Both the position numbers and the translations under genes were made by a program. A DNA stretch of 64,000 nt, taken from positions 62,001 through 126,000 of the forward strand of contig JALHSP010000071.1 in NCBI GenBank assembly GCA_022865305.1, read 5' to 3'. This DNA is from Bacteroidales bacterium. Lineage in GTDB: Bacteria > Bacteroidota > Bacteroidia > Bacteroidales > VadinHA17. Each line of letters opens with the position of its first letter. The first letter of the stretch is position 1. Shown piece after piece: positions 1 to 64,000 of this stretch. The notes beneath the pieces are model-generated. The model was not told the origin of the DNA. It ran no database searches and saw only the letters and a list, made by a program, of their open reading frames with translations.

Positions 1-115
1 GTGAATAAATCTCATCAAGAATAGCGTAACGTTCGGGTGTCTTCCTGTGGCCTTTTTTTTCAAGATATTCAGTAAATATCTTCTTTACTGTCAGTTTTGT
101 ATCATCACTAATCAT
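1..115 (-). CDS. fur: Fur family transcriptional regulator, N-terminal part
   Basis: Thirty-eight codons run off the left edge of the window. The start ATG is read on the minus strand at 113-115. The visible residues begin [18 protein letters not shown] and include [16 protein letters not shown], which is the opening helix of the winged-helix DNA-binding domain of Bacteroidota Fur/PerR-type metalloregulators. The metal sites lie outside the window, so iron, zinc or peroxide specificity cannot be told. It follows rel on the same strand with 75 bases between them. A rel-fur order is common in Bacteroidales, so the call rests on both sequence and context. Confidence 0.85.
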
Positions 116-190
116 ATCTGGTCTAATTTAAAATAATAGCAAAAGTATGTAATTTTTGTTAAAATCACCAGATAGTAATTATTGTATTTA

Positions 191-2437
191 TTATTTCGAG
201 AAATCCTCAACCCTCTTGACATTCTCAATGCCCTTGATATTTGATATTTTCAATATCAGGTTATTAAGGTCTTGGGTATGGTGAACATAAATGTCGATGG
301 TTCCTTCAAATATTCCGTTCTGAACCGAAATATTGATATTGGTCATATTGACTTTCAGTTCCGACGAAATGATATTTGTGATATCGTTTACAAGTCCGAT
401 CCTGTCTATTCCCGACATATTTATCCTTGCAAGAAATGAAACCAGCTTATGTATCGCCCATTTAACGGCAATAATCCTGTTGCCCTCGTTTGACATAAGT
501 CTTATTGCGACCGGGCATTTTGGTTTATGAATTATTATCGGACCGTCAGGAGAACGGTATCCGGTGACCTCATCACCTGGAATAGGATTGCAGCAGGCTG
601 CTATTTCATAAGATTGTTCTGCATTTTCGACATTTTCCCTGAGGAGGAACGGAATATTTGTATCAATTTTCTCCTGGACAATTTCAGTTTCAATAGTTCC
701 TTTCTTTGACCCGATAAGTTTAAAATCCCAGTATTTAATAAGGCTTTTTGATGTGTTCTTACGGACTATTTTTTTCAGGTTATCGAGGTTTATTGTTCCG
801 AGTTCAATGCCTGAATAAAGTTCATCTTTATTAAGAACATCATAAGCAAGCAGGAGTTTTTTCAGAATTTCGGCATTGGGTGTTACTCCAAGTTCATTCA
901 GCTTATTTTCAAGAATTTCCATCCCTTTCTGTACCCGGTTAGTAGTTTCAGTTTTCAAAGCATATTTGATAGCTTCCTTAGCCTTTGATGTTCTGACAAA
1001 TGAGAGCCATTCCTTTTCAGGTTTAGCTATATCGGAAGTAATTATTTCCACCTGATCGCCGCTCATCAGAACAGCGTTAAGCGGGTTGAGCTTATAATTT
1101 ATTTTAGCACCAATTGCTTTGTTACCTATTTCGGTGTGTATCTCATATGCAAAATCGAGAGATGAAGCCCCCTTTGGAAGACTTACGAGTGTCCCTTTTG
1201 GAGTAAAGACCATAATTTCCGAAGAAAAGAGATTCATTTTGAATTCATCCAGGAATTCAATCGGATCTTCAAGAGGATTTTCCAGCATCTGCCGGATTTT
1301 TTTTATCCATTTATCGAGTTCACTCTCCTGAGACTCATCCCCTTTGTATTTCCAATGTGCTGCATAGCCTCTTTCAGCTATTTCATCCATCCTTTTGCTT
1401 CTAATCTGCACCTCGACCCATTTCCCTTCAGGCCCCATGACTGTAACATGCAAAGCTTCATAACCATTTGGTTTTGGTCTGCTTACCCAGTCGCGAAGCC
1501 TGTCTGGTTTGGGAAGGTAGGAATCCGTAATAACGGAATAGATATTCCAGCACTGTGTTTTTTCAGGAATGCCTGGAGCCGGCTCAAACACTATCCTCAC
1601 AGCCAGAACATCATAGATTTCCTCAAACGGCACGTTTTTCGATGACATCTTTTTCCAGATAGAAAAGATGGATTTAGGTCGTCCGCTGATATCAAATTGC
1701 AATCCCGCCTGTGTGAGTTTATCAATTATAGAAAGGGAGAATTTATTTATAAGAGTGTAGAACTTTTTCTCACTATGCTTCAGTTTTGAAGCTATTTCAT
1801 CGTAAATCAGGGGTTGGCGAAATTTGAAACTCAGATCTTCCAGTTCGCTTTTAATTGCATACAATCCAAGACGGTGAGCCAGTGGTGCATACAGGAAAAT
1901 AGTCTCTCCTGCTATTTTCATTCTCTTATGCTCAGGCATCGAATCGAGAGTCCTCATATTATGAAGCCTGTCAGCAATTTTTATAAGTATCACCCTCAGG
2001 TCGTCAGAAATGGTAAGCAACATTTTCCTGAAATTCTCTGCCTGCATGGAAGATGAGGTACCTTTATTGTAAGTACCTGATATTTTTGTCAATCCGTCAA
2101 TCAGTGAAGCAATCTTTGGACCGAATTCCCTTTCAACATTTTCAAGAGCATAATCGGTATCCTCGACCACATCGTGAAGCAGTGCAACTGTAATTGATTT
2201 AGCTCCAAGGCCGATCTCCTGGTTAACTATTTTTGCAACTGAAATGGGATGAATGATGTAAGGCGTACCGTCTTTCCGGCGCATGTTCCAGTGAGCTTCG
2301 TTGGCTATCCTGAATGCTTTATCTATCTGCTCCCTGTCACCTGGCTTATTACATCTGAGAAGATTGCTTATCAGAGAATCATATTCGGTCTGAATATGTT
2401 TTATATCTTCTTCATCAAAAATATCCTTAGTCCCCAT
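191..2437 (-). CDS. rel: Bifunctional (p)ppGpp synthetase/hydrolase Rel
   Basis: This enzyme makes and degrades the alarmone (p)ppGpp in the cytoplasm and drives the stringent response. At 748 residues it has the full long-RSH layout. The HD hydrolase domain is intact, with H63, HDVVED at 88-93 and DRLHN at 156-160. The synthetase domain carries RPKS at 253-256 and RPKPNGYEALH around 320-330. The motif at 313-316 is RLRD, i.e. basic like the RxKD form of bifunctional enzymes, not the acidic ExDD of RelA. A TGS domain follows (about 408-470), then the conserved CCNPIPGDEV segment and a C-terminal ACT domain. Both catalytic domains look functional, so this is probably the main RSH enzyme. A TATATTTG box lies just upstream of the start. 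Confidence 0.96.
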   Translation of the reverse strand: MGTKDIFDEEDIKHIQTEYDSLISNLLRCNKPGDREQIDKAFRIANEAHWNMRRKDGTPYIIHPISVAKIVNQEIGLGAKSITVALLHDVVEDTDYALENVEREFGPKIASLIDGLTKISGTYNKGTSSSMQAENFRKMLLTISDDLRVILIKIADRLHNMRTLDSMPEHKRMKIAGETIFLYAPLAHRLGLYAIKSELEDLSFKFRQPLIYDEIASKLKHSEKKFYTLINKFSLSIIDKLTQAGLQFDISGRPKSIFSIWKKMSSKNVPFEEIYDVLAVRIVFEPAPGIPEKTQCWNIYSVITDSYLPKPDRLRDWVSRPKPNGYEALHVTVMGPEGKWVEVQIRSKRMDEIAERGYAAHWKYKGDESQESELDKWIKKIRQMLENPLEDPIEFLDEFKMNLFSSEIMVFTPKGTLVSLPKGASSLDFAYEIHTEIGNKAIGAKINYKLNPLNAVLMSGDQVEIITSDIAKPEKEWLSFVRTSKAKEAIKYALKTETTNRVQKGMEILENKLNELGVTPNAEILKKLLLAYDVLNKDELYSGIELGTINLDNLKKIVRKNTSKSLIKYWDFKLIGSKKGTIETEIVQEKIDTNIPFLLRENVENAEQSYEIAACCNPIPGDEVTGYRSPDGPIIIHKPKCPVAIRLMSNEGNRIIAVKWAIHKLVSFLARINMSGIDRIGLVNDITNIISSELKVNMTNINISVQNGIFEGTIDIYVHHTQDLNNLILKISNIKGIENVKRVEDFSK

Positions 2438-2468
2438 AAATATTTACAGCACATTTCTGTGCAGAATA

Positions 2469-2476
2469 CAAATATA
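2469..2476 (-). promoter_or_regulatory. Candidate -7 box for rel
   Basis: Read on the minus strand this is TATATTTG, a full match to the Bacteroidota -7 consensus TAnnTTTG, about 32 bases before the rel ATG. No TTG at the usual -33 distance is evident, so the assignment rests on the -7 box alone. Confidence 0.45.
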
Positions 2477-2530
2477 ACTTTATTCCCTTTAAGTTAGTGC
2501 AGCTGATCATGGTTTGTAACCTTGTATATA

Positions 2531-4018
2531 TCAGCGGTTAAATATTATTGTTACTGTCCCTGTTCTTGAAATATTTTTACCTGAAGGTGTGGTCACATTC
2601 ATATACCATAAATATACTCCTTCAGGCAGTTGATTCCCGTTATTTGTGCCATCCCATTCTGTATTGCTGTCTATAGTCTCAAATATGGTTCTTCTCAGTA
2701 AATCGGTGATAATCAGCTTATAATCCGTAGGGGTAAAGGATAGAACCGGTTTGAAGAAATCATTAATAAGATTATTGTCAGGAGTAAATATATTTGGAAC
2801 AGTTATAGTTTCTGTCGCAGCTGTACAAACCTGGGATGATTGACTTTCTCCGTCTATATTGTAAGGATTTGATGCCTCAAATGCTTTAATCAGGAAACAG
2901 ACCTCCCTTCCGGAAACTTCATACATGAGATCAGCATAACTGAAAGTGACACTTGTGTCTCCGGGGGGAATTGATAATCTCTCCTCGAAAGAACTGCCGG
3001 TATTCACGTATAATTTATAAGAACTGATAGAACCCATCCATTCTTTATATGGATTCCAGATTAAATTAATATCGTTTTCACTGCGTTGCATGGAAAGAAC
3101 GATATTTGAAGCTATGTTTGAGTAGATTATGGGTTTATTACAGTTATTAACGGCAGATAGCCTGTAATAATGGATCTTACTGATATCCGGCTTGACATCA
3201 GAATATAGAACTGAACCCGTAATGTCATTAAACTGAGCAACCTGCTGGAAAAGCCCCGACAGTCCTGTTTTTCGCTCAAGACTGAAAGATGTAACCTCTG
3301 ATGAGGGATCTATTGAGAATGATAATAATATATTCTTATCAGGCGTGACTTTACTGTAATCTGCATTAATCCATTGCGGGGGCCTTTGCATTTTTGTCAG
3401 CAAACAGGTTTTATTTGATCCGGAAATATAACCACCTGCCAGGTTGGCTCTGACAATAAAACAATACTGAACATCTATAGTAAAATCTTCAAGTGTCAGA
3501 TTTTTCTTTTCCGAAGAAACCTCTCCTGCTTCTGTAAAATTTGTGCCATTAGTTGAAAACAGTATTGTATAGCTGAGAACTACTCTGGGAAAAGAGGAAT
3601 AGCTATTCCATGTTATATCTATTTTCTTGCCGCAGGTGTCAATTTCAGCATTTATAAATATTGTATGTAATGCATTTGAAAGCGGGCTTATGTTGCCTGA
3701 ACTATCCAGGGCTGCCACAACAAACGATTCGCTGAAGTAGGATGATCCTGATCCGTAGCGGATATAGGTTGTAATATTTGGATTAAAAAGGGTGTCAAGA
3801 GCATAACCTTCCCCGTTTATAAAAGAATATACAACATAGCCTGACACATCAGATGAAGGGCTTAAAGACCATGAGAGTTCAGAATTGCCTGTTTCCTGAT
3901 TAACAGTTACCAGATTAAGTACAGGTGAAACGGGTGGGTCCTGATCTGTCTGACCATATACAGGTAAAGAAAGCGCTATCTGAAGAGCGGAGATTATATG
4001 AATGAATTTTAATCTCAT
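2531..4018 (-). CDS. Secreted protein with Fn3-like repeats and T9SS sorting domain
   Basis: A 495-residue exported protein. Residues 1-22 form a signal peptide ending at VYG-Q. The body holds several beta-sandwich segments resembling fibronectin type III repeats, for example LSWSLSPSSDVSGYVVY near 50-65 and INLIWNPYKEWMGSISSY near 315-330. The last ~90 residues, from VPNIFTPDNNLINDFFKP through NTEWDGTNNGNQLPEGVYLW, match the gliding-motility-associated (type B) C-terminal domain that directs proteins through the type IX secretion system. It is therefore expected outside the outer membrane or at the cell surface. No enzymatic motif is visible, so an adhesin or structural role is an inference. 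It lies two bases downstream of the M16 pair, same strand, and probably shares their transcript. Confidence 0.85.
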   Translation of the reverse strand: MRLKFIHIISALQIALSLPVYGQTDQDPPVSPVLNLVTVNQETGNSELSWSLSPSSDVSGYVVYSFINGEGYALDTLFNPNITTYIRYGSGSSYFSESFVVAALDSSGNISPLSNALHTIFINAEIDTCGKKIDITWNSYSSFPRVVLSYTILFSTNGTNFTEAGEVSSEKKNLTLEDFTIDVQYCFIVRANLAGGYISGSNKTCLLTKMQRPPQWINADYSKVTPDKNILLSFSIDPSSEVTSFSLERKTGLSGLFQQVAQFNDITGSVLYSDVKPDISKIHYYRLSAVNNCNKPIIYSNIASNIVLSMQRSENDINLIWNPYKEWMGSISSYKLYVNTGSSFEERLSIPPGDTSVTFSYADLMYEVSGREVCFLIKAFEASNPYNIDGESQSSQVCTAATETITVPNIFTPDNNLINDFFKPVLSFTPTDYKLIITDLLRRTIFETIDSNTEWDGTNNGNQLPEGVYLWYMNVTTPSGKNISRTGTVTIIFNR

Positions 4019-4020
4019 TG

Positions 4021-5295
4021 TCAGCCTGCTGTTATCTCATACAGTTCATCAATATTATAATACGTTCTTGCCAGTGCAGTTATTTCATCAGGATCAATAG
4101 TTTTTATTTTATCTGCAAACCTGTAATAATATGAGTTATCGAGATCAAACTCCCATGCGGATTTAAAACTTTCAGCAATCGCAAATGGTCCGTCAAACAT
4201 CCTGACCATTTCACCAAGCATATAGTTTCTTACTATCTCAAGCTCAGCTTTTTCGACTGGCTTAGTCTGCAGTAATCTTATTTCATTATATATTTCGTCA
4301 ATGGTTTTTTGAGTATTTTTTTTACTCACTTCTGTTGAAATCACTTTGAAGCCGCTGAGGTCGAGTGAAGAGACCATCGAGCTTATTCCATAAGTAAATC
4401 CTTTTTCTTCCCTGATATTTTTCATCAGGCGTGAGCTGAAATACCCGCCGAGAATAACGTCGAGGATTTTTAAACCGGGATAGTCCGGATGCCGTTTATT
4501 AATTGTAGGGGAACCTATCCTTATTGCTGCCTGTAATGCTCCACGTTTATTCAAATGAACTTTTTTTCTGGTCTGCTTTTTAAGCATATTTACGGAATCC
4601 TCAATATAAATCCTGTTAAAATTGATATCACCAAAAAAAGAATTAAGAAGACTGGTTGTCCTTTTAAGAATTTTTCCCGAAATAATAACAGCCATGTTCT
4701 CAGGAGAATAGTATTTTGAATGAAAATCCATGAGAAGAGCAGAATTCATGTTCTCAAAATCGTCCGGTATTACTTTTCGGCCATAAGGATGCCGTTTCCC
4801 GAAAATTGATTCAAAAAACTGATCCGTTGCGAGATTATGCACTTTGTCCGAGTTTACGAGATACCAGCTAAGACGCTTTTTCATAAGTGCTTTAAGCTCA
4901 GTTGCAGGAAAGAGAGGACGGAATAAAATTTCCTTTACAAGTTCAAGGACTTTTTCAATATGCTTATTAATAATAATAATGACAATCCCGGCACGGTCCT
5001 TCTCCGCTGAAAGATTGTAAAATGCTCCGTAGTAATCAAGCAGTCTGTTAAGTTTTGCAGAGCTAAAACTCTCTGAACCTTCTGTCAGCATCATATTTGT
5101 TGTCGAAGCAAGAAGTGGCAGATCTTCCCTGGCATTTCCTGCCCTGAAAATAAATTCGATCCTCACTAAATCCTCAATACCTGCATCAATAAGATATACA
5201 GGAACTCTATTTTTCAGGAGGAATAGCTTTGTCTCCGGAATCTTCCCGAACTCAACCGGAAGGATTGGAGGTTGGGATCTGTAACCGCTGTTCAT
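4021..5295 (-). CDS. M16 family peptidase, non-catalytic subunit
   Basis: A 424-residue M16 (pitrilysin/insulinase-type) protein lacking the HxxEH zinc site; the equivalent segment reads LASTTNMMLTEGSES near residues 61-75. It retains the C-terminal half features of the family, including KRGALQAAIRIGSP and EEKGFTYGISS, which in heterodimeric M16B enzymes bind substrate for the partner. The gene overlaps the upstream catalytic subunit by 4 bases (5292-5295), so translation is probably coupled and the two likely form a heterodimer. No signal peptide is evident, which suggests cytoplasmic action on small peptides. The substrate is unknown. Confidence 0.9.
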   Translation of the reverse strand: MNSGYRSQPPILPVEFGKIPETKLFLLKNRVPVYLIDAGIEDLVRIEFIFRAGNAREDLPLLASTTNMMLTEGSESFSSAKLNRLLDYYGAFYNLSAEKDRAGIVIIIINKHIEKVLELVKEILFRPLFPATELKALMKKRLSWYLVNSDKVHNLATDQFFESIFGKRHPYGRKVIPDDFENMNSALLMDFHSKYYSPENMAVIISGKILKRTTSLLNSFFGDINFNRIYIEDSVNMLKKQTRKKVHLNKRGALQAAIRIGSPTINKRHPDYPGLKILDVILGGYFSSRLMKNIREEKGFTYGISSMVSSLDLSGFKVISTEVSKKNTQKTIDEIYNEIRLLQTKPVEKAELEIVRNYMLGEMVRMFDGPFAIAESFKSAWEFDLDNSYYYRFADKIKTIDPDEITALARTYYNIDELYEITAG

Positions 5296-6542
5296 TTTTG
5301 CCCTTGTCTTGTCGATTTATAATAAAGAGTACTGCAATTTCTTTCAGTCAAATACTTACAGGAAACTTCAGCAACCATTTTCTTATCTGTCTTTCTGAAT
5401 TCATCAACTTCATGATTAATTAAATCGGGATCTCCCATTAGTTCATAAAAGGAGAGATTCATTGCTTTATTAAGAATACTTGAGTTACACAGAATGGTGG
5501 AAGATTCAAATTTGTTCTTTACTTTTTCCATTTCATTTTCAGATGGATACTTTTCTTTCAGATCTCTGATCAGTTTATTTACTGATTCATCAGCGTATTG
5601 AATATCAATGTCTTTCATTAACTTGCCATGAAGAATAATCATTCCCGGATCAATATCTGAGGTAATATAAGCATTGATTTCGCTGAACATTTTCTTCTCC
5701 CTTACAAGTTTTGTATAGAGCCTTCCTGATTCCCCTCCGGCCAGGAGATCGGTAATAAGATCGAGGGCATAAAAATCTTCACTTTTCCGGGATCCGATAT
5801 GCCATGCTTTATAAAGTGCTGTTGCAGCAACATCTCTGTCTGCGATAAGCCTTCTTTCTTCAGTCTGAACAGGTTCTGAAGGAAGCTTCCTGCTTTTTAC
5901 TTGTCTTTTTTCAAGTGGCCCGAACCATTTGTGCGCCAGCATGAAGGCTCGATCAGGAGTTATATTGCCCGTTAAAGTCAAAACTGCATTGTTGGGTGCA
6001 TAATGTGAAAAGAAGAAATCTTTTACCTCATTAAGGTTAACATTTGCTATATGGGATATATCCCGTCCGATTGTCGACCACCTGTATGGATGAACCTTAT
6101 ACACCAGTGGCCTTAACAATAGCATGGCATCACCATAAGGCTGATTCAGGTAACGCTGGTAGTACTCTTCAGTTACAACATTCTTTTGAGTTTCAAGGTT
6201 TTTATGTGAAAAGTCAAGCCCCGACATCCGGTCTGACTCAAGCCAGAATCCTGTTTCAATATTTGTCTCAGGAACTGTAAGATAGTAATCAGTTATATCT
6301 GCATTGGTAAATGCATTGTTTTCACCTCCGGCAAGCTGAAGTGGTTTATCAAAATCAGGAATATTGGCTGATCCTCCAAACATAAGATGCTCAAAAAGAT
6401 GAGCAAGTCCTGTCGAGTCAGGATTTTCATCCCTTGACCCTACATCATATAGAATATTCATGGCCACGATCGGAGATGATTTATCTTCGTGAACCAGAAC
6501 CTTTAGATCGTTTTCAAGACAGAATCTGTAATATTTTATCAT
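5292..6542 (-). CDS. M16 family zinc metallopeptidase, catalytic subunit
   Basis: A 416-residue M16 peptidase with the inverted zinc motif HLFEH at residues 48-52 (context GLAHLFEHLMFGGS) and a downstream EE pair at 125-126 that supplies the third zinc ligand. The active-site half is followed by the second M16 domain. It heads a three-gene minus-strand run with the inactive partner and the T9SS protein. There is no signal peptide; the sequence starts MIKYYRFCLENDLKVLVHED, the usual first strand of the family. The split of active and inactive halves over two genes is typical of bacterial M16B enzymes. Confidence 0.93.
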   Translation of the reverse strand: MIKYYRFCLENDLKVLVHEDKSSPIVAMNILYDVGSRDENPDSTGLAHLFEHLMFGGSANIPDFDKPLQLAGGENNAFTNADITDYYLTVPETNIETGFWLESDRMSGLDFSHKNLETQKNVVTEEYYQRYLNQPYGDAMLLLRPLVYKVHPYRWSTIGRDISHIANVNLNEVKDFFFSHYAPNNAVLTLTGNITPDRAFMLAHKWFGPLEKRQVKSRKLPSEPVQTEERRLIADRDVAATALYKAWHIGSRKSEDFYALDLITDLLAGGESGRLYTKLVREKKMFSEINAYITSDIDPGMIILHGKLMKDIDIQYADESVNKLIRDLKEKYPSENEMEKVKNKFESSTILCNSSILNKAMNLSFYELMGDPDLINHEVDEFRKTDKKMVAEVSCKYLTERNCSTLYYKSTRQGQK

Positions 6543-6643
6543 TTATCAAAAGGACATTTTTCTTCGTGATTGGCTGTTTTTATTAAAGAGAATTAGGTAC
6601 AGACAAACTTAAATAAAAAACAATGAAGCTATAGTAATGTTTT

Positions 6644-6651
6644 TATATTTG
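6644..6651 (+). promoter_or_regulatory. Candidate -7 box for the ClC gene
   Basis: TATATTTG, a full match to TAnnTTTG, ends only eight bases before the first ATG of the ClC gene. Transcription would start almost at the ATG, implying a very short or absent leader, unless the box is fortuitous. Confidence 0.45.
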
Positions 6652-6658
6652 CATAATT

Positions 6659-8434
6659 ATGTTGAAAAATAGGTTTTTCAGAAAGATTTTCCATCCGCGC
6701 GTAGAAGATATAGATCAGGTTAAGCTGGTATACATACTGAGCCTGATTGTAGGTTTTTTGAGCGCTCTGGCTGCTGCAATACTCAAGAATACAATACATT
6801 ATACACATCAGGTTCTGACAGAGGGTATAACAAGGGAATCGGGAGGCTACCTTTTGCTTGTTTATCCGGTAATAGGAATGCTGCTTACTTTATTATTTGT
6901 AAAATACATTGTACGTGATAATATCGGACATGGAATCAGTCGCATTCTGCATGCCATTTCAAGAAGAAAAAGTTATCTGAAAGCTCACAACACATGGACA
7001 TCAATTGTAGCAAGTACACTTACAATAGGCTTTGGCGGATCAGTCGGAGCAGAAGCCCCAATTGTTCTTACAGGATCCTCAATTGGATCTTCAATAGGCA
7101 GATTCTTCAAGCTTAATTACAAGAGCGTTACCCTTCTTATCGGATGCGGTGCGGCAGGGGCAGTGGCAGGAATTTTTAAAGCTCCTATCGCTGGAATTGT
7201 TTTTACACTCGAGATTTTAATGTTTGACCTTACCATCTCATCGATAGTACCACTTCTCATATCTTCCGTTACTGCGGCAACGGTAGCTTATTTTCTGATG
7301 GGAGAAAAGGTGCTTCTGACCTTTAACATTACAGAAGCATTTAACATGACAAATATTCCGTGGTACATACTGCTTGGCATACTTTCAGGACTGGTTTCGC
7401 TTTATTTTTCTAAAATGACACTGTTTCTTGAGAGTCAGTACGAAAGGATCAGGAATATTTTCCTGCGTCTTGTAACAGGTGGTGTAATTCTGGGAGGATT
7501 AATCTACCTTTTCCCGCCGTTCTATGGAGAAGGTTATGATACTGTAATGTCTCTTCTCAAAGGAGAGACAGATGCTGTTTTTGGAAACAGCATTCTCATT
7601 TCTGTATCCGGAAATTTTCTGACATTAACTTTATTCATGCTCGGGCTGGTTTTGCTTAAAGTTATTGCCAGCAGTTCAACAAACGGTGCAGGTGGTGTAG
7701 GCGGGATATTTGCACCAACATTGTTTATCGGAGGGGTAAACGGATACCTGGTTGCCAGTCTTTTAAACCGCTTCTTAAATGTAAATTTACCCGATAACAG
7801 ATTTGTCCTGGTTGGTATGGCCGGTATGATGGCAGGGGTTATGCATGCACCACTTACCGCTATCTTCCTGATAGCAGAAATAACAGGAGGTTATGATCTT
7901 CTTATTCCGCTTATCATAACATCAACCGTTGCCTTTATCACGGTACGAAATTTCGAACGTCATTCAATATATCATATTGAACTGGCAAAAAGAGGTGAGC
8001 TTATCACACACGACAAGGACAAAGCCGTACTCACTATTATGGACTGGAAAAAGGAAATCGAGACCGATCTCCAGACTGTACAGGCAGATAATACTCTTGG
8101 CGATCTTGTGAAGATTATTTCCAGATCGAAACGAAACCTCTATCCTGTTGTTGATGAAAATAATATTCTTGAAGGTGTTGTATCGCTGGATGAGGTAAGA
8201 GAAATAATGTTCAATCATGATCTTTATGATAAAATCCTTATTAAAGACTTAATGACCCTTCCACCTTCCTATATTGATAAAAAGGAAAATATTGAGACGG
8301 TAATGGAGACTTTCAGGAAAACAGGAGCCTGGAATTTACCTGTTCTTGATGATGGTTACTATGTGGGTTTTATCTCAAAATCAAGAATTTACACGACTTA
8401 CCGTGAATTATTGGTGCAGTTTTCAGAGGAATAG
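6659..8434 (+). CDS. ClC-family chloride channel/antiporter with CBS domains
   Basis: A 591-residue inner-membrane ClC protein. The membrane domain spans about residues 20-430. The anion-pathway motifs are visible: GGSVGAEAP around 126-133, whose E132 sits where the gating glutamate of ClC proteins lies, and [15 protein letters not shown] in the second half. The C-terminal ~150 residues hold two CBS domains (roughly 455-520 and 525-585), a nucleotide-sensing pair. It is expected to move chloride or another halide across the membrane; whether as a channel or a proton-coupled exchanger cannot be decided. It is followed by glyA after 20 bases, on the same strand. Confidence 0.93.
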
Positions 8435-8454
8435 AAATTAATAATTATCACATT

Positions 8455-9735
8455 ATGAAAAAAGATACTTTGGTATTTGATCTTATAGAAAAAGAACGCC
8501 AGCGTCAGCTGAATGGAATCGAGCTTATAGCTTCGGAAAACTTTGTAAGCCCTCAGGTTCTTGAGGCAATGGGATCGGTGATGACCAACAAATACGCTGA
8601 AGGATATCCTGGGAATCGCTATTATGGTGGTTGTGAGGTTGTTGATCAGACAGAGCAAATTGCTATCGACCGTCTGAAACAACTTTTCGACGCTGAATAT
8701 GCAAATGTACAACCTCACGCGGGAGCACAGGCAAATATGGCTGTGTTTATGAGCGTACTTAAGCCCGGAGATACCTTTATGGGACTAAATCTGGCACATG
8801 GAGGTCATTTATCTCATGGCTCTCCGGTAAATTCTTCTGGTATTTTATATAAACCGATAGCTTATGGTGTAAAGGAAGAGACAGGGACTGTGGATTATGA
8901 TATGATGGAGAAAATTGCTTTGAAGGAAAAACCAAAAATGATAATCGGAGGAGCATCAGCTTATTCGCGTGAATGGGACTATGAAAGAATGCGGAATATT
9001 GCGGATATGATCGGAGCAATTCTTATGATTGATATGGCTCATCCGGCAGGGCTGATTGCAGCCGGATTACTGAAAAATCCGCTGAAATATGCTCATATTG
9101 TAACTTCTACTACGCATAAAACACTCAGAGGTCCACGAGGAGGTATAATCCTGATGGGTAAAGACTTCGTTAACCCATGGGGTATTACAACAGCGAAAGG
9201 CGAGGTAAGGATGATGTCTTCTCTTCTCAACTCTGCTGTATTTCCGGGTGTTCAGGGCGGTCCACTTGAGCATGTAATTGCCTCAAAAGCAGTCTCTTTT
9301 GGTGAAGCACTGGATCCGAAATTCAAAGAATATCAGGAAAGGGTTAAAAAGAACGCATCTGTGATGGCAAAAGCTTTTATGGATAAAGGATATAAAGTTA
9401 TTTCTGATGGTACCGATAACCATCTGATGTTGATTGACCTGAGAACCAGATTCCCTGAGATATCAGGTAAAAAAGTTGAAAACACACTTGTTCTTGCGAA
9501 TATTACAGTTAACAAGAATATGGTACCATTTGATACACGTTCACCTTTCCTTACATCAGGTCTGAGGGTTGGTACGCCTGCTATTACGACAAGAGGACTG
9601 AAAAAAGAACATATGGGAGTAATTGTTGATCTTATTGATGAAGTCATTTCCAATATTGAAAATGAGACTGTTATAAAACATGTTGGTGAGAAGGTTATTA
9701 AAATGATGAAATCTTTTCCTCTCTTCTCGATGTAA
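8455..9735 (+). CDS. glyA: Serine hydroxymethyltransferase
   Basis: A PLP enzyme that interconverts serine and glycine while charging tetrahydrofolate with a one-carbon unit. At 426 residues it has family length. The PLP-binding lysine is K222 in [14 protein letters not shown]193 and H196 lie in MIDMAHPAG, and the N-terminal [20 protein letters not shown] and [11 protein letters not shown] segments are canonical. It lies 20 bases after the ClC gene and may be read through from it, but the pairing has no obvious metabolic logic. Confidence 0.98.
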
Positions 9736-9824
9736 TAATAATTTACTTCAGCAGTTTTATATAAGTTATACATAAAAATATTTTGTCTAACTTTATACCT
9801 GCCGGACCTCAATAAAATTTAAAG

Positions 9825-10208
9825 ATGAATAATCAGAAGCTTATTTATATTGTTGATGATGATCCGTTTATTAATATGCTTGTAGTTAAACGCTTTACTT
9901 CTGAAGAGTATACTCTTGAAGCTTTTGAAACGGGAGAGGATTGTCTGAAAGCAATAAACAAAAATCCTGACCTTGTTATCCTTGATTATTTATTCATTAA
10001 AGAGGACCAGAAGTATATGGATGGTATGCAGGTTTTCGACAAGATAAAGGAAATAAAACCTGACACCCCGGTTATCATGCTGTCAGGCCAGGACAAGGGA
10101 GAAATAGTACTAGAACTTGCAAGAAAAGGTATTAATGATTACATTATTAAAGACAATAATCTCATTAATAACCTTGATGTAGCAATTAAAGATCTGTTTG
10201 GGAGATAA
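9825..10208 (+). CDS. Single-domain response regulator (CheY-like)
   Basis: A 127-residue receiver domain with nothing attached. The acidic pocket is DDD at 11-13, the phosphoacceptor is D54 (VILDYLF), the switch residue is S87 (MLSGQD) and the conserved lysine is K109 (YIIKD). It should pass a phosphoryl signal from a histidine kinase to a partner by protein contact, since it has no output domain. No kinase is encoded nearby. The ATG at 9825 starts directly with the first strand of the fold. It converges with tonB, with nine bases between the stops. Confidence 0.92.
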   Translation: MNNQKLIYIVDDDPFINMLVVKRFTSEEYTLEAFETGEDCLKAINKNPDLVILDYLFIKEDQKYMDGMQVFDKIKEIKPDTPVIMLSGQDKGEIVLELARKGINDYIIKDNNLINNLDVAIKDLFGR

Positions 10209-10217
10209 GCCTGAAAT

Positions 10218-11030
10218 CTATTTCAGAATAAAATTATAAGTTATTGTACCCTTCTGAATGGAAGGAGCATCGGGTTTTACCTCAAATTGTGCTTCCAGGG
10301 CAGCTTCCTTTGCAACTCTTAAGAGATATTCATCAAGCGTATTGGATCCCTTTATACCGGGGACTGCCTGTATAACTTTTCCGGATCTGTCGACGCTGAC
10401 TTCCACAACCACCTTTCCCTCGCCCTGATAATCATACCTGGGTAAAGGAAGTTTCTGAAATCCGCGACCTGCGAGATCGTATGAAATACCCTTATCACCC
10501 AGTCCGCTGCCCTCTCCACGGTTTTTCGAATCGACCGATCCTGTTGGTGCACCCTGATTCCCCTGACCACCTGCAACACCTTCTCCCGTGGAAGTGGTTC
10601 CGGCATTTTTCGAAGCAGTCAAAGCATTTTTGGTCCTGTTCATTATATCTGCCTGTCGTTGCTGATCAGCTTCAATCTTCTCAAGGCGTTTCTTTTCAGC
10701 CTCCGGATCGACCTTTTTTACTTCAGGTGCCTCTTCATCATTCTGTGTAAGGAGGGGATCTTCTTCTGCTTTTATTGTTGCATCGGATGAAGGAGGAGGG
10801 GATGTTTCCTCCTGTACTGCAGGAGGAGAAGGTTCTATAAGCCCCAATCCTGTTTCATCAGTTCCGAAATTAATCAGGATTCCTTCCTCAAGTTCAGGAG
10901 GCGGAGGCACAGAGAATCCGACAACAATAAGTAAACCAAGTACAACGAGGTGGATTGCAGTTGTACCAACAATACCTTTCCTTCGTTCTGAAGGAAATTT
11001 GTGAAGATCGTTATTTGGGCGTGGTCGCAA
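10218..11030 (-). CDS. tonB: TonB-like energy transducer
   Basis: A 270-residue protein with one N-terminal membrane helix (about 20-40, GTTAIHLVVLGLLIVVGFSV), a long proline/acid-rich periplasmic spacer containing PPPP and EAEKKRLEKIEADQQRQ, a glycine-rich stretch (150-180), and a C-terminal TonB-type domain (GKVVVEVSVDRSGKVIQAVP). It transmits proton-motive-force energy from ExbB/ExbD to outer-membrane receptors. The start overlaps the exbD stop by 20 bases. The spacer composition also resembles TolA, but the C-terminal fold motif favours TonB. Confidence 0.9.
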   Translation of the reverse strand: MRPRPNNDLHKFPSERRKGIVGTTAIHLVVLGLLIVVGFSVPPPPELEEGILINFGTDETGLGLIEPSPPAVQEETSPPPSSDATIKAEEDPLLTQNDEEAPEVKKVDPEAEKKRLEKIEADQQRQADIMNRTKNALTASKNAGTTSTGEGVAGGQGNQGAPTGSVDSKNRGEGSGLGDKGISYDLAGRGFQKLPLPRYDYQGEGKVVVEVSVDRSGKVIQAVPGIKGSNTLDEYLLRVAKEAALEAQFEVKPDAPSIQKGTITYNFILK

Positions 11031-11406
11031 TTATTAATTTATAATTATTTTTCTGTGCAATATTCAAAACTTCCACAACGCTTTCAAAAGGAACAGTTTT
11101 GTCGGCATGTAAGGATATATATGTATCCGGGGAGTTTCCAAGTTTCTGTTTCAGGATTCCCTCGAGCTCTTCCATGGTAGCAACAGGTTGCTGTTCAACG
11201 TAATACTTCTGATCACGTGTTATTGAAACAGTTGTCAGTGGTTTGGCTGAAGTCTGGGTGCTTCCTTTAGGAAGAAGCAGTTTAAGCGCAGTGGGATGAA
11301 CCAGCGTTGAAGTTAACATGAAGAATATAAGCAGATTAAATACCACATCAGTCATCCCGACCGCACTGAAGTTAACACTAATCTTATTTCTTTGTGAGAT
11401 TGCCAT
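11011..11406 (-). CDS. exbD: ExbD/TolR family biopolymer transport protein
   Basis: A 131-residue protein with a short cytoplasmic tail, one membrane helix (about 18-38, GMTDVVFNLLIFFMLTSTLV) and a periplasmic domain. The helix carries the conserved D20, the proton-conducting aspartate of ExbD/TolR. It lies two bases after exbB and overlaps tonB, forming a compact energy-transduction cassette. ExbD and TolR cannot be separated by sequence alone; the adjacent TonB-type protein favours ExbD. Confidence 0.93.
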   Translation of the reverse strand: MAISQRNKISVNFSAVGMTDVVFNLLIFFMLTSTLVHPTALKLLLPKGSTQTSAKPLTTVSITRDQKYYVEQQPVATMEELEGILKQKLGNSPDTYISLHADKTVPFESVVEVLNIAQKNNYKLIIATTPK

Positions 11407-11407
11407 C

Positions 11408-12100
11408 TTAACGTTCTGTTTTTACCGGTTCATTCAAAATATCCAAAAATTCAGTAAGGGTAGCTTCAAGATTAAAAACAACCTTCTCAACCTTGACTAC
11501 GAGGGTATTATAAGCAAAATACCCGAGTATACCGACAATAAGTCCTGCGACTGTAGTAATAAGGGCAGTATAGATACCATCTGAAAGAAGTGATACTTCA
11601 ATATTATTACCTGCCTGAGACATAGCGTAAAATGATTGTACCATCCCTATTACAGTTCCGAGGAATCCAAGCATAGGTTCAGCACCGGTTATTGTTGCCA
11701 GTGTAGGGAAGCTCTTTTCAAGCTTTGAGATTTCAAGCTTTCCGACATTTTCAATGGCTGTACTTATATCCTGCAAAGGTCTGCCTAACCTGCTGATGCC
11801 CTTTTCTATCATCCTTGCCGAAGGACTTTCCGTTGATCTGCATAATGCCAATGCTGCTTCCAGCTTGCCATCATGAATATAATCCTTTATCCTGTTCATG
11901 AAGTTCTGGTCTTCTTTTGTAGCTTTCCTTATTACATAATATCTTTCAATAAAAATATATACAGCCACGAATGATAAGAGTATTATAGGAATCATAACCC
12001 AGCCTCCTTTTATTGCCAGATCAAGAAGTGTTAGTTTCATCTCACTTGCTGTTTCAACAGGAACAGAACCCTGTTGCATTATGAACTGTAAAAATGCCAT
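11408..12100 (-). CDS. exbB: ExbB/TolQ/MotA family proton channel protein
   Basis: A 230-residue inner-membrane protein with three predicted helices: about 32-52 (GWVMIPIILLSFVAVYIFIE), 130-155 (LGFLGTVIGMVQSFYAM) and 170-200 (ALITTVAGLIVGILGYF). The GxxGTVxGM and TTxxGLxxG motifs are the ExbB/TolQ signature. It is the first gene of the exbB-exbD-tonB run. A 173-base gap to tamB precedes it and probably contains the promoter; no clear box was recognised there. Confidence 0.94.
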   Translation of the reverse strand: MAFLQFIMQQGSVPVETASEMKLTLLDLAIKGGWVMIPIILLSFVAVYIFIERYYVIRKATKEDQNFMNRIKDYIHDGKLEAALALCRSTESPSARMIEKGISRLGRPLQDISTAIENVGKLEISKLEKSFPTLATITGAEPMLGFLGTVIGMVQSFYAMSQAGNNIEVSLLSDGIYTALITTVAGLIVGILGYFAYNTLVVKVEKVVFNLEATLTEFLDILNEPVKTER

Positions 12101-12273
12101 GTTTTTTCTATTAATTAGATTTTAAAATAATTTATCTCAACCTCTTTAAATGAATTCAGGTGCGAAGTTATTAATAAACGTATTGAACCTGTATTCTATT
12201 ATACCGGATTAATAACATTACTAAATTATTTATTAACTTATACTTTTTGCTAAAAGGCTGAATGTCAGAGCAA

Positions 12274-15200
12274 TCAATTTTCAGTAATCGTAGGATTATC
12301 TTCTTTCTTCATTTCAGATTTCTCCCTTTTCCTGAATAAATCTGAAAACTTGTCAAAATCCTGTTGAAAGAAAAAACCGAATCCCTGAGTATAATCTCCT
12401 TTAATTCCACTACCGGTATATAAACTATTGAACCTGTTAAATACCTTGAATCGTATTTTTTCAGCGATTTTGTATTCAATATCAACATCAGGAATCTGAT
12501 AAGTATGATTTGCAGCACTTCCCTGGGCTCTTACATCGAAATTGCCGTTTATTGTTACTTTATCATTCAACAGCTGTGTTGAGAGTGCTACCTGAACTTC
12601 CTGGGAATTCGGATTATTATAACCTGGCCGGTAAACAAATCCTACATCAAAATCATTGCTGATTTGCGATAGCCAATTACTGAGCTGGTTTGAAAGCATT
12701 TCCGTGGTTGTAGTGGTAGGGGATGTTTTAAGGGAATACATAGATGAAACATCAGAATAAAATTGGTTCATTACCAGGAGGTAAAGGAACTGACGGCTTA
12801 ATTCCTCTTCTGTGGTAATTGCGCTTTTAAGGATAGACCTTGTTTGTTCATCAGCCTGGGGCAGATCAATATTTAATCCAATTACAGGATTAAACAGCTT
12901 ACCTGATAAATTAAGCTGACACTCGATTGGAATTCTTTCGTTCCCCGCTTCTCCAGGTAAAATTTCAGCTAGTGAGGTTTTCAGCTTATAAATAGCTTTC
13001 ATATCAATCTCAGCATTATCAATATCTCCTCTGAAAGTTATTTTACCTCCATTTTCTACACTGAAGTGTTTATTAAAAATATTACCGAGAGTGAACAGGT
13101 AGTCACCATCCTCAATAATATAATCCCCTGAAATCCTGAGGTCACCATTTCTATCAAGATTAATATTCAGATTTCCTGATCCATGACCTTTTATTACGTC
13201 CCCTACTTTCGGGTCGAAAATAAGCTGTATTTCAGCCTCTGGTGTCACTTCAAGATCAAAGTTAATTTCCATCCCTGTCTCAGTTGCCGGAGCAGGGATT
13301 TCATTAACTGTACTTTCTTCTGTTTTTACTGTTGTATCGGGGTTTATAAATGTAATATAAGAATAATCCGACACAGTTTCGCTTGTGTTCAAAGGGATAT
13401 AAATTTTGGTGTTCCTGCCTGTTTTTGCAGAAATATCGAACGAAAGCAAATCCAGTGTACTTTTGATTGTTGTGACTCCGGAGCCGTAAGCAGTTCCATA
13501 AAATAACTCATTGTCTTTTGGCTTTGTATTCAGTACCATGCATTCATTGATATTTATCATCAGGTCAGCGGTGAAATCCTTGAAATATTTATGATAAACC
13601 GATCCGTTGAGGTTCGCAATATTGCCTTTTTCATCTGTAAGCCTGATATTTTTAAACCTGATCTCATTTTTATCGAATCTTATTGAATCATTCAGTCTGT
13701 ACTTTGTCTGCAGATAATCAATTTTCATGGATGCATTTTCAGCCAATAGGGCTCCCTTCAGAACAAGACCGCGGATCTCTCCCGACAGGTTCACTTTGCC
13801 GGTTGCTGAGCCGGTAATTCCGGAAGCAAATATATTGAGTAACGGATTAAGGGCATCAACAGGCAGCTTATCAGCACTGGCATTGAGATTAATCATTTTT
13901 GTTACCGGGTCATATGATCCGGCAATATCAATCATTTTCTTCCCTGCAAGATTATTGCCAGCATTGATGTTTGCGACTTTTTTCTTATTGTCCCATGCTG
14001 AAATAATTGAAAGATCACCCAATTCACTTTCGAGGATAGAAAAATTGTTAACCTTCACATCACTTTCAAGTAAAATATTTCTGTAAACATCAGTTAAAAA
14101 GAGATTGCCATTGAGCACTCCTTTCAGTGAAAGAGAAAACATGTCGGGATCATTATTCCTGTTTATTATGTAATTAAGAGGGGAGAGGTCTATTCCTTTA
14201 AATTCAAGATGCAACGTATCACCAGTATCTTCCGAAATATTACCATCAACAAGGTAATAACGCTCTTTACTGCTTATAAACAGATTGTTAATCTTTACTG
14301 AACTAGTGTCGAAAAGGACTGATGAATTACTGACCTTCCACAAATTATTCCGACTATAGATATTAGTGGAATCAATATTTATTGTGAGAATTGGATTACC
14401 TTTTCCGGAAGTATTTTGTAAAAAGTTTCCCCTGGCTATAAAATTGCCGCTATTAAGAATTTTGTCTTTATTATCCCAGTTAACTGTAAAAACAAATTTA
14501 TCAGGTACTGTATTAAGGTTTACAGAAAAACCTTTAAGTTCAGATTGTCCCAGAAGGTTCAGGGAACTACTCTTCATATCAAAGGAAAATTCGGGTAAAA
14601 TAACCTTTGCATCAACAGTAATGTCCTTAAGCATATTGTTCCCGAAACTAAATGTACCGGCCTTCCCTGAAATACTTATAATACTGTCCGGAAAAACAGC
14701 ACCGTTTATTGCACTTTTTTCAGAAAGCAGAATTCCGGAGCGGAAGAAATTATTGATTTTGTCAGTATTCTTAAAGGCTATATTAAAAGTAAAGCTATTT
14801 TTTTTTGCTTCGTTTTCCTGTACAGGGACGGAAAACCTGGAAGGCATCAGGGAGGCCAGTATTGACTTAAATGACGTTCTTAATTGTGCGAAATTGTAAT
14901 TCCCCCTGAGGTCGGCATCGACAAAATCGGTGCGAAGACTCATTGCAGGCAGGTCATTTTCAGTAAAAGTTCTTAACGACATATCGTAAAACTCAAGAAT
15001 TTTACCGTATTTCCTGATACTGGAATTTAAGAGCTTTATTTCGCCGTCAAGATTATCAATGTTACTGCCTTTTATATTGGCTGTCATAAGCATTGAAAGA
15101 TTTGAAGTAGTGTCGGTCTTGTCAAAATTGAGCTTGTTAAGATCAGCTTCTGCCAGATTCATTGTAAAATCAAATTCCGGCATTTCTTTACTGAAATTTA

Positions 15201-16728
15201 GCATCCCCAACAGATCCAGTTTTATATTTTCATCTGCTATTTTTATGCTTCCATCCCATGTCTTTTCCTTAAAGATACCACTCAATGCAATATTCCGGTA
15301 CTTATAATTATTTATTTCAATACTGTCAATTCGACCTGTAAGATTCCCTGAGAAATTCTTAAGGGCATATGAATACCCGTCAATATCTGTCTTCATGCTG
15401 ATGTTACCAAATAAATCGCTCCTGCCTGTAATTTTTCCAAGAGCTATACTGCTCCCTGTTATCAGTCCATTTATTCTGAACCCGCTTGTTTCTTCAGGTC
15501 TCAGCGAGATATCGGTACTTAACGTTCCAATGTCGGTTCTGATCTTTCCATATGTGACAAAATCAGTAGTAAATCCTGTGAAGCTGCCATCGAATGATAT
15601 ATTCCCGAGTTTGTACAGAATTTCAGGCCATTTAACAGGATTTTTGCCGGGAATTTTAATTTTTTCAATATCTTTTAAATTGATGTTCAGGTTATTGATG
15701 CCTAAGTAAATAAATGTATTGCCTATTTCCGGGAGTCCAGAAAAATCAAAATCACAATCAAGGTAGGTTTCGTCACTGTATGATAACTGGATATTCCGGC
15801 CTCTAAGTTCTGAAACTGTTCCGAAAACTCTCCCTGATAACCATGCCGACTCTTCAATTCCTTTTACTGGTGATACAAAATATTGCAGATCTGAGCTGCT
15901 CACCAGAGATTTATTAAGTACAAGATCAATTTTTATCTCTTTTATAAAATTTCTGAATGAAGCAGATGAATCAGCATGAAGTCCAAAATGTGAGATATTC
16001 AGGACGGTGCTGTCGCATAGTAATAAAGCTGAATTGAACAGGATATCGCTTTTTGTGATAATTACATCACTGCTCATTCTGTTCACTGCAAAACCGGATG
16101 ATTCTCTGAAGCCAAGGTTGTAAATGCTGAAGGAGGTAGTATCTCTGTATACCTCAAATTCTTCCACGATCGCATTTAAATCATTAAGCCGCAGATTATT
16201 GAAATTGATCGGAGTGCTGCTCTTAATACCGGATTTATTTATAAGGGAAAATCTTGCATCGCTGAGTTCAATCTGATTTATTGAGAAATCGCTTTCTGTT
16301 TTCTTTAAGGTGTCTTCAGGTGTTCGGATCAGATCGAGATACCACGATAGATTCAGCACTCCGGAAGTATCAGTAATAAGAGCAACAAATGGTTTTATCA
16401 TTATAACTTTGCCCAGAGAAACCTTCTTATTCTTAAAATTGATTCTTCTGATGCCGGCTGATAAGAACTGAGAATAGATCAGTGTATCATCATTTTTATC
16501 TTTTATGAGTATGTCATTTATATTCAGCTTATTAAAAAAGCTAAAATGAATCTTGCCAACAGATATTACGGATTGAAATTCTTCAGAAAAATGATTTGTG
16601 ATTCTTTTAACAAGAAGAGTCTGCACTTCGGGAATCCTTAAAACAAAGGAGAGGATGGTCGGTATTGCAATTATGATCCCGATAACTATAATAAAATATT
16701 TGATTGATCTTTTAATACTTCTGAGCAT
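12274..16728 (-). CDS. tamB: TamB-like translocation/assembly module (DUF490) protein
   Basis: A giant 1484-residue protein with one N-terminal membrane anchor (about 10-30, YFIIVIGIIIAIPTILSFVL) followed by a long beta-rich repetitive region and a C-terminal DUF490 domain (about 1180-1450; segments such as EMNFDLEVTPEAEIQLIFDP and GDYLFTLGNIFNKHFSVENG). TamB-type proteins span the periplasm and act in outer-membrane protein or lipid delivery. The BamA-like partner TamA is not adjacent. Bacteroidota commonly carry tamB next to and divergent from tsaD, as here, except that about one kilobase of other material separates them in this window. Confidence 0.9.
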   Translation of the reverse strand: MLRSIKRSIKYFIIVIGIIIAIPTILSFVLRIPEVQTLLVKRITNHFSEEFQSVISVGKIHFSFFNKLNINDILIKDKNDDTLIYSQFLSAGIRRINFKNKKVSLGKVIMIKPFVALITDTSGVLNLSWYLDLIRTPEDTLKKTESDFSINQIELSDARFSLINKSGIKSSTPINFNNLRLNDLNAIVEEFEVYRDTTSFSIYNLGFRESSGFAVNRMSSDVIITKSDILFNSALLLCDSTVLNISHFGLHADSSASFRNFIKEIKIDLVLNKSLVSSSDLQYFVSPVKGIEESAWLSGRVFGTVSELRGRNIQLSYSDETYLDCDFDFSGLPEIGNTFIYLGINNLNINLKDIEKIKIPGKNPVKWPEILYKLGNISFDGSFTGFTTDFVTYGKIRTDIGTLSTDISLRPEETSGFRINGLITGSSIALGKITGRSDLFGNISMKTDIDGYSYALKNFSGNLTGRIDSIEINNYKYRNIALSGIFKEKTWDGSIKIADENIKLDLLGMLNFSKEMPEFDFTMNLAEADLNKLNFDKTDTTSNLSMLMTANIKGSNIDNLDGEIKLLNSSIRKYGKILEFYDMSLRTFTENDLPAMSLRTDFVDADLRGNYNFAQLRTSFKSILASLMPSRFSVPVQENEAKKNSFTFNIAFKNTDKINNFFRSGILLSEKSAINGAVFPDSIISISGKAGTFSFGNNMLKDITVDAKVILPEFSFDMKSSSLNLLGQSELKGFSVNLNTVPDKFVFTVNWDNKDKILNSGNFIARGNFLQNTSGKGNPILTINIDSTNIYSRNNLWKVSNSSVLFDTSSVKINNLFISSKERYYLVDGNISEDTGDTLHLEFKGIDLSPLNYIINRNNDPDMFSLSLKGVLNGNLFLTDVYRNILLESDVKVNNFSILESELGDLSIISAWDNKKKVANINAGNNLAGKKMIDIAGSYDPVTKMINLNASADKLPVDALNPLLNIFASGITGSATGKVNLSGEIRGLVLKGALLAENASMKIDYLQTKYRLNDSIRFDKNEIRFKNIRLTDEKGNIANLNGSVYHKYFKDFTADLMININECMVLNTKPKDNELFYGTAYGSGVTTIKSTLDLLSFDISAKTGRNTKIYIPLNTSETVSDYSYITFINPDTTVKTEESTVNEIPAPATETGMEINFDLEVTPEAEIQLIFDPKVGDVIKGHGSGNLNINLDRNGDLRISGDYIIEDGDYLFTLGNIFNKHFSVENGGKITFRGDIDNAEIDMKAIYKLKTSLAEILPGEAGNERIPIECQLNLSGKLFNPVIGLNIDLPQADEQTRSILKSAITTEEELSRQFLYLLVMNQFYSDVSSMYSLKTSPTTTTTEMLSNQLSNWLSQISNDFDVGFVYRPGYNNPNSQEVQVALSTQLLNDKVTINGNFDVRAQGSAANHTYQIPDVDIEYKIAEKIRFKVFNRFNSLYTGSGIKGDYTQGFGFFFQQDFDKFSDLFRKREKSEMKKEDNPTITEN

Positions 16729-16890
16729 TTAAAGAATAAAATCTTATAATATCCGTTTCAAAGTTCACCAATCTTCCAGGGTATAAAGATAATAAATACC
16801 CCTCTAAAAATATAAGAGTCTTAATTGTTTAGATCAAAGATTATGCCGTCATTTGATTTCAGTAACAACAGGGTATCATAATTTAATAAT

Positions 16891-17178
16891 TCATTTATTC
16901 AAATAGATTCTTTGAAAGAATATCCATTTTTTGTTTTTACTTTCATTGATTTCAGTAATTACAACATCTTCCTTTTTATAACCTTTTGCCTGACAATACT
17001 GATTAATCCGCTCATAAGCCAGGGATTTCTGAACAGAGGGATCGGAAATAACATGGATAATATCTGTTTTATAAAATACAGAAAAAGAAATCCATCCAAA
17101 CCAGGTTTTTATTTTTGTATCATAAAAAGAGCCTTCGCCATTATCATAACGGATTATTCTGAACTTTCTTTTTTTCAT
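16891..17178 (-). CDS. Hypothetical protein
   Basis: A 95-residue reading frame starting MKKRKFRIIRYDNGEGSF, rich in lysine and aromatic residues, with no signal peptide or membrane helix. I do not recognise the family. Its small size and composition resemble accessory proteins found on phages and integrative elements of Bacteroidota. An overlapping 100-codon frame on the other strand is less convincing (long hydrophobic runs, no plausible start context). It lies in the interval between tamB and tsaD with the folded RNA and AbrB-like gene and may have arrived with them. Confidence 0.55.
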   Translation of the reverse strand: MKKRKFRIIRYDNGEGSFYDTKIKTWFGWISFSVFYKTDIIHVISDPSVQKSLAYERINQYCQAKGYKKEDVVITEINESKNKKWIFFQRIYLNK

Positions 17179-17238
17179 AACCTGTACCTGAATATTTTCA
17201 TATTGCTAAGTTAAGAAATAAACAGGTTAAAAGTGCGC

Positions 17239-17246
17239 TATTTTTG
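17239..17246 (+). promoter_or_regulatory. Candidate -7 box upstream of the folded RNA
   Basis: TATTTTTG fits TAnnTTTG exactly. A transcript starting about six bases later would begin near 17252, run through the folded region at 17283-17437, and continue into the AbrB-like gene at 17492. The nearest upstream TTG is too far for a standard -33 element. Confidence 0.45.
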
Positions 17247-17282
17247 TTGCCTGGAACAAAGGGTAAAGAGCTCGGAAATGAT

Positions 17283-17437
17283 CCCGGTTCATCCTGTAAT
17301 GCGTACGCAGAAATGCCAGGCGGCATAGTCTAATACTGGAGCAGGTAAATAATTAATTGCTGCAAGTGGCTATGAAAGAGCCGTATATGAATAATCCTGG
17401 GTGCAAACCAGGTGGCATGGTGCATTACGGGACCGGG
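17283..17437 (+). ncRNA. Candidate structured non-coding RNA (undescribed)
   Basis: No reading frame fills this stretch, but it folds well. The outer stem pairs 17283-17288 (CCCGGU) with 17432-17437 (ACCGGG) and 17293-17302 (CCUGUAAUGC) with 17422-17431 (GCAUUACGGG). That gives 16 pairs, one of them G-U, interrupted only by a 4-nt bulge (UCAU) on the left side. Four hairpins can form inside: 17313-17326 (AUGCC/GGCAU), 17341-17363 (GCAG/CUGC), 17368-17382 (GGCU/AGCC) and 17396-17412 (CCUGG/CCAGG, 7-nt loop GUGCAAA). The result is a multi-branched closed RNA of about 155 nt. It could be a cis-acting leader for the AbrB-like gene, a stand-alone RNA, or a remnant of a mobile intron. I matched it to no known riboswitch. 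Confidence 0.5.
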
Positions 17438-17445
17438 TATTGCAT

Positions 17446-17477
17446 CAACGTATTAAAAAACGTATCTTAATACGTTG
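17446..17477 (+). repeat. Inverted and direct repeat before the AbrB-like gene
   Basis: A perfect 10-bp inverted repeat, CAACGTATTA (17446-17455) and TAATACGTTG (17468-17477), lies 14 bases before the ATG at 17492. The heptamer AACGTAT occurs twice directly (17447 and 17459, 12 bases apart) and once inverted (17470-17476), so a second, competing 7-bp hairpin is possible. There is no U-run, which argues against a simple terminator. It may be an operator for the downstream DNA-binding protein or a leader switch. Confidence 0.5.
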
Positions 17478-17491
17478 AAAAATTTAAAGTC

Positions 17492-17674
17492 ATGACACGC
17501 AGAAAAACAGATGAGAGTCACATACGAAGCCTGACAAAAGTATCCGGAGGCACAAGTTATGCAGTAACCATTCCCATGGAGTACATCCGGAAGCTGAAAT
17601 GGAGAGCAAAACAAAAACTGGATGTAAGGCTTTATCAGGACCGGATCATTATCCGTGACTGGAAGTCCGGGTAG
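17492..17674 (+). CDS. Small AbrB/SpoVT-type DNA-binding protein
   Basis: A 60-residue protein whose core, LTKVSGGTSYAVTIPMEYIR followed by LKWRAKQKLDVRLYQDRIII, matches the swapped-hairpin AbrB/MazE fold: a sheet carrying G-S-x-x-V-T-I-P, a short helix, then two strands. Such proteins dimerise and bind DNA, often at their own promoter. No toxin partner is encoded beside it, so an antitoxin role is not supported. A repeat-rich hairpin and a folded RNA lie directly upstream. It is 70 bases before tsaD on the same strand. Confidence 0.75.
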   Translation: MTRRKTDESHIRSLTKVSGGTSYAVTIPMEYIRKLKWRAKQKLDVRLYQDRIIIRDWKSG

Positions 17675-17744
17675 TTTTTTTTATTATTCAAGAATTCCTG
17701 ACTGAAATGAGGAACCTCTGAATGATATTTTAAAAAAAGAATTG

Positions 17745-18758
17745 ATGGCAGTTACCATATTAGCAATAGAGTCTTCCTGTGATGATACTTCTGTGGCGGT
17801 CATCAGGGATGGCTATATTCTTTCCAGTCTGACTGCCAGCCAGGATATTCATAAATCGTATGGAGGTGTTGTTCCGGAGCTTGCATCGAGGGCTCATCAG
17901 GCTAATATTGTACCGGTTACAGATCAGGCGATAAAAAGGGCAGGTATCAGGATCAGTGAGATTAATGCGGTTGCTTTTACCAGAGGTCCGGGCCTTCTTG
18001 GTTCTTTGCTGGTAGGTACTTCATTCGCAAAAGGTTTTGCACTTACCTGCAATATTCCTCTTATCGAAGTTAATCACCTTCAGGCTCATGCACTGGTTCA
18101 CTTCATTAAGGAAAAAGGCAAAGAAATTAAAGTCCCTGGTTTCCCATTCTTATGTTTACTCGTTTCCGGAGGACATACAAGGATCATTCTTCTCAGGAGT
18201 CATCTTGAAATGGAAGTACTTGGGAACACTATTGATGACGCGGCAGGAGAAGCTTTTGATAAATGTGGTAAAATAATGGGATTTCCATATCCTGCCGGAC
18301 CAATAATTGATAAGCTGGCATCAGCAGGTAATAAAAAAGCTTTTGTCTTTCCAAAACCTTCAGTAAGAGGTCTTGATTTCAGCTTCAGCGGATTAAAAAC
18401 CAGTTTTCTTTATTTTCTCAGAGACAGGATAAAAGATGATCCTGATTTTATTGAAAAAAACGAATCTGATTTATGTGCCTCACTTCAGTATGTAATTGTC
18501 AGCATTTTAACCGGCAGACTGGTTAAGGCATCAATACAGACAGGAATTAATGAGGTTGGAATTGCCGGCGGTGTGTCAGCAAATTCAGAGCTGAGAAATG
18601 CTGTCAGGGCAGAAGCTGAAAAAAGATCCTGGAATCTCTTTATCCCGGAATTAAGCTATACCACTGATAATGCGGCTATGATAGGAATTACAGGATATTT
18701 TAAATATCTTAGAGGTGAATTTAGCGGTCAGGAAGTTGCGCCTCTTGCAAGGTTCTGA
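17745..18758 (+). CDS. tsaD: tRNA N6-threonylcarbamoyladenosine transferase TsaD
   Basis: This enzyme transfers threonylcarbamoyl to A37 of tRNAs reading ANN codons, together with TsaB and TsaE. The 337-residue protein starts MAVTILAIESSCDDTSVAV. I chose the ATG at 17745 over the TTG one codon earlier. Metal-binding H111 and H115 lie in NHLQAHA, and VSGGHT, NTIDDAAGEAFDK and the C-terminal SYTTDNAAMIG are all present. It is complete and of family length. The next gene starts 22 bases after its stop. Confidence 0.97.
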   Translation: MAVTILAIESSCDDTSVAVIRDGYILSSLTASQDIHKSYGGVVPELASRAHQANIVPVTDQAIKRAGIRISEINAVAFTRGPGLLGSLLVGTSFAKGFALTCNIPLIEVNHLQAHALVHFIKEKGKEIKVPGFPFLCLLVSGGHTRIILLRSHLEMEVLGNTIDDAAGEAFDKCGKIMGFPYPAGPIIDKLASAGNKKAFVFPKPSVRGLDFSFSGLKTSFLYFLRDRIKDDPDFIEKNESDLCASLQYVIVSILTGRLVKASIQTGINEVGIAGGVSANSELRNAVRAEAEKRSWNLFIPELSYTTDNAAMIGITGYFKYLRGEFSGQEVAPLARF

Positions 18759-18780
18759 TATAAACTGCCTGTTTATAAAA

Positions 18781-19818
18781 ATGAAAAGTACAGATTTATC
18801 ATTTCTTGTGGTTGGAGCAGGAGCAATCGGGGGAATAACTGCTGCAATCCTTAAGAAAAATGGCTTCAACGTCGAAATTGTTTGTAAGTATGGCGATTAC
18901 GCCGATCTTATTTCCAGGCATGGCATTGAGGTGAAGGGTGTTTGTGGTGATTTCACGATTGTTATCCCGGCTTATTCCGCTATCACTGATGTAAAAGTTA
19001 AAAAAGACATAATCCTTCATGCCACAAAAGCAACAGATATGGTTGAAGCTGCTCAGACAATGAAGCCAGTTCTGAAACAGAATGGTTACGTCATTTCGAT
19101 GCAGAACGGAATTTGTGAAGATGATCTTGGCGCAGTACTTGGAAAAGAAAGAGTGATTGGGTGTGTTACAGGATGGGGTGCAACGATGGAATCACCCGGT
19201 AAAATGGTTATGGCTTCTACCGGAGAATTTGTCCTCGGATATCTTGAACGGGAGCCGGATGAATTTCTCACTGAGGTTGGAGAAGTACTTTCATCTATAG
19301 TGCCTGTCAGAACAACTGATAATATCATGGGACACCTTTATTCAAAGCTTATAATTAATTCCTGTATAAACTCCCTGGGCGATATATGCGGATTGTATCT
19401 GGGGAAAATGCTTTCAATTTCCAAGGTGCGAAGGATATTCATTGAAATTATCAGGGAAGCTGTTGAAGTAGCTGATAAAATGAAAATCAGGATTGAAGTA
19501 TTCGGAGGGAAAATGGATTTCAGAAAATTTGTTAAAGGCGATGATTTCTTTTCAAACCTGAGACGTCACCTGTTAATAATGATAATCGGGTACAAATACA
19601 GGAAGCTTAAATCTTCAAGTCTTCAGTCCCTTGAAGGAGGAAAACTGACTGAAGTTGATTACTTTAACGGATATATCGTGAGAAATGGACTGCATTATGG
19701 TGTTCCTGTACCTGTTAACTCTGAGATAATGAAGATGATACATGAGATTGAGTTAAAGAAAAGGGATATCTCAGTTAGTAATTTTGACGATCCTTCCTTT
19801 GACAGATTCAATACCTGA
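18781..19818 (+). CDS. Ketopantoate reductase (PanE/ApbA) family protein
   Basis: A 345-residue NAD(P)-dependent oxidoreductase. The N-terminal Rossmann motif is VVGAGAIGGITAA near residues 11-23, and the C-terminal helical domain contains KLIINSCINSLGDICGLYLG, which carries the family lysine and asparagine. The frame is open upstream into tsaD, but the ATG at 18781 gives the normal beginning. The family includes true 2-dehydropantoate reductase (pantothenate synthesis) and relatives of unknown substrate. No other pantothenate gene is nearby, so the precise substrate is left open. Confidence 0.85.
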   Translation: MKSTDLSFLVVGAGAIGGITAAILKKNGFNVEIVCKYGDYADLISRHGIEVKGVCGDFTIVIPAYSAITDVKVKKDIILHATKATDMVEAAQTMKPVLKQNGYVISMQNGICEDDLGAVLGKERVIGCVTGWGATMESPGKMVMASTGEFVLGYLEREPDEFLTEVGEVLSSIVPVRTTDNIMGHLYSKLIINSCINSLGDICGLYLGKMLSISKVRRIFIEIIREAVEVADKMKIRIEVFGGKMDFRKFVKGDDFFSNLRRHLLIMIIGYKYRKLKSSSLQSLEGGKLTEVDYFNGYIVRNGLHYGVPVPVNSEIMKMIHEIELKKRDISVSNFDDPSFDRFNT

Positions 19819-19868
19819 AAATTATTTTGTATTCTAAATTTAATTAAATTAGGGACAAATATTCTGGA

Positions 19869-20243
19869 ATGAAGGAGTTGAAAATTTCACCGACCAAAAC
19901 CTCGCCGGAGATTTTATTAAGTCCTGATGGCATTATTAGAATCAGGGGACGGTCTATCCATGAGAACGTGGCTGATTTTTTTGCCCCTATTGAGTTCTGG
20001 ATAAATGCATATGTTGAAACTCCTGCTCCGGTTACCTGTGTTGATATGAACCTTGAATATTTCAACAGTGCAAGCGCAAAGGTGTTCATTCACCTTATGG
20101 AAAAGATAAAACATGTTTCTTTAAAGGATAAAAAATTCATCTTCAACTGGTACTACGAAGATGGTGATGAGGATATTCTTGAACGTGGAGAATATTTCTC
20201 ATCTATTCTGGATGTCCCATTTAATTTTATTAAAGTCGGCTGA
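19869..20243 (+). CDS. SiaC family (DUF1987) regulatory phosphoprotein
   Basis: A 124-residue protein matching the SiaC/DUF1987 family. It starts MKELKISPTKTSPEILLSPDG, has GRSIHENVADFFAPIEFWI in the middle and LEYFNSASAK at 63-71, where the phosphorylated residue of SiaC falls (S67 or S69 here). In Pseudomonas SiaC is cycled by a kinase and a PP2C phosphatase and controls a diguanylate cyclase. Neither partner is present in this window, so this copy is an orphan and its circuit is unknown. Its last 14 bases overlap the 3' end of the convergent transsulfuration pseudogene. Confidence 0.85.
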   Translation: MKELKISPTKTSPEILLSPDGIIRIRGRSIHENVADFFAPIEFWINAYVETPAPVTCVDMNLEYFNSASAKVFIHLMEKIKHVSLKDKKFIFNWYYEDGDEDILERGEYFSSILDVPFNFIKVG

Positions 20244-21239
20244 CTATTTTAAAAGCCTGATCAATGTCCTTTATTAATGATTCCGGATCATCAAGTCCTA
20301 TATAAAACCTGATCAGATTATTGGTATACCCTTCTTTGGTCCTTTCATCATCAAATGATATAGCCGGAAAAACCAGCGATTCGTGACCGCCCCATGATAC
20401 ACCAATAATGAATTTTCTGAGGCTGTTTACGAATAACTCAATCTTATCCCGGTCGGTGAACTTAAGCCTGACCGAAAAAAGCCCTGTTGGTTTGAGCATC
20501 TGTTTTACAGCCAGTTCGTACTGTGGATGCCGGGGCGACAGGGGATGTAGAACCTCCTGTATCAGATTATGATTTTCAAGATATTCAAGCACTTTTAAAG
20601 TTGTTGCCGAAATTCTGTCAATCCTTGCCTGAAGAGTTCTTAAACCTCTGAGGATCAGCCACGCGTTAAAGGGAGAGATGATACCTCCAAGTCCCAGGTA
20701 TTCGTTATTGAAGATCCTTAAAATATTTTCTGATGAACCGCATACCATTCCGGCAACTACATCACTATGTCCTCCAAGATATTTACTAGCGGAATGCATA
20801 ATTATGTCAACACCCAATGCTGCAGGTGATTGTTCTCTGTCTGGCGACCGTCAACAAAAGTAGTCTCGATTCCAAATCGCGGAAGGAACCTTGTAAGAAG
20901 TATATTAGTCCAGCTGTAATTGTTTCTTACGCAGACAATATGGTCACCTGAATTAACACATGAGATTATTGCTGATGAAATAGCTGCCATACCGCTCCCG
21001 AAAGCAAGTGCTTCATCGGTTTCTTCGAGTGCAGCAACTTTCCTGCAAAGTATATCAGTTGTCGGATTATTTCCCCTTGAATAAATATGTCTGTTCTTTT
21101 CATCCGCTATAGCATCCTTAAGCTCACTAACATTCCTGAAAGCAAAATTACTTGTCTGAAAAATCGGAGGAGTGATTGCGTTGAAATAATGCTCGCGATC
21201 TTCCCCAAGGTGATTGATTATATAAGAGATATCTTTCAT
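20230..21239 (-). pseudogene. Cys/Met-metabolism PLP enzyme with internal deletion and frameshift
   Basis: The locus reads as one transsulfuration-family gene (cystathionine gamma-synthase/beta-lyase type) in two frames. The 5' part (20802-21239) encodes the N-terminus through RHIYSRGNNPTTDILCRK and FGSGMAAISSAI to TTFVDGRQTEN. The 3' part (20230-20817) resumes at AALGVDIIMHSASKYLGGHSD, which holds the PLP lysine, and runs to the normal C-terminus. About 50 residues between them are missing, including the usual segment with the PLP-contacting aspartate (VDN). The junction near 20830 also changes frame. Either the gene is dead or the assembly has a local error. Confidence 0.8.
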
Positions 21240-21251
21240 ATCAGAAGAAAA

Positions 21252-22571
21252 TTATCTTGGTAAATTTGAATTTTTTCTTTTAAAAAACAAAAAAACCGGG
21301 ACTCCAAGAAGCAGGAAGATAAATCCGATTCCCATATGTAAAGGCTTATTAATCATTATATTAAAGACAAACCATGTATTTATAACAATAAATATAATCG
21401 GAGTGACCGGGTATCCGAATGTTTTATATGGTCGTTCAACATGTTTTAACTTTTTTCTGAAGATAAAAATTCCTGCGGCAGCAAAAGTGAAAAATATCCA
21501 TTCAACAGAAACAGTATAGGTAATCAGGTTTTCAAATGTTCCCCAGAACAGTAACAGCACAATTGCCCACACTGATTGTACCAAAATCGCATTGACCGGG
21601 GTCTTGAATTTCGGATGTATTTTAGCAATTCCTTTGAAAAATAATCCGTCGGAGGCCATGGCATAATAAATACGGGGAGCTGAAAGCGTATAAATGCCAA
21701 TTGTACCAATAGTACTGATTGCAATAATCCCTGCAACGAGCATACCTCCGAATGGAATTACAGTGCTGACAGCCTCTGCAGCTACCTTCTGGGAAGTAAC
21801 AATTGTTTCGACCGGAAGAAGCAGCATATAGCCGGTGTTCACCAGAAGATAAATCAACGTAACCACAATGGCACCTGTGATCATTGCAATGGGAACATTC
21901 CTTGCCGGATTTTTCGTTTCACCGGCCAGGAAGGAGGCATGCTGCCATCCGCCATAAGAAAACAAAACACCTGTCAGGGCAACTCCAAAGCTTGAAAGGC
22001 CTGCGGTTGAAAAGGCAGGGGCAGAAAAGCTTTTAAATGACAGTTCGCTGTCACCAAAAAGAATTCCGACCCCAATAATAATAAGTATACCTGCTAGTTT
22101 TAATCCTGTAAAAATATTTGAGAATATCTCCCCGAATTTAGCTCTGAAAATATTCAGCGTTGTAAGCAGGGAAATAGCAATTATGCTGGTTGCAATTTTC
22201 CAGGTTTCATTCATGGGAATGAAATAGCTGAGATAATAGGAAAAAGCCAGAGCCAGAACAGCGATGGAACCTGAGGTAATTATCAGCAGATATGCCCACC
22301 CGTACAAAAAACCAAACCATCCGCCATATGCTTCCCGCAGGAAGACATAGATACCACCTGCATGCGGAAAAAGAGATCCCAGTTCAGAAAAAGTAAGTGC
22401 GCCTGTCAATGTTATGATACCACCCAGAGCCCATACCAGGAGAATAAGTTTTGAAGAGGGGATCAGTCCTGCAATTTGTGAAGGAGTGACAAAAATACCC
22501 GAACCTATGCAGGAGCCAATTGCTACCATGATAAGCCCATACAGGGTCAGCTCTTTTGCCAGTTTCGTCAT
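21252..22571 (-). CDS. APC superfamily amino acid permease
   Basis: A 439-residue inner-membrane transporter with about twelve helices. The first helix holds the unwound substrate motif GSCIGSGIFVTPSQIA (residues 18-33) typical of LAT/APC exchangers, and the second begins LLVWALGGIITLTGALTFSELG. Helix 6 contains FSYGGWQHASFLAGETKNPARNVP, the family signature before a cytoplasmic loop. It should import or exchange amino acids; the substrate cannot be read from sequence. It lies 12 bases upstream (in the direction of transcription) of the disrupted transsulfuration gene, which suggests a former amino-acid metabolism pair. Confidence 0.92.
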   Translation of the reverse strand: MTKLAKELTLYGLIMVAIGSCIGSGIFVTPSQIAGLIPSSKLILLVWALGGIITLTGALTFSELGSLFPHAGGIYVFLREAYGGWFGFLYGWAYLLIITSGSIAVLALAFSYYLSYFIPMNETWKIATSIIAISLLTTLNIFRAKFGEIFSNIFTGLKLAGILIIIGVGILFGDSELSFKSFSAPAFSTAGLSSFGVALTGVLFSYGGWQHASFLAGETKNPARNVPIAMITGAIVVTLIYLLVNTGYMLLLPVETIVTSQKVAAEAVSTVIPFGGMLVAGIIAISTIGTIGIYTLSAPRIYYAMASDGLFFKGIAKIHPKFKTPVNAILVQSVWAIVLLLFWGTFENLITYTVSVEWIFFTFAAAGIFIFRKKLKHVERPYKTFGYPVTPIIFIVINTWFVFNIMINKPLHMGIGFIFLLLGVPVFLFFKRKNSNLPR

Positions 22572-22605
22572 TGATTTTATGTTATGACAGTATCTGAATC
22601 ATTCA

Positions 22606-23529
22606 TCAATATGCCAGAATCTGTTCTTTTTCACGTCCCGAACCCCTGATCCAGATCTTATTCCGGTAGACTTCGACGAGTGCAAAGCTCCCTGTGTTTT
22701 CAGTCTCAACCATTCCTTTCATTGTGAGGAAATGTATCATATTGAAATTTCCATAGTTTCCTGCATGGTTATGTCCGTTAAACCATGCAATAATATTGTG
22801 GTATTTTTCAAGAAGAGGAAGGATCTCCCTGTAATTAAGCAGATTATGCATATTTACAGGAAATACCGGGAAATGGCAGACTATAAATACTTTTTCGTTT
22901 TCTGCACTTGCTTCATCCATCTGAGCCTTCAGCCATTCAAGCTGTTTAATACTCATGCCGCCGTTCCAGTCAATTGCATTGATGCTGCCTTCATTTTTGA
23001 GTGCTGCAATATAATCCTCTGCCTGTTTAACTGATGCTTTATTGCCTGAAGCGTATGTGCTCAGTTCATTCCCGTTAAGAACTATAAATCTGAAATTACT
23101 ATAAACAAATGCATAATAGCCTTCTCTTGACCGCAGGTTTAATGGAAGCCTTTTTTTAAACCGTGTTTCGACCGAATAATCATGATTTCCTGTGCAATGA
23201 TATATTTCAATACCGGAGGAATCAAGCATATCCATGACAGGTTTGTAAGAATTATAGTCCCTGTCAATAAGGTCTCCCAGGTTAATCACAAACTCAGCAG
23301 AATCTTTCTTTAGTGAAATCATCGCATCACTTAGTTTTGAAAGTGACGATCTGTAGAATCTGTTGCCTGCCGGATCACAGTCACAATACTGGACATCAGC
23401 TATTATTCCGAAAGAAAAAAGAGGTTTCTGGGTCTGGTTGACGGGCTGAGAATCTCCCTGTTTTGGAATATCAGGCATGGTAAGGATTATAAAGGCCGAT
23501 AATGTGGCGATCAGGTATTTCATATCCAT
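22606..23529 (-). CDS. Secreted calcineurin-like metallophosphoesterase
   Basis: A 307-residue phosphoesterase with an N-terminal hydrophobic export segment (MKYLIATLSAFIILTMP). Metal ligands are in place: D45 in IIADVQYCD, D86 in NLGDLIDR, N115-H116 in TGNHD, a histidine in IVCHFPVFP, and the FNGHNHAGNYG motif near the end. The arrangement resembles the Mn-dependent ADP-ribose/CDP-alcohol diphosphatase subgroup, but the substrate is an inference. It probably acts in the periplasm or outside. Next to the permease with 34 bases between, same strand. Confidence 0.88.
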   Translation of the reverse strand: MDMKYLIATLSAFIILTMPDIPKQGDSQPVNQTQKPLFSFGIIADVQYCDCDPAGNRFYRSSLSKLSDAMISLKKDSAEFVINLGDLIDRDYNSYKPVMDMLDSSGIEIYHCTGNHDYSVETRFKKRLPLNLRSREGYYAFVYSNFRFIVLNGNELSTYASGNKASVKQAEDYIAALKNEGSINAIDWNGGMSIKQLEWLKAQMDEASAENEKVFIVCHFPVFPVNMHNLLNYREILPLLEKYHNIIAWFNGHNHAGNYGNFNMIHFLTMKGMVETENTGSFALVEVYRNKIWIRGSGREKEQILAY

Positions 23530-23619
23530 TCAGATCAGCTAAAGGTAATAAAAAAAGAGAATGGCTCAAAAGCTGAATGAACCACTCCGTTCCAACACTT
23601 CGGTCGGGCACACGTAAAA

Positions 23620-23643
23620 AGAGGCTGTATCAGGACAGCCTCT
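23620..23643. terminator. Hairpin between serpin locus and phosphoesterase
   Basis: A perfect 9-bp stem, AGAGGCTGT (23620-23628) and ACAGCCTCT (23635-23643), with loop ATCAGG, preceded by AAAAA. Read on the minus strand it follows the serpin locus (stop at 23679) and ends in TTTTT, so it fits a rho-independent terminator for that locus. Confidence 0.65.
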
Positions 23644-23678
23644 GGATAGGATTATAATGCTTTTTTATAAAGTAATAT

Positions 23679-24925
23679 CTAATTTGCCAGGGGGTCAGCT
23701 ACCATGCCCATGAAGATAATTGAATTGGTAGTTGTTTCCCTTATCAGGTAGATAAAAGGATGATCAAGCTTAACTACTAATGGAGGTGGGGGCATTGAAG
23801 TTGTTCCAACGTCCACAATTGTGACAGCAGCTGCTTCTGTTCCTTCCTCATTTGTTTCAATAAATGTCTGATGGGTTACATCATTGATCAGCAGGTCAAG
23901 ATCAGAAATATTTGAAAAATCTGCATCATCGGTAAAAGCAATACCCATACCCATAGTTGTAAGGATATCTTTCAATTGTTTTTTAAATCCATATTTGAAA
24001 CGTGGAAAATAAAGATTGGTTTCCCGTTCGGCCAGATGGCTTATCCAGGTTTGGAAGTTTGCTTCGGTAAACAAAGCAGCAATCCTGCAATTCCGTTCTG
24101 CTCATCAGGTAAAACGACATCCATTACATAGTTGCCCTGACCATACGGAAACTCGGCGAGAATAAAACCATCGCCGTCATACACTTCAAAGTCAGTTGTT
24201 TGCCTCATCATCGGGACATCAGAGGATGAACCTGAAGGTGAATAAAATGGCATTTGCTCAGTTTTGGTTTCATCAAACTGGGATTTCCATTTTCCTTTAA
24301 AGTAGATGGCATTGATTAATAACATAACGGTATTATCGTTAAGGCTTTCAACCATTTCCTTAATCAAACCATTTGTTTTTTCCTCGATCCATGCATTGAT
24401 ATCATCCGGCGCTGACGGATCATTAATGTCAAAAGATCCGGATTCAGCATCGTAGTAATTTTTCAGTATATCAATAAATGGTTGTTTGACGACAAAGTTA
24501 TTTTCAGTCCAAACCGAGTTTGCAATCGATATGTTAATACGTTTATCGACTGAAAGAAGTGCTTCTGTAAGCTTTTTATACGAGTTGTTTATTGCTTCAG
24601 GTGTTATTCCTGCGACTCGTAAAGCTTTTAACATTGAATCGCGGGTTGCTCCGTCAGCACCATTAAGCGTCATTGAAAGTGCAACGGAAATACTGAGAGG
24701 GGAAACCATTACGTTCCCGCTTATTCCGGTTGTTTTCATCAACTCTCTAAAGAAATCAAATGCAAAAGAGTTCTCCGATTCGATCAAAGCAACCTGATCT
24801 GCAGTCAGATCTATCGGGACCGGATCTTCCGGAAGTATTTCATCAGGAGTTTTACTGCATTTCGAAAACAAGAGTGGAATGGCTATTAAAAAAACCAATA
24901 CTGTTCTGAAAATATTGTTTTTCAT
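23679..24925 (-). pseudogene. Serpin lipoprotein interrupted by a frameshift
   Basis: Two adjoining frames together make one complete serpin. The 5' part starts with a lipoprotein signal (MKNNIFRTVLVFLIAIPLLF then SKC) and covers the first ~285 residues, e.g. NVMVSPLSISVALSMTLNGA and LLINAIYFKGKWKSQFD. The 3' part resumes with LFTEANFQTWISHL and ends HPFIYLIRETTTNSIIFMGM. The switch lies near 24070-24080, where the frames differ by a single base. The reactive loop has the inhibitory hinge NEEGTEAAAVT, placing P1 near the Thr-Thr-Ser of DVGTTSMPPP. If the shift is a sequencing error, this is a surface or periplasmic protease inhibitor. I chose the ATG at 24925 (seven codons into the open frame) because the signal peptide starts there. 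Confidence 0.8.
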
Positions 24926-25000
24926 AGTAATATCTTTTAGGGACAAACGAGATAGTTAGTCCGGATCACTTAATTTTAATCCAAAAACCATGCCATATTC

Positions 25001-25561
25001 CTAAGATTTCTTCTTATGCTTTCTTGAAGTATCTAAATATGCTTTCAGGTATATTAAGGAAACTGCGAAAAAGATCATTCCGGAAATTAACAGTAATATA
25101 AAAGCAAGCACATCCGGATTTTCGAAATCCGGAAGTGGATGTCTCAACCTGTACATATATCCGCTGATAGTATAAACGATTACAAGAATTGATATTATCA
25201 GACTATAAATTATTCTTGTAGCATCAAATATTCTGGTGGACCTGTAAAATTTAGTGTTTTTAAAACGGACATATGATGCCCGGGCATAAGCATTTGCACG
25301 CTGTTTTGATCTGTCCTGCCTGTATTTTCTCCAGTCTTCCATAGCCTGGCGATAAGCTTCCTCGTCACTGATTATCTTATCATGATTTGCCAGTAAAAAT
25401 TCATATGCTTGTGTTGCCAGAATAAACATATCCTTGGCATCAGGGGAAGGATTAATATCAGGGTGATACATACGGGCCTTTTGCCTGTAAGCCTTTTTGA
25501 TTTCTTCAATTGAAGAGTTTACAGGTAATCCCAGAATCTGATAATAATCCGATAAGGTCAT
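25001..25561 (-). CDS. Membrane-anchored J-domain protein
   Basis: A 186-residue protein starting at the second possible ATG, MTLSDYYQILGLPVNSSIEE, which is the first helix of a J domain. The HPD triad is present in KARMYHPDINPS. The J domain (about 1-65) should stimulate a DnaK-type Hsp70. The C-terminal half has a basic linker and two membrane helices (about 125-145 and 155-175), so it recruits chaperone activity to the membrane. It is the last gene of the run that starts with rseC and rnfB and is separated from rnfA by 69 bases. Its client is unknown. Confidence 0.88.
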   Translation of the reverse strand: MTLSDYYQILGLPVNSSIEEIKKAYRQKARMYHPDINPSPDAKDMFILATQAYEFLLANHDKIISDEEAYRQAMEDWRKYRQDRSKQRANAYARASYVRFKNTKFYRSTRIFDATRIIYSLIISILVIVYTISGYMYRLRHPLPDFENPDVLAFILLLISGMIFFAVSLIYLKAYLDTSRKHKKKS

Positions 25562-25630
25562 CTTTTTCTGAATAACAAGAATATGACACAATTAACGAAT
25601 TATTTTTCAGCTTTTAAGGTGAATCTTAAC

Positions 25631-26206
25631 TTATTTAACGATTCCGGTAAATCCCATAAAAGCAAGGGCAAGTATTCCGGCGATGACAAGAGAGACCGGA
25701 ACCCCTTTCATGCCTTTCGGTATATCAACAAGGTCAAGCTGTTCCCTTATCCCGGCAAGTATAATCAAAGCCAGGCCAAATCCTACTGCAGTAGACGCAC
25801 CGAAAACGACGGCTTCCATCAGGTTATAGTTTTTCTTAATAACCAGGATGGCAACACCAAGAACTGCACAGTTAGTGGTTATTAAAGGAAGGAATATTCC
25901 CAACGCCTGGTAAAGAGGCTGACTTATTTTTTTAAGAATGATCTCTACCATCTGGACCAATGCAGCAATGACAAGGATAAATGTGATGGTCTGCATAAAT
26001 GCAATACCCAGTTTATTCAGTACATAAATCTGAATGAGATAAGTGACAATTGTCGCGAGAACAATGACGAAAACAACAGCGGCTGCCATCCCCATCGCGG
26101 TATTTACCTTATTTGAAACACCAAGAAACGGACAGATTCCAAGAAACTGGGCAAGTACTACATTATTTATCAGAACAGCAGATATAATAATTAATATGTA
26201 TTCCAT
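25631..26206 (-). CDS. rnfA: Rnf electron transport complex subunit A
   Basis: A 191-residue inner-membrane subunit with about six helices, starting MEYILIIISAVLINNVVLAQFLGICPFLGVSNKV, the canonical RnfA/NqrE beginning. It contains the conserved membrane cysteines (ICPFLG and TTNCAVLGVAIL) thought to hold an iron-sulfur centre at the interface with RnfE. It is the last of the six rnf structural genes. The complex couples ferredoxin:NAD+ oxidoreduction to ion pumping across the inner membrane. Confidence 0.97.
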   Translation of the reverse strand: MEYILIIISAVLINNVVLAQFLGICPFLGVSNKVNTAMGMAAAVVFVIVLATIVTYLIQIYVLNKLGIAFMQTITFILVIAALVQMVEIILKKISQPLYQALGIFLPLITTNCAVLGVAILVIKKNYNLMEAVVFGASTAVGFGLALIILAGIREQLDLVDIPKGMKGVPVSLVIAGILALAFMGFTGIVK

Positions 26207-26217
26207 TTCCGATTAAA

Positions 26218-26799
26218 TTAAGTTTTTTTTATCCGGTTAATAAGTGCGATCAGATATCCCAATGCCATAAATGCTCCCGGGGCCAGAATAAAAACAAGTA
26301 TCCCGTCGCCTCCGATGAATTTATATCCGAATATTGCTCCGCTGCCCACTATTTCGCGGAACGCTCCAAGTATCCCAAGTGCCATTGTAAAACCAAGTCC
26401 CATGCCCAGTCCGTCAAAAAATGAGGATAAAACTGAATTCTTACTGGCATATGCCTCAGCCCTGCCAAGGACAATGCAGTTAACAACTATCAGGGGGATG
26501 AATATTCCCAGTTTCTCATATAATTCCGGAACATAAGCCTGCATAACAAGATCCACTACTGTTACAAATGAAGCAATGATAACAATGAAAGCCGGTATCC
26601 TGACTTTATCAGGGATCATTTTTGAGAGTAATGAAATAACAACATTGGATCCGACCAGTACGAAAGTAGTGGCGATACCCATTCCCATTCCATTTAATGA
26701 GGAAGAGGTTGTTGCAAGGGTTGGGCAGGTACCAAGAACCAGGACAAGTATTGGATTTTCTTTAAAGAATCCTTTAGTGAAATTTTGCAGCTGATTCAT
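26218..26799 (-). CDS. rnfE: Rnf electron transport complex subunit E
   Basis: A 193-residue six-helix membrane subunit homologous to RnfA and NqrD. It has NPILVLVLGTCPTLATTSS at 15-33 and PLIVVNCIVLGRAEAYAS near 103-120, with the paired membrane cysteines of the family. RnfA and RnfE form the pseudosymmetric core that carries electrons through the membrane. Its start overlaps the rnfG stop by four bases. Confidence 0.97.
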   Translation of the reverse strand: MNQLQNFTKGFFKENPILVLVLGTCPTLATTSSSLNGMGMGIATTFVLVGSNVVISLLSKMIPDKVRIPAFIVIIASFVTVVDLVMQAYVPELYEKLGIFIPLIVVNCIVLGRAEAYASKNSVLSSFFDGLGMGLGFTMALGILGAFREIVGSGAIFGYKFIGGDGILVFILAPGAFMALGYLIALINRIKKT

Positions 26800-27371
26800 T
26801 TCAGACCTCCTTTCTGTAAAGTATTGTATGCACGCTGAACCGCATCACAAAAAGCTCTGGAACTGATCGTAGCTGCGGTAATAGCATCAACAGGACCTCC
26901 ATCTTTTTTTACCTTCAGGCTGAACTCACCGGGATTCTTATTGTTGAACTGATCCTTGAATCCGGGTTCTGCCATTTTTGTTCCTAGCCCCGGCGTTTCC
27001 TTCTGATCCAGAACAGTAATGTTTATTATTGTCCCGTCAGATTTAAAGCCTGCCATAAGACCTATATTGCCGCTGAATCCGTTTCTTGAGTAAGTGTTCA
27101 CTGCATACCCGATTATCTCCCCGTCTTTTTTTGCGGGATAGATTTCCAGACTGTCTCCTTCTCCAGTAGGCAACCTGTACATTTCATTGTTCGGGTTATT
27201 GTTAAATTCCGGTACTACCTTCTGGATCGCTTCAAGTTTTTTATTTAGAACAGACAGGGCGATAGGTTCTTTTGTCAGCTCATAAACGAAGCCCAGACAT
27301 GCTGATGCTACCAGCGATATTATTGTCAGTGACAGCACCATATTCCTGAATGTTGATTCGGTCTTAGCCAT
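26796..27371 (-). CDS. rnfG: Rnf electron transport complex subunit G
   Basis: A 191-residue subunit with one N-terminal membrane helix (about 10-30) and a periplasmic FMN-binding domain. Covalent FMN attachment is expected at T168 in VDAITAATISS, a variant of the usual SGAT motif with alanine in place of glycine. ETPGLGTKMAEPGF (125-138) is the other family signature. The start overlaps rnfD by eight bases. FMN attachment needs the ApbE flavin transferase, which is not in this window. Confidence 0.96.
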   Translation of the reverse strand: MAKTESTFRNMVLSLTIISLVASACLGFVYELTKEPIALSVLNKKLEAIQKVVPEFNNNPNNEMYRLPTGEGDSLEIYPAKKDGEIIGYAVNTYSRNGFSGNIGLMAGFKSDGTIINITVLDQKETPGLGTKMAEPGFKDQFNNKNPGEFSLKVKKDGGPVDAITAATISSRAFCDAVQRAYNTLQKGGLK

Positions 27372-28365
27372 TTTTTACCTCCTCTCCAAATCTTTTAGGT
27401 TTGATATATGCATTCATAAGAGGTACGAATGCATTCATAATGAGGATGGCAAAAGATACACCCTCCGGATATGCTCCCCATACCCTTATTATTACTGTAA
27501 GTATACCGATACCGCAACCATAAATAATCATTGATTTCGGATTCATTGGCGAAGTAACATAATCAGTTGCCATAAAAATAGCTCCAAGCAGCACACCTCC
27601 CGCCAGTATATGAAACATTGGGTCTGCGTTCTTTTCCGGATTCAGTAACCACAGAATCAAGGTAAAAATCATGATACTTCCAATAATCGAAACAGGGATA
27701 TGCCAGGTAATTATTTTTTTGATCAGGAGATAAGCGAATCCGATCAGCAGGGCAAAAGCTGCAACTTCTCCCATAGAGCCACCCATATTACCCAGGAACA
27801 TTTGTGAGGGCGTTGGAATCTGGGTAACGAGCTGCGATAAAGATTCCCCGTTCTTTAATCCTTCTTTAATTATTGCAAGGGGTGTTGCTCCTGTGACTGC
27901 ATCAGCATATCCTGTACTAAATCCTGCAGGAACAGGCCAGCTGGTCATCTGAACAGGAAATGATATAAGCATGAACACCCGTCCTACCAGTGCAGGATTG
28001 AATGGATTATTACCCAATCCCCCGAAGGTCATTTTTGCAATTGCAATTGATACAAAGCTACCTACGATGATAATGAATACCGGGATATTTGATGGCAGGT
28101 TAAATGCCAGAAGCATACCTGTTACAAGAGCTGATCCATCAGTAATGGTAACTGGTTTCCTGAATATGAATTTCTGGATGAGATATTCGAAGGCAAGGCA
28201 GGAAATGACAGATGTGGTTGTTACAATTATGGCACCATATCCAAAATAAAAAATTGATGTAAAAAGCGCAGGGAGGAGTGCCACCACAACTCCGAACATC
28301 AGCTTTTTTGTTGTCTCTTTTCCATGCGCATGAGGCGAGGGAGAGACATTTAGTATATTACTCAT
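27364..28365 (-). CDS. rnfD: Rnf electron transport complex subunit D
   Basis: A membrane subunit of 333 residues from the second of two close ATGs (MSNILNVSPSPHAHG, the normal opening); an ATG two codons earlier is also possible. It has about ten helices. Near residues 157-161 DAVTGATPL holds the threonine to which FMN is covalently bound. TDGSALVTGMLLAFNLP and GGLGNNPFNPALVGR are family signatures. RnfD and RnfG are the flavin subunits of the complex. Confidence 0.96.
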   Translation of the reverse strand: MSNILNVSPSPHAHGKETTKKLMFGVVVALLPALFTSIFYFGYGAIIVTTTSVISCLAFEYLIQKFIFRKPVTITDGSALVTGMLLAFNLPSNIPVFIIIVGSFVSIAIAKMTFGGLGNNPFNPALVGRVFMLISFPVQMTSWPVPAGFSTGYADAVTGATPLAIIKEGLKNGESLSQLVTQIPTPSQMFLGNMGGSMGEVAAFALLIGFAYLLIKKIITWHIPVSIIGSIMIFTLILWLLNPEKNADPMFHILAGGVLLGAIFMATDYVTSPMNPKSMIIYGCGIGILTVIIRVWGAYPEGVSFAILIMNAFVPLMNAYIKPKRFGEEVKNG

Positions 28366-28385
28366 GTACAATATTATAAGGCTCG

Positions 28386-29720
28386 TTATTTCATATTCCG
28401 TTCACGCACCATCTTCATGACAGCAGTCTTTCCCAACCGGATATAATCAAGGAGGGGCCTGCCTGCCGGACATATATAACTACAGGAACCACATTCCATG
28501 CAGTCAGTAATCCTTTCGTGCTCTGCTTTTTCGAATAGTCCTTTTTCTGACAGAGTCATAAGCAGGTATGGTTCCAGATTAAGAGCACATGCTTCTATAC
28601 ATTTTCCACATCTTATACATCTGCTTATTTCCATCCTTTCGGACTCATCTTTTGGTAGAAGAATAACACCCGAGGTTCCCTTTACAACAGGAACGTCAGC
28701 ATTATTAATAGCTTTCCCCATCAGAGGACCACCACTTACAATCTTTCCAGTATCTTCAGGCATTCCGCCGGCGGCTTCAATAAGCCAGCTGACAGGGGTT
28801 CCGATTCTTACAAGGTAATTACCCGGTCTTGAAAGAGATTTTCCTGTTATCGTAACAACTCTTTCGAACAAGGGTTTATTTTTCTGAACAGCCTCATAAA
28901 CTGCATAAGCTGTACCGACATTATGAACGACAGTTCCTACATCCAGTGGAAGACGACCTGACGGTACTTCTCTGTTAATGAGGGCCTTAATAAGTTGTTT
29001 CTCAGCACCCTGGGGATATTTGACTTTAAGTGCATGAACTGTTACTCCAGAGAAAATCGTAGCAAGCTTTGTAAGGTGGTTTATTGCGTCAGTCTTATTA
29101 TTTTCTATACCTATCAAGGCTTTGCCCACCTTCAGAGCTTTCATCAGTATGGTAACACCAGTAAGGATCTCTTCTCCTTTTTCCAGCATCAGACGATGGT
29201 CGGAAGTAAGGTATGGCTCACACTCAACTCCGTTTATTATCAAGACATCACATTTCTTACCTGCAGGTACCGTCAGCTTAACATGCGAAGGGAAAGTAGC
29301 ACCTCCCAGCCCAACAATACCTGATTCAAGACATTTCTTTATAATCTCTTCGCCTGACAGTCTTACTTCGGTGATAATTTCACTATTTCTGTCTATTGTT
29401 TCGACCCACTCATCTCCTTCAACATCAATGAAAACTGCAGTCTGCTTATACCCGGAGGTATCAATTATTGAGTCAATTTTATTTACTTTTCCCGAGACAG
29501 ATGAATGTATATTTGATGAAACAAAACCTTTGCTTTCCGCAATTTTCTGACCTGTTTTAACATAATCACCTTTGTTGACTATTATTGCAGCAGGAGCACC
29601 AATATGCTGTGACACAGGTATTACAACACTGGAAGGAACAGGCAATAATTCGATAGCTGTATCAGCAGTAATCTTATTTTCGGGTGGATGAACACCTCCT
29701 ATGGGAAATGTTTTCGGCAC
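28386..29720 (-). CDS. rnfC: Rnf electron transport complex subunit C
   Basis: A 444-residue peripheral subunit that binds FMN and NADH. The N-terminal segment has the IPVSQHIGAPAAIIVNKGD biotinyl-like fold, the middle has GIVGLGGATFPSHVK and INGVECEPYLTSDHRLM (NAD/FMN domain), and two [4Fe-4S] motifs lie near 368-378 (CIRCGKCIEAC) and 407-415 (CMECGSCSYIC). It receives or donates electrons at NAD(H) on the cytoplasmic side. It sits between rnfB and rnfD. Confidence 0.97.
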   Translation of the reverse strand: MPKTFPIGGVHPPENKITADTAIELLPVPSSVVIPVSQHIGAPAAIIVNKGDYVKTGQKIAESKGFVSSNIHSSVSGKVNKIDSIIDTSGYKQTAVFIDVEGDEWVETIDRNSEIITEVRLSGEEIIKKCLESGIVGLGGATFPSHVKLTVPAGKKCDVLIINGVECEPYLTSDHRLMLEKGEEILTGVTILMKALKVGKALIGIENNKTDAINHLTKLATIFSGVTVHALKVKYPQGAEKQLIKALINREVPSGRLPLDVGTVVHNVGTAYAVYEAVQKNKPLFERVVTITGKSLSRPGNYLVRIGTPVSWLIEAAGGMPEDTGKIVSGGPLMGKAINNADVPVVKGTSGVILLPKDESERMEISRCIRCGKCIEACALNLEPYLLMTLSEKGLFEKAEHERITDCMECGSCSYICPAGRPLLDYIRLGKTAVMKMVRERNMK

Positions 29721-29739
29721 TATTGTATTTATTTAGATA

Positions 29740-30615
29740 TTAGACATTTGGATTATCATTAACAACCTCAGCCTGCACTTCAATTCTGGGTTTCCTCGGA
29801 GGAAAATTAACTTCAATAATACAGCTGGTTGGACATTCTGTAACACATTTCCTGCAGAATGTGCATTTGTTCGTATCGATATACGCAAGGTTATTCTCGA
29901 TGGTTATTGCATCAAATTCGCAAGCCTTTACACATTTTCCACAGGCAATGCAGGTAACCTTGCAGGCTCTGCGTGCCGGACCTCCTTTTTCACAATTAGA
30001 GCAGGAAACGTATATCTTGCGGTCTTTCTTTGCCTTTTTCCTGAGTTCAATAATTTTTCTCGGACATGCTTTCACACATGCACCACAAGCAACACATTTA
30101 TCATCAATAATAACCGGCAATTCGGTTTCACTATTCATATACATTGCATCAAATGCGCAGGCTCTGACACAATCGGCAAGACCAAGACAACCATAGCTGC
30201 AGTCTGTTTCCCCGATATAAAGATTATGTGATATCCGGCAATCTGATGCACCGTTGTATTTAGATGTACGTGGCCGGAATTCAGGTGATCCGTTACAGAG
30301 CAAAACAGCAACCATCGGATCGACAACAGGAGCTTCTTTTCCCAAAAGTTTTGCTACTGATCCCATTACTGTGGCTCCTCCTACAGGGCAATTTAAACCT
30401 TCAAAAGTCTCTGCTTTAACAAGAGCTTCAGCAAAATTCCGGCACCCTGCAAAACCGCATCCTCCGCAATTGGCTGCCGGAAGAATTGCCTGAACTTCAT
30501 CAATCCTGGGATCTTCAAAAACCTTGAATTTTTGAGCGATAAAATATAGGATTACCGATGATATCAGAGCAAGTAGACTCAGACTAATAATTGTTATAAG
30601 AACCGTAAGACTCAT
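29740..30615 (-). CDS. rnfB: Rnf electron transport complex subunit B (ferredoxin-like)
   Basis: A 291-residue iron-sulfur subunit. One N-terminal membrane helix (5-27) anchors it. A Fes-type cluster motif follows, with C50, C53, C58 and C76 (CGGCGFAGC). Downstream are several ferredoxin motifs: CVACGACVKACP, CSNCEKGG with CIACGKCVKACEF, and CTFCRKCVTECP. The number of clusters is high, as in anaerobe-type RnfB. It takes electrons from ferredoxin and feeds the chain to RnfC or the membrane core. The gene stands four bases after rseC. Confidence 0.97.
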   Translation of the reverse strand: MSLTVLITIISLSLLALISSVILYFIAQKFKVFEDPRIDEVQAILPAANCGGCGFAGCRNFAEALVKAETFEGLNCPVGGATVMGSVAKLLGKEAPVVDPMVAVLLCNGSPEFRPRTSKYNGASDCRISHNLYIGETDCSYGCLGLADCVRACAFDAMYMNSETELPVIIDDKCVACGACVKACPRKIIELRKKAKKDRKIYVSCSNCEKGGPARRACKVTCIACGKCVKACEFDAITIENNLAYIDTNKCTFCRKCVTECPTSCIIEVNFPPRKPRIEVQAEVVNDNPNV

Positions 30616-30618
30616 TAA

Positions 30619-31041
30619 TTAAGCTTTTAAAGTGAACGTGAATTTATTATTAATACGATTCCTGAAAAAATAGAGTATAAAATAATATGGTATCAGTATT
30701 GCCAGTGATGCCAGTCCTGCAGTTAATTCCGGTACTGAAAATGAAGCAAGAATGATCAGAATGGTGATTACAACTAAAAGAGGAAAAACATAACCTAAGG
30801 CTACAGCAGTATATCCCATCGATTTTTTCATTATTACAGTGACATTATCACCTGGCATGACATTATAGGTACCTGATATATCAACAATTTTTTCTTCTTT
30901 CGCTGACAACGTGCATGATCCCTCAGCATGACAACCTGAACAGGCAGAAGCTGAGGATATTCTAACAGTAACAGATCCTTCATCTGCTTTCTGCACAATA
31001 CCTTCGTGTTCAATACTTCCGAAATTGTCAGACTTTGCCAT
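30619..31041 (-). CDS. rseC: RseC/SoxR-reducing system family protein
   Basis: A 140-residue protein from the ATG at 31041 (an upstream in-frame ATG seven codons earlier is less likely). The N-terminal domain has EHEGIVQKADEGSVTVRI and the cysteine motif CSGCHAEGSC, and the C-terminal half has two membrane helices (about 70-115). RseC-type proteins accompany rnf genes and in gammaproteobacteria take part in reducing SoxR. As the first gene of the rnf operon it may help assemble or tune the complex; that is inference. Confidence 0.9.
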   Translation of the reverse strand: MAKSDNFGSIEHEGIVQKADEGSVTVRISSASACSGCHAEGSCTLSAKEEKIVDISGTYNVMPGDNVTVIMKKSMGYTAVALGYVFPLLVVITILIILASFSVPELTAGLASLAILIPYYFILYFFRNRINNKFTFTLKA

Positions 31042-31066
31042 AAAATATCCGGGAAATTTCAATCCG

Positions 31067-31074
31067 CAAAATTA
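31067..31074 (-). promoter_or_regulatory. Candidate -7 box of the rnf operon
   Basis: On the minus strand this reads TAATTTTG, matching TAnnTTTG, 25 bases before the rseC ATG. A TTG lies 15 bases further upstream, slightly closer than the usual -33 spacing. It is well placed to drive rseC-rnfBCDGEA. Confidence 0.5.
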
Positions 31075-31154
31075 ATATTACTGTGCAAACAATGTCTGCT
31101 TTTTGTCAGGTTTTCAATTGTTTTCTTATTTATTCTGATTAAAAATATACATTC

Positions 31155-31370
31155 AACTTATATTGCTCCAGGATTGAATGCAACTTTCGACCTCATCCCC
31201 CTGTCCCCCTTCTCCCAGGAGGGAGGGGGTAACAAAAAGATATACTGCTTATTAGCCCCTCCCTCATGGGGGAGGGGCAACCCCGAGCAACGTCGAGGGG
31301 TGGGGAGAGGTGAATGTCAAAGAGTTTTTTTAAACATAGCTAATCATTAACTTATATTGCTCCAGGATTG
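31155..31370. mobile_element. GC-rich palindromic element flanked by 22-bp duplication of recG end
   Basis: An exact 22-bp direct repeat occupies 31155-31176 and 31349-31370. The right copy is the last seven codons of recG plus the first base of its stop codon. Between them lies a 172-base insert with GC-rich imperfect palindromes: CCCCTCCC/GGGGGAGGGG near 31256-31277, and CCCCGA/TCGAGGGG just after. The insert's outer parts are roughly inverted (ACCTCATCCCC on the left, GGGGAGAGGT on the right). It has no reading frame of note. This looks like a small non-autonomous insertion with target duplication, or a slippage-born duplication of the gene end. Confidence 0.55.
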
Positions 31371-33452
31371 CCGCTGGCTGAAAAGGCGTGTGAGTTCAGA
31401 TCTGAAGATAAGATGCTGCTCGTTTTCCAGGAGAGGATCTTTTGCAAAAATATCCTCTGCAATATTTCTGACATATTCAATTAGTTGTCCATCCTTGCTC
31501 AGATTAGCAATTTTAAGGTCGAAAGGTATCCCGCTCTGCATAGTTCCTTCAATATCACCCGGCCCACTGAGCTGAAGATCTGTTTCTGCAATCTCGAAGC
31601 CGTCGGTTGTCCTGACCAAAACTTCTATCCTTCTTGCAGCTTCTTTTGATAATTTACCTGAACTTATCAGGATGCAGTATGACTGGTCAGCACCTCTTCC
31701 GACACGGCCTCTTAACTGATGGAGCTGGGAAAGTCCAAATCTCTCGGCACTTTCGATGACCATGACTGTTGCATTAGGTATATCAACTCCAACTTCAATA
31801 ACTGTTGTTGCAATAAGAAAATGAGCCTGTCCATCCCTAAAAAGTCTCATCGACTCTTCCTTGACTGCCGGCGTCATTTTGCCATGAACAACGCTTATAC
31901 AATATTCCGGTGCCGGGAATAACCTGGAAATAGTATCCCATCCGTCTTCAAGGTCTTTGTAATCCATCTTTTCGGATTCCTTTATCAAAGGATATACAAT
32001 ATAAGCCTGTCTGCCTTCAGCAATCTGGCTGCGTAGAAATCCAAAAACTTTATTTCTTTCCGAATCAAAGAAATGCATCGTCTTTACAGGGATCCTCCCC
32101 GGTGGCATCTCATCAATTACCGAAACATCGAGATCTCCGTAAAGTGTCATAGCCAGAGTTCTGGGTATTGGTGTTGCAGTCATGACGAGTACATGCGGAG
32201 GATTAAGGCTTTTTTGCCAGAGTTTAGCTCTCTGCTCAACACCGAACTTGTGTTGTTCGTCAATAATTACCAGGCCGAGATTTCCGAACTGGACATTTTC
32301 TTCAATAAGGGCATGTGTGCCGATAAGTATGTCAAGTGATTTGTCGAGAAGTGATTCTTCAATAGCTTTTCTGGAAGACTTCTTTGACGATCCGGTCAAC
32401 AGACGTATTTTGATATCAATCCCTTCAAGCAGTTTTGTGATTGTCTGATAATGCTGTCCGGCAAGAATTTCAGTTGGAGCCATAAGACAGGTCTGGTATC
32501 CGTTATCTATTGCAATCAGCATACTCATAAGTGCTACCAGTGTCTTGCCGGATCCCACATCACCCTGAAGAAGACGATTCATCTGTTTGCCTGAACCAAG
32601 GTCTTTACGGATCTCCTTCATAACCCTTTTCTGTGCTTCAGTAAGCGAAAATGGAAGATTGTGAAAATAAAAATTATTAAAGTTTTCACCTACACTCGAA
32701 AAAACGAATCCCTTGGACTTCCTGTTCCGGTTAGTTTTAAATCTTATCAGATTCAGCTGGATATAAAACAGTTCTTCGAATTTTAACCTGTACCTGGCTT
32801 TTTCGAGTTCCTCAGGATTTGACGGAAAATGAATCTTATGGAGGGAATGGTGAAGATCCATAAGGTGATATTTCGAAATTATATATGCAGGTAACGTTTC
32901 AGGTATTTTAATCTTTAATTGTTTTATAAGATTACCAATCAGCTTGCTGATAGCTTTTGATGACAGGAAGTGGTTCTTTAGTTTTTCAGTAGTGTTGTAC
33001 TGCGCCTGGAGTGAGGAGCTGATCCTTTCTGCCAGCTTGCTTGAAGCTTCAATTTCAGGATGGATAATATTGATCATTCCGTTGAATATCCCCGGTTTAC
33101 CAAAAACGATATACTCAATCCCCGGGGTATAGCTTCCTGTAATCCATTTACCGCCTTTGAACCAGACCAGTTTGATAGTACCGGTCTCATCCTGGAAATC
33201 AGCCACAAGCCTTTTTCCTGCTCCATAGCCTTCGGTCATATATCCTTTTATTGTTCCTTTTAACTGCACAAAAGGCAGGTCAGCATCAAGTTCCGATATT
33301 TTGTAGAATCTGGTTCTGTCGATGTACTTAAAAGGGAAATAATATAGCATGTCCCTGAAAGTAAATATGTTTAATTCTTTATTCAGGAGTTCTGCCCTCT
33401 TGGGACCAACACCAGACAGGTAAGTTATATTTGTTTCGAGGAAATCCTGCAT
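31347..33452 (-). CDS. recG: ATP-dependent DNA helicase RecG
   Basis: A 701-residue branch-migrating helicase that rescues stalled forks and processes recombination intermediates. The N-terminal wedge/OB domain contains YLSGVGPKRAELLNKEL (11-27). Walker A is GDVGSGKT at 297-304, the DEQH box is at 398-401, MTATPIPRTLAMTLYGDLD follows, and the C-terminal helicase half has RGRVGRGADQSYCIL. It is complete. Its last seven codons are also duplicated 194 bases downstream, at the far side of a palindromic intergenic element. Confidence 0.97.
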   Translation of the reverse strand: MQDFLETNITYLSGVGPKRAELLNKELNIFTFRDMLYYFPFKYIDRTRFYKISELDADLPFVQLKGTIKGYMTEGYGAGKRLVADFQDETGTIKLVWFKGGKWITGSYTPGIEYIVFGKPGIFNGMINIIHPEIEASSKLAERISSSLQAQYNTTEKLKNHFLSSKAISKLIGNLIKQLKIKIPETLPAYIISKYHLMDLHHSLHKIHFPSNPEELEKARYRLKFEELFYIQLNLIRFKTNRNRKSKGFVFSSVGENFNNFYFHNLPFSLTEAQKRVMKEIRKDLGSGKQMNRLLQGDVGSGKTLVALMSMLIAIDNGYQTCLMAPTEILAGQHYQTITKLLEGIDIKIRLLTGSSKKSSRKAIEESLLDKSLDILIGTHALIEENVQFGNLGLVIIDEQHKFGVEQRAKLWQKSLNPPHVLVMTATPIPRTLAMTLYGDLDVSVIDEMPPGRIPVKTMHFFDSERNKVFGFLRSQIAEGRQAYIVYPLIKESEKMDYKDLEDGWDTISRLFPAPEYCISVVHGKMTPAVKEESMRLFRDGQAHFLIATTVIEVGVDIPNATVMVIESAERFGLSQLHQLRGRVGRGADQSYCILISSGKLSKEAARRIEVLVRTTDGFEIAETDLQLSGPGDIEGTMQSGIPFDLKIANLSKDGQLIEYVRNIAEDIFAKDPLLENEQHLIFRSELTRLFSQRQSWSNIS

Positions 33453-33531
33453 GACAGATCTTATCAGATCAATCTATAAATGCTCATTTATTATGGTTAC
33501 TTAATGTACTGAAAAGATAACCGAAAATAAC

Positions 33532-33539
33532 TATTTTTG
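33532..33539 (+). promoter_or_regulatory. Candidate -7 box for the methyltransferase gene
   Basis: TATTTTTG fits TAnnTTTG and lies 32 bases before the ATG at 33572, in the gap between the divergent recG and methyltransferase genes. No clear -33 TTG. Confidence 0.35.
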
Positions 33540-33571
33540 AAGAGCTTACCTAATATATTAACAAAGCATAA

Positions 33572-34360
33572 ATGTTTTTTATCAGAGGATTAAAATATCT
33601 GAAATATATCCTGTTATCGGGACACAGAAAAGGGCACGGTCTGCACAGTCCTTATGTTTTTAACCTTGTATCGCAGGTCTTCCGGAATAAAATCAGTCCA
33701 GATATTGTCTTAATAATTGAAAAGATCAGAAAGAAAATGATATCCGACCAAAAATCCATTTCAGTTATTGATCTTGGATACGGATCATCCAGAATGAAAA
33801 CCAGCTTCAGAAAAGTGTCAGAAATTGCCAGATATTCCGCCGTACCGAAGAAATACGGGATTTTGCTTTCAAATATGGCGGCGGAGTTTGGTGAACCTTT
33901 CATAGTTGAATTCGGTACTTCATTAGGAATCAGTACAATGTATATGGCTGCATCATGCCCGAATGCGATTGTTTACACAATGGAAGGCTGCCCGGAGACT
34001 TCTGAAATAGCAAAAAAGAATTTCCAGGAAGCAGAACTTATGAACATCAGATCATTAACAGGATCGTTTGATCAGCTTTTGCCCGGGATTAAAAAAGAAG
34101 CCGGCAATCCCGGAATTGTATTTATTGATGGAAATCACAGGAAGGAACCTGTGGTAAGTTATTTCAGCCAGATGGCTGAAATATCGTCCGGGAAAACTGT
34201 AGTAATAATTGATGATATTCATTCATCGGGAGAAATGGAAGAAGCGTGGATTGAGGTAAAAAAGCATGAAAAAGTAACCTTCAGCATTGATATCTTCAGA
34301 ATGGGGTTAATTTTTTTCAGGGATGGAATGAATCATTTTAACTATGTGATAAGGTATTAA
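33572..34360 (+). CDS. Class I SAM-dependent methyltransferase (O-methyltransferase-like)
   Basis: A 262-residue protein. Motif I is IVEFGTSLGISTMYMAASCP near residues 110-129, an acidic strand end follows (YTMEGCPE), then GIVFIDGNHRKEP and VVIIDDIHSSGEMEEAW, the pattern of the Methyltransf_24 / O-methyltransferase group. The N-terminal ~90 residues contain HRKGHGLHSPYVFNLVSQVF, a segment seen in Bacteroidota members of this family. The substrate is unknown. The next gene, an ABC ATPase, starts 72 bases later with its own likely promoter region. Confidence 0.8.
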   Translation: MFFIRGLKYLKYILLSGHRKGHGLHSPYVFNLVSQVFRNKISPDIVLIIEKIRKKMISDQKSISVIDLGYGSSRMKTSFRKVSEIARYSAVPKKYGILLSNMAAEFGEPFIVEFGTSLGISTMYMAASCPNAIVYTMEGCPETSEIAKKNFQEAELMNIRSLTGSFDQLLPGIKKEAGNPGIVFIDGNHRKEPVVSYFSQMAEISSGKTVVIIDDIHSSGEMEEAWIEVKKHEKVTFSIDIFRMGLIFFRDGMNHFNYVIRY

Positions 34361-34432
34361 CAAAAATTAAGATATTATAATTTCTTATTTAGCTAAATTA
34401 ATCTAATTTCGAAAATTCAAATTTTAAAGGTT

Positions 34433-35134
34433 ATGGAGAGAGTAATTGAGATTCATGATATAGTTAAAAATTACCAGGTCGGATCAGTGATTGTCAGGGC
34501 CTTAAGGTCCGTCTCAATAAATATTGAAAAGAATGAATATGTTGCAATTATGGGCCCGTCAGGGTCAGGTAAATCAACATTGATGAACCTTCTTGGTTGC
34601 CTGGATACACCTACCAGTGGAAGATATATCCTTAATAACACCGATGTGAGTAAGATGGAAGATGATTTTCTTGCTGAAATCAGAAACAAGGAGATTGGAT
34701 TTGTTTTTCAGACTTTTAACCTTCTGCCCAGGTATACTGCACTTGAAAATGTTACATTACCATTGATATATGCAGGCCTTCAGAAAGTTGAACGAGAAAA
34801 AATGGCAATGGAAACAATGGAGCAGGTAGGGCTTGGCGACAGGATGAATCACAAGCCAAATGAATTGTCAGGAGGACAAAGGCAGCGTGTTGCAATAGCC
34901 AGGGCACTTGTAAATAAACCCTCAATTATTCTGGCAGATGAGCCAACCGGGAACCTCGATAGCAAGACCTCGCTGGATATAATGGGTCTACTTGATGAGA
35001 TCCATAGAAAAGGAAATACTGTTATCGTGGTTACACACGAAGAAGATATAGCCAGACATGCTGCACGTATAATCAAGCTTCTTGATGGGGAGGTCTCACA
35101 GGACTATCATAACGAAAAATATATAAAAGCCTGA
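34433..35134 (+). CDS. ABC transporter ATPase, MacB/LolD type
   Basis: A 233-residue nucleotide-binding subunit. Walker A is GPSGSGKS at 41-48, the signature LSGGQ is at 145-149 and Walker B ILADE at 166-170, followed by [10 protein letters not shown]. The spacing and the [20 protein letters not shown]-loop segment fit the MacB/LolD/FtsE-like exporters. No permease gene is adjacent, so its membrane partner must be encoded elsewhere. A weak -7 box (TAATTTCG) lies some 25 bases upstream. Macrolide export, lipoprotein release and other roles cannot be told apart. Confidence 0.93.
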
Positions 35135-35186
35135 CGTTTTGTCTTTAGTTTCAGTAATTACAGGTTAACATTGTTTTAATCGGGTT

Positions 35187-35729
35187 ATGAAGATCTATAC
35201 CCGCACAGGTGACGATGGCACTACTTCTTTATCGGGAGGCAAAAGAGTTCCGAAACATTATATTCGTGTGGAAGCTTATGGCTCTTTGGATGAACTTATT
35301 GCATGGATCGGACTTTTACGGGATCATAAAGAGAATTCTGGCAGAAAAGAAATCCTGATTTATATCCAGGAGCAGCTTATGATTTGTGCTGCTTCCCTCG
35401 CTTCAGATTATAGAGAAAACAAGCAGAAGAAACTTCTGCCTGATGCTGATTCCGTTTCTATACTGGAAAAGGAAATTGATAAAATTGAAGCAACTCTTCC
35501 TCCTTTGGATAAATTAATCCTTCCTGGTGGAAATATTCTTATATCGTATTGTCATATAGCCAGATGTGTTTGCCGCAGAGCCGAGAGAGCAGTAATGAGA
35601 CTTAATGAAACAGAAAAATCTCCTGAAATAATCAATAAATTTCTGAACAGACTTTCCGATTACTTATTCGTTTTATCCAGAAAAATATCATTAGATCTTG
35701 ATATAGAGGAGATTAAGTGGTCTGTTTAG
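35187..35729 (+). CDS. Corrinoid adenosyltransferase, PduO/ATR type
   Basis: A 180-residue ATP:cob(I)alamin adenosyltransferase that forms adenosylcobalamin. The N-terminal ATP-binding motif YTRTGDDGTTSLSGGKR (4-20) and the C-terminal helix CRRAERAVMRL are diagnostic. The family forms trimers. It starts 52 bases after the ABC ATPase. No other cobalamin gene is in the window, and the gap upstream is too short for a cobalamin riboswitch. Confidence 0.94.
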   Translation: MKIYTRTGDDGTTSLSGGKRVPKHYIRVEAYGSLDELIAWIGLLRDHKENSGRKEILIYIQEQLMICAASLASDYRENKQKKLLPDADSVSILEKEIDKIEATLPPLDKLILPGGNILISYCHIARCVCRRAERAVMRLNETEKSPEIINKFLNRLSDYLFVLSRKISLDLDIEEIKWSV

Positions 35730-35754
35730 CTAATTAAAAATCTGGCGAAAGGTA

Positions 35755-35786
35755 TTGTTTATTATATAAAATAATATATATATTTG
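35755..35786 (+). promoter_or_regulatory. Promoter of the DUF2795 gene
   Basis: A TTG at 35755-35757 and TATATTTG at 35779-35786 are 21 bases apart, matching the Bacteroidota -33/-7 arrangement. Transcription would start near 35792, giving a leader of about 30 bases before the ATG at 35823. This is one of the two clearest promoters in the window. Confidence 0.65.
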
Positions 35787-35822
35787 CACACTTTGTTAAA
35801 AGCTTGACTTGATCAGGAAACT

Positions 35823-36044
35823 ATGTACTGGACACTTGAATTAGCATCAAAACTTGAGGACGCACCATGGCCTGCCACCAAGGATGAGCTGATTGATTTC
35901 GCCATTAGATCAGGTGCCCCAATGGAAGTAATCGAAAACCTCCAGGAAATTGAAGATGAGGGAGATATCTATGAAAGTATTGAAGATATCTGGCCTGATT
36001 ATCCCAGTAAAGACGACTTCTTCTTTAACGAAGATGAATATTAA
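35823..36044 (+). CDS. DUF2795 family protein
   Basis: A 73-residue acidic protein, MYWTLELASKLEDAPWPATK through to DYPSKDDFFFNEDEY. It matches the DUF2795 family, which is very strongly conserved across Bacteroidota at this length. Function is unknown; there is no catalytic motif, signal peptide or membrane helix. It stands alone with a strong promoter and a palindromic repeat element after it, so it is probably a monocistronic, well-expressed gene. Confidence 0.9.
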   Translation: MYWTLELASKLEDAPWPATKDELIDFAIRSGAPMEVIENLQEIEDEGDIYESIEDIWPDYPSKDDFFFNEDEY

Positions 36045-36074
36045 CAAGGAAAGCCTGTTCAAAAAGTTTAATTA

Positions 36075-36174
36075 ACCACCCCGTCCCGATAAATCGGGAC
36101 ACCCCTCCTTTGAAAAGGAGGGGAAAGTATTAGTTTATGGGGCATTAACTTTCTTCCCGCTACGACGGGATGGT
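36075..36174. repeat. Palindromic intergenic element with terminal inverted repeats
   Basis: A 100-base element whose ends are inverted copies, ACCACCCCGTC (36075-36085) and GACGGGATGGT (36164-36174), matching at 10 of 11 positions. Inside are two perfect palindromes, GTCCCGAT-AA-ATCGGGAC (36083-36100) and CCCCTCCTTT-GA-AAAGGAGGGG (36102-36123). It lies between the convergent DUF2795 and OstA-like genes and may serve as a bidirectional terminator. Its CCCCTCC/GGAGGGG core recurs at 31.2, 48.1 and, in diverged form, 60.5 kb. Confidence 0.65.
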
Positions 36175-36198
36175 GTATTTATCAGACATTGTCTATTC

Positions 36199-37773
36199 TT
36201 ATTTGAATATATCTGCTATTTGTTTTGGACGGATCGTATCCAACCAGTTAAATCCCGCAAGACGCAAAGTCTTGTCATTTGGCACAGACGGAGGATCAAT
36301 TACTCCCTCGGGGCTCTGGTATTGAAAAATGTCTGTAATCTTACCATTTTCAACCAGAATTTCAATACTTGCACATGTTGCTTTATTGACCCCGGCAATA
36401 TTCTCACCATCAAGGAGATAATAAATAGATTCCCCGTTACCGTTTATATTAATCCTGTATAATTCATTATTTTTAAAATACCCTATAAGGGATCTTCCTT
36501 TTATTTGATTGAATCTCAAAGTATCAACCTGACTTGTAACGAAAGCTGAATTATATAGTTCCATCCTGTCGGCTTGCCTGTTCCTTGTGAATATTGCCAT
36601 TGAATCGGAAGTGAGTTGATTTTCTTCAGACCATAGTACAGGGTATTCATATAATCTTATCACTGAATCCTGGAATGAATAGGAGAGGGAGTCGCATTTC
36701 CCCTGGAGGTCTTTGCTGAAAACCCGACAGCCATAATATGCTCTCATCAGCCTGTAGCCATCTGCTGATGTATCTGCAATTGTAATTACGCTTATGGTAT
36801 CGGCATGCATGAAAAGAGAGTCCTTTCTGTTTATCTGAATAAACACGGCGCTGTCTGTGACCATAAATCTTTCCGGCTCTTTATAATACCAGGCATAATC
36901 CCCTTTTACTAAAATATGGTTATTTGTATCGGCGATGCTGATATTTCCATACGACTGACCATATCCTTTGCTTTCATCATAGTAGAGAGAGTCGCCATTT
37001 ATGATCTGCTTCCTATTATCAATAAAAGCATTTTTCCAGATACTGGAGACCTTGTTTTTTGTATCATACCACCCCTTTTCGCAATAAAGATATATGCTGT
37101 CCCCCTTCATTTCTGATGGTCCGGTAAAAAATGCGGTTTCGGTTTCGGTGTTGTAATCCATTGTATCCGCAGTCATTACGTAATCGGGATTGACAATTTT
37201 CACGTCATCTTTGAAATAGAAAAGTTTTCTGGAAGCATAATATCTGCCAATTTTACTGGTAAGTGTATTGTCTCCGTTTATTATTCTACCGCTGTCGGTA
37301 TATTGCGCTATTTTATTTTTAACGTCATAAGTCACTGAATTCGTAAAGAGATGTGTCTCTTTATCAACGAGTTCGACATTACCTGTTAATAATGCTTTTT
37401 CTGTGACGCCCTCATAAAAAAGATAATCACCTGAAATGTCAAGAGTATCTCCCTGCTCTATATGGATTTTGCCGAATGCAGTTACCTGGTTTTTGTCGGG
37501 GTAGAAATGTGCACTGTCGCACGACATTGATATTTCGTTATGTAAAAGGGAAACATGCCCCAGAAGCCTGTGCCAGTCTTTCCCTGTTTTTTTGTCCTGC
37601 TCAATAATATCCTCATCGGCCCATATCAGGTCTATTTTTCTTTTACCCTGGTTTCTTACCTGGGTATCCTGGGAATGCATATTAAAAGATAACAACAATA
37701 TAACCGCGACATTTAGAATATGTCTGACAGAAAAGATACGGAAAAGAGATTGGAATAGTTTTATTTCAGCCAT
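36199..37773 (-). CDS. OstA/LptA-like exported protein
   Basis: A 524-residue exported protein starting MAEIKLFQSLFRIFSVRHIL with a signal segment ending LLSFNMHSQ. The body is built of repeated strands of the OstA/LptA fold, for instance SCDSAHFYPDKNQVTAFGKI and EQGDTLDISGDYLFYEGVTE near 95-130, where D-T-L and Y-D motifs recur every 20-25 residues. LptA/OstA proteins bridge lipopolysaccharide across the periplasm or act at the outer-membrane LPS translocon. This one is much longer than LptA and lacks a beta-barrel, as is typical of Bacteroidota. It overlaps the upstream prolyl isomerase gene by 13 bases. Confidence 0.85.
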   Translation of the reverse strand: MAEIKLFQSLFRIFSVRHILNVAVILLLSFNMHSQDTQVRNQGKRKIDLIWADEDIIEQDKKTGKDWHRLLGHVSLLHNEISMSCDSAHFYPDKNQVTAFGKIHIEQGDTLDISGDYLFYEGVTEKALLTGNVELVDKETHLFTNSVTYDVKNKIAQYTDSGRIINGDNTLTSKIGRYYASRKLFYFKDDVKIVNPDYVMTADTMDYNTETETAFFTGPSEMKGDSIYLYCEKGWYDTKNKVSSIWKNAFIDNRKQIINGDSLYYDESKGYGQSYGNISIADTNNHILVKGDYAWYYKEPERFMVTDSAVFIQINRKDSLFMHADTISVITIADTSADGYRLMRAYYGCRVFSKDLQGKCDSLSYSFQDSVIRLYEYPVLWSEENQLTSDSMAIFTRNRQADRMELYNSAFVTSQVDTLRFNQIKGRSLIGYFKNNELYRININGNGESIYYLLDGENIAGVNKATCASIEILVENGKITDIFQYQSPEGVIDPPSVPNDKTLRLAGFNWLDTIRPKQIADIFK

Positions 37774-39125
37774 CCTTTTGTCTGAAGAAAGTTGCATGAT
37801 TTGAATTCATCACTTATTTTGATATAAGTGCTCTCAATTTTCTTCCTTATCCACTTATCATAGGTTTTTGTACGTTCCTCCATTAAAGCTGCATTGGCAA
37901 GACTCTGGTAGTCATCTTCAAGATTGGCTCTGTGAGCCGGTATCTCATTATCAAGCTTTACAATTCTGAAAACCACATTATTATTTTCATCAGTTGTTCT
38001 GAAAGGCTCAGATATTTCACCTACTTTCAGATCCCTCACCTGGATATACATCTCCTGATTTAATTCCTCGAGTGTGAACCAGGTTACCCGTTCAGAAGGG
38101 TCGATACTTACGAATTTTCCCCCGTTTATTCTGCTGTCTTTATGACTTGAGTACCTTCTTGCGGCATATTCAAATTCCATGCTGTCTTTCCTGATAAGAT
38201 TTGCAATGCTATCGAGCTTCGTCAAAGCTCTGACTGCTTCATCGGGTTTGACTTTCGGTTTTATCAGGATATGACGTGTATTTACCAGATCTCCTTTACG
38301 GTCTATAAGCTGGATGATATGGAAACCAAGTCTGGTTTCAACTATTTTAGAGACAATATTCCTGGTAAGACTGAATGCTTCATCAGCGTACTCCTTTTCA
38401 AGCTCTCCCCTTGTTAAATAACCCTTTTCACCTCCGTTCGAGGCAGTCTCTTTATCTTCAGAATACATAATTGCCAGCACATTGAAGCTTTTCCCGGCAA
38501 GTATCTCGCTTCGTATATCGAGTAGTTTCTGTCTTGCTTCAGTTTTATTTTCTTCATTTTCCGGAGGATCGAGCTGAATGAGACTGATCTGTACCCGGGC
38601 GGGAACAACAGGAAGACTGTCTTTTGGAATATTTGAAAAGAATCTTTTTAAACCTGCCGGTGTAACGGTGACTTTTTCAGCAATGCCTGCCTGTACTTCC
38701 CGCATTGTCTCCTGTTCAATAAGCGCTTTGCGGATATCCTGGCGTATTTCAATCATACTTTTCTTAAAATATCCTTCAAGAGCCGTTTCACTGCCTGCTC
38801 TTCTGATTACATCATTTAATCTCATATTCAGATCACCTTCAACCATGTCATCAGTAATAATAATACTGTCGATGCGTGCCTGATCAAGAAACAATTTCGA
38901 AATAAGCTGTTCCTCCAGGACTGCACACCTGAGCTCTTCAACTGAAGCTTTACTGCCATTGCGTTTATATTCAATAACCATATTCTCTATATCTGAAAGA
39001 TATATTACCTCATTCCCGACAATTGCTACAACAGACTCCACCAACACCTGCGAATTTACGGGCAGCACTGCGAAGAGCATTGCAACTGCCGCTATCAGGA
39101 ATAATCCGGAACTTCTTTTTATCAT
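37761..39125 (-). CDS. SurA-like periplasmic peptidyl-prolyl isomerase
   Basis: A 454-residue exported chaperone. The signal peptide ends LPVNSQ, and VLVESVVAIVGNEVIYLSDI is the SurA N-terminal strand. Two parvulin (PpiC) domains lie about 175-275 and 280-385, the second with NTRHILIKPKVKPDEA. SurA-type proteins escort outer-membrane beta-barrel proteins. The gene follows the lipoprotein isomerase with no gap and is overlapped by the OstA-like gene, consistent with one operon devoted to the outer membrane. It is the best SurA candidate of the three. Confidence 0.9.
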   Translation of the reverse strand: MIKRSSGLFLIAAVAMLFAVLPVNSQVLVESVVAIVGNEVIYLSDIENMVIEYKRNGSKASVEELRCAVLEEQLISKLFLDQARIDSIIITDDMVEGDLNMRLNDVIRRAGSETALEGYFKKSMIEIRQDIRKALIEQETMREVQAGIAEKVTVTPAGLKRFFSNIPKDSLPVVPARVQISLIQLDPPENEENKTEARQKLLDIRSEILAGKSFNVLAIMYSEDKETASNGGEKGYLTRGELEKEYADEAFSLTRNIVSKIVETRLGFHIIQLIDRKGDLVNTRHILIKPKVKPDEAVRALTKLDSIANLIRKDSMEFEYAARRYSSHKDSRINGGKFVSIDPSERVTWFTLEELNQEMYIQVRDLKVGEISEPFRTTDENNNVVFRIVKLDNEIPAHRANLEDDYQSLANAALMEERTKTYDKWIRKKIESTYIKISDEFKSCNFLQTKGWLK

Positions 39126-39983
39126 TTATTGATATATTTTAAAAATATTTTCTTTAAGAGCTTCATTGTAAATACCATTCTCAAGTGACTGAATGAATTT
39201 GAACCTGCGATTGTTCCAGATGATCCTTTTTATATCTTCTTTCACATAATCATATGGAGCCAGCGATGATCTGAGTCTGTAATCCCTTATTGTAATCAGA
39301 AACAGAAAAGTCGAATCAGCATCGTTTGATTCAAAAAATTTAGTTCTTCTCAGGAAGTATTCCTCGTTTTCAATATCTTGAGGCAGTTCGACTGTCAGCC
39401 TGTCCATCGGAACCCATTCTTCATTGAAGTCATCGAATTTCTCGGCAAACTGATAACACAAAATCTCGAGTTGCTGGAGATCAGCCTGTTCATTGGATCG
39501 TGCCAACTGTCTGATCCTGTATATATTCGGAGTTTCAACAGGAATTTTAATGAACAGGGCTTTAATAATATTCGTTCCGAGAACAAAGCTCTTTTCATTG
39601 GCAGAATAATAACTTTCAAGTTCAGCCTCGGTCAGTACTGTATCCATTCTCTCAAGCATCATTTGCCTCTGATACTGATATATAACAAGGTTTTCCCTGG
39701 TCTCTTCAAGCTGATTTTCGATTTCATCTTTTAATTCGGGCGACAGATTATCTTCAGCTTTTTGAAAAAGAAGCTCCCTCTTTGCCCATTTATTTATGTA
39801 ATTCTGGATAATAACAGTACTGTCAGCTTTAGGGGTACCTGGTTCAACCAGGTTAAGTATCTGATCGTGGAATAGTATCTCATTTCCGGCTTTTGCCACA
39901 GGGACCCTTTTAGCCTGATTGTTATAATCCCTGCAGCTGACCGCAAACATCGCGATCAATAGTAATGATAATACCCTATTCAT
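39126..39983 (-). CDS. SurA-related lipoprotein, isomerase-like
   Basis: A 285-residue lipoprotein from the ATG at 39983: MNRVLSLLLIAMFAVSC, with the lipidated cysteine at 17. The rest resembles SurA-like N-terminal helices (VPVAKAGNEILFHDQILNLV) with no clear parvulin active-site domain. It may be a chaperone part without isomerase activity. It overlaps the upstream PpiC gene by eight bases and abuts the SurA-like gene. Earlier in-frame ATGs exist but would bury the signal peptide. Confidence 0.8.
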   Translation of the reverse strand: MNRVLSLLLIAMFAVSCRDYNNQAKRVPVAKAGNEILFHDQILNLVEPGTPKADSTVIIQNYINKWAKRELLFQKAEDNLSPELKDEIENQLEETRENLVIYQYQRQMMLERMDTVLTEAELESYYSANEKSFVLGTNIIKALFIKIPVETPNIYRIRQLARSNEQADLQQLEILCYQFAEKFDDFNEEWVPMDRLTVELPQDIENEEYFLRRTKFFESNDADSTFLFLITIRDYRLRSSLAPYDYVKEDIKRIIWNNRRFKFIQSLENGIYNEALKENIFKIYQ

Positions 39984-41967
39984 TTTTAAAACTTTTCTTA
40001 ACCTCATCAAGCACAAGACTATCAATCTTAACGGTGTATTTTTCCTTTAATTGTCTGATCCATTCATTCTCTAAATATTCCTGATAACCGGTCATCATTT
40101 CTCCCTGAACTTCTTTAAAAGGCATTGGTTCCGGTTCGAAAATCTTATTGATAACGATGATAGATGGAAAATTATTGATTTTATGAAACTGTGAACCGGT
40201 CGTCCATTGAATTTTATCTATTTCCGGATCATCACCGGTAAGCCATTTTCCTTCAGAAATTATTAAAAGGGAGTCATTGTTTTTATTGAATTTTCCAGTC
40301 ATCAGTTCATCAGTTCCTGGTTTACGTGAGTATTTCTTAAAAGCAGACCGAAGTATTTTTTCTCCTTTTGCGGATCTCAGAGAGTAAATTTTGGCTTCTA
40401 TTCCTTTGCGGGTCAGAAATTCACCTTTGTGTTCCTCGTAATATTGTTTCAGACCAAGTGAATCTTCCTGGACCTTGTTCCAGACTTTTTCCCCGGATAC
40501 TTCAAACAGCAGTATACCATCATGGAACTCGTTTATCAGAAATCTGAAATCAGGATATTTCTTTTCGAGTATCGAATTTTCATAACTGTAGATATGATCT
40601 GATGCCCTGGTTTCAATCGACTGGTTTATAAAATAAACCGGATCACTGGTTACAATTCTTGATCCTCTTTTTTCAATGTAACCTGCAAATTCTCTTGTTG
40701 TATAATGTTGATTAGCAAATGTATACATGTAACCTGAAGGCATGTTTGTCCTGTTGTACCTGGCTAAACCCCGGATTATTAAAGTATCGGTATTTTCAAC
40801 AAACCAGTCATAAGCTGTCTGGTTTATTCTGAAATTATACTCTTTTTTCAGTTTTTCAATAAAGGATTTTTTGCTTATTGAATTAAGATATGACTGATTG
40901 ATTTTACTTTCAAGATATGATTTTGTTTCCTCGAATGAGCCCGGTGCTTTCTTTTCAAGTAATTTGATAATATGCCAGCCAGCTGTTGTCCGGACAGGTC
41001 TGGAATACATCCCTGTATCAGTGATTGAAAATGCTGCATCCGAAAAATCACTGATAATTTCTCCGGTTCCAAACCAGCGAAGTTCACCTCCGGCTAAAGC
41101 GGATTCTTTATGATTAGAATATTTTCTGGCAAGCTCACTGAAAGAACCTCCAGCCTGCAATTCGTTATAAATATTTAAAATATCCTCTTCTGCCTGTTTT
41201 AATTCTTTTTCGCCTGAACCGGGAGGAACAGCTTTCATAATATGAGCTACTCTGATTTTCCCTTTGGAGGGGCGCTTATCAGCCAGTCTGATAATATGAT
41301 ATCCATAAGATGTCCTGACCGGTGTCGAAATTTCTCCTTTTCTAAGATGATAGGCAGCATCTTCAAATGGCATAATCATCTGGAATACAGTAAAATAGCC
41401 GAGGTTTCCTCCGTTTATTCTGACTGATGGATCGTCCGAAGCGGCCCGGGCTACCTGTTCAAAGGATTCGCCTGAAATTATCCTTTCCCTGATGTCGGAG
41501 GCTTTTTCCCAGGCTTTAAGCGTATCAGCCGGTTTAGCTTCCAGAGGACAGCTTACTAAAATATGCCAGGCATTGACTTCAGTCAGAGACCTCTGATAAG
41601 TTCTTTGAAGCAGTTTATCTTTTGTCTGAGAATCAGTAAGATAATTCTCTGCAAGCTGATTCCTGTAGCCGGTTAATTCATTCCGGAATTCTTTTGTGGT
41701 ATCGATCCCTTTATTGATTGCATCAGCAACCTTAAGCTTAAATGTAATAAATTGCTGGAGATAACTGTCAATATCAGGCTGGTTTCCAGGATAGAAGCTC
41801 TTTTTGTACATCCTTATGAATTCTCCTGCAGAAACTGTCTTCCCCGCTACAGTTATCAAAGTCTTATCATTCAGACCCTGCGCCTGACAGAGATAGGGAT
41901 ACAGAAATATTATGAAACTTATCAGGAGTGATTTTATTTTCATCAGAATTTTTAGATACCGGGTCAT
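39976..41967 (-). CDS. PpiC-type peptidyl-prolyl isomerase, exported
   Basis: A 663-residue exported protein with a signal peptide ending PYLCQAQ. It has two parvulin domains, near 130-235 (NAWHILVSCPLEAKPADT) and 235-340 (VAHIMKAVPPGSGEKE), and a long C-terminal extension that includes further strand-rich sequence to about 640. The ATG at 41967 overlaps the guaB stop as ATGA, which suggests coupling; an ATG at 41943 would give a tighter signal peptide. It begins the three-gene isomerase series. Confidence 0.9.
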   Translation of the reverse strand: MTRYLKILMKIKSLLISFIIFLYPYLCQAQGLNDKTLITVAGKTVSAGEFIRMYKKSFYPGNQPDIDSYLQQFITFKLKVADAINKGIDTTKEFRNELTGYRNQLAENYLTDSQTKDKLLQRTYQRSLTEVNAWHILVSCPLEAKPADTLKAWEKASDIRERIISGESFEQVARAASDDPSVRINGGNLGYFTVFQMIMPFEDAAYHLRKGEISTPVRTSYGYHIIRLADKRPSKGKIRVAHIMKAVPPGSGEKELKQAEEDILNIYNELQAGGSFSELARKYSNHKESALAGGELRWFGTGEIISDFSDAAFSITDTGMYSRPVRTTAGWHIIKLLEKKAPGSFEETKSYLESKINQSYLNSISKKSFIEKLKKEYNFRINQTAYDWFVENTDTLIIRGLARYNRTNMPSGYMYTFANQHYTTREFAGYIEKRGSRIVTSDPVYFINQSIETRASDHIYSYENSILEKKYPDFRFLINEFHDGILLFEVSGEKVWNKVQEDSLGLKQYYEEHKGEFLTRKGIEAKIYSLRSAKGEKILRSAFKKYSRKPGTDELMTGKFNKNNDSLLIISEGKWLTGDDPEIDKIQWTTGSQFHKINNFPSIIVINKIFEPEPMPFKEVQGEMMTGYQEYLENEWIRQLKEKYTVKIDSLVLDEVKKSFKNE

Positions 41968-43445
41968 TCAAATGATTTTCTGCTGTAGTTTGGAGATTCT
42001 CTTGTTATTGAAACATCGTGGGGATGGCTTTCAACAATTCCCGAATTGGTGATTCTTACAAATTTACTTTCCTTTTTAAGAATACTGATGTTTTTTGCAC
42101 CAACATATCCCATTCCTGCTCTTAAGCCTCCTGTCATCTGGTAAATAACTTCCGACAGGGTACCTTTATATGGTACTCTGCCTGCAATGCCTTCAGGAAC
42201 AAGCTTTTGAATATCATCTTCCATATCCTGGAAATATCGGTCTTTTGATCCCTGCTGCATCGCCTCTATTGATCCCATTCCCCTGTAGGCTTTAAATTTC
42301 CGGCCATTATAAATTATGGTTTCACCCGGAGATTCCTCCACACCTGCGAACAGCGAACCTGCCATTACAGAATCGGCACCGGCTGCAATTGCCTTGATTA
42401 TATCACCTGAATATCTGATTCCTCCGTCAGCGATTATCGGTACTCCGGAACCTTCAACTGCTTTTGCCACGTTGTATATTGCCGAAAGTTGAGGTATACC
42501 AACTCCTGCAATAACCCTTGTTGTACATATAGAACCCGGACCTATGCCTACCTTTAATGCATCAGCTCCCTCGCTTAACAGTTTTTTTGCAGCTTCAGCA
42601 GTTCCTATGTTCCCTGCAACCACGTCTATCCCGGGGAAACGATTCTTAATCTCTTTCAGGATCCTGATCACACTCTTTGTATGAGCATGGGCTGTATCTA
42701 TTACAAGTGCATCCACATTGGCATTGATCAAAGCTTCAACCCTTTGGATAGTATCAGCAGCTATACCGACAGCACCGGCAACTCTCAGTCTTCCTTTTTC
42801 ATCTTTGCAGGAATTGGGACGATCCTTTGTTTTGGTTATGTCTTTATAGGTAATCAGTCCTTTAAGTTTTCCTGCCTCATCGACCATAGGCAACTTTTCA
42901 ATCTTATGCTTCTGGAGTATCCTTGCAGCAGCCTCCAGAGTGGTTTGATGATTTGTGGTGATCAGGTTCGTGGTCATCACCTCGGTTATTTTTCTCTGAG
43001 GGTTGTTTTCAAACCTCAGGTCCCGGTTAGTAACGATTCCTTTCAGAATGCCATCTTTATCGATAACAGGAATACCTCCGATCTTATATTCGCTCATCAG
43101 ACTAAGTGCTTCGGCAACTGTGGCATCAAGGTTAATGGTAATAGGATCAAGTATCATAACATTTTCAGCTCTTTTGACCCGTTTTACCTGTGCAGCCTGC
43201 TTTTCAATGCTCATATTCTTGTGAATAACACCAATACCTCCTTCTCTGGCAATAGCAATTGCGAGTTCGTCTTCTGTGACAGTATCCATTGCTGCCGAAA
43301 CGATAGGTGTATTGATACGGATATTTCTTGTGAACATCGAGCTCAGATCCACGTCACGGGGAAGTACCTCGGAGTATGAAGGAATAAGAAGAACATCGTC
43401 AAATGTCAAACCTTCATAAAGTATTTTATCTTTAAAAATTGTCAT
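41964..43445 (-). CDS. guaB: Inosine-5'-monophosphate dehydrogenase
   Basis: Converts IMP to XMP with NAD+, the first committed step to GTP. I took the ATG at 43445, giving 493 residues starting [20 protein letters not shown]; the frame is open 27 codons further but that part is not conserved. The catalytic cysteine is C307 in [17 protein letters not shown]. Two CBS domains (about 95-205) are inserted in the barrel. It heads the minus-strand operon with the isomerase genes, an association I read as shared transcription, not shared function. Confidence 0.97.
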
Positions 43446-43547
43446 CGGTCGGGGTATTAAATTTCTGTTGGCGCAAATTACGAAAAATTCATCACTCATA
43501 AAATATTCATTATCTTCAGTTATCATAAAAAATTGATAAGCAGTTGC

Positions 43548-43555
43548 TATTTTTG
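43548..43555 (+). promoter_or_regulatory. Candidate -7 box for recQ
   Basis: TATTTTTG matches TAnnTTTG, 26 bases before the recQ ATG, in the gap divergent from guaB. No -33 TTG at the expected spacing was found. Confidence 0.35.
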
Positions 43556-43581
43556 TAAAAGGTATTGTATTGCAGCAATTA

Positions 43582-45510
43582 ATGAATATAGAACTTTACA
43601 GGCAGGTTTTAACAAAATACTGGGGATTCACCTCATTCAAACCACTGCAGGAAGACATTATAAAATCTGTTGCAGAAGGGAAGGATACTCTTGGTCTTAT
43701 GCCAACAGGGGGTGGAAAATCGATCACATTCCAGGTCCCGGCAATTGCAAGGGAAGGTATATGCCTGGTAATCACCCCGCTTATTGCTTTAATGAAAGAC
43801 CAGGTGAATCGTCTCAACACACTTGAGATCAAATCGGTAGCAATACATTCCGGAATGTCTGGTGAAGAAATTGATATTGCTCTCGATAATTGTATTTATG
43901 GTGATTATAAATTCCTTTATATTTCGCCTGAAAGAATTTCCACCAGGATCTTTCAAGCAAGGCTTCAACGGCTTAACCTTAATCTGGTTGCCGTCGATGA
44001 GGCACATTGCATATCGCAGTGGGGGTATGATTTCAGACCATCATATCTGAAAATTGTAACAATCAGAGACTATATTTCCGAAAAGGTGCCATTCCTGGCG
44101 CTTACTGCTTCTGCCACACCTCAGGTAACAGAAGATATAATGAAGAAGCTGGCTTTCAAAGAAAAAAATGTTCTCAGGACAAGTTTTGATCGGAAAAATA
44201 TATCATACCTGATCAGGAAAGTTGAAGATAAGGGAACCTATCTTATTAAAGCACTGCATAAGGCAAAAGGCAGTGGAATAGTATATGTCCGGAGCAGAAA
44301 ACGTAGCAAAGAGCTTGCAGAACTTATGGTTGCCAACGGGATAAGTGCTGATTTCTACCATGCAGGCCTGCCTGTTGAACTCAGAGACAAGAAGCAATCT
44401 GCATGGTCAACAGGAGAGATCCGCGTGATTGTCGCTACAAGTGCATTCGGGATGGGTATCGATAAAGCTGAGGTAAGGTTTGTAATCCACTATGATATAC
44501 CTGATTCTATTGAAAGTTATTTTCAGGAAAGCGGGAGAGCAGGACGGGATGATAAACCAGCATATGCATTGCTGCTATATTCACCGTCAGATAAAAGACA
44601 CCTCGAAGATTCCTTAAGAAAGAAGTTTCCACCGGTCGAAAAAATAAAAGATATTTATGAAGCATTGTGCAATTATTTGCAGGTTCCTTACGGTTCAGGC
44701 AAAGACAACGTATATGATTTTAATATGTACGATTTAGTTTCAAAGTACAAGCTGCCTGTCATTGAAACTTATAACAGCCTCACATTTCTTCAGAGGGAAG
44801 GATATATTGAATTCACTGAAGAAATAAATAATCCTTCAAGAGTCCATTTTATTGTAGGACGCGATGACCTTTACAAATTTCAGGTGGCAAATGAATCATT
44901 TGACGGATTCATAAAGTTGCTTTTGCGATCATATACAGGTATGTTCACTGAATTTGTTACGATCAATGAGGAAACGCTTGCAAAAAAATCAGCATTATCA
45001 AGAGATTCCGTGTACAGATTTCTGATGAGGTTATCGGCTCTTAATATTATCAGGTATATTCCCGGGAAAAAAGTAGCCCTGGTGATATTTACCGAAGAAA
45101 GACTCGTCAGGAAAGCATTAAAGATCTCTCCCGAAAATTATCTTCATGTCAAGGAGAAATACATTATGAGGTTAAATAAAATGATTGATTATGCTGATTT
45201 TAATACCAGGTGCCGGGCAGTTACATTGCTCGATTATTTCGGGGAGGAATCTGACAGATGCGGTATTTGCGATGTTTGCCGTGAACGAAATGAGCTCGAT
45301 CTGAGCAAATATGAATTTGACCTTATACTGGAAGAGATTAAAGATATTCTTGCCGGACAGAAACCGGATGCTCAGGAGCTTGTAAGTAAAATCAACTACC
45401 CTGAAGAAAAGGTTATCAAAGTGCTCCGCTGGTTACTCGATCATAATAAAATAGTAATGGACGACAGACACCTTCTGACATGGAAAGAACCTGATCTTTT
45501 TTCTCGTTAA
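43582..45510 (+). CDS. recQ: ATP-dependent DNA helicase RecQ
   Basis: A 642-residue 3'-5' helicase of recombination and fork repair. The ATG at 43582 is used; a TTG four codons earlier is also open. Walker A is TGGGKS at 42-47, DEAH lies at 139-142 with CISQWGYDFRPSYL, and GRAGRDDKPAYALLLYS is motif VI. The zinc-binding CRAVTLLDYFGEESDRCGIC lies near 535-555. A winged-helix-like segment precedes the zinc cysteines; no HRDC domain is recognisable. Bacteroidota often carry two RecQ paralogues; this appears to be the HRDC-less form. Confidence 0.95.
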   Translation: MNIELYRQVLTKYWGFTSFKPLQEDIIKSVAEGKDTLGLMPTGGGKSITFQVPAIAREGICLVITPLIALMKDQVNRLNTLEIKSVAIHSGMSGEEIDIALDNCIYGDYKFLYISPERISTRIFQARLQRLNLNLVAVDEAHCISQWGYDFRPSYLKIVTIRDYISEKVPFLALTASATPQVTEDIMKKLAFKEKNVLRTSFDRKNISYLIRKVEDKGTYLIKALHKAKGSGIVYVRSRKRSKELAELMVANGISADFYHAGLPVELRDKKQSAWSTGEIRVIVATSAFGMGIDKAEVRFVIHYDIPDSIESYFQESGRAGRDDKPAYALLLYSPSDKRHLEDSLRKKFPPVEKIKDIYEALCNYLQVPYGSGKDNVYDFNMYDLVSKYKLPVIETYNSLTFLQREGYIEFTEEINNPSRVHFIVGRDDLYKFQVANESFDGFIKLLLRSYTGMFTEFVTINEETLAKKSALSRDSVYRFLMRLSALNIIRYIPGKKVALVIFTEERLVRKALKISPENYLHVKEKYIMRLNKMIDYADFNTRCRAVTLLDYFGEESDRCGICDVCRERNELDLSKYEFDLILEEIKDILAGQKPDAQELVSKINYPEEKVIKVLRWLLDHNKIVMDDRHLLTWKEPDLFSR

Positions 45511-45606
45511 ATATTCATTACTCATTTCCATTAAAGGAGAAAATATTATCAAAGGTGTCAGGGACACAACTGTGTTCTGAAATATGATCTCCCTTTAATC
45601 CTGATA

Positions 45607-45639
45607 TTGGACTATAACACAGAAAAATGTCTAAATTTG
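45607..45639 (+). promoter_or_regulatory. Promoter of the DUF5063-exonuclease genes
   Basis: TTG at 45607-45609 and TAAATTTG at 45632-45639 are separated by 22 bases, a good match to the Bacteroidota -33/-7 layout. Transcription would start near 45646, 15 bases before the ATG at 45661. Confidence 0.65.
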
Positions 45640-45660
45640 TTATCTGTTTTATGAAAATAT

Positions 45661-46284
45661 ATGGATAAAAATTCAGATCCCGTATATTCAAGGAATGTTG
45701 TTGAATTTGTAGCAGTTGCAAATGAATTCTGCAAATATGCAGAACATGCTTCAGAACTGAAAGGTGATGAGATGCTGAAAATATTACAGCGCCTTCTTCC
45801 ACTGATGTATCTGAAAGCTTCTCTTTTACCGGCGTTCGAACCTTTCTTTGAAGACGGAAATGAAAAGTTTGTAACTGAATCTGACTGGTCCAGAATACAT
45901 GATACATTCAGGAAAAAATTCGGAACAGCTGATGATTACCTGGAGGTTTTTGATGATAAATTTAATGAATCTGAAATCCCGGTAGCGTCAAGTCTGGCAG
46001 AGAATATGGCCGATATTTACCAGGATATGAAAGACTTTCTTCTCCTGTATCAGACGGGTACAAAGGAGGTTATGAACGATGCAGTGTGGGAGTGTAAAAT
46101 GAACTTCGAGAATATATGGGGACAAAAGCTCGTAAATGCCCTGAGGGCAATCCATAAATTTATTTATTCGGGAGCGGAGATAGGAAGAGTGGAAAATGAT
46201 GAAAAAACAAATGATGAAGCCAGAAATACTTCAGACTGGTTTATCTCAAAGAGACAAAAGGAATTCAGAGAGGATGGTGAATAA
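45661..46284 (+). CDS. DUF5063 family protein
   Basis: A 207-residue, mostly helical acidic protein matching DUF5063, a family seen in Bacteroidota: NVVEFVAVANEFCKYAEHA at the start, LQRLLPLMYLKASLLP near 40-58, and SSLAENMADIYQDMKDFLLL near 116-135. Function is unknown. It has no signal peptide. The next gene, a 3'-5' exonuclease, overlaps its last 11 bases, so the pair is likely translationally coupled and may work together on nucleic acid. Confidence 0.82.
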   Translation: MDKNSDPVYSRNVVEFVAVANEFCKYAEHASELKGDEMLKILQRLLPLMYLKASLLPAFEPFFEDGNEKFVTESDWSRIHDTFRKKFGTADDYLEVFDDKFNESEIPVASSLAENMADIYQDMKDFLLLYQTGTKEVMNDAVWECKMNFENIWGQKLVNALRAIHKFIYSGAEIGRVENDEKTNDEARNTSDWFISKRQKEFREDGE

Positions 46285-46855
46285 TAAATATCTTGAAAAC
46301 ATTTCAGGTGAGGACCTGAAAAATTATGAACTCTCCTGTTTTAAGGGGGAAATAGTGGTTGTCGACAATCGCAAGGCTTTCAATAAGGTTTTTCCCAGGC
46401 TGTGTAATGAAAAGATGCTGGGTTTTGATACTGAGACGAGACCCTCATTCAGGCGAGGTGCAAAAAACAGGGTATCTTTAATCCAGCTGGCATCAGGTAA
46501 TCTTGCCTGTTTATTCAGAATTAATAAAATAGGTATTCCTGAAGAGTTGATAAAACTCCTGGCCAATTCTGAAGTAGTTAAAGCAGGTGTGGCTGTGCAC
46601 GATGATATCCGGTTCCTGAAAAGTATAAGGAAATTTAATCCCGCAGGTTTCATTGACTTACAAAAACTGGTAAAAAATTATAGTATTCAAAGCTCTGGTC
46701 TGAAGAAGCTTACAGCAATAGTCCTGGGATTCAGAATTTCAAAACGGCAGCAGGTGACCGATTGGGAAGCTAACCAGCTTTCAGAGGCACAACAAATCTA
46801 TGCTGCTACTGATGCATGGGTCTGCCATGAAATCTATAGAACTCTTACTTCATGA
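46274..46855 (+). CDS. DEDDy 3'-5' exonuclease (RNase D/WRN-exo-like)
   Basis: A 193-residue exonuclease domain protein starting at the ATG at 46274; the frame is open further upstream inside the DUF5063 gene but that part is unlike the family. The four acidic residues are D52 and E54 (GFDTETRP), D110 or D111 (AVHDDIRF) and D180 with Y176 (YAATDAW), i.e. the DEDDy pattern. It resembles the stand-alone exonuclease domain of RNase D and WRN. It lacks an HRDC domain. RNA or DNA substrate cannot be decided. A methyltransferase gene follows 21 bases later. Confidence 0.88.
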   Translation: MVNNKYLENISGEDLKNYELSCFKGEIVVVDNRKAFNKVFPRLCNEKMLGFDTETRPSFRRGAKNRVSLIQLASGNLACLFRINKIGIPEELIKLLANSEVVKAGVAVHDDIRFLKSIRKFNPAGFIDLQKLVKNYSIQSSGLKKLTAIVLGFRISKRQQVTDWEANQLSEAQQIYAATDAWVCHEIYRTLTS

Positions 46856-46876
46856 AATAGATAGACCGATTTTCTG

Positions 46877-48058
46877 ATGGAAAAAGTAAAAATTGTTCTT
46901 AAATCGGGTAAAGACCAGTCAATACGCAGGTACCATCCCTGGATTTATTCGGGAGCTATAAAAAAGATTTATGGTACACCAGCTGAAGGTGATATTGTTG
47001 AGGTTTTTGACAATAAGGGCTCATTTCTTGCAGTAGGGCACTATCAACCTGGTTCTATTGCAGTCAGAATCCTCTCTTTTATTGAGGTAAATCCTGATAT
47101 CGGTTTCTTCAGGGAGCGAATTGAAAAGGCAATTAAATACAGGAAATCGCTTGGTTTGACAGAAAATACTCAAACAAATGTGTACAGGCTGGTTCATGCA
47201 GAAGGAGATGACCTGCCCGGGCTGATAATTGATTTCTATAATGGTGTTGCTGTGATGCAGATGCATTCGGTCGGTATGTACAATTTGCGAATGGAGTTCA
47301 CAGCAATCCTGCAGGAATTGCTGGCTGAAAGGCTGATTGCTGTTTATGACAAAAGTGAAGGCACCATACCATATATGTCAGGAATATCAGCCAGAAATGA
47401 ATTCTTATATGGTAATTCCGGTCCTGTTATTGTAACCGAAAACAATTTCAGATTTAAAATAGACTGGGTTACCGGCCAAAAAACAGGATTTTATATAGAT
47501 CAACGTGAAAACAGGAGACTGGTGATGGAATATACTGCAGGGAAAAATGTTCTGAATATGTTCGGATATACAGGCGCCTTTTCGGTATATGCTATGAAAA
47601 ATGCATCCCTGGTCCATACAGTAGACAGTTCTTCCTCTGCGACGGAGCTTGCGAACGAGAACATCAGGCTGAATTACGGGGATGATCCCCGGCATGAATC
47701 CTATCAGGCGGATGCATTCGAGTTTCTCGGCAATATAAAGAATAAATATGACCTTATTATCCTTGATCCGCCTGCCTTTGCAAAACACAATAATGTCCTG
47801 TCGAATGCACTGCAGGGATATAAAAGGTTGAATATGAAGGCAATTGAACAGATTAACCAGGGCGGGATAATTTTTACATTTTCATGTTCACAGGTGGTCA
47901 CTAAAGAGAATTTCAGGAAGTCGGTATTTGCAGCAGCAGCAAATACGGGGCGAAAAGTAAGGATAGTTCATCAGGTTGTGCAGCCACCTGATCATCCTGT
48001 CAATATTTATCACCCTGAAAGTGAATATCTTAAAGGACTGGTAATTTATGTAGAATAA
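46877..48058 (+). CDS. rlmI: RlmI-like 23S rRNA (cytosine-C5) methyltransferase
   Basis: A 393-residue protein with an N-terminal PUA domain (about 1-75, KVKIVLKSGKDQSIRRYHPW then IYSGAIKKI) and a C-terminal class I methyltransferase domain. NMFGYTGAFSVYAM (~219) is the SAM motif, IILDPPAFAKHNN near 293-305 is the catalytic region, and TFSCSQVV follows. The YIDQRENR motif at ~207 is diagnostic for the RlmI/YccW group. The exact rRNA site in this organism is inferred from the family (C1962 in E. coli numbering). Confidence 0.9.
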   Translation: MEKVKIVLKSGKDQSIRRYHPWIYSGAIKKIYGTPAEGDIVEVFDNKGSFLAVGHYQPGSIAVRILSFIEVNPDIGFFRERIEKAIKYRKSLGLTENTQTNVYRLVHAEGDDLPGLIIDFYNGVAVMQMHSVGMYNLRMEFTAILQELLAERLIAVYDKSEGTIPYMSGISARNEFLYGNSGPVIVTENNFRFKIDWVTGQKTGFYIDQRENRRLVMEYTAGKNVLNMFGYTGAFSVYAMKNASLVHTVDSSSSATELANENIRLNYGDDPRHESYQADAFEFLGNIKNKYDLIILDPPAFAKHNNVLSNALQGYKRLNMKAIEQINQGGIIFTFSCSQVVTKENFRKSVFAAAANTGRKVRIVHQVVQPPDHPVNIYHPESEYLKGLVIYVE

Positions 48059-48083
48059 AGGCACAAAGGCTTATGAAAGCCAG

Positions 48084-48115
48084 TTCCCCTCCTTGGAGGG
48101 GCAGGGGGTGGGTTC
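48084..48115. repeat. GC-rich palindromic repeat, short copy
   Basis: CCCCTCC-TT-GGAGGGG at 48086-48101 followed by CAGGGGGTGGGTTC. It sits in the 80-base gap between the rlmI-like gene and tex. Core and trailing GGGTGGG match the other palindromic repeats at 31.2, 36.1 and 60.5 kb. Confidence 0.55.
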
Positions 48116-48138
48116 ATACAAAAAGTTGATATATTTTA

Positions 48139-50283
48139 ATGATGGCTACAGATAAAAATATTGGATTAATTGCAAACAGGCTCGGACTTCATGAATGGCA
48201 GGTAGAAAATACAATCAGGCTGACAGATGATGGAGCAACTATTCCATTTATCAGCAGGTACCGGAAAGAGATGACCGGCAGCCTCGATGAAGTTAAGCTG
48301 ATGCATATAAAGGTGGAGTATAACCGCCTTAAGGAGCTTGATACACGACGGGAATCCATAATAAAATCCATAGAGGAACAGGAGAAGATGACTCCTGAAC
48401 TCCTGCAGAAGATTGAGGCAGCAGGCACAATGGCCGAGCTTGAGGATGTATACCTGCCATACAGGCCAAAACGCAGGACACGTGCAACAATTGCCAGGGA
48501 AAAAGGATTAGAACCTCTTGCAGTTATTATCCTGGAACAGAAAGAAACCAGTCCGGATCTTAAAGCAGAAGAATTTCTTAATGATAAAGTCACCACTTTG
48601 GAAGAAGCTATTTCTGGTGCCTGTGATATCATAGCCGAATGGATAAATGAAGATGAAAAAGCACGAAGACGGTTAAGGTATCTTTTTGAAAAGGAAGCGG
48701 TTATTTTCTCAAAAGTAATTAAGGACAGGAAAACTGATGGTATCAAGTATAGCGATTATTTTGAGTGGTCAGAACCTCTTAAAAAATGTCCTTCCCACAG
48801 GTTGCTGGCGATGAGACGGGGAGAGGAGGAAGGATTCCTGAAGCTCTCAATAGAACCCGAAGAAGAGAATGCACTTGAAATTCTTAACTCTCTTTTTATT
48901 AAAGGAAATAATGAATCATCCGCTCTGGTGGAAGTAGCGATAAAAGATTGCTGGAAAAGGCTGCTTTCGTCTTCTATGGAGACTGAATTCAGGAATATTT
49001 CAAAGGAAAAAGCCGACGAGGAAGCAATAAAAGTATTTGCAGAAAACCTTCGTCAGCTTCTCCTTGCCTCACCTCTGGGCGAAAAAAACGTCCTCGCTAT
49101 TGATCCGGGTTTCAGAACGGGTTGCAAGATTGTCTGTCTTGACAGGCAGGGAAACCTGTTGCACAATGAGACTATTTATCCTCATCCACCTCAGAATCAG
49201 ACAGCATTGTCGATAAAGAAGATACTTTCACTTATAAATGCTTACAAAATTGAAGCAATAGCTATAGGTAACGGTACTGCAAGCCGTGAGACCGAGGACT
49301 TTATTAAATGGATAAAGTTTGAAAATGACATCCAGGTTTTTATTGTGAATGAGGCCGGAGCTTCTATCTATTCAGCCTCGAAGATTGCGCGTGACGAATT
49401 TCCGGATTATGATGTTACTGTCCGGGGATCTGTTTCCATTGGACGCCGGCTTATGGATCCCCTGGCAGAGCTGGTTAAACTGGATCCTAAATCGATAGGA
49501 GTAGGGCAATATCAGCATGATGTCGATCAGCAGAAGCTCCAGAATGCTCTCGACGACGTGGTAATGAGCTGTGTAAATGCTGTTGGTGTTGAGGTAAATA
49601 CTGCTAGCAGTCATCTGCTTACATATATTTCAGGGCTGGGTCCGCAACTGGCTCAGAATATTGTCGAATACCGGGCAGAAAACGGTCCGTTCAAATCGCG
49701 GAAGGAATTTCTTAAAGTAAAAAGAATGGGAGCAAAAGCCTTTGAGCAGAGTGCCGGTTTCCTCCGTATACGAAATGCAGAAAATCCGCTCGACTCCAGT
49801 GCGGTTCATCCTGAGAGCTATCATGTAGTTGAAAAAATGTCAGAAGATCTTGGATGTGATATCAGGGAACTGATAAGTAACGAAGACAAACGAAAGGAGA
49901 TAAAACTGGAACAGTATGTCACACCGGTTACAGGCTTGCCCACTCTCGTGGATATAATGGACGAACTGACAAAACCGGGTCGTGATCCCCGGTCAAAGAT
50001 TAAAGAGTTCAGGTTTGCAGATGTGCATGATATAGACGATCTTGTAGTTGGTATGGTTATTCCCGGAATTGTAACAAATGTTACAAAATTTGGTGCATTT
50101 GTCGATATCGGTATTAAACAGGACGGGCTGGTTCATATTTCAAATCTCAGCAAAACTTATGTACACGATCCTGCCATTGTTGTTAAAATAAACCAGCATG
50201 TTATGGTTAAAGTACTTGCGGTCGATACTGAAAGAAAACGTATCCAGCTATCTATGAAGGATGTGGATCAGAAGATAAAGTAA
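48139..50283 (+). CDS. tex: Tex family transcription accessory / RNA-binding protein
   Basis: A 714-residue Tex/YhgF protein. The N-terminal helix-turn-helix region contains GATIPFISRYRKEMTGSLDE (32-51). A YqgF-like RNase H fold follows with NVLAIDPGFRTGCKIVCLD near 315-333, then helix-hairpin-helix repeats (YISGLGPQLAQNIVEYR near 496) and a C-terminal S1 RNA-binding domain (VGMVIPGIVTNVTKFGAFVD near 637). It binds nucleic acid and affects transcription and stress tolerance. It is complete and of family length. Confidence 0.96.
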   Translation: MMATDKNIGLIANRLGLHEWQVENTIRLTDDGATIPFISRYRKEMTGSLDEVKLMHIKVEYNRLKELDTRRESIIKSIEEQEKMTPELLQKIEAAGTMAELEDVYLPYRPKRRTRATIAREKGLEPLAVIILEQKETSPDLKAEEFLNDKVTTLEEAISGACDIIAEWINEDEKARRRLRYLFEKEAVIFSKVIKDRKTDGIKYSDYFEWSEPLKKCPSHRLLAMRRGEEEGFLKLSIEPEEENALEILNSLFIKGNNESSALVEVAIKDCWKRLLSSSMETEFRNISKEKADEEAIKVFAENLRQLLLASPLGEKNVLAIDPGFRTGCKIVCLDRQGNLLHNETIYPHPPQNQTALSIKKILSLINAYKIEAIAIGNGTASRETEDFIKWIKFENDIQVFIVNEAGASIYSASKIARDEFPDYDVTVRGSVSIGRRLMDPLAELVKLDPKSIGVGQYQHDVDQQKLQNALDDVVMSCVNAVGVEVNTASSHLLTYISGLGPQLAQNIVEYRAENGPFKSRKEFLKVKRMGAKAFEQSAGFLRIRNAENPLDSSAVHPESYHVVEKMSEDLGCDIRELISNEDKRKEIKLEQYVTPVTGLPTLVDIMDELTKPGRDPRSKIKEFRFADVHDIDDLVVGMVIPGIVTNVTKFGAFVDIGIKQDGLVHISNLSKTYVHDPAIVVKINQHVMVKVLAVDTERKRIQLSMKDVDQKIK

Positions 50284-50318
50284 AGCTGTAAAGGATGTCT
50301 CAAAATAAGTCAGGTACA

Positions 50319-52088
50319 ATGACCAAATTCAATAGTTTTATTTTCTTTATTGTCCTGGTGCTAGTGTCATGCAGGAATAATCAGTATGAAGTTCTTATTG
50401 AAGCTGAAAGCTTTGACGACACTGGAGGATGGGTTGTTGATCCTCAGTTTGTAGAGCAGATGGGATCTCCATACCTGCTTGCTCACGGACTTGGAATTCC
50501 ATTAGCTGATGCAGGTACTGAAATAACTCTTCCGGAAAAAGGCAGATACTTTGTATGGATCAGGACCATGAACTGGGCTCCGGGAGACTGGGAAGCCCCG
50601 GGCAGGTTTAAAATTGTTATCAATGGCAGGGAGTTGAAAGAAATCCTTGGTACAAAAGAAGGATGGAGGTGGCAATATGCCGGCCGGATATCAATAAAGG
50701 ATACACCGGTATCAGTGAAGATTAAAGACCTTACGGGATTTGATGGCCGCTGTGATGCAATATTCCTGAGCACAAAAGACAGCTCTCCTCCCGATGATCC
50801 GGCTGAGTTAAAACAATGGCGCAGGAAAATGACGGGTGAATCAGATATACCTATGACAACCAGGGAGTTTGACCTTGTTATTACAGGTGGAGGTATTGCC
50901 GGTTGCGCGGCTTCGATAGCTGCAGCAGAGCAGGGTATGAAAGTAGCGCTTATTCATGACAGACCGGTTTTGGGAGGTAATGCCAGTAGTGAAATACGGG
51001 TTCATACAGAAGGGATTACATGGAAATCAGACAGGATACTGAGCATGCTCAATACTGTCTGGTGGCCAAATGGATCACCTGATGCAGCGCTTGATGATAT
51101 AAAGCGGCATGAAAATATTGGGAAATATTTCAATATCGAAGTATTTCTAAACTGGCGTGCATATAATTCAAATACTTTATCCGATTCGATCACATCGGTT
51201 GATGCACGGCATACTTCAAATGGCGAAACGATGAGATTTATTGCACCATTGTACATTGACTGTACAGGTGACGGGTGGATCGGGTACTGGGCAGGCGCTG
51301 AGTATATGTATGGCAGGGAGGACTCATCAAAGTATAATGAAAACTGGGAAGAATATGGGGAGCTATGGAGTCCCGGAACCCAGGATAACAGGGTGATGGG
51401 GACTTCTGTATTGTGGCGGACTTATGATGCAGATAAACCGGTCACTTTTCCTGAAGTGCCATGGGCAATGGATGTGGCGGGCGATCATGCTGCCGCATCG
51501 GGTACATGGAAGTGGGAGTTTTCACGAAACGATCTTAACCAGATTGACGATGCAGAGTATATCCGTGATCATATGCTGAAAGCTATTTACGGGTCTTTTT
51601 ATAATGCAAAACAGAAAACGGAAGACTCGAACCTTGCCCTTGAATGGGTCTCTTATCTGGCAGGTAAAAGGGAGTCCAGACGGCTGGTCGGTGATTATGT
51701 TTATACCTTTAAAGATGAAAGGAATATGGCTGAATTTCCTGATGCTGTGGTAAAGGAAAAAAGGAATATTGACGTTCACTATCAGCAGAACCTTAAGGAT
51801 AGCGCCCAACCTGATTTTCTTTCAGAGGCTCTTTATTATAAAGTTGATCATTATTATATTCCTTATCGTTCACTCTATTCGAAGAATATCAGGAATCTGC
51901 TGATGGCAGGTCGTTGTTTCAGCTGCTCGCACGTGGGTCTTGGGGGGCCTAGAGTTATGAATACGACAGGGCAAATGGGTGTTGCCGTGGGATATGCTGC
52001 ATCATTATGTAAAAAATACAATACCAGTCCCAGAGGCATTTATGAACACCATATTGGAGAATTACTGGAATTGATCGGGAGAAATTGA
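50319..52088 (+). CDS. FAD-dependent oxidoreductase lipoprotein
   Basis: A 589-residue lipoprotein (MTKFNSFIFFIVLVLVSC, lipidated C18). Residues 22-160 form a beta-rich carbohydrate-binding-like domain (VLIEAESFDDTGGWVVDPQF). Then comes a Rossmann FAD motif at 190-195 in DLVITGGGIAGCAASIAAAE, VLGGNASSEIRVH, and a C-terminal AGRCFSCSHVGLGGPRVMNT segment, the pattern of the FAD_oxidored family found in polysaccharide-using Bacteroidota. A periplasmic sugar or glycan oxidoreductase is an inference. It starts 35 bases after tex; no SusC/SusD or glycoside hydrolase is nearby. Confidence 0.85.
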   Translation: MTKFNSFIFFIVLVLVSCRNNQYEVLIEAESFDDTGGWVVDPQFVEQMGSPYLLAHGLGIPLADAGTEITLPEKGRYFVWIRTMNWAPGDWEAPGRFKIVINGRELKEILGTKEGWRWQYAGRISIKDTPVSVKIKDLTGFDGRCDAIFLSTKDSSPPDDPAELKQWRRKMTGESDIPMTTREFDLVITGGGIAGCAASIAAAEQGMKVALIHDRPVLGGNASSEIRVHTEGITWKSDRILSMLNTVWWPNGSPDAALDDIKRHENIGKYFNIEVFLNWRAYNSNTLSDSITSVDARHTSNGETMRFIAPLYIDCTGDGWIGYWAGAEYMYGREDSSKYNENWEEYGELWSPGTQDNRVMGTSVLWRTYDADKPVTFPEVPWAMDVAGDHAAASGTWKWEFSRNDLNQIDDAEYIRDHMLKAIYGSFYNAKQKTEDSNLALEWVSYLAGKRESRRLVGDYVYTFKDERNMAEFPDAVVKEKRNIDVHYQQNLKDSAQPDFLSEALYYKVDHYYIPYRSLYSKNIRNLLMAGRCFSCSHVGLGGPRVMNTTGQMGVAVGYAASLCKKYNTSPRGIYEHHIGELLELIGRN

Positions 52089-52091
52089 TGA

Positions 52092-53666
52092 TCAGAACAT
52101 TGGCGGACCCTGTTGACCACCCGACATGGGCTTCATTTCAGGTTTCCTGGGAAGCTTTTCATTTCTCATTGCAGCATTATATGCAAAGGATGCAGTGATA
52201 ATTGCATTTATACGCAGGTCAGCCAGAGACAGTCTCTCATAGGTATCCATTACAGTATGGTAAGTGCGGTCATATTCAATATCATCCTGGATGAACTGAA
52301 ATCCCGGAAGTCCTGCACCGTCAAATGTCTGGTGGTCGGTGCCGCCAGCGTTCCTTATAGTAATTGTTGAACAGCCAAGATCAGCAAATGGCTTCAACCA
52401 CTCTTCAAAGATCGGCCTCACCATTTCGTTCTGCTGCAAATATATACCCCTGTACCTGCCAGAACCGTAATCCATGTTGAAATAGCATGAAAACTTATCC
52501 CAGTCGGGCTTATGCTCTCTTGTTTTGGGGTCCACAAGATACTTATTGACATATCCGCGTGAACCGAAGAATCCCTGTTCTTCGCCACCCCATAAGGCAA
52601 CCCTTATGGTCCTTCGTGGAGCGATCCCCAGGCTTTTAAGAATTCTGAGAGCTTCCATCATAACAATACAACCCGAAGCATTGTCGGCGGCGCCGGTGCC
52701 TCCCTGGTATGAATCAATATGGGCTCCGAGGAGGACAATTTCATTTTTCAGGAGTTTATCAGTACCTGGGATTTCTCCAATCACATTATAAACTTTCGGA
52801 CTCTGGAAAAAATTATTCTTTATCTCAACTTCCATTTCAACAGGGACGCTTTTTTTGAGCAGTCTTTCGATCCTGCCGAAGGCTTCCATCGGGAGGTTCA
52901 ATTCAGCAATAGTATCTTTATTACCGGTATTGTAATCGGCCGTACTTGAATTGGGGATATTATATGTTCCTGAGTTGTTAAGGATAACGGTTGCTCCCTC
53001 GCTTTTCAATAACGCGGTAATCTTAGTTCTTAGCAACATCTGTGCCATCATTGCGGCGAAATCGAAAGGTTGTCCCCTTCTTCGTCCCTGTAGTATGGAT
53101 TCCATTGCCAGTTCCTTGAGCTGTTCATCGGTATATCTCTTTGCCAGCGGCTCATAGCTTATTTCGTAGGTTGCTGTCCTTGTTGAAGGCATCAGTATGA
53201 TCTTTCCTGCGAGCTTGCCTTTATATTTTTCAAGGTCGCTTTCTGATTTGACATCCAATAGAATAACTTCACTTTTTATAAGCCCGTTGGTGCTTCCTGT
53301 CCAGGCAACCGGATTGCATGCAAAGTTAGCATAGTAAGGTGCTGTCATTGCTGCATAGGTTTTCAGGTTATCCCATCCGCTACGATTGAAATCACTCGTT
53401 TCTTCAATTCTTACATTTTGAAAGCCAAGCTCTTCCATTTTTGTTTTTGCCCATTCATTACCACGGTTACTCCCTGTGGAGCCTGTCAGTCTTGGTCCTG
53501 CAAAATCGGTCAATCCGAACGCCAGGTCTTCAATTTTTGAATTTCTTGTACCTTCCTGCTTGATCTTGTAGATCATTGCAAGATCAACATTTTCTTTTTG
53601 CGCTATTAACCAGATTGGCAGATAAAACAACAGAAATAAACTGGCACAAATCCTTTTGGTTCTCAT
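52092..53666 (-). CDS. Exported M28 family zinc aminopeptidase with PA domain
   Basis: A 524-residue exported peptidase with a signal peptide ending IWLIAQ. The two-zinc site is complete: H316 and D318 (GAHIDSY), D328 (ADNASG), E362-E363 (WGGEEQGFFGSRGY), D399 (NMDYGSG) and H444 (GTDHQTFDG). A protease-associated domain is inserted between about 125 and 290. It is expected to trim peptides in the periplasm or outside. It is convergent with the FAD gene, with only three bases between the stops. Confidence 0.94.
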   Translation of the reverse strand: MRTKRICASLFLLFYLPIWLIAQKENVDLAMIYKIKQEGTRNSKIEDLAFGLTDFAGPRLTGSTGSNRGNEWAKTKMEELGFQNVRIEETSDFNRSGWDNLKTYAAMTAPYYANFACNPVAWTGSTNGLIKSEVILLDVKSESDLEKYKGKLAGKIILMPSTRTATYEISYEPLAKRYTDEQLKELAMESILQGRRRGQPFDFAAMMAQMLLRTKITALLKSEGATVILNNSGTYNIPNSSTADYNTGNKDTIAELNLPMEAFGRIERLLKKSVPVEMEVEIKNNFFQSPKVYNVIGEIPGTDKLLKNEIVLLGAHIDSYQGGTGAADNASGCIVMMEALRILKSLGIAPRRTIRVALWGGEEQGFFGSRGYVNKYLVDPKTREHKPDWDKFSCYFNMDYGSGRYRGIYLQQNEMVRPIFEEWLKPFADLGCSTITIRNAGGTDHQTFDGAGLPGFQFIQDDIEYDRTYHTVMDTYERLSLADLRINAIITASFAYNAAMRNEKLPRKPEMKPMSGGQQGPPMF

Positions 53667-53799
53667 ATTGACAATGTTTAAAATTTATTTTATCACGGCA
53701 AGGGTAAAAATAAATAAAATAGAAACCATATATTCATTATTTATTAAATGAATTAACATTAACTAACTTTACCTTAATATTTGAATCATTTAACCTTTC

Positions 53800-56274
53800 A
53801 TGATTTACCCCGACAATTTTGAATCCAAGATCGGATTTGACAGGATTAAAAAGCTGTTGACTGACAAATGCATCAGCCCGATGGGGATTGAAAAGGTTGA
53901 TGAGATCAGGTTTATTGATGACCCCATAATCTTATCCCATAAGTTATCAGCGACATTTGAATTCCAGCAGATCCTTCAGTATGAGGATAATTTCCCTTCA
54001 GATAATTTCTTCACGGTCTCGGATTGTCTCAACAAGATAAGAATTGAAGGTACTTTTCCTGAAGTACAGGAGGTTTATGACCTTAAAAGATCCCTTGAAA
54101 CAGTAAAATCGATTCTGAATTTTTTCAGAACCAGGGATATTGAAAAATATCCTGTTCTGAGAGATATCTGCAGGCCGGTTAAAACATATCCCTATGTGCT
54201 GGATTCCATTGACAGGATAATAGACAGACATGGTACAATAAGAGATAACGCTTCATCGCGGTTACGGGAGATCAGATCGGAGATTGCAGTAAAAACTATC
54301 CAGGTATCAAAACGGCTGAATGCTATACTGAAGCAGGCACAGGCAGAAGGTATTGTTGATGCGGATACTGCAGCTTCAGTAAGGAATGGAAGAGGGGTGA
54401 TCCCTGTAAGTGCATATGATAAAAGAAGGATTAAAGGATTGATTCATGATCAGTCAGCTTCAGGTAAAACGGTATTCATTGAACCTGAAGAAATTGTCGA
54501 GATGAATAATGATATTGTGGAGCTTGAATATGAAGAAAAACGTGAGATAGTAAGAATCCTTACTGCATTTGCAGATAATATCAGACCTTATATTGATGAT
54601 CTTCTCGAATCAAATGTATTTCTTGGTGAGATCGATTTTCTGAGGGCAAAGGCATTACTGGGTAATCACTTTAATTCAATTAAACCTGTTGTGTCCGATA
54701 AACCTTTCCTGATGTGGAAAAAGGCAATTCATCCTCTTCTCTCACTGACATTTGAAAAGCTACCGGGCAGGAAAGTGGTTCCTCTGGATATACAACTTGA
54801 TGAAAAAGACCGGATACTGATCATCTCAGGTCCGAACGCCGGAGGGAAGTCAGTTTGCCTCAAGACGGTGGGACTTCTCCAGTATATGGTACAATGCGGA
54901 CTTACAATCCCTGTAGAAGAAGGATCTGAATCAGGAATATTCAAAAATATTCTTATTGATATTGGTGATGAGCAAAGTATTGAAAATGACCTGAGTACCT
55001 ATAGTTCTCACCTCATCAACATGAAATATTTTCTGAAAAACGGCACTGATAAGAGTCTTATTCTTATTGACGAGTTTGGCACTGGTACCGAACCCATGCT
55101 TGGAGGATCGATTGCTGAGGCCATTCTGGCAGAACTGAACAGAAAAAGGGTATTTGGCGTTTTAACGACGCATTACACCAACCTGAAGCATTTTGCGTCG
55201 CTTACTGATGGAATTGTCAACGGAGCTATGGCTTTTGATAATCACCTGATGCAGCCTCTTTTTCAGCTTTATATCGGAAAGCCCGGCAGCTCGTTTGCTT
55301 TTGAGATAGCAAGAAAAATAGGGCTTCCGGAAGATATCCTGAATGAGGCTTCCGGCAAAGCCGGTGTAAAGAACATTAATTATGACAGGCATCTTAAAGA
55401 TATAGCTCGTGATAAACGATACTGGGAAACAAAACGGCAGAACATCAGGCAGCATGAAAAACGGCTCGAAGAGCTCATTAATGAATATGAAAAAGAGCTT
55501 TCAGGTGCAAAGTCACTCAGAAAGGAGATAATTGCAAAGGCAAAAGATGAAGCACAAAACCTGCTGAAAGAGTCAAACAGGATGATTGAAAATACAATCC
55601 GGCAAATAAAAGAATCACAGGCAGAAAAAGAAAAAACAAAAGGGGTACGACAGCAGCTTGAAGAGTTCAAAAGCAAAGTGGTTGAAGAAATCAAACCTGT
55701 TGAATCTGATGTAGAAAAGAAGGTCAAGGTACTATCTCATAAAGCAAGAAAATTCAAGTCAAACGAGAGTGCTGAAAAGAAAGCTGTAGCTCCGGAGATT
55801 GTGAAACCGTTGCAGGTTGGCGATGCTGTAAGAATGATAGACACTATGGCTGCAGGGGAGATCATTGAGATAAAGGACAAAATGGTACAGGTTGAAACAG
55901 GAAGCTTCCGTTTTTCGGTTTCTGCTGACCGGATAGAAAAGATCAGCAGGTCCGAACTTAAAAAAAGCCTTAAATCCGGACAGGTCTACAGGGAGCCTGA
56001 TCCTGTTCTGAGCCAGAGAAAGCTGAACTTCAAGCCTGAGATCGATATCAGAGGTGTCAGGGGAGAAGAAGCAATAAGCCGGGTCCGCGACCTTATTGAT
56101 GATGCCGTAATGGTACAGCACCGCAACCTGCGTATCCTTCATGGTAAGGGGAATGGCATACTCAGGCAGCTTGTACGTCAATACCTGGCGACAGTAGATG
56201 TCGTAAAATCATTCCGTGATGAACATTTAGATATGGGTGGATCGGGGATTACTGTAGTTGAAATGGATTTTTAA
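53800..56274 (+). CDS. mutS2: MutS2 endonuclease / ribosome-rescue ATPase
   Basis: An 824-residue MutS2. Walker A is GPNAGGKS at 344-351, Walker B lies in SLILIDEFGTGTEPMLGGSI near 417-436, a coiled-coil runs about 520-640, and a C-terminal Smr domain (about 749-824) carries DIRGVRGEEA and HGKGNG at 781-786. MutS2 suppresses recombination and, in some bacteria, splits collided ribosomes. Both ATPase and Smr motifs are intact. Near its start is AATATTTG, a near-match to the -7 consensus, at 53776-53783. Confidence 0.96.
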   Translation: MIYPDNFESKIGFDRIKKLLTDKCISPMGIEKVDEIRFIDDPIILSHKLSATFEFQQILQYEDNFPSDNFFTVSDCLNKIRIEGTFPEVQEVYDLKRSLETVKSILNFFRTRDIEKYPVLRDICRPVKTYPYVLDSIDRIIDRHGTIRDNASSRLREIRSEIAVKTIQVSKRLNAILKQAQAEGIVDADTAASVRNGRGVIPVSAYDKRRIKGLIHDQSASGKTVFIEPEEIVEMNNDIVELEYEEKREIVRILTAFADNIRPYIDDLLESNVFLGEIDFLRAKALLGNHFNSIKPVVSDKPFLMWKKAIHPLLSLTFEKLPGRKVVPLDIQLDEKDRILIISGPNAGGKSVCLKTVGLLQYMVQCGLTIPVEEGSESGIFKNILIDIGDEQSIENDLSTYSSHLINMKYFLKNGTDKSLILIDEFGTGTEPMLGGSIAEAILAELNRKRVFGVLTTHYTNLKHFASLTDGIVNGAMAFDNHLMQPLFQLYIGKPGSSFAFEIARKIGLPEDILNEASGKAGVKNINYDRHLKDIARDKRYWETKRQNIRQHEKRLEELINEYEKELSGAKSLRKEIIAKAKDEAQNLLKESNRMIENTIRQIKESQAEKEKTKGVRQQLEEFKSKVVEEIKPVESDVEKKVKVLSHKARKFKSNESAEKKAVAPEIVKPLQVGDAVRMIDTMAAGEIIEIKDKMVQVETGSFRFSVSADRIEKISRSELKKSLKSGQVYREPDPVLSQRKLNFKPEIDIRGVRGEEAISRVRDLIDDAVMVQHRNLRILHGKGNGILRQLVRQYLATVDVVKSFRDEHLDMGGSGITVVEMDF

Positions 56275-56342
56275 CGATTTTACCAGCTTAGTTTAAACAG
56301 TATTTATTAACTTTATTACAGTAAATAAATAATCAGGCATAA

Positions 56343-57590
56343 ATGAAAAGATATTATGCAATCATTTTCGTCAGTATTCTGGCAGTGACCTGTACCTTTT
56401 CTCAGGTCAGAACCGACAAACAGTATACAAAGTATGTAAGGTGTGCTGTTAAAAACAACACGGCAAAAGCCCTTGTTTACATGAATAAGGGTTATAATAT
56501 AAATGCCCGTGACGTTGATGGAAAAACACCTTTGCTCTACTGCCTCCAGACCAATAAGGTGAGTTTTGCAAGATTCTTAATGGAAAGAGGTGCTGATATT
56601 AAAGCGACTGACAGCCATGGTAATACAAGCCTGCACTATGCAATAGAAAATTGCAAAAACAGCGATATCATAAACCTTCTTATGGAAAGAGGGATTGATA
56701 TCAATGCCGGCAACAGGGGTTCGTATACACCTTTCCATTACAGCATTTTATACTCTTGTGATATCGGTCTGCCTTTTAAAATGATAGAAAAAGGAGCCGA
56801 TTTTACCAGGATCACATCCGAGAATGAAAACTCTCTTCACCTGTCGCTGGAGGCAGGTTGTGATACGCTCTCAAAATTTCTCATTCAGCAAGGCCTTGAT
56901 ATAAACCTTATTGATGCAAAAGGTGACAATCCTCTGAACAAAGCTGCCGCTGCCGGCCGTACAGCAATGGCAGCAAAGCTGATTAGCCTCGGTGCGGATA
57001 TTAATTTAAAGAATAAGGAGGGCAACACAAGCATATACTATGCAATTTCAAGTAACGATAATGCTCTTGTCGGATTACTTCTGGAAAATAATGTAAATCT
57101 TCAGCAATCTGAGAAAGAAAAACCATACCTGTACCTGGCTGCCGAGCATGAAAATGCAATTATTGTTGAAAGCCTTCTTAATAAAGGTCTTCAGAATCCG
57201 ATGCTATGTGATATACATGAATCATGCTATTCCACAGCATTCGTTTATTCGGTTAATGCACGCCTTGTCCCGGATAACCAGAAGCTTGGCTATTTTCAGA
57301 ACAGCCTTAATATTTATAAGGTTGCCAAAGAAAAGTACCAGAATGAACTCAACAAGATCAGAGCAAAAAATTCTGCAAAATTTTGCGGTGAGGTTTGTCT
57401 TGTTGCAGCCTCCACAGCTGCTACAGGTTATTACTATTATGGTGACTACGGTGTCGATTATGAAGCCGGCCGAAGACTGTACCTTAATGAGAGGATTGAT
57501 AAATGCAATAGCCGTATTGCTTCTCTTGAGAAAACTATAACCTGCATCAATTCTGCGCAGGGACAGCAGAGTATTTTAAATTGTTATTGA
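56343..57590 (+). CDS. Exported ankyrin-repeat protein
   Basis: A 415-residue exported protein. The signal peptide runs to CTFSQ (~21). About eight ankyrin repeats fill residues 30-290, for example GYNINARDVDGKTPLLYCLQ, GADIKATDSHGNTSLHYAIE, and GADINLKNKEGNTSIYYAIS. The C-terminal ~120 residues are different, with VAKEKYQNELNKIRAKN (helical), CGEVCLVAASTAATGYYYYG and a last helix. It is probably periplasmic or extracellular and binds other proteins. It opens a five-gene run of exported proteins; the next start is 16 bases after its stop. Confidence 0.85.
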   Translation: MKRYYAIIFVSILAVTCTFSQVRTDKQYTKYVRCAVKNNTAKALVYMNKGYNINARDVDGKTPLLYCLQTNKVSFARFLMERGADIKATDSHGNTSLHYAIENCKNSDIINLLMERGIDINAGNRGSYTPFHYSILYSCDIGLPFKMIEKGADFTRITSENENSLHLSLEAGCDTLSKFLIQQGLDINLIDAKGDNPLNKAAAAGRTAMAAKLISLGADINLKNKEGNTSIYYAISSNDNALVGLLLENNVNLQQSEKEKPYLYLAAEHENAIIVESLLNKGLQNPMLCDIHESCYSTAFVYSVNARLVPDNQKLGYFQNSLNIYKVAKEKYQNELNKIRAKNSAKFCGEVCLVAASTAATGYYYYGDYGVDYEAGRRLYLNERIDKCNSRIASLEKTITCINSAQGQQSILNCY

Positions 57591-57605
57591 TAATACTGAA
57601 AAAGT

Positions 57606-58349
57606 ATGTTTTATTACAGCAGATTAAAAAAAGTTTGTGCATTCATAGCATTATTACTCCTGTCATATTCGCTGCTTGCACAGGACATCCAGAATAGCAA
57701 CCTCTTTGCTGGCGTTGAGATTGGTTCAAAGATTTACTACACCATTAGGGTGCAAAATGGTATGGAATATAAAGCAAGGATAGTATCCGTTGATCCTGAT
57801 AAGGTGTTATTACTGTTGCCTGGTGATAAATCATTGACAATCAGCACACGTGAGATTATTGAGATTAACAGGCAGTCTCACTACAGTTCGGGTTCCCTGG
57901 GTGTGGGTTTTGGCATTCCATATGGCGTACTTGGTGCAAATCTTGATATCAAGCTTGCAGGAGTTCTTAATGTAACTGCCGGTCTTGGATCAGGCATTTG
58001 GGTTAATCCTATGTACAGTGCAGGATTAAAATGTTTTCTCCGTTCCGGCAATTATAAATTCAGACCTCGTATTGAGGCACTTTATGGAACTGCATCAATG
58101 ATAAATGTACAGGATTCAAACGGAGAAACAGTTGAAAAAGGAAGCTTTAACAGTTTTGTTCTGGGAGCCGGATTCCAGTGGGCTCTTGATATTTCCAGAA
58201 CCTGGGGTTTCGATTTTGATATAATATATATTGTTGATGACAGTGAACTGGAAAGCCGTTTAGACTATTTAATAAATCAGGGATATAATTTGGATGTTGT
58301 TGCAACAGGTAATGTTAAGGTTTCCCTGGGATTAAGGTACATTTTCTAG
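57606..58349 (+). CDS. Exported beta-rich protein, possible outer-membrane barrel
   Basis: A 247-residue protein with a signal peptide (ending SLLAQD). After a segment with YKARIVSVDPDKVLLLLPGD, an SH3-like strand pattern, residues 95-247 alternate in short amphipathic strands (LGVGFGIPYGVLGANLDIKL, LNVTAGLGSGIWVNPMYSAG) and end with VKVSLGLRYIF, a phenylalanine-terminated strand as in outer-membrane barrels. I do not recognise a named family. It lies between the ankyrin and YidD genes and probably shares their transcript. Confidence 0.65.
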   Translation: MFYYSRLKKVCAFIALLLLSYSLLAQDIQNSNLFAGVEIGSKIYYTIRVQNGMEYKARIVSVDPDKVLLLLPGDKSLTISTREIIEINRQSHYSSGSLGVGFGIPYGVLGANLDIKLAGVLNVTAGLGSGIWVNPMYSAGLKCFLRSGNYKFRPRIEALYGTASMINVQDSNGETVEKGSFNSFVLGAGFQWALDISRTWGFDFDIIYIVDDSELESRLDYLINQGYNLDVVATGNVKVSLGLRYIF

Positions 58350-58387
58350 ATGCCTGCAGATTCAATACTTCAAACATAGCTGATTCT

Positions 58388-58816
58388 GTGAGAATAATCT
58401 TTTTTTTAAAAGTAATATTACCAGGCTTCTTCTGCCTGTTTTTCTCTTGTATTTTACAGGCACAAAGTTCCGGTGAGATTCAAAGCCTGAAGCTTGCTAT
58501 ACCAGGAAAAACCGAATATTCATATGTGGCTTATTCACAGGAAGACACCGGGAGAACCGATGTGTACTCCGGTATGATGTTCAGGTTTTATAAAATGTAT
58601 ATTTCCTCACAGGACTATGGTAAATGTAGTTTTACACCTTCCTGTTCTGAATATGCAATAATTGCAATCCGTAAACAAGGAATTGTTGTCGGTTCAATTA
58701 ATACCCTCGACAGGCTTACACGCTGTCACAGCGGAAATATACGCAATTATTTACCAGATGAAAAAACAGGACTTTCGGTTGATGAAGTCAGAAACCTCAG
58801 GTATGAGAAAGATTAA
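58388..58816 (+). CDS. YidD-domain protein with signal peptide
   Basis: A 142-residue protein starting with GTG at 58388. Residues 1-26 form a signal peptide (LFFSCILQAQ). Residues 64-120 match the YidD (haemolytic-domain) family: FRFYKMYISSQDYGKCSFTP, then SCSEYAIIAIRKQGIVVGSI and DRLTRCHSGN, with the family cysteines C80, C86 and C113. Ordinary YidD is a small cytoplasmic-side helper of YidC membrane insertion. An exported version would act on the other side of the membrane, so a different role is likely. It overlaps the next gene by 14 bases. Confidence 0.8.
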   Translation: MRIIFFLKVILPGFFCLFFSCILQAQSSGEIQSLKLAIPGKTEYSYVAYSQEDTGRTDVYSGMMFRFYKMYISSQDYGKCSFTPSCSEYAIIAIRKQGIVVGSINTLDRLTRCHSGNIRNYLPDEKTGLSVDEVRNLRYEKD

Positions 58817-59630
58817 ACTGACAATTCTCTTCTTATATCTGGGAAGTTTTTCTCTGGCACAGAATATTTATGATGGAGAGCATATCCTGCGTTTTGCCGA
58901 CTATCTGTACAGAAACAAGGAATATCCCCTGGCTATAAACGAGTATAAACATGCATTGTTCCTGCAATATTGCAATACAACCTGCCAGATAAAGCTGTTT
59001 AACTCATACCTTCAGATGCAGCAATATAACGCCGGTCTTTACACTTACAGGTCAATCTATCCGGAAGGTCTATCCGGTAACGATACTCTCGAGATGGTTT
59101 ATGGTAAAATGCTTTTGTTGAATGCAGATTTTACGGATGTCGAAAAGCTTCTTCATACTTCAAAGACTTTATCTCCCGGTCAGCACTCATTCCTGAACGT
59201 TTCAAATGATTTATTCTCTGATAACTGGGATCGAGTTGTAATGAAAGAATCAGCGCTCACAGCTGACTTGCAGATAAATCCCTACAATTCTGTTATTTAC
59301 GACATCAGTAACCTGAAATATAAAAAGCCTGGCGTAAGCCTAATGCTTTCTGCTGTTATCCCCGGAACAGGAAAAATGTACTGCGGGTACTGGTATGATG
59401 GATTAATATCATTGACAACAATTGGGATCACTGCATGGCAGGCAGTTCGTGGTTTTAAGATTTATGGCGCTGACAGGGCTTATACCTGGATATTTACTTC
59501 ACTTTCGGCTTCCTTTTATATAAGTAACCTGTATGGCTCATACAAAGCAGCAAACATGAGGAATTACAGACTCCGACAAAATATTCATCATGCTATCAAA
59601 AAGGTTTTTGATTCTTCTTATAATTATTAG
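58803..59630 (+). CDS. TPR-like exported protein with C-terminal membrane helices, copy 1
   Basis: A 275-residue protein beginning MRKIKLTILFLYLGSFSLAQ, a signal peptide. The N-terminal half has TPR-like helices (ADYLYRNKEYPLAINEYKHA). Near 180-245 there are two or three membrane helices opening with the motif LSAVIPGTGKMYCGYW, which resembles the PGxGxxYxG element of small integral membrane proteins such as the DUF5683 group. The ATG lies inside the end of the YidD gene, so translation is coupled. The following gene has the same plan. No function can be assigned from sequence alone. Confidence 0.7.
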   Translation: MRKIKLTILFLYLGSFSLAQNIYDGEHILRFADYLYRNKEYPLAINEYKHALFLQYCNTTCQIKLFNSYLQMQQYNAGLYTYRSIYPEGLSGNDTLEMVYGKMLLLNADFTDVEKLLHTSKTLSPGQHSFLNVSNDLFSDNWDRVVMKESALTADLQINPYNSVIYDISNLKYKKPGVSLMLSAVIPGTGKMYCGYWYDGLISLTTIGITAWQAVRGFKIYGADRAYTWIFTSLSASFYISNLYGSYKAANMRNYRLRQNIHHAIKKVFDSSYNY

Positions 59631-60453
59631 TTCTGCCGGAAATTCAGTCAGCACTTGCCATGCCCAGTCAGCTTACGATGCTTTTCTTATGGCTGAAAGA
59701 TGGTATGATGAAAAGAATTATTCTCAGGCAATACTTGAAGCAAAAAGGGCTCTCTTTTTCGACGATCTTATCAGTCTCCCTGGTTACATGCTGCTTTCCG
59801 ATTGCTATGTGCAGATGGAATTGTACGATGACGCCATCAATTACCTGTCTCTCGCTGCTGAACTGGAACTGAATGACAGCCTGAAAAATGAGCTCCTGTT
59901 CAGGAAGATCAACTTATATCTGCGAAATAAGGAACCGGCTTATGCACTTATTGAGCTTCAAAAAGTAAATGACATCAGGTCAGCATATTTCGAAAAGAAA
60001 AGAAATTTTTATTCAGCACTGGCTTATTATCAGATCAACGATTTTAAGCTTTCAGCAACATATACCAATCTGCTTGTAAGGTCCTCCGGAGAGTATGATT
60101 CATGTTATGTCAGCACTCTTTTCCGCAAAGCCCGCAGGAACTATTCCAGGTCTTCTGTTTACCCTGCTGTTTTAAGCGCTGTTGTGCCTGGAGCAGGACA
60201 ACTCTCTGAAGGATATTTTGGAGAAGCTGCAAATTCATTCCTTTTGAATGCTTTGCTTGGATGCATTACTTATATAACCTTTAAGCAAGTCCATGCGCTG
60301 GACGCAATTCTCACTATGTATCCTTTTGTAAGAAGGTATTATTTAAGCGGTATTTTTAAAGCCGGGGAGTTGTCCAATGAGAAAAAGGAACGGAGGAAGA
60401 TTGAATTATACAATGAACTGTTGGACTTCATCGATCATCAGATAAACAATTAA
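59590..60453 (+). CDS. TPR-like exported protein with C-terminal membrane helices, copy 2
   Basis: A 287-residue paralogue of the preceding gene, overlapping it by 41 bases. The signal peptide ends CHAQ. TPR-like helices include AERWYDEKNYSQAILEAKRA and SDCYVQMELYDDAINYLSLA. Residues 195-235 have LSAVVPGAGQLSEGYFGEAA with following hydrophobic segment GCITYITFKQ. The end is a charged helix (EKKERRKIELYNELLDF). The pair is co-transcribed with the YidD-domain gene. A gap of 147 bases to the next gene holds a palindromic repeat. Confidence 0.7.
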   Translation: MLSKRFLILLIIISSAGNSVSTCHAQSAYDAFLMAERWYDEKNYSQAILEAKRALFFDDLISLPGYMLLSDCYVQMELYDDAINYLSLAAELELNDSLKNELLFRKINLYLRNKEPAYALIELQKVNDIRSAYFEKKRNFYSALAYYQINDFKLSATYTNLLVRSSGEYDSCYVSTLFRKARRNYSRSSVYPAVLSAVVPGAGQLSEGYFGEAANSFLLNALLGCITYITFKQVHALDAILTMYPFVRRYYLSGIFKAGELSNEKKERRKIELYNELLDFIDHQINN

Positions 60454-60546
60454 GTTCAAGAATATAACAGTACCAGTCTCATCATATTCCCAGGGAAACT
60501 CTGATACCTCTTTTTCCCATATTGGCCATGATTTTACATAAAAAAT

Positions 60547-60572
60547 CCCCTTCCTGGTAGGGAAGGGGTGGG
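60547..60572. repeat. GC-rich palindromic repeat, diverged copy
   Basis: CCCCTTCC (60547-60554) and GGAAGGGG (60561-60568) flank a short loop, followed by TGGG. It lies between convergent genes and could act as a bidirectional terminator. The core resembles the other GC-rich palindromes at 31.2, 36.1 and 48.1 kb, with T for C at one stem position. Confidence 0.5.
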
Positions 60573-60599
60573 TTTATATTATGGATAACCATCTGGTTA

Positions 60600-61679
60600 T
60601 CAGTAGAGTCTTACTGTCCCGTAAGAAGCAAGCACTTTAACATTTGACGAGGGTGATTCTTCTTTTCCAACTATTCCGGTTGTTTCGCTGGAAGTATTTT
60701 CAACAATATGTCTCTTATGACGGAAGTTTTCTTCGTTAAATTTCAATCCTCCATAAGATACTTTTGCATCGAGATTATAGCTTGCAGATTCATCGATTCC
60801 AATTCTTACACCCATATAGCGTGTGTCAACCTCCAGAGATTCAAAACCTCCAGGTACCCTGTCGAGGTTGAATGAACCGTACCCTCCTTCAAACACAAGC
60901 TTCCTGGAAAGCAATCCGATGTTAATATCTGCATATCCGGCATCAAGAACCAGATTATTAACACTTTCAACTCTTACTTTGTCGTATTTTGTTTCACCCA
61001 CAATTGAGCTTGTAGTTCCGATATAGACGGATGAATATTTACTAGCAAGAAGAAGTGCCTGGCTTTTTGTTACTGTAAAATTCCCGCTGTACATGATTGT
61101 TGCGTCAAGCCAGCCTGCTTCATCAATTGTTCCTTTCCCATAAGCCAGGCTGAGAACGTTCAGAGGTTTTTCATTTTCCCTTGATAGTTTGGATGCTGTG
61201 ATATTGCCGTATTTGATATTGAGATTGACGAACCCTTTAAGTTCATCAAGATCAGTATTCCCGTACCTGTTAGCGAGAGTAAGATCCATCCTTGAAGGCA
61301 TTTTAACATTATAATCAATGGTGAATTTCCTTGATTCGCCACTCCACCCGCTGAAACTGAATTTCTCATCAATAACCGTTTTGGCTGAAATAAGATCCTC
61401 ACTTTCCGCAAACTTTACCTCGATATAACTTAAAAGTTTTTCGGCTCTTTCCTGGTTTGGATATCTTACTGTTACTTTTACGTCAATAACAACCTGGTTA
61501 TTTTCAGACGTTTGTACAATAATATCTCCATACCTGTTACTGAGATCAAGCATCGCTCCCTGTTTGGCTGTATACTCCTTATGATATTCCTTTGTAACCT
61601 CCTGTGCGGAGATTGTCAAAGACAGAAGGAATAATGTTGTAACAAGGATTATTCCTGGTTTATATACGGACTTTTTCAT
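60600..61679 (-). CDS. Exported DUF4097-like adhesin-domain protein
   Basis: A 359-residue exported protein from the ATG at 61679 (MKKSVYKPGIILVTTLFLLS, signal ending TISAQ). The body is made of repeated strands with the motif NRYGDI/NRYGNT/KYGNI/AYGKG/KYSSV spaced 20-25 residues apart, a DUF4097-like right-handed beta pattern often seen in surface proteins. It overlaps the anti-sigma-like gene by 20 bases and so belongs to the ECF-sigma operon. It may be the effector or a cell-surface target of that circuit; no enzyme motif is present. Confidence 0.72.
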   Translation of the reverse strand: MKKSVYKPGIILVTTLFLLSLTISAQEVTKEYHKEYTAKQGAMLDLSNRYGDIIVQTSENNQVVIDVKVTVRYPNQERAEKLLSYIEVKFAESEDLISAKTVIDEKFSFSGWSGESRKFTIDYNVKMPSRMDLTLANRYGNTDLDELKGFVNLNIKYGNITASKLSRENEKPLNVLSLAYGKGTIDEAGWLDATIMYSGNFTVTKSQALLLASKYSSVYIGTTSSIVGETKYDKVRVESVNNLVLDAGYADINIGLLSRKLVFEGGYGSFNLDRVPGGFESLEVDTRYMGVRIGIDESASYNLDAKVSYGGLKFNEENFRHKRHIVENTSSETTGIVGKEESPSSNVKVLASYGTVRLY

Positions 61680-62223
61680 CTTCTGATGTATTTTGATTTT
61701 CATTCCTGATTGCTTTAAGCTGATTTACAACGAAGGACAGAACTTCCACTTTTGTCTGGTAATGCTCAATCATTGCATTGATAATTCTTTCATCATTGGG
61801 ATTTGCGTTAAGTTCTTTCTGAAGCTGAACGTAAACAGAATCCATACTTTTCATCTCAATCCGGAGCATGTCCATTTGTTCGGGATTGTTTGACAGATTA
61901 ACAGTACCGATCTCATTCTCCATAAGGTTTACCTGGTGGATATAATAGTTTTCCACTTCCTTGTACTGGGGTGAGACATCGCCTAAGGTCATCCTGTTTC
62001 TGTCAGGTCTGATGAAATGATCCCATGTCCATAGTGAGGAGAGGGTGACCAGTAGCGTAACAACTGCTGCTTTAAGCAGGTAAGGTACAATACTTCTCCT
62101 GATCCCACCGGTATGGAATCTCATTTCAAGCTTCCTGTTAAACCTCTCCAGGTGACCTTCCGAAGGTTCTTCGTCTTCGAAGAAGTCCCTGTTGCTCCTG
62201 ATTATTTCATCTATAGTTTTCAT
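61660..62223 (-). CDS. Membrane protein resembling an anti-sigma factor
   Basis: A 187-residue protein with one membrane helix at about 46-66 (IVPYLLKAAVVTLLVTLSSL). The N-terminal, presumably cytoplasmic, segment has DEEPSEGHLERFNRKLE, a motif frequent in Bacteroidota proteins next to ECF sigma factors. The C-terminal part is helical and probably periplasmic (MENEIGTVNLSNNPEQMDML). It lies 12 bases after the sigma factor gene. The anti-sigma role is inferred from position and layout; no zinc-binding HxxxCxxC motif is seen. Confidence 0.7.
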   Translation of the reverse strand: MKTIDEIIRSNRDFFEDEEPSEGHLERFNRKLEMRFHTGGIRRSIVPYLLKAAVVTLLVTLSSLWTWDHFIRPDRNRMTLGDVSPQYKEVENYYIHQVNLMENEIGTVNLSNNPEQMDMLRIEMKSMDSVYVQLQKELNANPNDERIINAMIEHYQTKVEVLSFVVNQLKAIRNENQNTSEDEKVRI

Positions 62224-62235
62224 TCCCTTTAAATT

Positions 62236-62796
62236 TCATTTCCTTTTTAATTCACCGATTAGTTTTTGTTTTGCTCTTGAGAGCTGTGATCGTGATGTAC
62301 TGCTTGAAATCGATAATATCTCTGCAATCTCATCATGATCATAACCTTCAAGAAGGTAGAGCGAAAGAATGATCCTGTAACCGTCCGGAAGTTTCTCAAT
62401 AGCTTCTTTTATTTCTTCAACTCTGACATCAACCTCTTCGCTCCGCACCAATTCATCACCACTTTCATCTTTTATACTAACATGTGAATCAATATCTTCA
62501 AAGACCGCTTTTCTTTTATTCAGGGTATCAAGTGACCGGTTAATCACAATTTTTTTCAACCATGCACCGAAACTGACCGTTCCTGAATACGTATCAATTT
62601 TTTCAAAGGCCGACAGGAAAGATTCCTGCATCACATCTTCGGCTTCCATCGTATCATTCACAATTCTCAGGCTCGTGTTATACATTGCTTTGTAGTACAA
62701 CTTATAGATCTGAAACTGTGCCCTCTGGTCGCCGGTCTTACATCCGTCCAAAAGATCCTGGTGTAAGTTTCTGAATGCTGCTTCTACATTTGCCAT
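62236..62796 (-). CDS. ECF-type RNA polymerase sigma factor
   Basis: A 186-residue sigma factor from the ATG at 62796 (MANVEAAFRNLHQDLLDGCK). Region 2 carries YKAMYNTSLRIVND, AEDVMQESFLSAFEKI and VSFGAWLKKIVINRSLD; region 4 carries LPDGYRIILSLYLLEGYDHD and a helix-turn-helix with AEILSISSSTSRSQLSRAK. It heads a three-gene operon with the anti-sigma-like and DUF4097-like genes and probably controls it. A TATATTAG sequence on the minus strand, near -7 consensus, lies 20-27 bases before the ATG. Confidence 0.93.
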   Translation of the reverse strand: MANVEAAFRNLHQDLLDGCKTGDQRAQFQIYKLYYKAMYNTSLRIVNDTMEAEDVMQESFLSAFEKIDTYSGTVSFGAWLKKIVINRSLDTLNKRKAVFEDIDSHVSIKDESGDELVRSEEVDVRVEEIKEAIEKLPDGYRIILSLYLLEGYDHDEIAEILSISSSTSRSQLSRAKQKLIGELKRK

Positions 62797-62894
62797 CTTT
62801 GTGTAAAGACTAGTTCTAATATAGTATGCTGCACCCACTCTCTTTTTGTTTTCTGATCAAAAGACGTGGGATAATATTTAATGCTGCACTCAAT

Positions 62895-63791
62895 TTAAGA
62901 AAATTTTTGCTTATAAAGGAAAAAAGTAAGAATGATTCCCTGAGATACTTCCCCGGTGGTGTAATCAAGTTCTGAACCAAAAAGACTGTGAGGTATTGAA
63001 TATACCAGCAGAAGTACAATAGAAGCCAGCAAAGTAAAAAGAGGTTTTTCTTTATTGCGGTTCATGACAACTGCAAGTATCCAGAATATTAATGCGATAA
63101 GTGTCTTATTATCTGTCATATCCCATCCGAATGGCACTCCTGTCCATAGTTCACCAAAAGCATATTTTTGGACTATTGGTCCGAGTATCATACCACCGGT
63201 AACCAACAATGCCAGAGTCCAGATTCCATATTTTTTATATTGCGGTACCCTGAAAATGCTCAGTAATCCTGCACCGGTGGAAAAGAGCATTGCAAGAAAC
63301 ATCAGGATTATATGCGGACCAAGTATATATCCGGGTACTCCGCCTTTGAACCGGATAATCACAGGTGTTTCTTTCATTACCGATTGAGTACCGTCCGAAT
63401 CAGTGAGTTCGATATAATATTGAAGTTTTCCGGCTGCAGGTTGTGGAGGTATATCTGCAAAAAATCCTTTTTCCTCGGTGATTTTAAATACCTTGTTCAT
63501 GATGAAAGATCGTACCGGATAAGTTTTGCAGGTGAAGACTTCACTCTTGTATTCTTCCTCTGTTTTAAAACGTTTATAATACAAAATAGCCTTAATGGAA
63601 GAATCCTTAATATTCAATTTAACCTCTGACCGTTCGTCCAGCCCGATGCTTCGGACAAGCTTCAGTTCATAAACAGAATCATTCAAAGTCACGTTTAACC
63701 GTTTTGGGTAAGTGGGTCCTGTTTTTCTCTGGTAATACGCAGCACCAACAGTTATAATGAATGCCAGGAACCACAGAGTAAATTTTTTCAT
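62895..63791 (-). CDS. Integral membrane protein of unknown function
   Basis: A 298-residue protein. An N-terminal hydrophobic segment (5-20) is followed by about 130 residues of beta-rich soluble sequence (RLNVTLNDSVYELKLVRSIG; YYIELTDSDGTQSVMKETPV) and then four or five membrane helices from 153 to 290 (GYILGPHIILMFLAMLFSTG; WTLALLVTGGMILGPIVQKY). I do not recognise the family. The soluble part is likely periplasmic. It lies 98 bases upstream of the sigma factor and is probably separately transcribed. Confidence 0.7.
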   Translation of the reverse strand: MKKFTLWFLAFIITVGAAYYQRKTGPTYPKRLNVTLNDSVYELKLVRSIGLDERSEVKLNIKDSSIKAILYYKRFKTEEEYKSEVFTCKTYPVRSFIMNKVFKITEEKGFFADIPPQPAAGKLQYYIELTDSDGTQSVMKETPVIIRFKGGVPGYILGPHIILMFLAMLFSTGAGLLSIFRVPQYKKYGIWTLALLVTGGMILGPIVQKYAFGELWTGVPFGWDMTDNKTLIALIFWILAVVMNRNKEKPLFTLLASIVLLLVYSIPHSLFGSELDYTTGEVSQGIILTFFLYKQKFS

Positions 63792-63824
63792 TATACTTTA
63801 ATTTATCAATGTTGACACACCTTA

Positions 63825-64000
63825 TTATATTTGTATCAGCAGAACAATCTTTTTGTTATTCCGTAAAACTTCAACAGTTATTATCTGACCATATTTTATT
63901 TGTCCAAGCCTGAACATGTAGTCCTGGATATTATTAATAATTTTACCGTTTATTCCGGTTATAATATCACCTTTTTTCATCCCTCCGAGAGCCGCTGGCC
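63825..64000 (-). CDS. PDZ-domain protein, C-terminal fragment
   Basis: Fifty-seven codons enter from the right edge of the window on the minus strand and end at TAA (63825-63827), with a second TAA directly after. The visible sequence includes GGMKKGDIITGINGKII and VEVLRNNKKIVLLIQI, the carboxylate-binding strands and final strand of a PDZ domain. In Bacteroidota such a terminal PDZ often follows an M28 or trypsin-like protease domain, but the rest of the protein lies outside the window. The frame is too short to have been found by simple length-based ORF calling. Confidence 0.75.
   Translation of the reverse strand, partial: PAALGGMKKGDIITGINGKIINNIQDYMFRLGQIKYGQIITVEVLRNNKKIVLLIQI

Follow-up and report, generated by a model that had tools for sequence, protein, structure and literature searches.

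The gap between tamB and tsaD in this 4.98-Mb draft genome (176 contigs) contains a 155-nt non-coding stretch that can be folded into a closed, branched structure, which raises the question of whether it is a new RNA, as a preliminary description proposed, or a different kind of palindromic DNA. The window is the whole 64,000-nt stretch of DNA that was analysed, and all positions refer to it. The gene order at the locus is tamB (-), a 95-aa ORF (-), the 155-nt stretch (17283-17437), a gene for a 60-aa AbrB/MazE-type protein (+) and tsaD (+), with the following features:

12274-16728, minus strand: tamB, flanking gene (Pfam PF04357)
16891-17178, minus strand: 95-aa ORF of the tamB-tsaD gap, inverted here with respect to the eight relatives that have the ORF
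17239-17246, plus strand: match to TAnnTTTG, not above chance
17283-17302, plus strand: left arm of the outer stem, from the fold; other copies not found
17368-17413, plus strand: very probable orphan copy of a right-end-type terminal repeat unit (R1) of an IS200-like element, matched by a covariance model
17422-17437, plus strand: right arm of the outer stem, from the fold; other copies not found, and 7 of 100 window shuffles with an equal stem
17445-17478, no strand: 34-bp palindrome, putative operator, with ACGT cores at 17448, 17460 and 17472
17492-17674, plus strand: 60-aa AbrB/MazE-type DNA-binding protein (Pfam PF04014, 30 bits against a cut-off of 24.7)
17742-18758, plus strand: tsaD, flanking gene (Pfam PF00814)

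No match at or above the gathering score was found in the window with Rfam, and a riboswitch or ribozyme was rejected on that ground. A permissive Rfam scan of 17100-17700 returned three weak matches, the best of them (E 0.4) on other bases, and the one inside the 155-nt stretch had an E value of 2.7. A tRNA or tmRNA was likewise rejected, none being present in the window. The segment GAGCCGTAT bears a likeness to domain V of a group II intron, and an intron remnant was dropped as a candidate because those bases belong to the repeat unit described below. The TAnnTTTG promoter box that had been reported upstream does exist but carries no weight, because the motif is rarer in the window than expected (50 found versus 65.6 in shuffles).

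The minimum-free-energy fold of 17283-17437 (-57.2 kcal/mol, z -3.4) was equalled in 1 of 200 shuffles, and it contains the closing stem that had been described, with 17 pairs and a 4-nt bulge on the left arm. The four separate internal hairpins of that description were absent from this best fold, which has an ensemble frequency of 0.007, pairs the interior otherwise and, of the two hairpins that define the repeat family, includes the second alone (17396-17412). The reverse strand folds just as unusually (z -3.9, not equalled in any of 200 shuffles). Palindromic DNA would behave in this way, and the fold is therefore not specific to RNA. Among stems with 60-200 nt between the arms, the outer stem was the top-scoring one in the window; a stem equal to it or better was present in 7 of 100 whole-window shuffles and absent from 93, which is only marginally better than chance. 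Long stems of at least 15 pairs, in a cruder count, were not in excess (7 in the window versus a mean of 9.65 in 20 shuffles), and 11 of 426 tiled 155-nt windows had z-scores of -3.4 or lower, these being rough values with heavy tails since each window was shuffled 12 times. The outer stem is probably fortuitous and local to the locus, and the stretch is most likely no RNA gene but palindromic DNA lying between genes.

DNA searches detected no homologue of the whole stretch elsewhere in its own genome, in 97 relatives or in 394 other genomes of the class. The relatives were searched as a set of 98 genomes that included the own one, with the best eight candidates at most scored per genome (E <= 0.01), and the class genomes with the best two at most (E <= 1e-4). 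Matches were found in 16 of the 98 genomes, all of the same genus and the own genome among them, and those outside the own genome lay mostly within about 17339-17415. The left-arm part had no BLAST match in the own genome (E <= 1), the 97 relatives (E <= 0.01) or the 394 class genomes (E <= 1e-4). Homologues that keep the sequence and lose the pairing had been named as a sign against the RNA; the core homologues keep their pairing, while the outer stem had no homologues in the searches made.

The core (17368-17413) consists of two hairpins linked by TATATGAATAA, and reading of the matched places gave the repeat pattern GGCTCTGAAAGAGCC, TATATGAATAA, CCCCCGGTGNAACCGGGGG, here called R1. The layout of the window copy is a hairpin at 17368-17382, the box GTATATGAATAA at 17383-17394 and a hairpin at 17396-17412. 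A covariance model was built from 16 copies in nine other genomes, leaving out the window copy and the copies with a broken or missing second hairpin. This model matched the window copy with 46.5 bits (E 5e-10, sequence and structure), the sole other match in the window having an E value of 0.16. R1 was matched at E <= 0.01 in 50 of 58 genomes of the genus, the own one included, and in none of the remaining eight; among the genomes that had given nothing to the model, 41 of 49 were positive at the same threshold. At least ten inverted R1 pairs, about 90-136 nt apart, were present among the matches listed.

At E <= 0.01 the own genome has seven R1 matches, several of which are partial; as two overlap on opposite strands, they mark six places. 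At E <= 1 the matches number nine. The window copy is single, without an inverted partner, and divergent: its second hairpin is shortened and shifted, with no third hairpin inside. Inspection by eye revealed no conserved GTAG or GTGG foot, as in canonical REP sequences, in the alignments or flanks, and GTGG at the first hairpin was found in the window copy alone. Elsewhere in the own genome, another R1 unit, a partial one, directly abuts an abrB-type palindrome, as at the locus studied here (L031, 1927-1990, G000:C126), and contig C71 of G056 carries two copies, 67 bp apart, of a unit with a variant R1 first hairpin (L043 and L054).

R1 in the relatives forms the inverted ends of an element of about 0.7 kb that encodes a Y1 (IS200-like) transposase. 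The repeat was found beside a 148-aa IS200-like ORF in G022, a transposase with matches in 47 of the 58 genomes (E <= 1e-10), and the loci of 30 matches were examined. Cognate loci were defined as those whose transposase, whole or partial, is at least 50% identical to the G022 protein (n = 21; L184-L203 and L212). One or more R1 copies lie within about 120 nt of the gene in 20 of the 21, and both ends carry R1 in inverted orientation in 15, one of these cut by a contig end; at L186 no R1 was detected at E <= 0.01, and the far side is beyond the contig end. R1 was found at none of 12 loci with other, divergent Y1 genes (L204-L211, L213 and L061-L063; 11 distinct genes, as L062 and L208 are one), three of them from the own genome. 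It is this difference, 20 of 21 cognate loci versus 0 of 12 others, that identifies R1 as the terminal unit of an element which holds the transposase gene between its ends; one cognate locus, L184, had given one sequence to the R1 model.

The cognate transposase belongs to Pfam Y1_Tnp (PF01797) and falls a little below the cut-off of NCBIfam transpos_IS200. By eye, the ends behind the stop codon are mostly GGCTCTGAAAGAGCC-like and those before the gene mostly AGCCACGAATGTGGCT-like, and the window copy, GGCTATGAAAGAGCC, is of the type found behind the stop codon (GGCTCTGAAAGAGCC-like). At L198 (G054:C13), a variant end unit recurs in several direct copies, at intervals of about 453 bp, close to one transposase gene. 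The cognate transposase was not found in the draft of the own genome, nor, by that measure, an active IS200-like element. The genome has three Y1 matches: two share 36 and 38% identity with the cognate protein, and one was not matched by the cognate query. R1 was near none of them, so that, on the evidence of the draft, this genome has its R1 copies as orphans.

Covariation in the R1 hairpins was weak on the initial 16-row alignment. In a MAFFT alignment of 29 units, 28 from transposase loci plus the window copy, the first hairpin was paired in 90.8% of cells, and 52 cells were changed on both sides versus 18.1 in shuffles. Two of the five covariation measures were not above the shuffles in this alignment: for the first hairpin, the count of doubly changed pairs was reached by 148 of 500 shuffles, and that of pair types by 459 of 500. 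A model-fitted alignment of 45 rows gave 93 cells changed on both sides in the two hairpins versus 22.1 in shuffles, with all five measures above all 500 shuffles, counts that kinship can inflate. This covariation resembles that of RNA structure, and DNA explains it better: it is also expected of a single-stranded DNA hairpin bound by a Y1 transposase, and because hairpins recognised in single-stranded DNA would give the same pattern, it is not by itself evidence of RNA.

The window copy thus belongs to the R1 family, whose hairpins show compensatory pairing and whose units flank cognate transposase genes, and we are confident that the core (17368-17413) is no new RNA gene but one end of an IS200-like element, left as an orphan. 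To judge by IS200/IS605 and REP elements, the hairpins would be recognised by the transposase in single-stranded DNA, with cutting and joining there. The window copy could have arrived by transposition or as a fragment and would now be inert; its RNA fold would be a by-product of hairpin-forming DNA, and any effect of the stretch on abrB would be incidental. Among the options first offered for the stretch, the RNA part of a small mobile element was right in kind, but what is found is a DNA end, the terminal repeat of an IS200-like element.

Among 30 relative tsaD loci, tamB was detected beside tsaD in 27, and the space between the two genes holds the 95-aa ORF in eight and abrB in two (G056 and G011), so the statement that this neighbourhood normally has nothing there was only partly right; of the stretch as first observed, the closing stem stood, and the four internal hairpins and the weight of the promoter box did not. 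At E <= 0.1, R1 was absent both from these 30 loci and from 35 sources that bear abrB, which represent about 25 distinct places. The gap between tamB and abrB is about 240 bp in G056 and G011 versus 763 here. No clean empty site was found among the relatives, because the locus has also been rearranged, with the 95-aa ORF inverted. Judged from these sequences, the 155-nt stretch is peculiar to its own genome and lies in a rearranged gap.

Next to it, the ACGT cores of the 34-bp palindrome lie 44, 32 and 20 bases before the abrB start; the palindrome is a probable autoregulatory operator of the abrB-like gene. Homologues of this gene were found in 10 of the 58 genus genomes and at 24 named loci in a collection of contigs. 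The named loci are mostly from Bacteroidales or Bacteroidota MAGs, with a few Patescibacteria, which makes the own genome probably one of Bacteroidales. The 12-base ACGT spacing was present in 14 of 21 upstream regions, a 24-base one in L165 and neither in six, a count that has no shuffle control behind it; the 21 regions are the window and 20 of the 24 loci, L175, L179, L181 and L183 being left out as their start or upstream bases are missing. One of the 14, among the regions L160-L180, is in a Patescibacteria record (L180).

Copies of the palindrome are dispersed in some genomes. The pattern ACGTATTAA-N10-TTAATACGT, with one mismatch at most, was found 17 times in the own genome (G000), 38 times in G011, five times in G056 and once each in G003, G038, G045, G053 and G054, with none in the other 50; a backward control pattern was absent from the own genome and G011 and occurred once in G056 and once in G031. 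The eight pattern-bearing genomes all belong to the ten in which an abrB homologue was detected, and no copy of the palindrome was found in the 48 genus genomes that lack a detected homologue, a comparison uncorrected for kinship and including several incomplete genomes. The single copy is the operator itself in G003, G045 and G053, and lies elsewhere in the genome in G038 and G054, where it may be due to chance. A second operator type (CTATGTAGG...) is not dispersed: of three genomes, two have one copy and the other has two.

By crude ORF calls, the dispersed palindromes are nearly all outside ORFs, mostly at non-orthologous places, and between convergent ORFs in 4 of 17 cases in the own genome and 10 of 34 in G011. 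A conserved abrB regulon was not supported, as few places are common to genomes: with places assigned by the same crude calls (17 in the own genome, 34 in 33 loci of G011 and five of G056), the own genome and G011 share, besides the abrB-tsaD place, no more than two weakly matching proteins (23 and 33% identity), and G011 and G056 have three places in common, that of abrB included. The palindromes resemble a repeat that has spread more than they resemble a conserved regulon, and the AbrB-like protein would be expected to bind them. A tentative possibility, which we hold to be less likely than its negation, is that the operator of an abrB autoregulator, ACGT-N8-ACGT-N8-ACGT, was multiplied genome-wide as a palindrome repeat, its dispersed binding sites spreading with or because of the protein as a REP-like network without its own transposase, and that the orphan transposon end is a second, independent repeat that landed there. 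If true, such a network could have a part in organising the chromosome, or its sites could sequester the AbrB-like protein like a sponge.

Other readings of the 155 nt have to be weighed against the orphan end, which has difficulties of its own: the copy is lone, divergent and unpartnered; the outer stem, which 93 of 100 shuffles could not equal, neatly encloses the core; covariation was weak on the first 16 rows and later fell short of the shuffles in two of five measures; and a 23-base match in G014 to 17337-17359 (E 0.003), which we took for chance, falls outside the core. That the arms are the terminal inverted repeats of a complete miniature element spanning the whole 155 nt would account for the nested palindromes and for an outer stem that is the best in 64 kb, but the arms were found nowhere else in the own genome, the relatives or the class genomes, whereas the inner unit recurs, and the family's own ends are R1 units; we regard this as very improbable. 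Equally little probability is given to a new trans-acting small RNA transcribed from a TAnnTTTG promoter of its own. The motif at 17239-17246 and the stable fold speak for it, but the window has fewer such motifs than its shuffles, the two strands fold alike, and the stretch has neither an Rfam family nor a homologue of its whole length in 97 relatives and 394 other class genomes.

A structured leader RNA of the abrB-like gene that captured a transposon end and controls abrB expression is somewhat less improbable, though still unlikely. The stretch folds stably and lies on the abrB strand, its end 54 nt short of the start of the gene, but R1 is missing at about 25 other abrB places, 20 abrB upstream regions have no match to the stretch except one of 12 bases at E 0.096, and in the two relatives where tamB, abrB and tsaD follow one another as they do here, tamB and abrB are about 240 bp apart, not 763. 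The abrB homologues mostly keep a short operator-like array upstream and nothing like the 155 nt, and the operator already offers a simpler control, so the regulatory-leader option of the preliminary description was not supported, and its interpretation as a whole was upheld only for the kind of element involved. With the core read as an orphan transposon end, the candidate RNA can be closed as a relic. As a candidate RNA the stretch is ordinary, and more may be gained from following the palindromes of the abrB-like gene; such repeats will go on turning up in searches for new RNAs in genomes of this kind.

AbrB/MazE-type regulators have palindromic operators, and the present system resembles them in its small AbrB-fold protein with a palindrome just upstream of the gene; it differs in that the palindrome has spread to many intergenic places in three genomes. 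No description of the R1 repeat and the abrB palindromes was found in the open-licence literature, matched by words and not by sequences. TIRtrons and REPtrons (PMC3733652) share with the R1 element a tyrosine transposase gene between inverted repeats and dispersed copies of the repeat. Such a gene with terminal inverted repeats was found at 15 of 21 cognate loci, and flanking of a cognate transposase holds for the R1 family but not for the orphan copy of the window. Here, however, there is no conserved GTAG or CGTC foot, nor the GTAG or GTGG foot of a canonical REP, and an R1 end consists of two hairpins and a conserved box, about 47 nt in all.

A close likeness is also to the IS200/IS605-type Y1 (HUH) transposases of TnpA subclass 1.2, which have a Y---Q--HH signature and generally lack typical terminal secondary structures (PMC6006769). 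By eye, in two proteins, the R1-flanked transposase has this signature (YLKNQQVHH in L034 and YVKSQQEHH in L187), which would place it in the subclass. Also as in subclass 1.2, it occurs in Bacteroidota with few Y1 matches per genome (PMC6006769), here 0 to 6 at E <= 1e-10 with divergent ones counted. It differs from the subclass as there described (PMC6006769) in that R1-type structured ends are regular, so that in this Bacteroidales-like genus two-hairpin ends are the rule in a Y1 transposase group described as generally without them.
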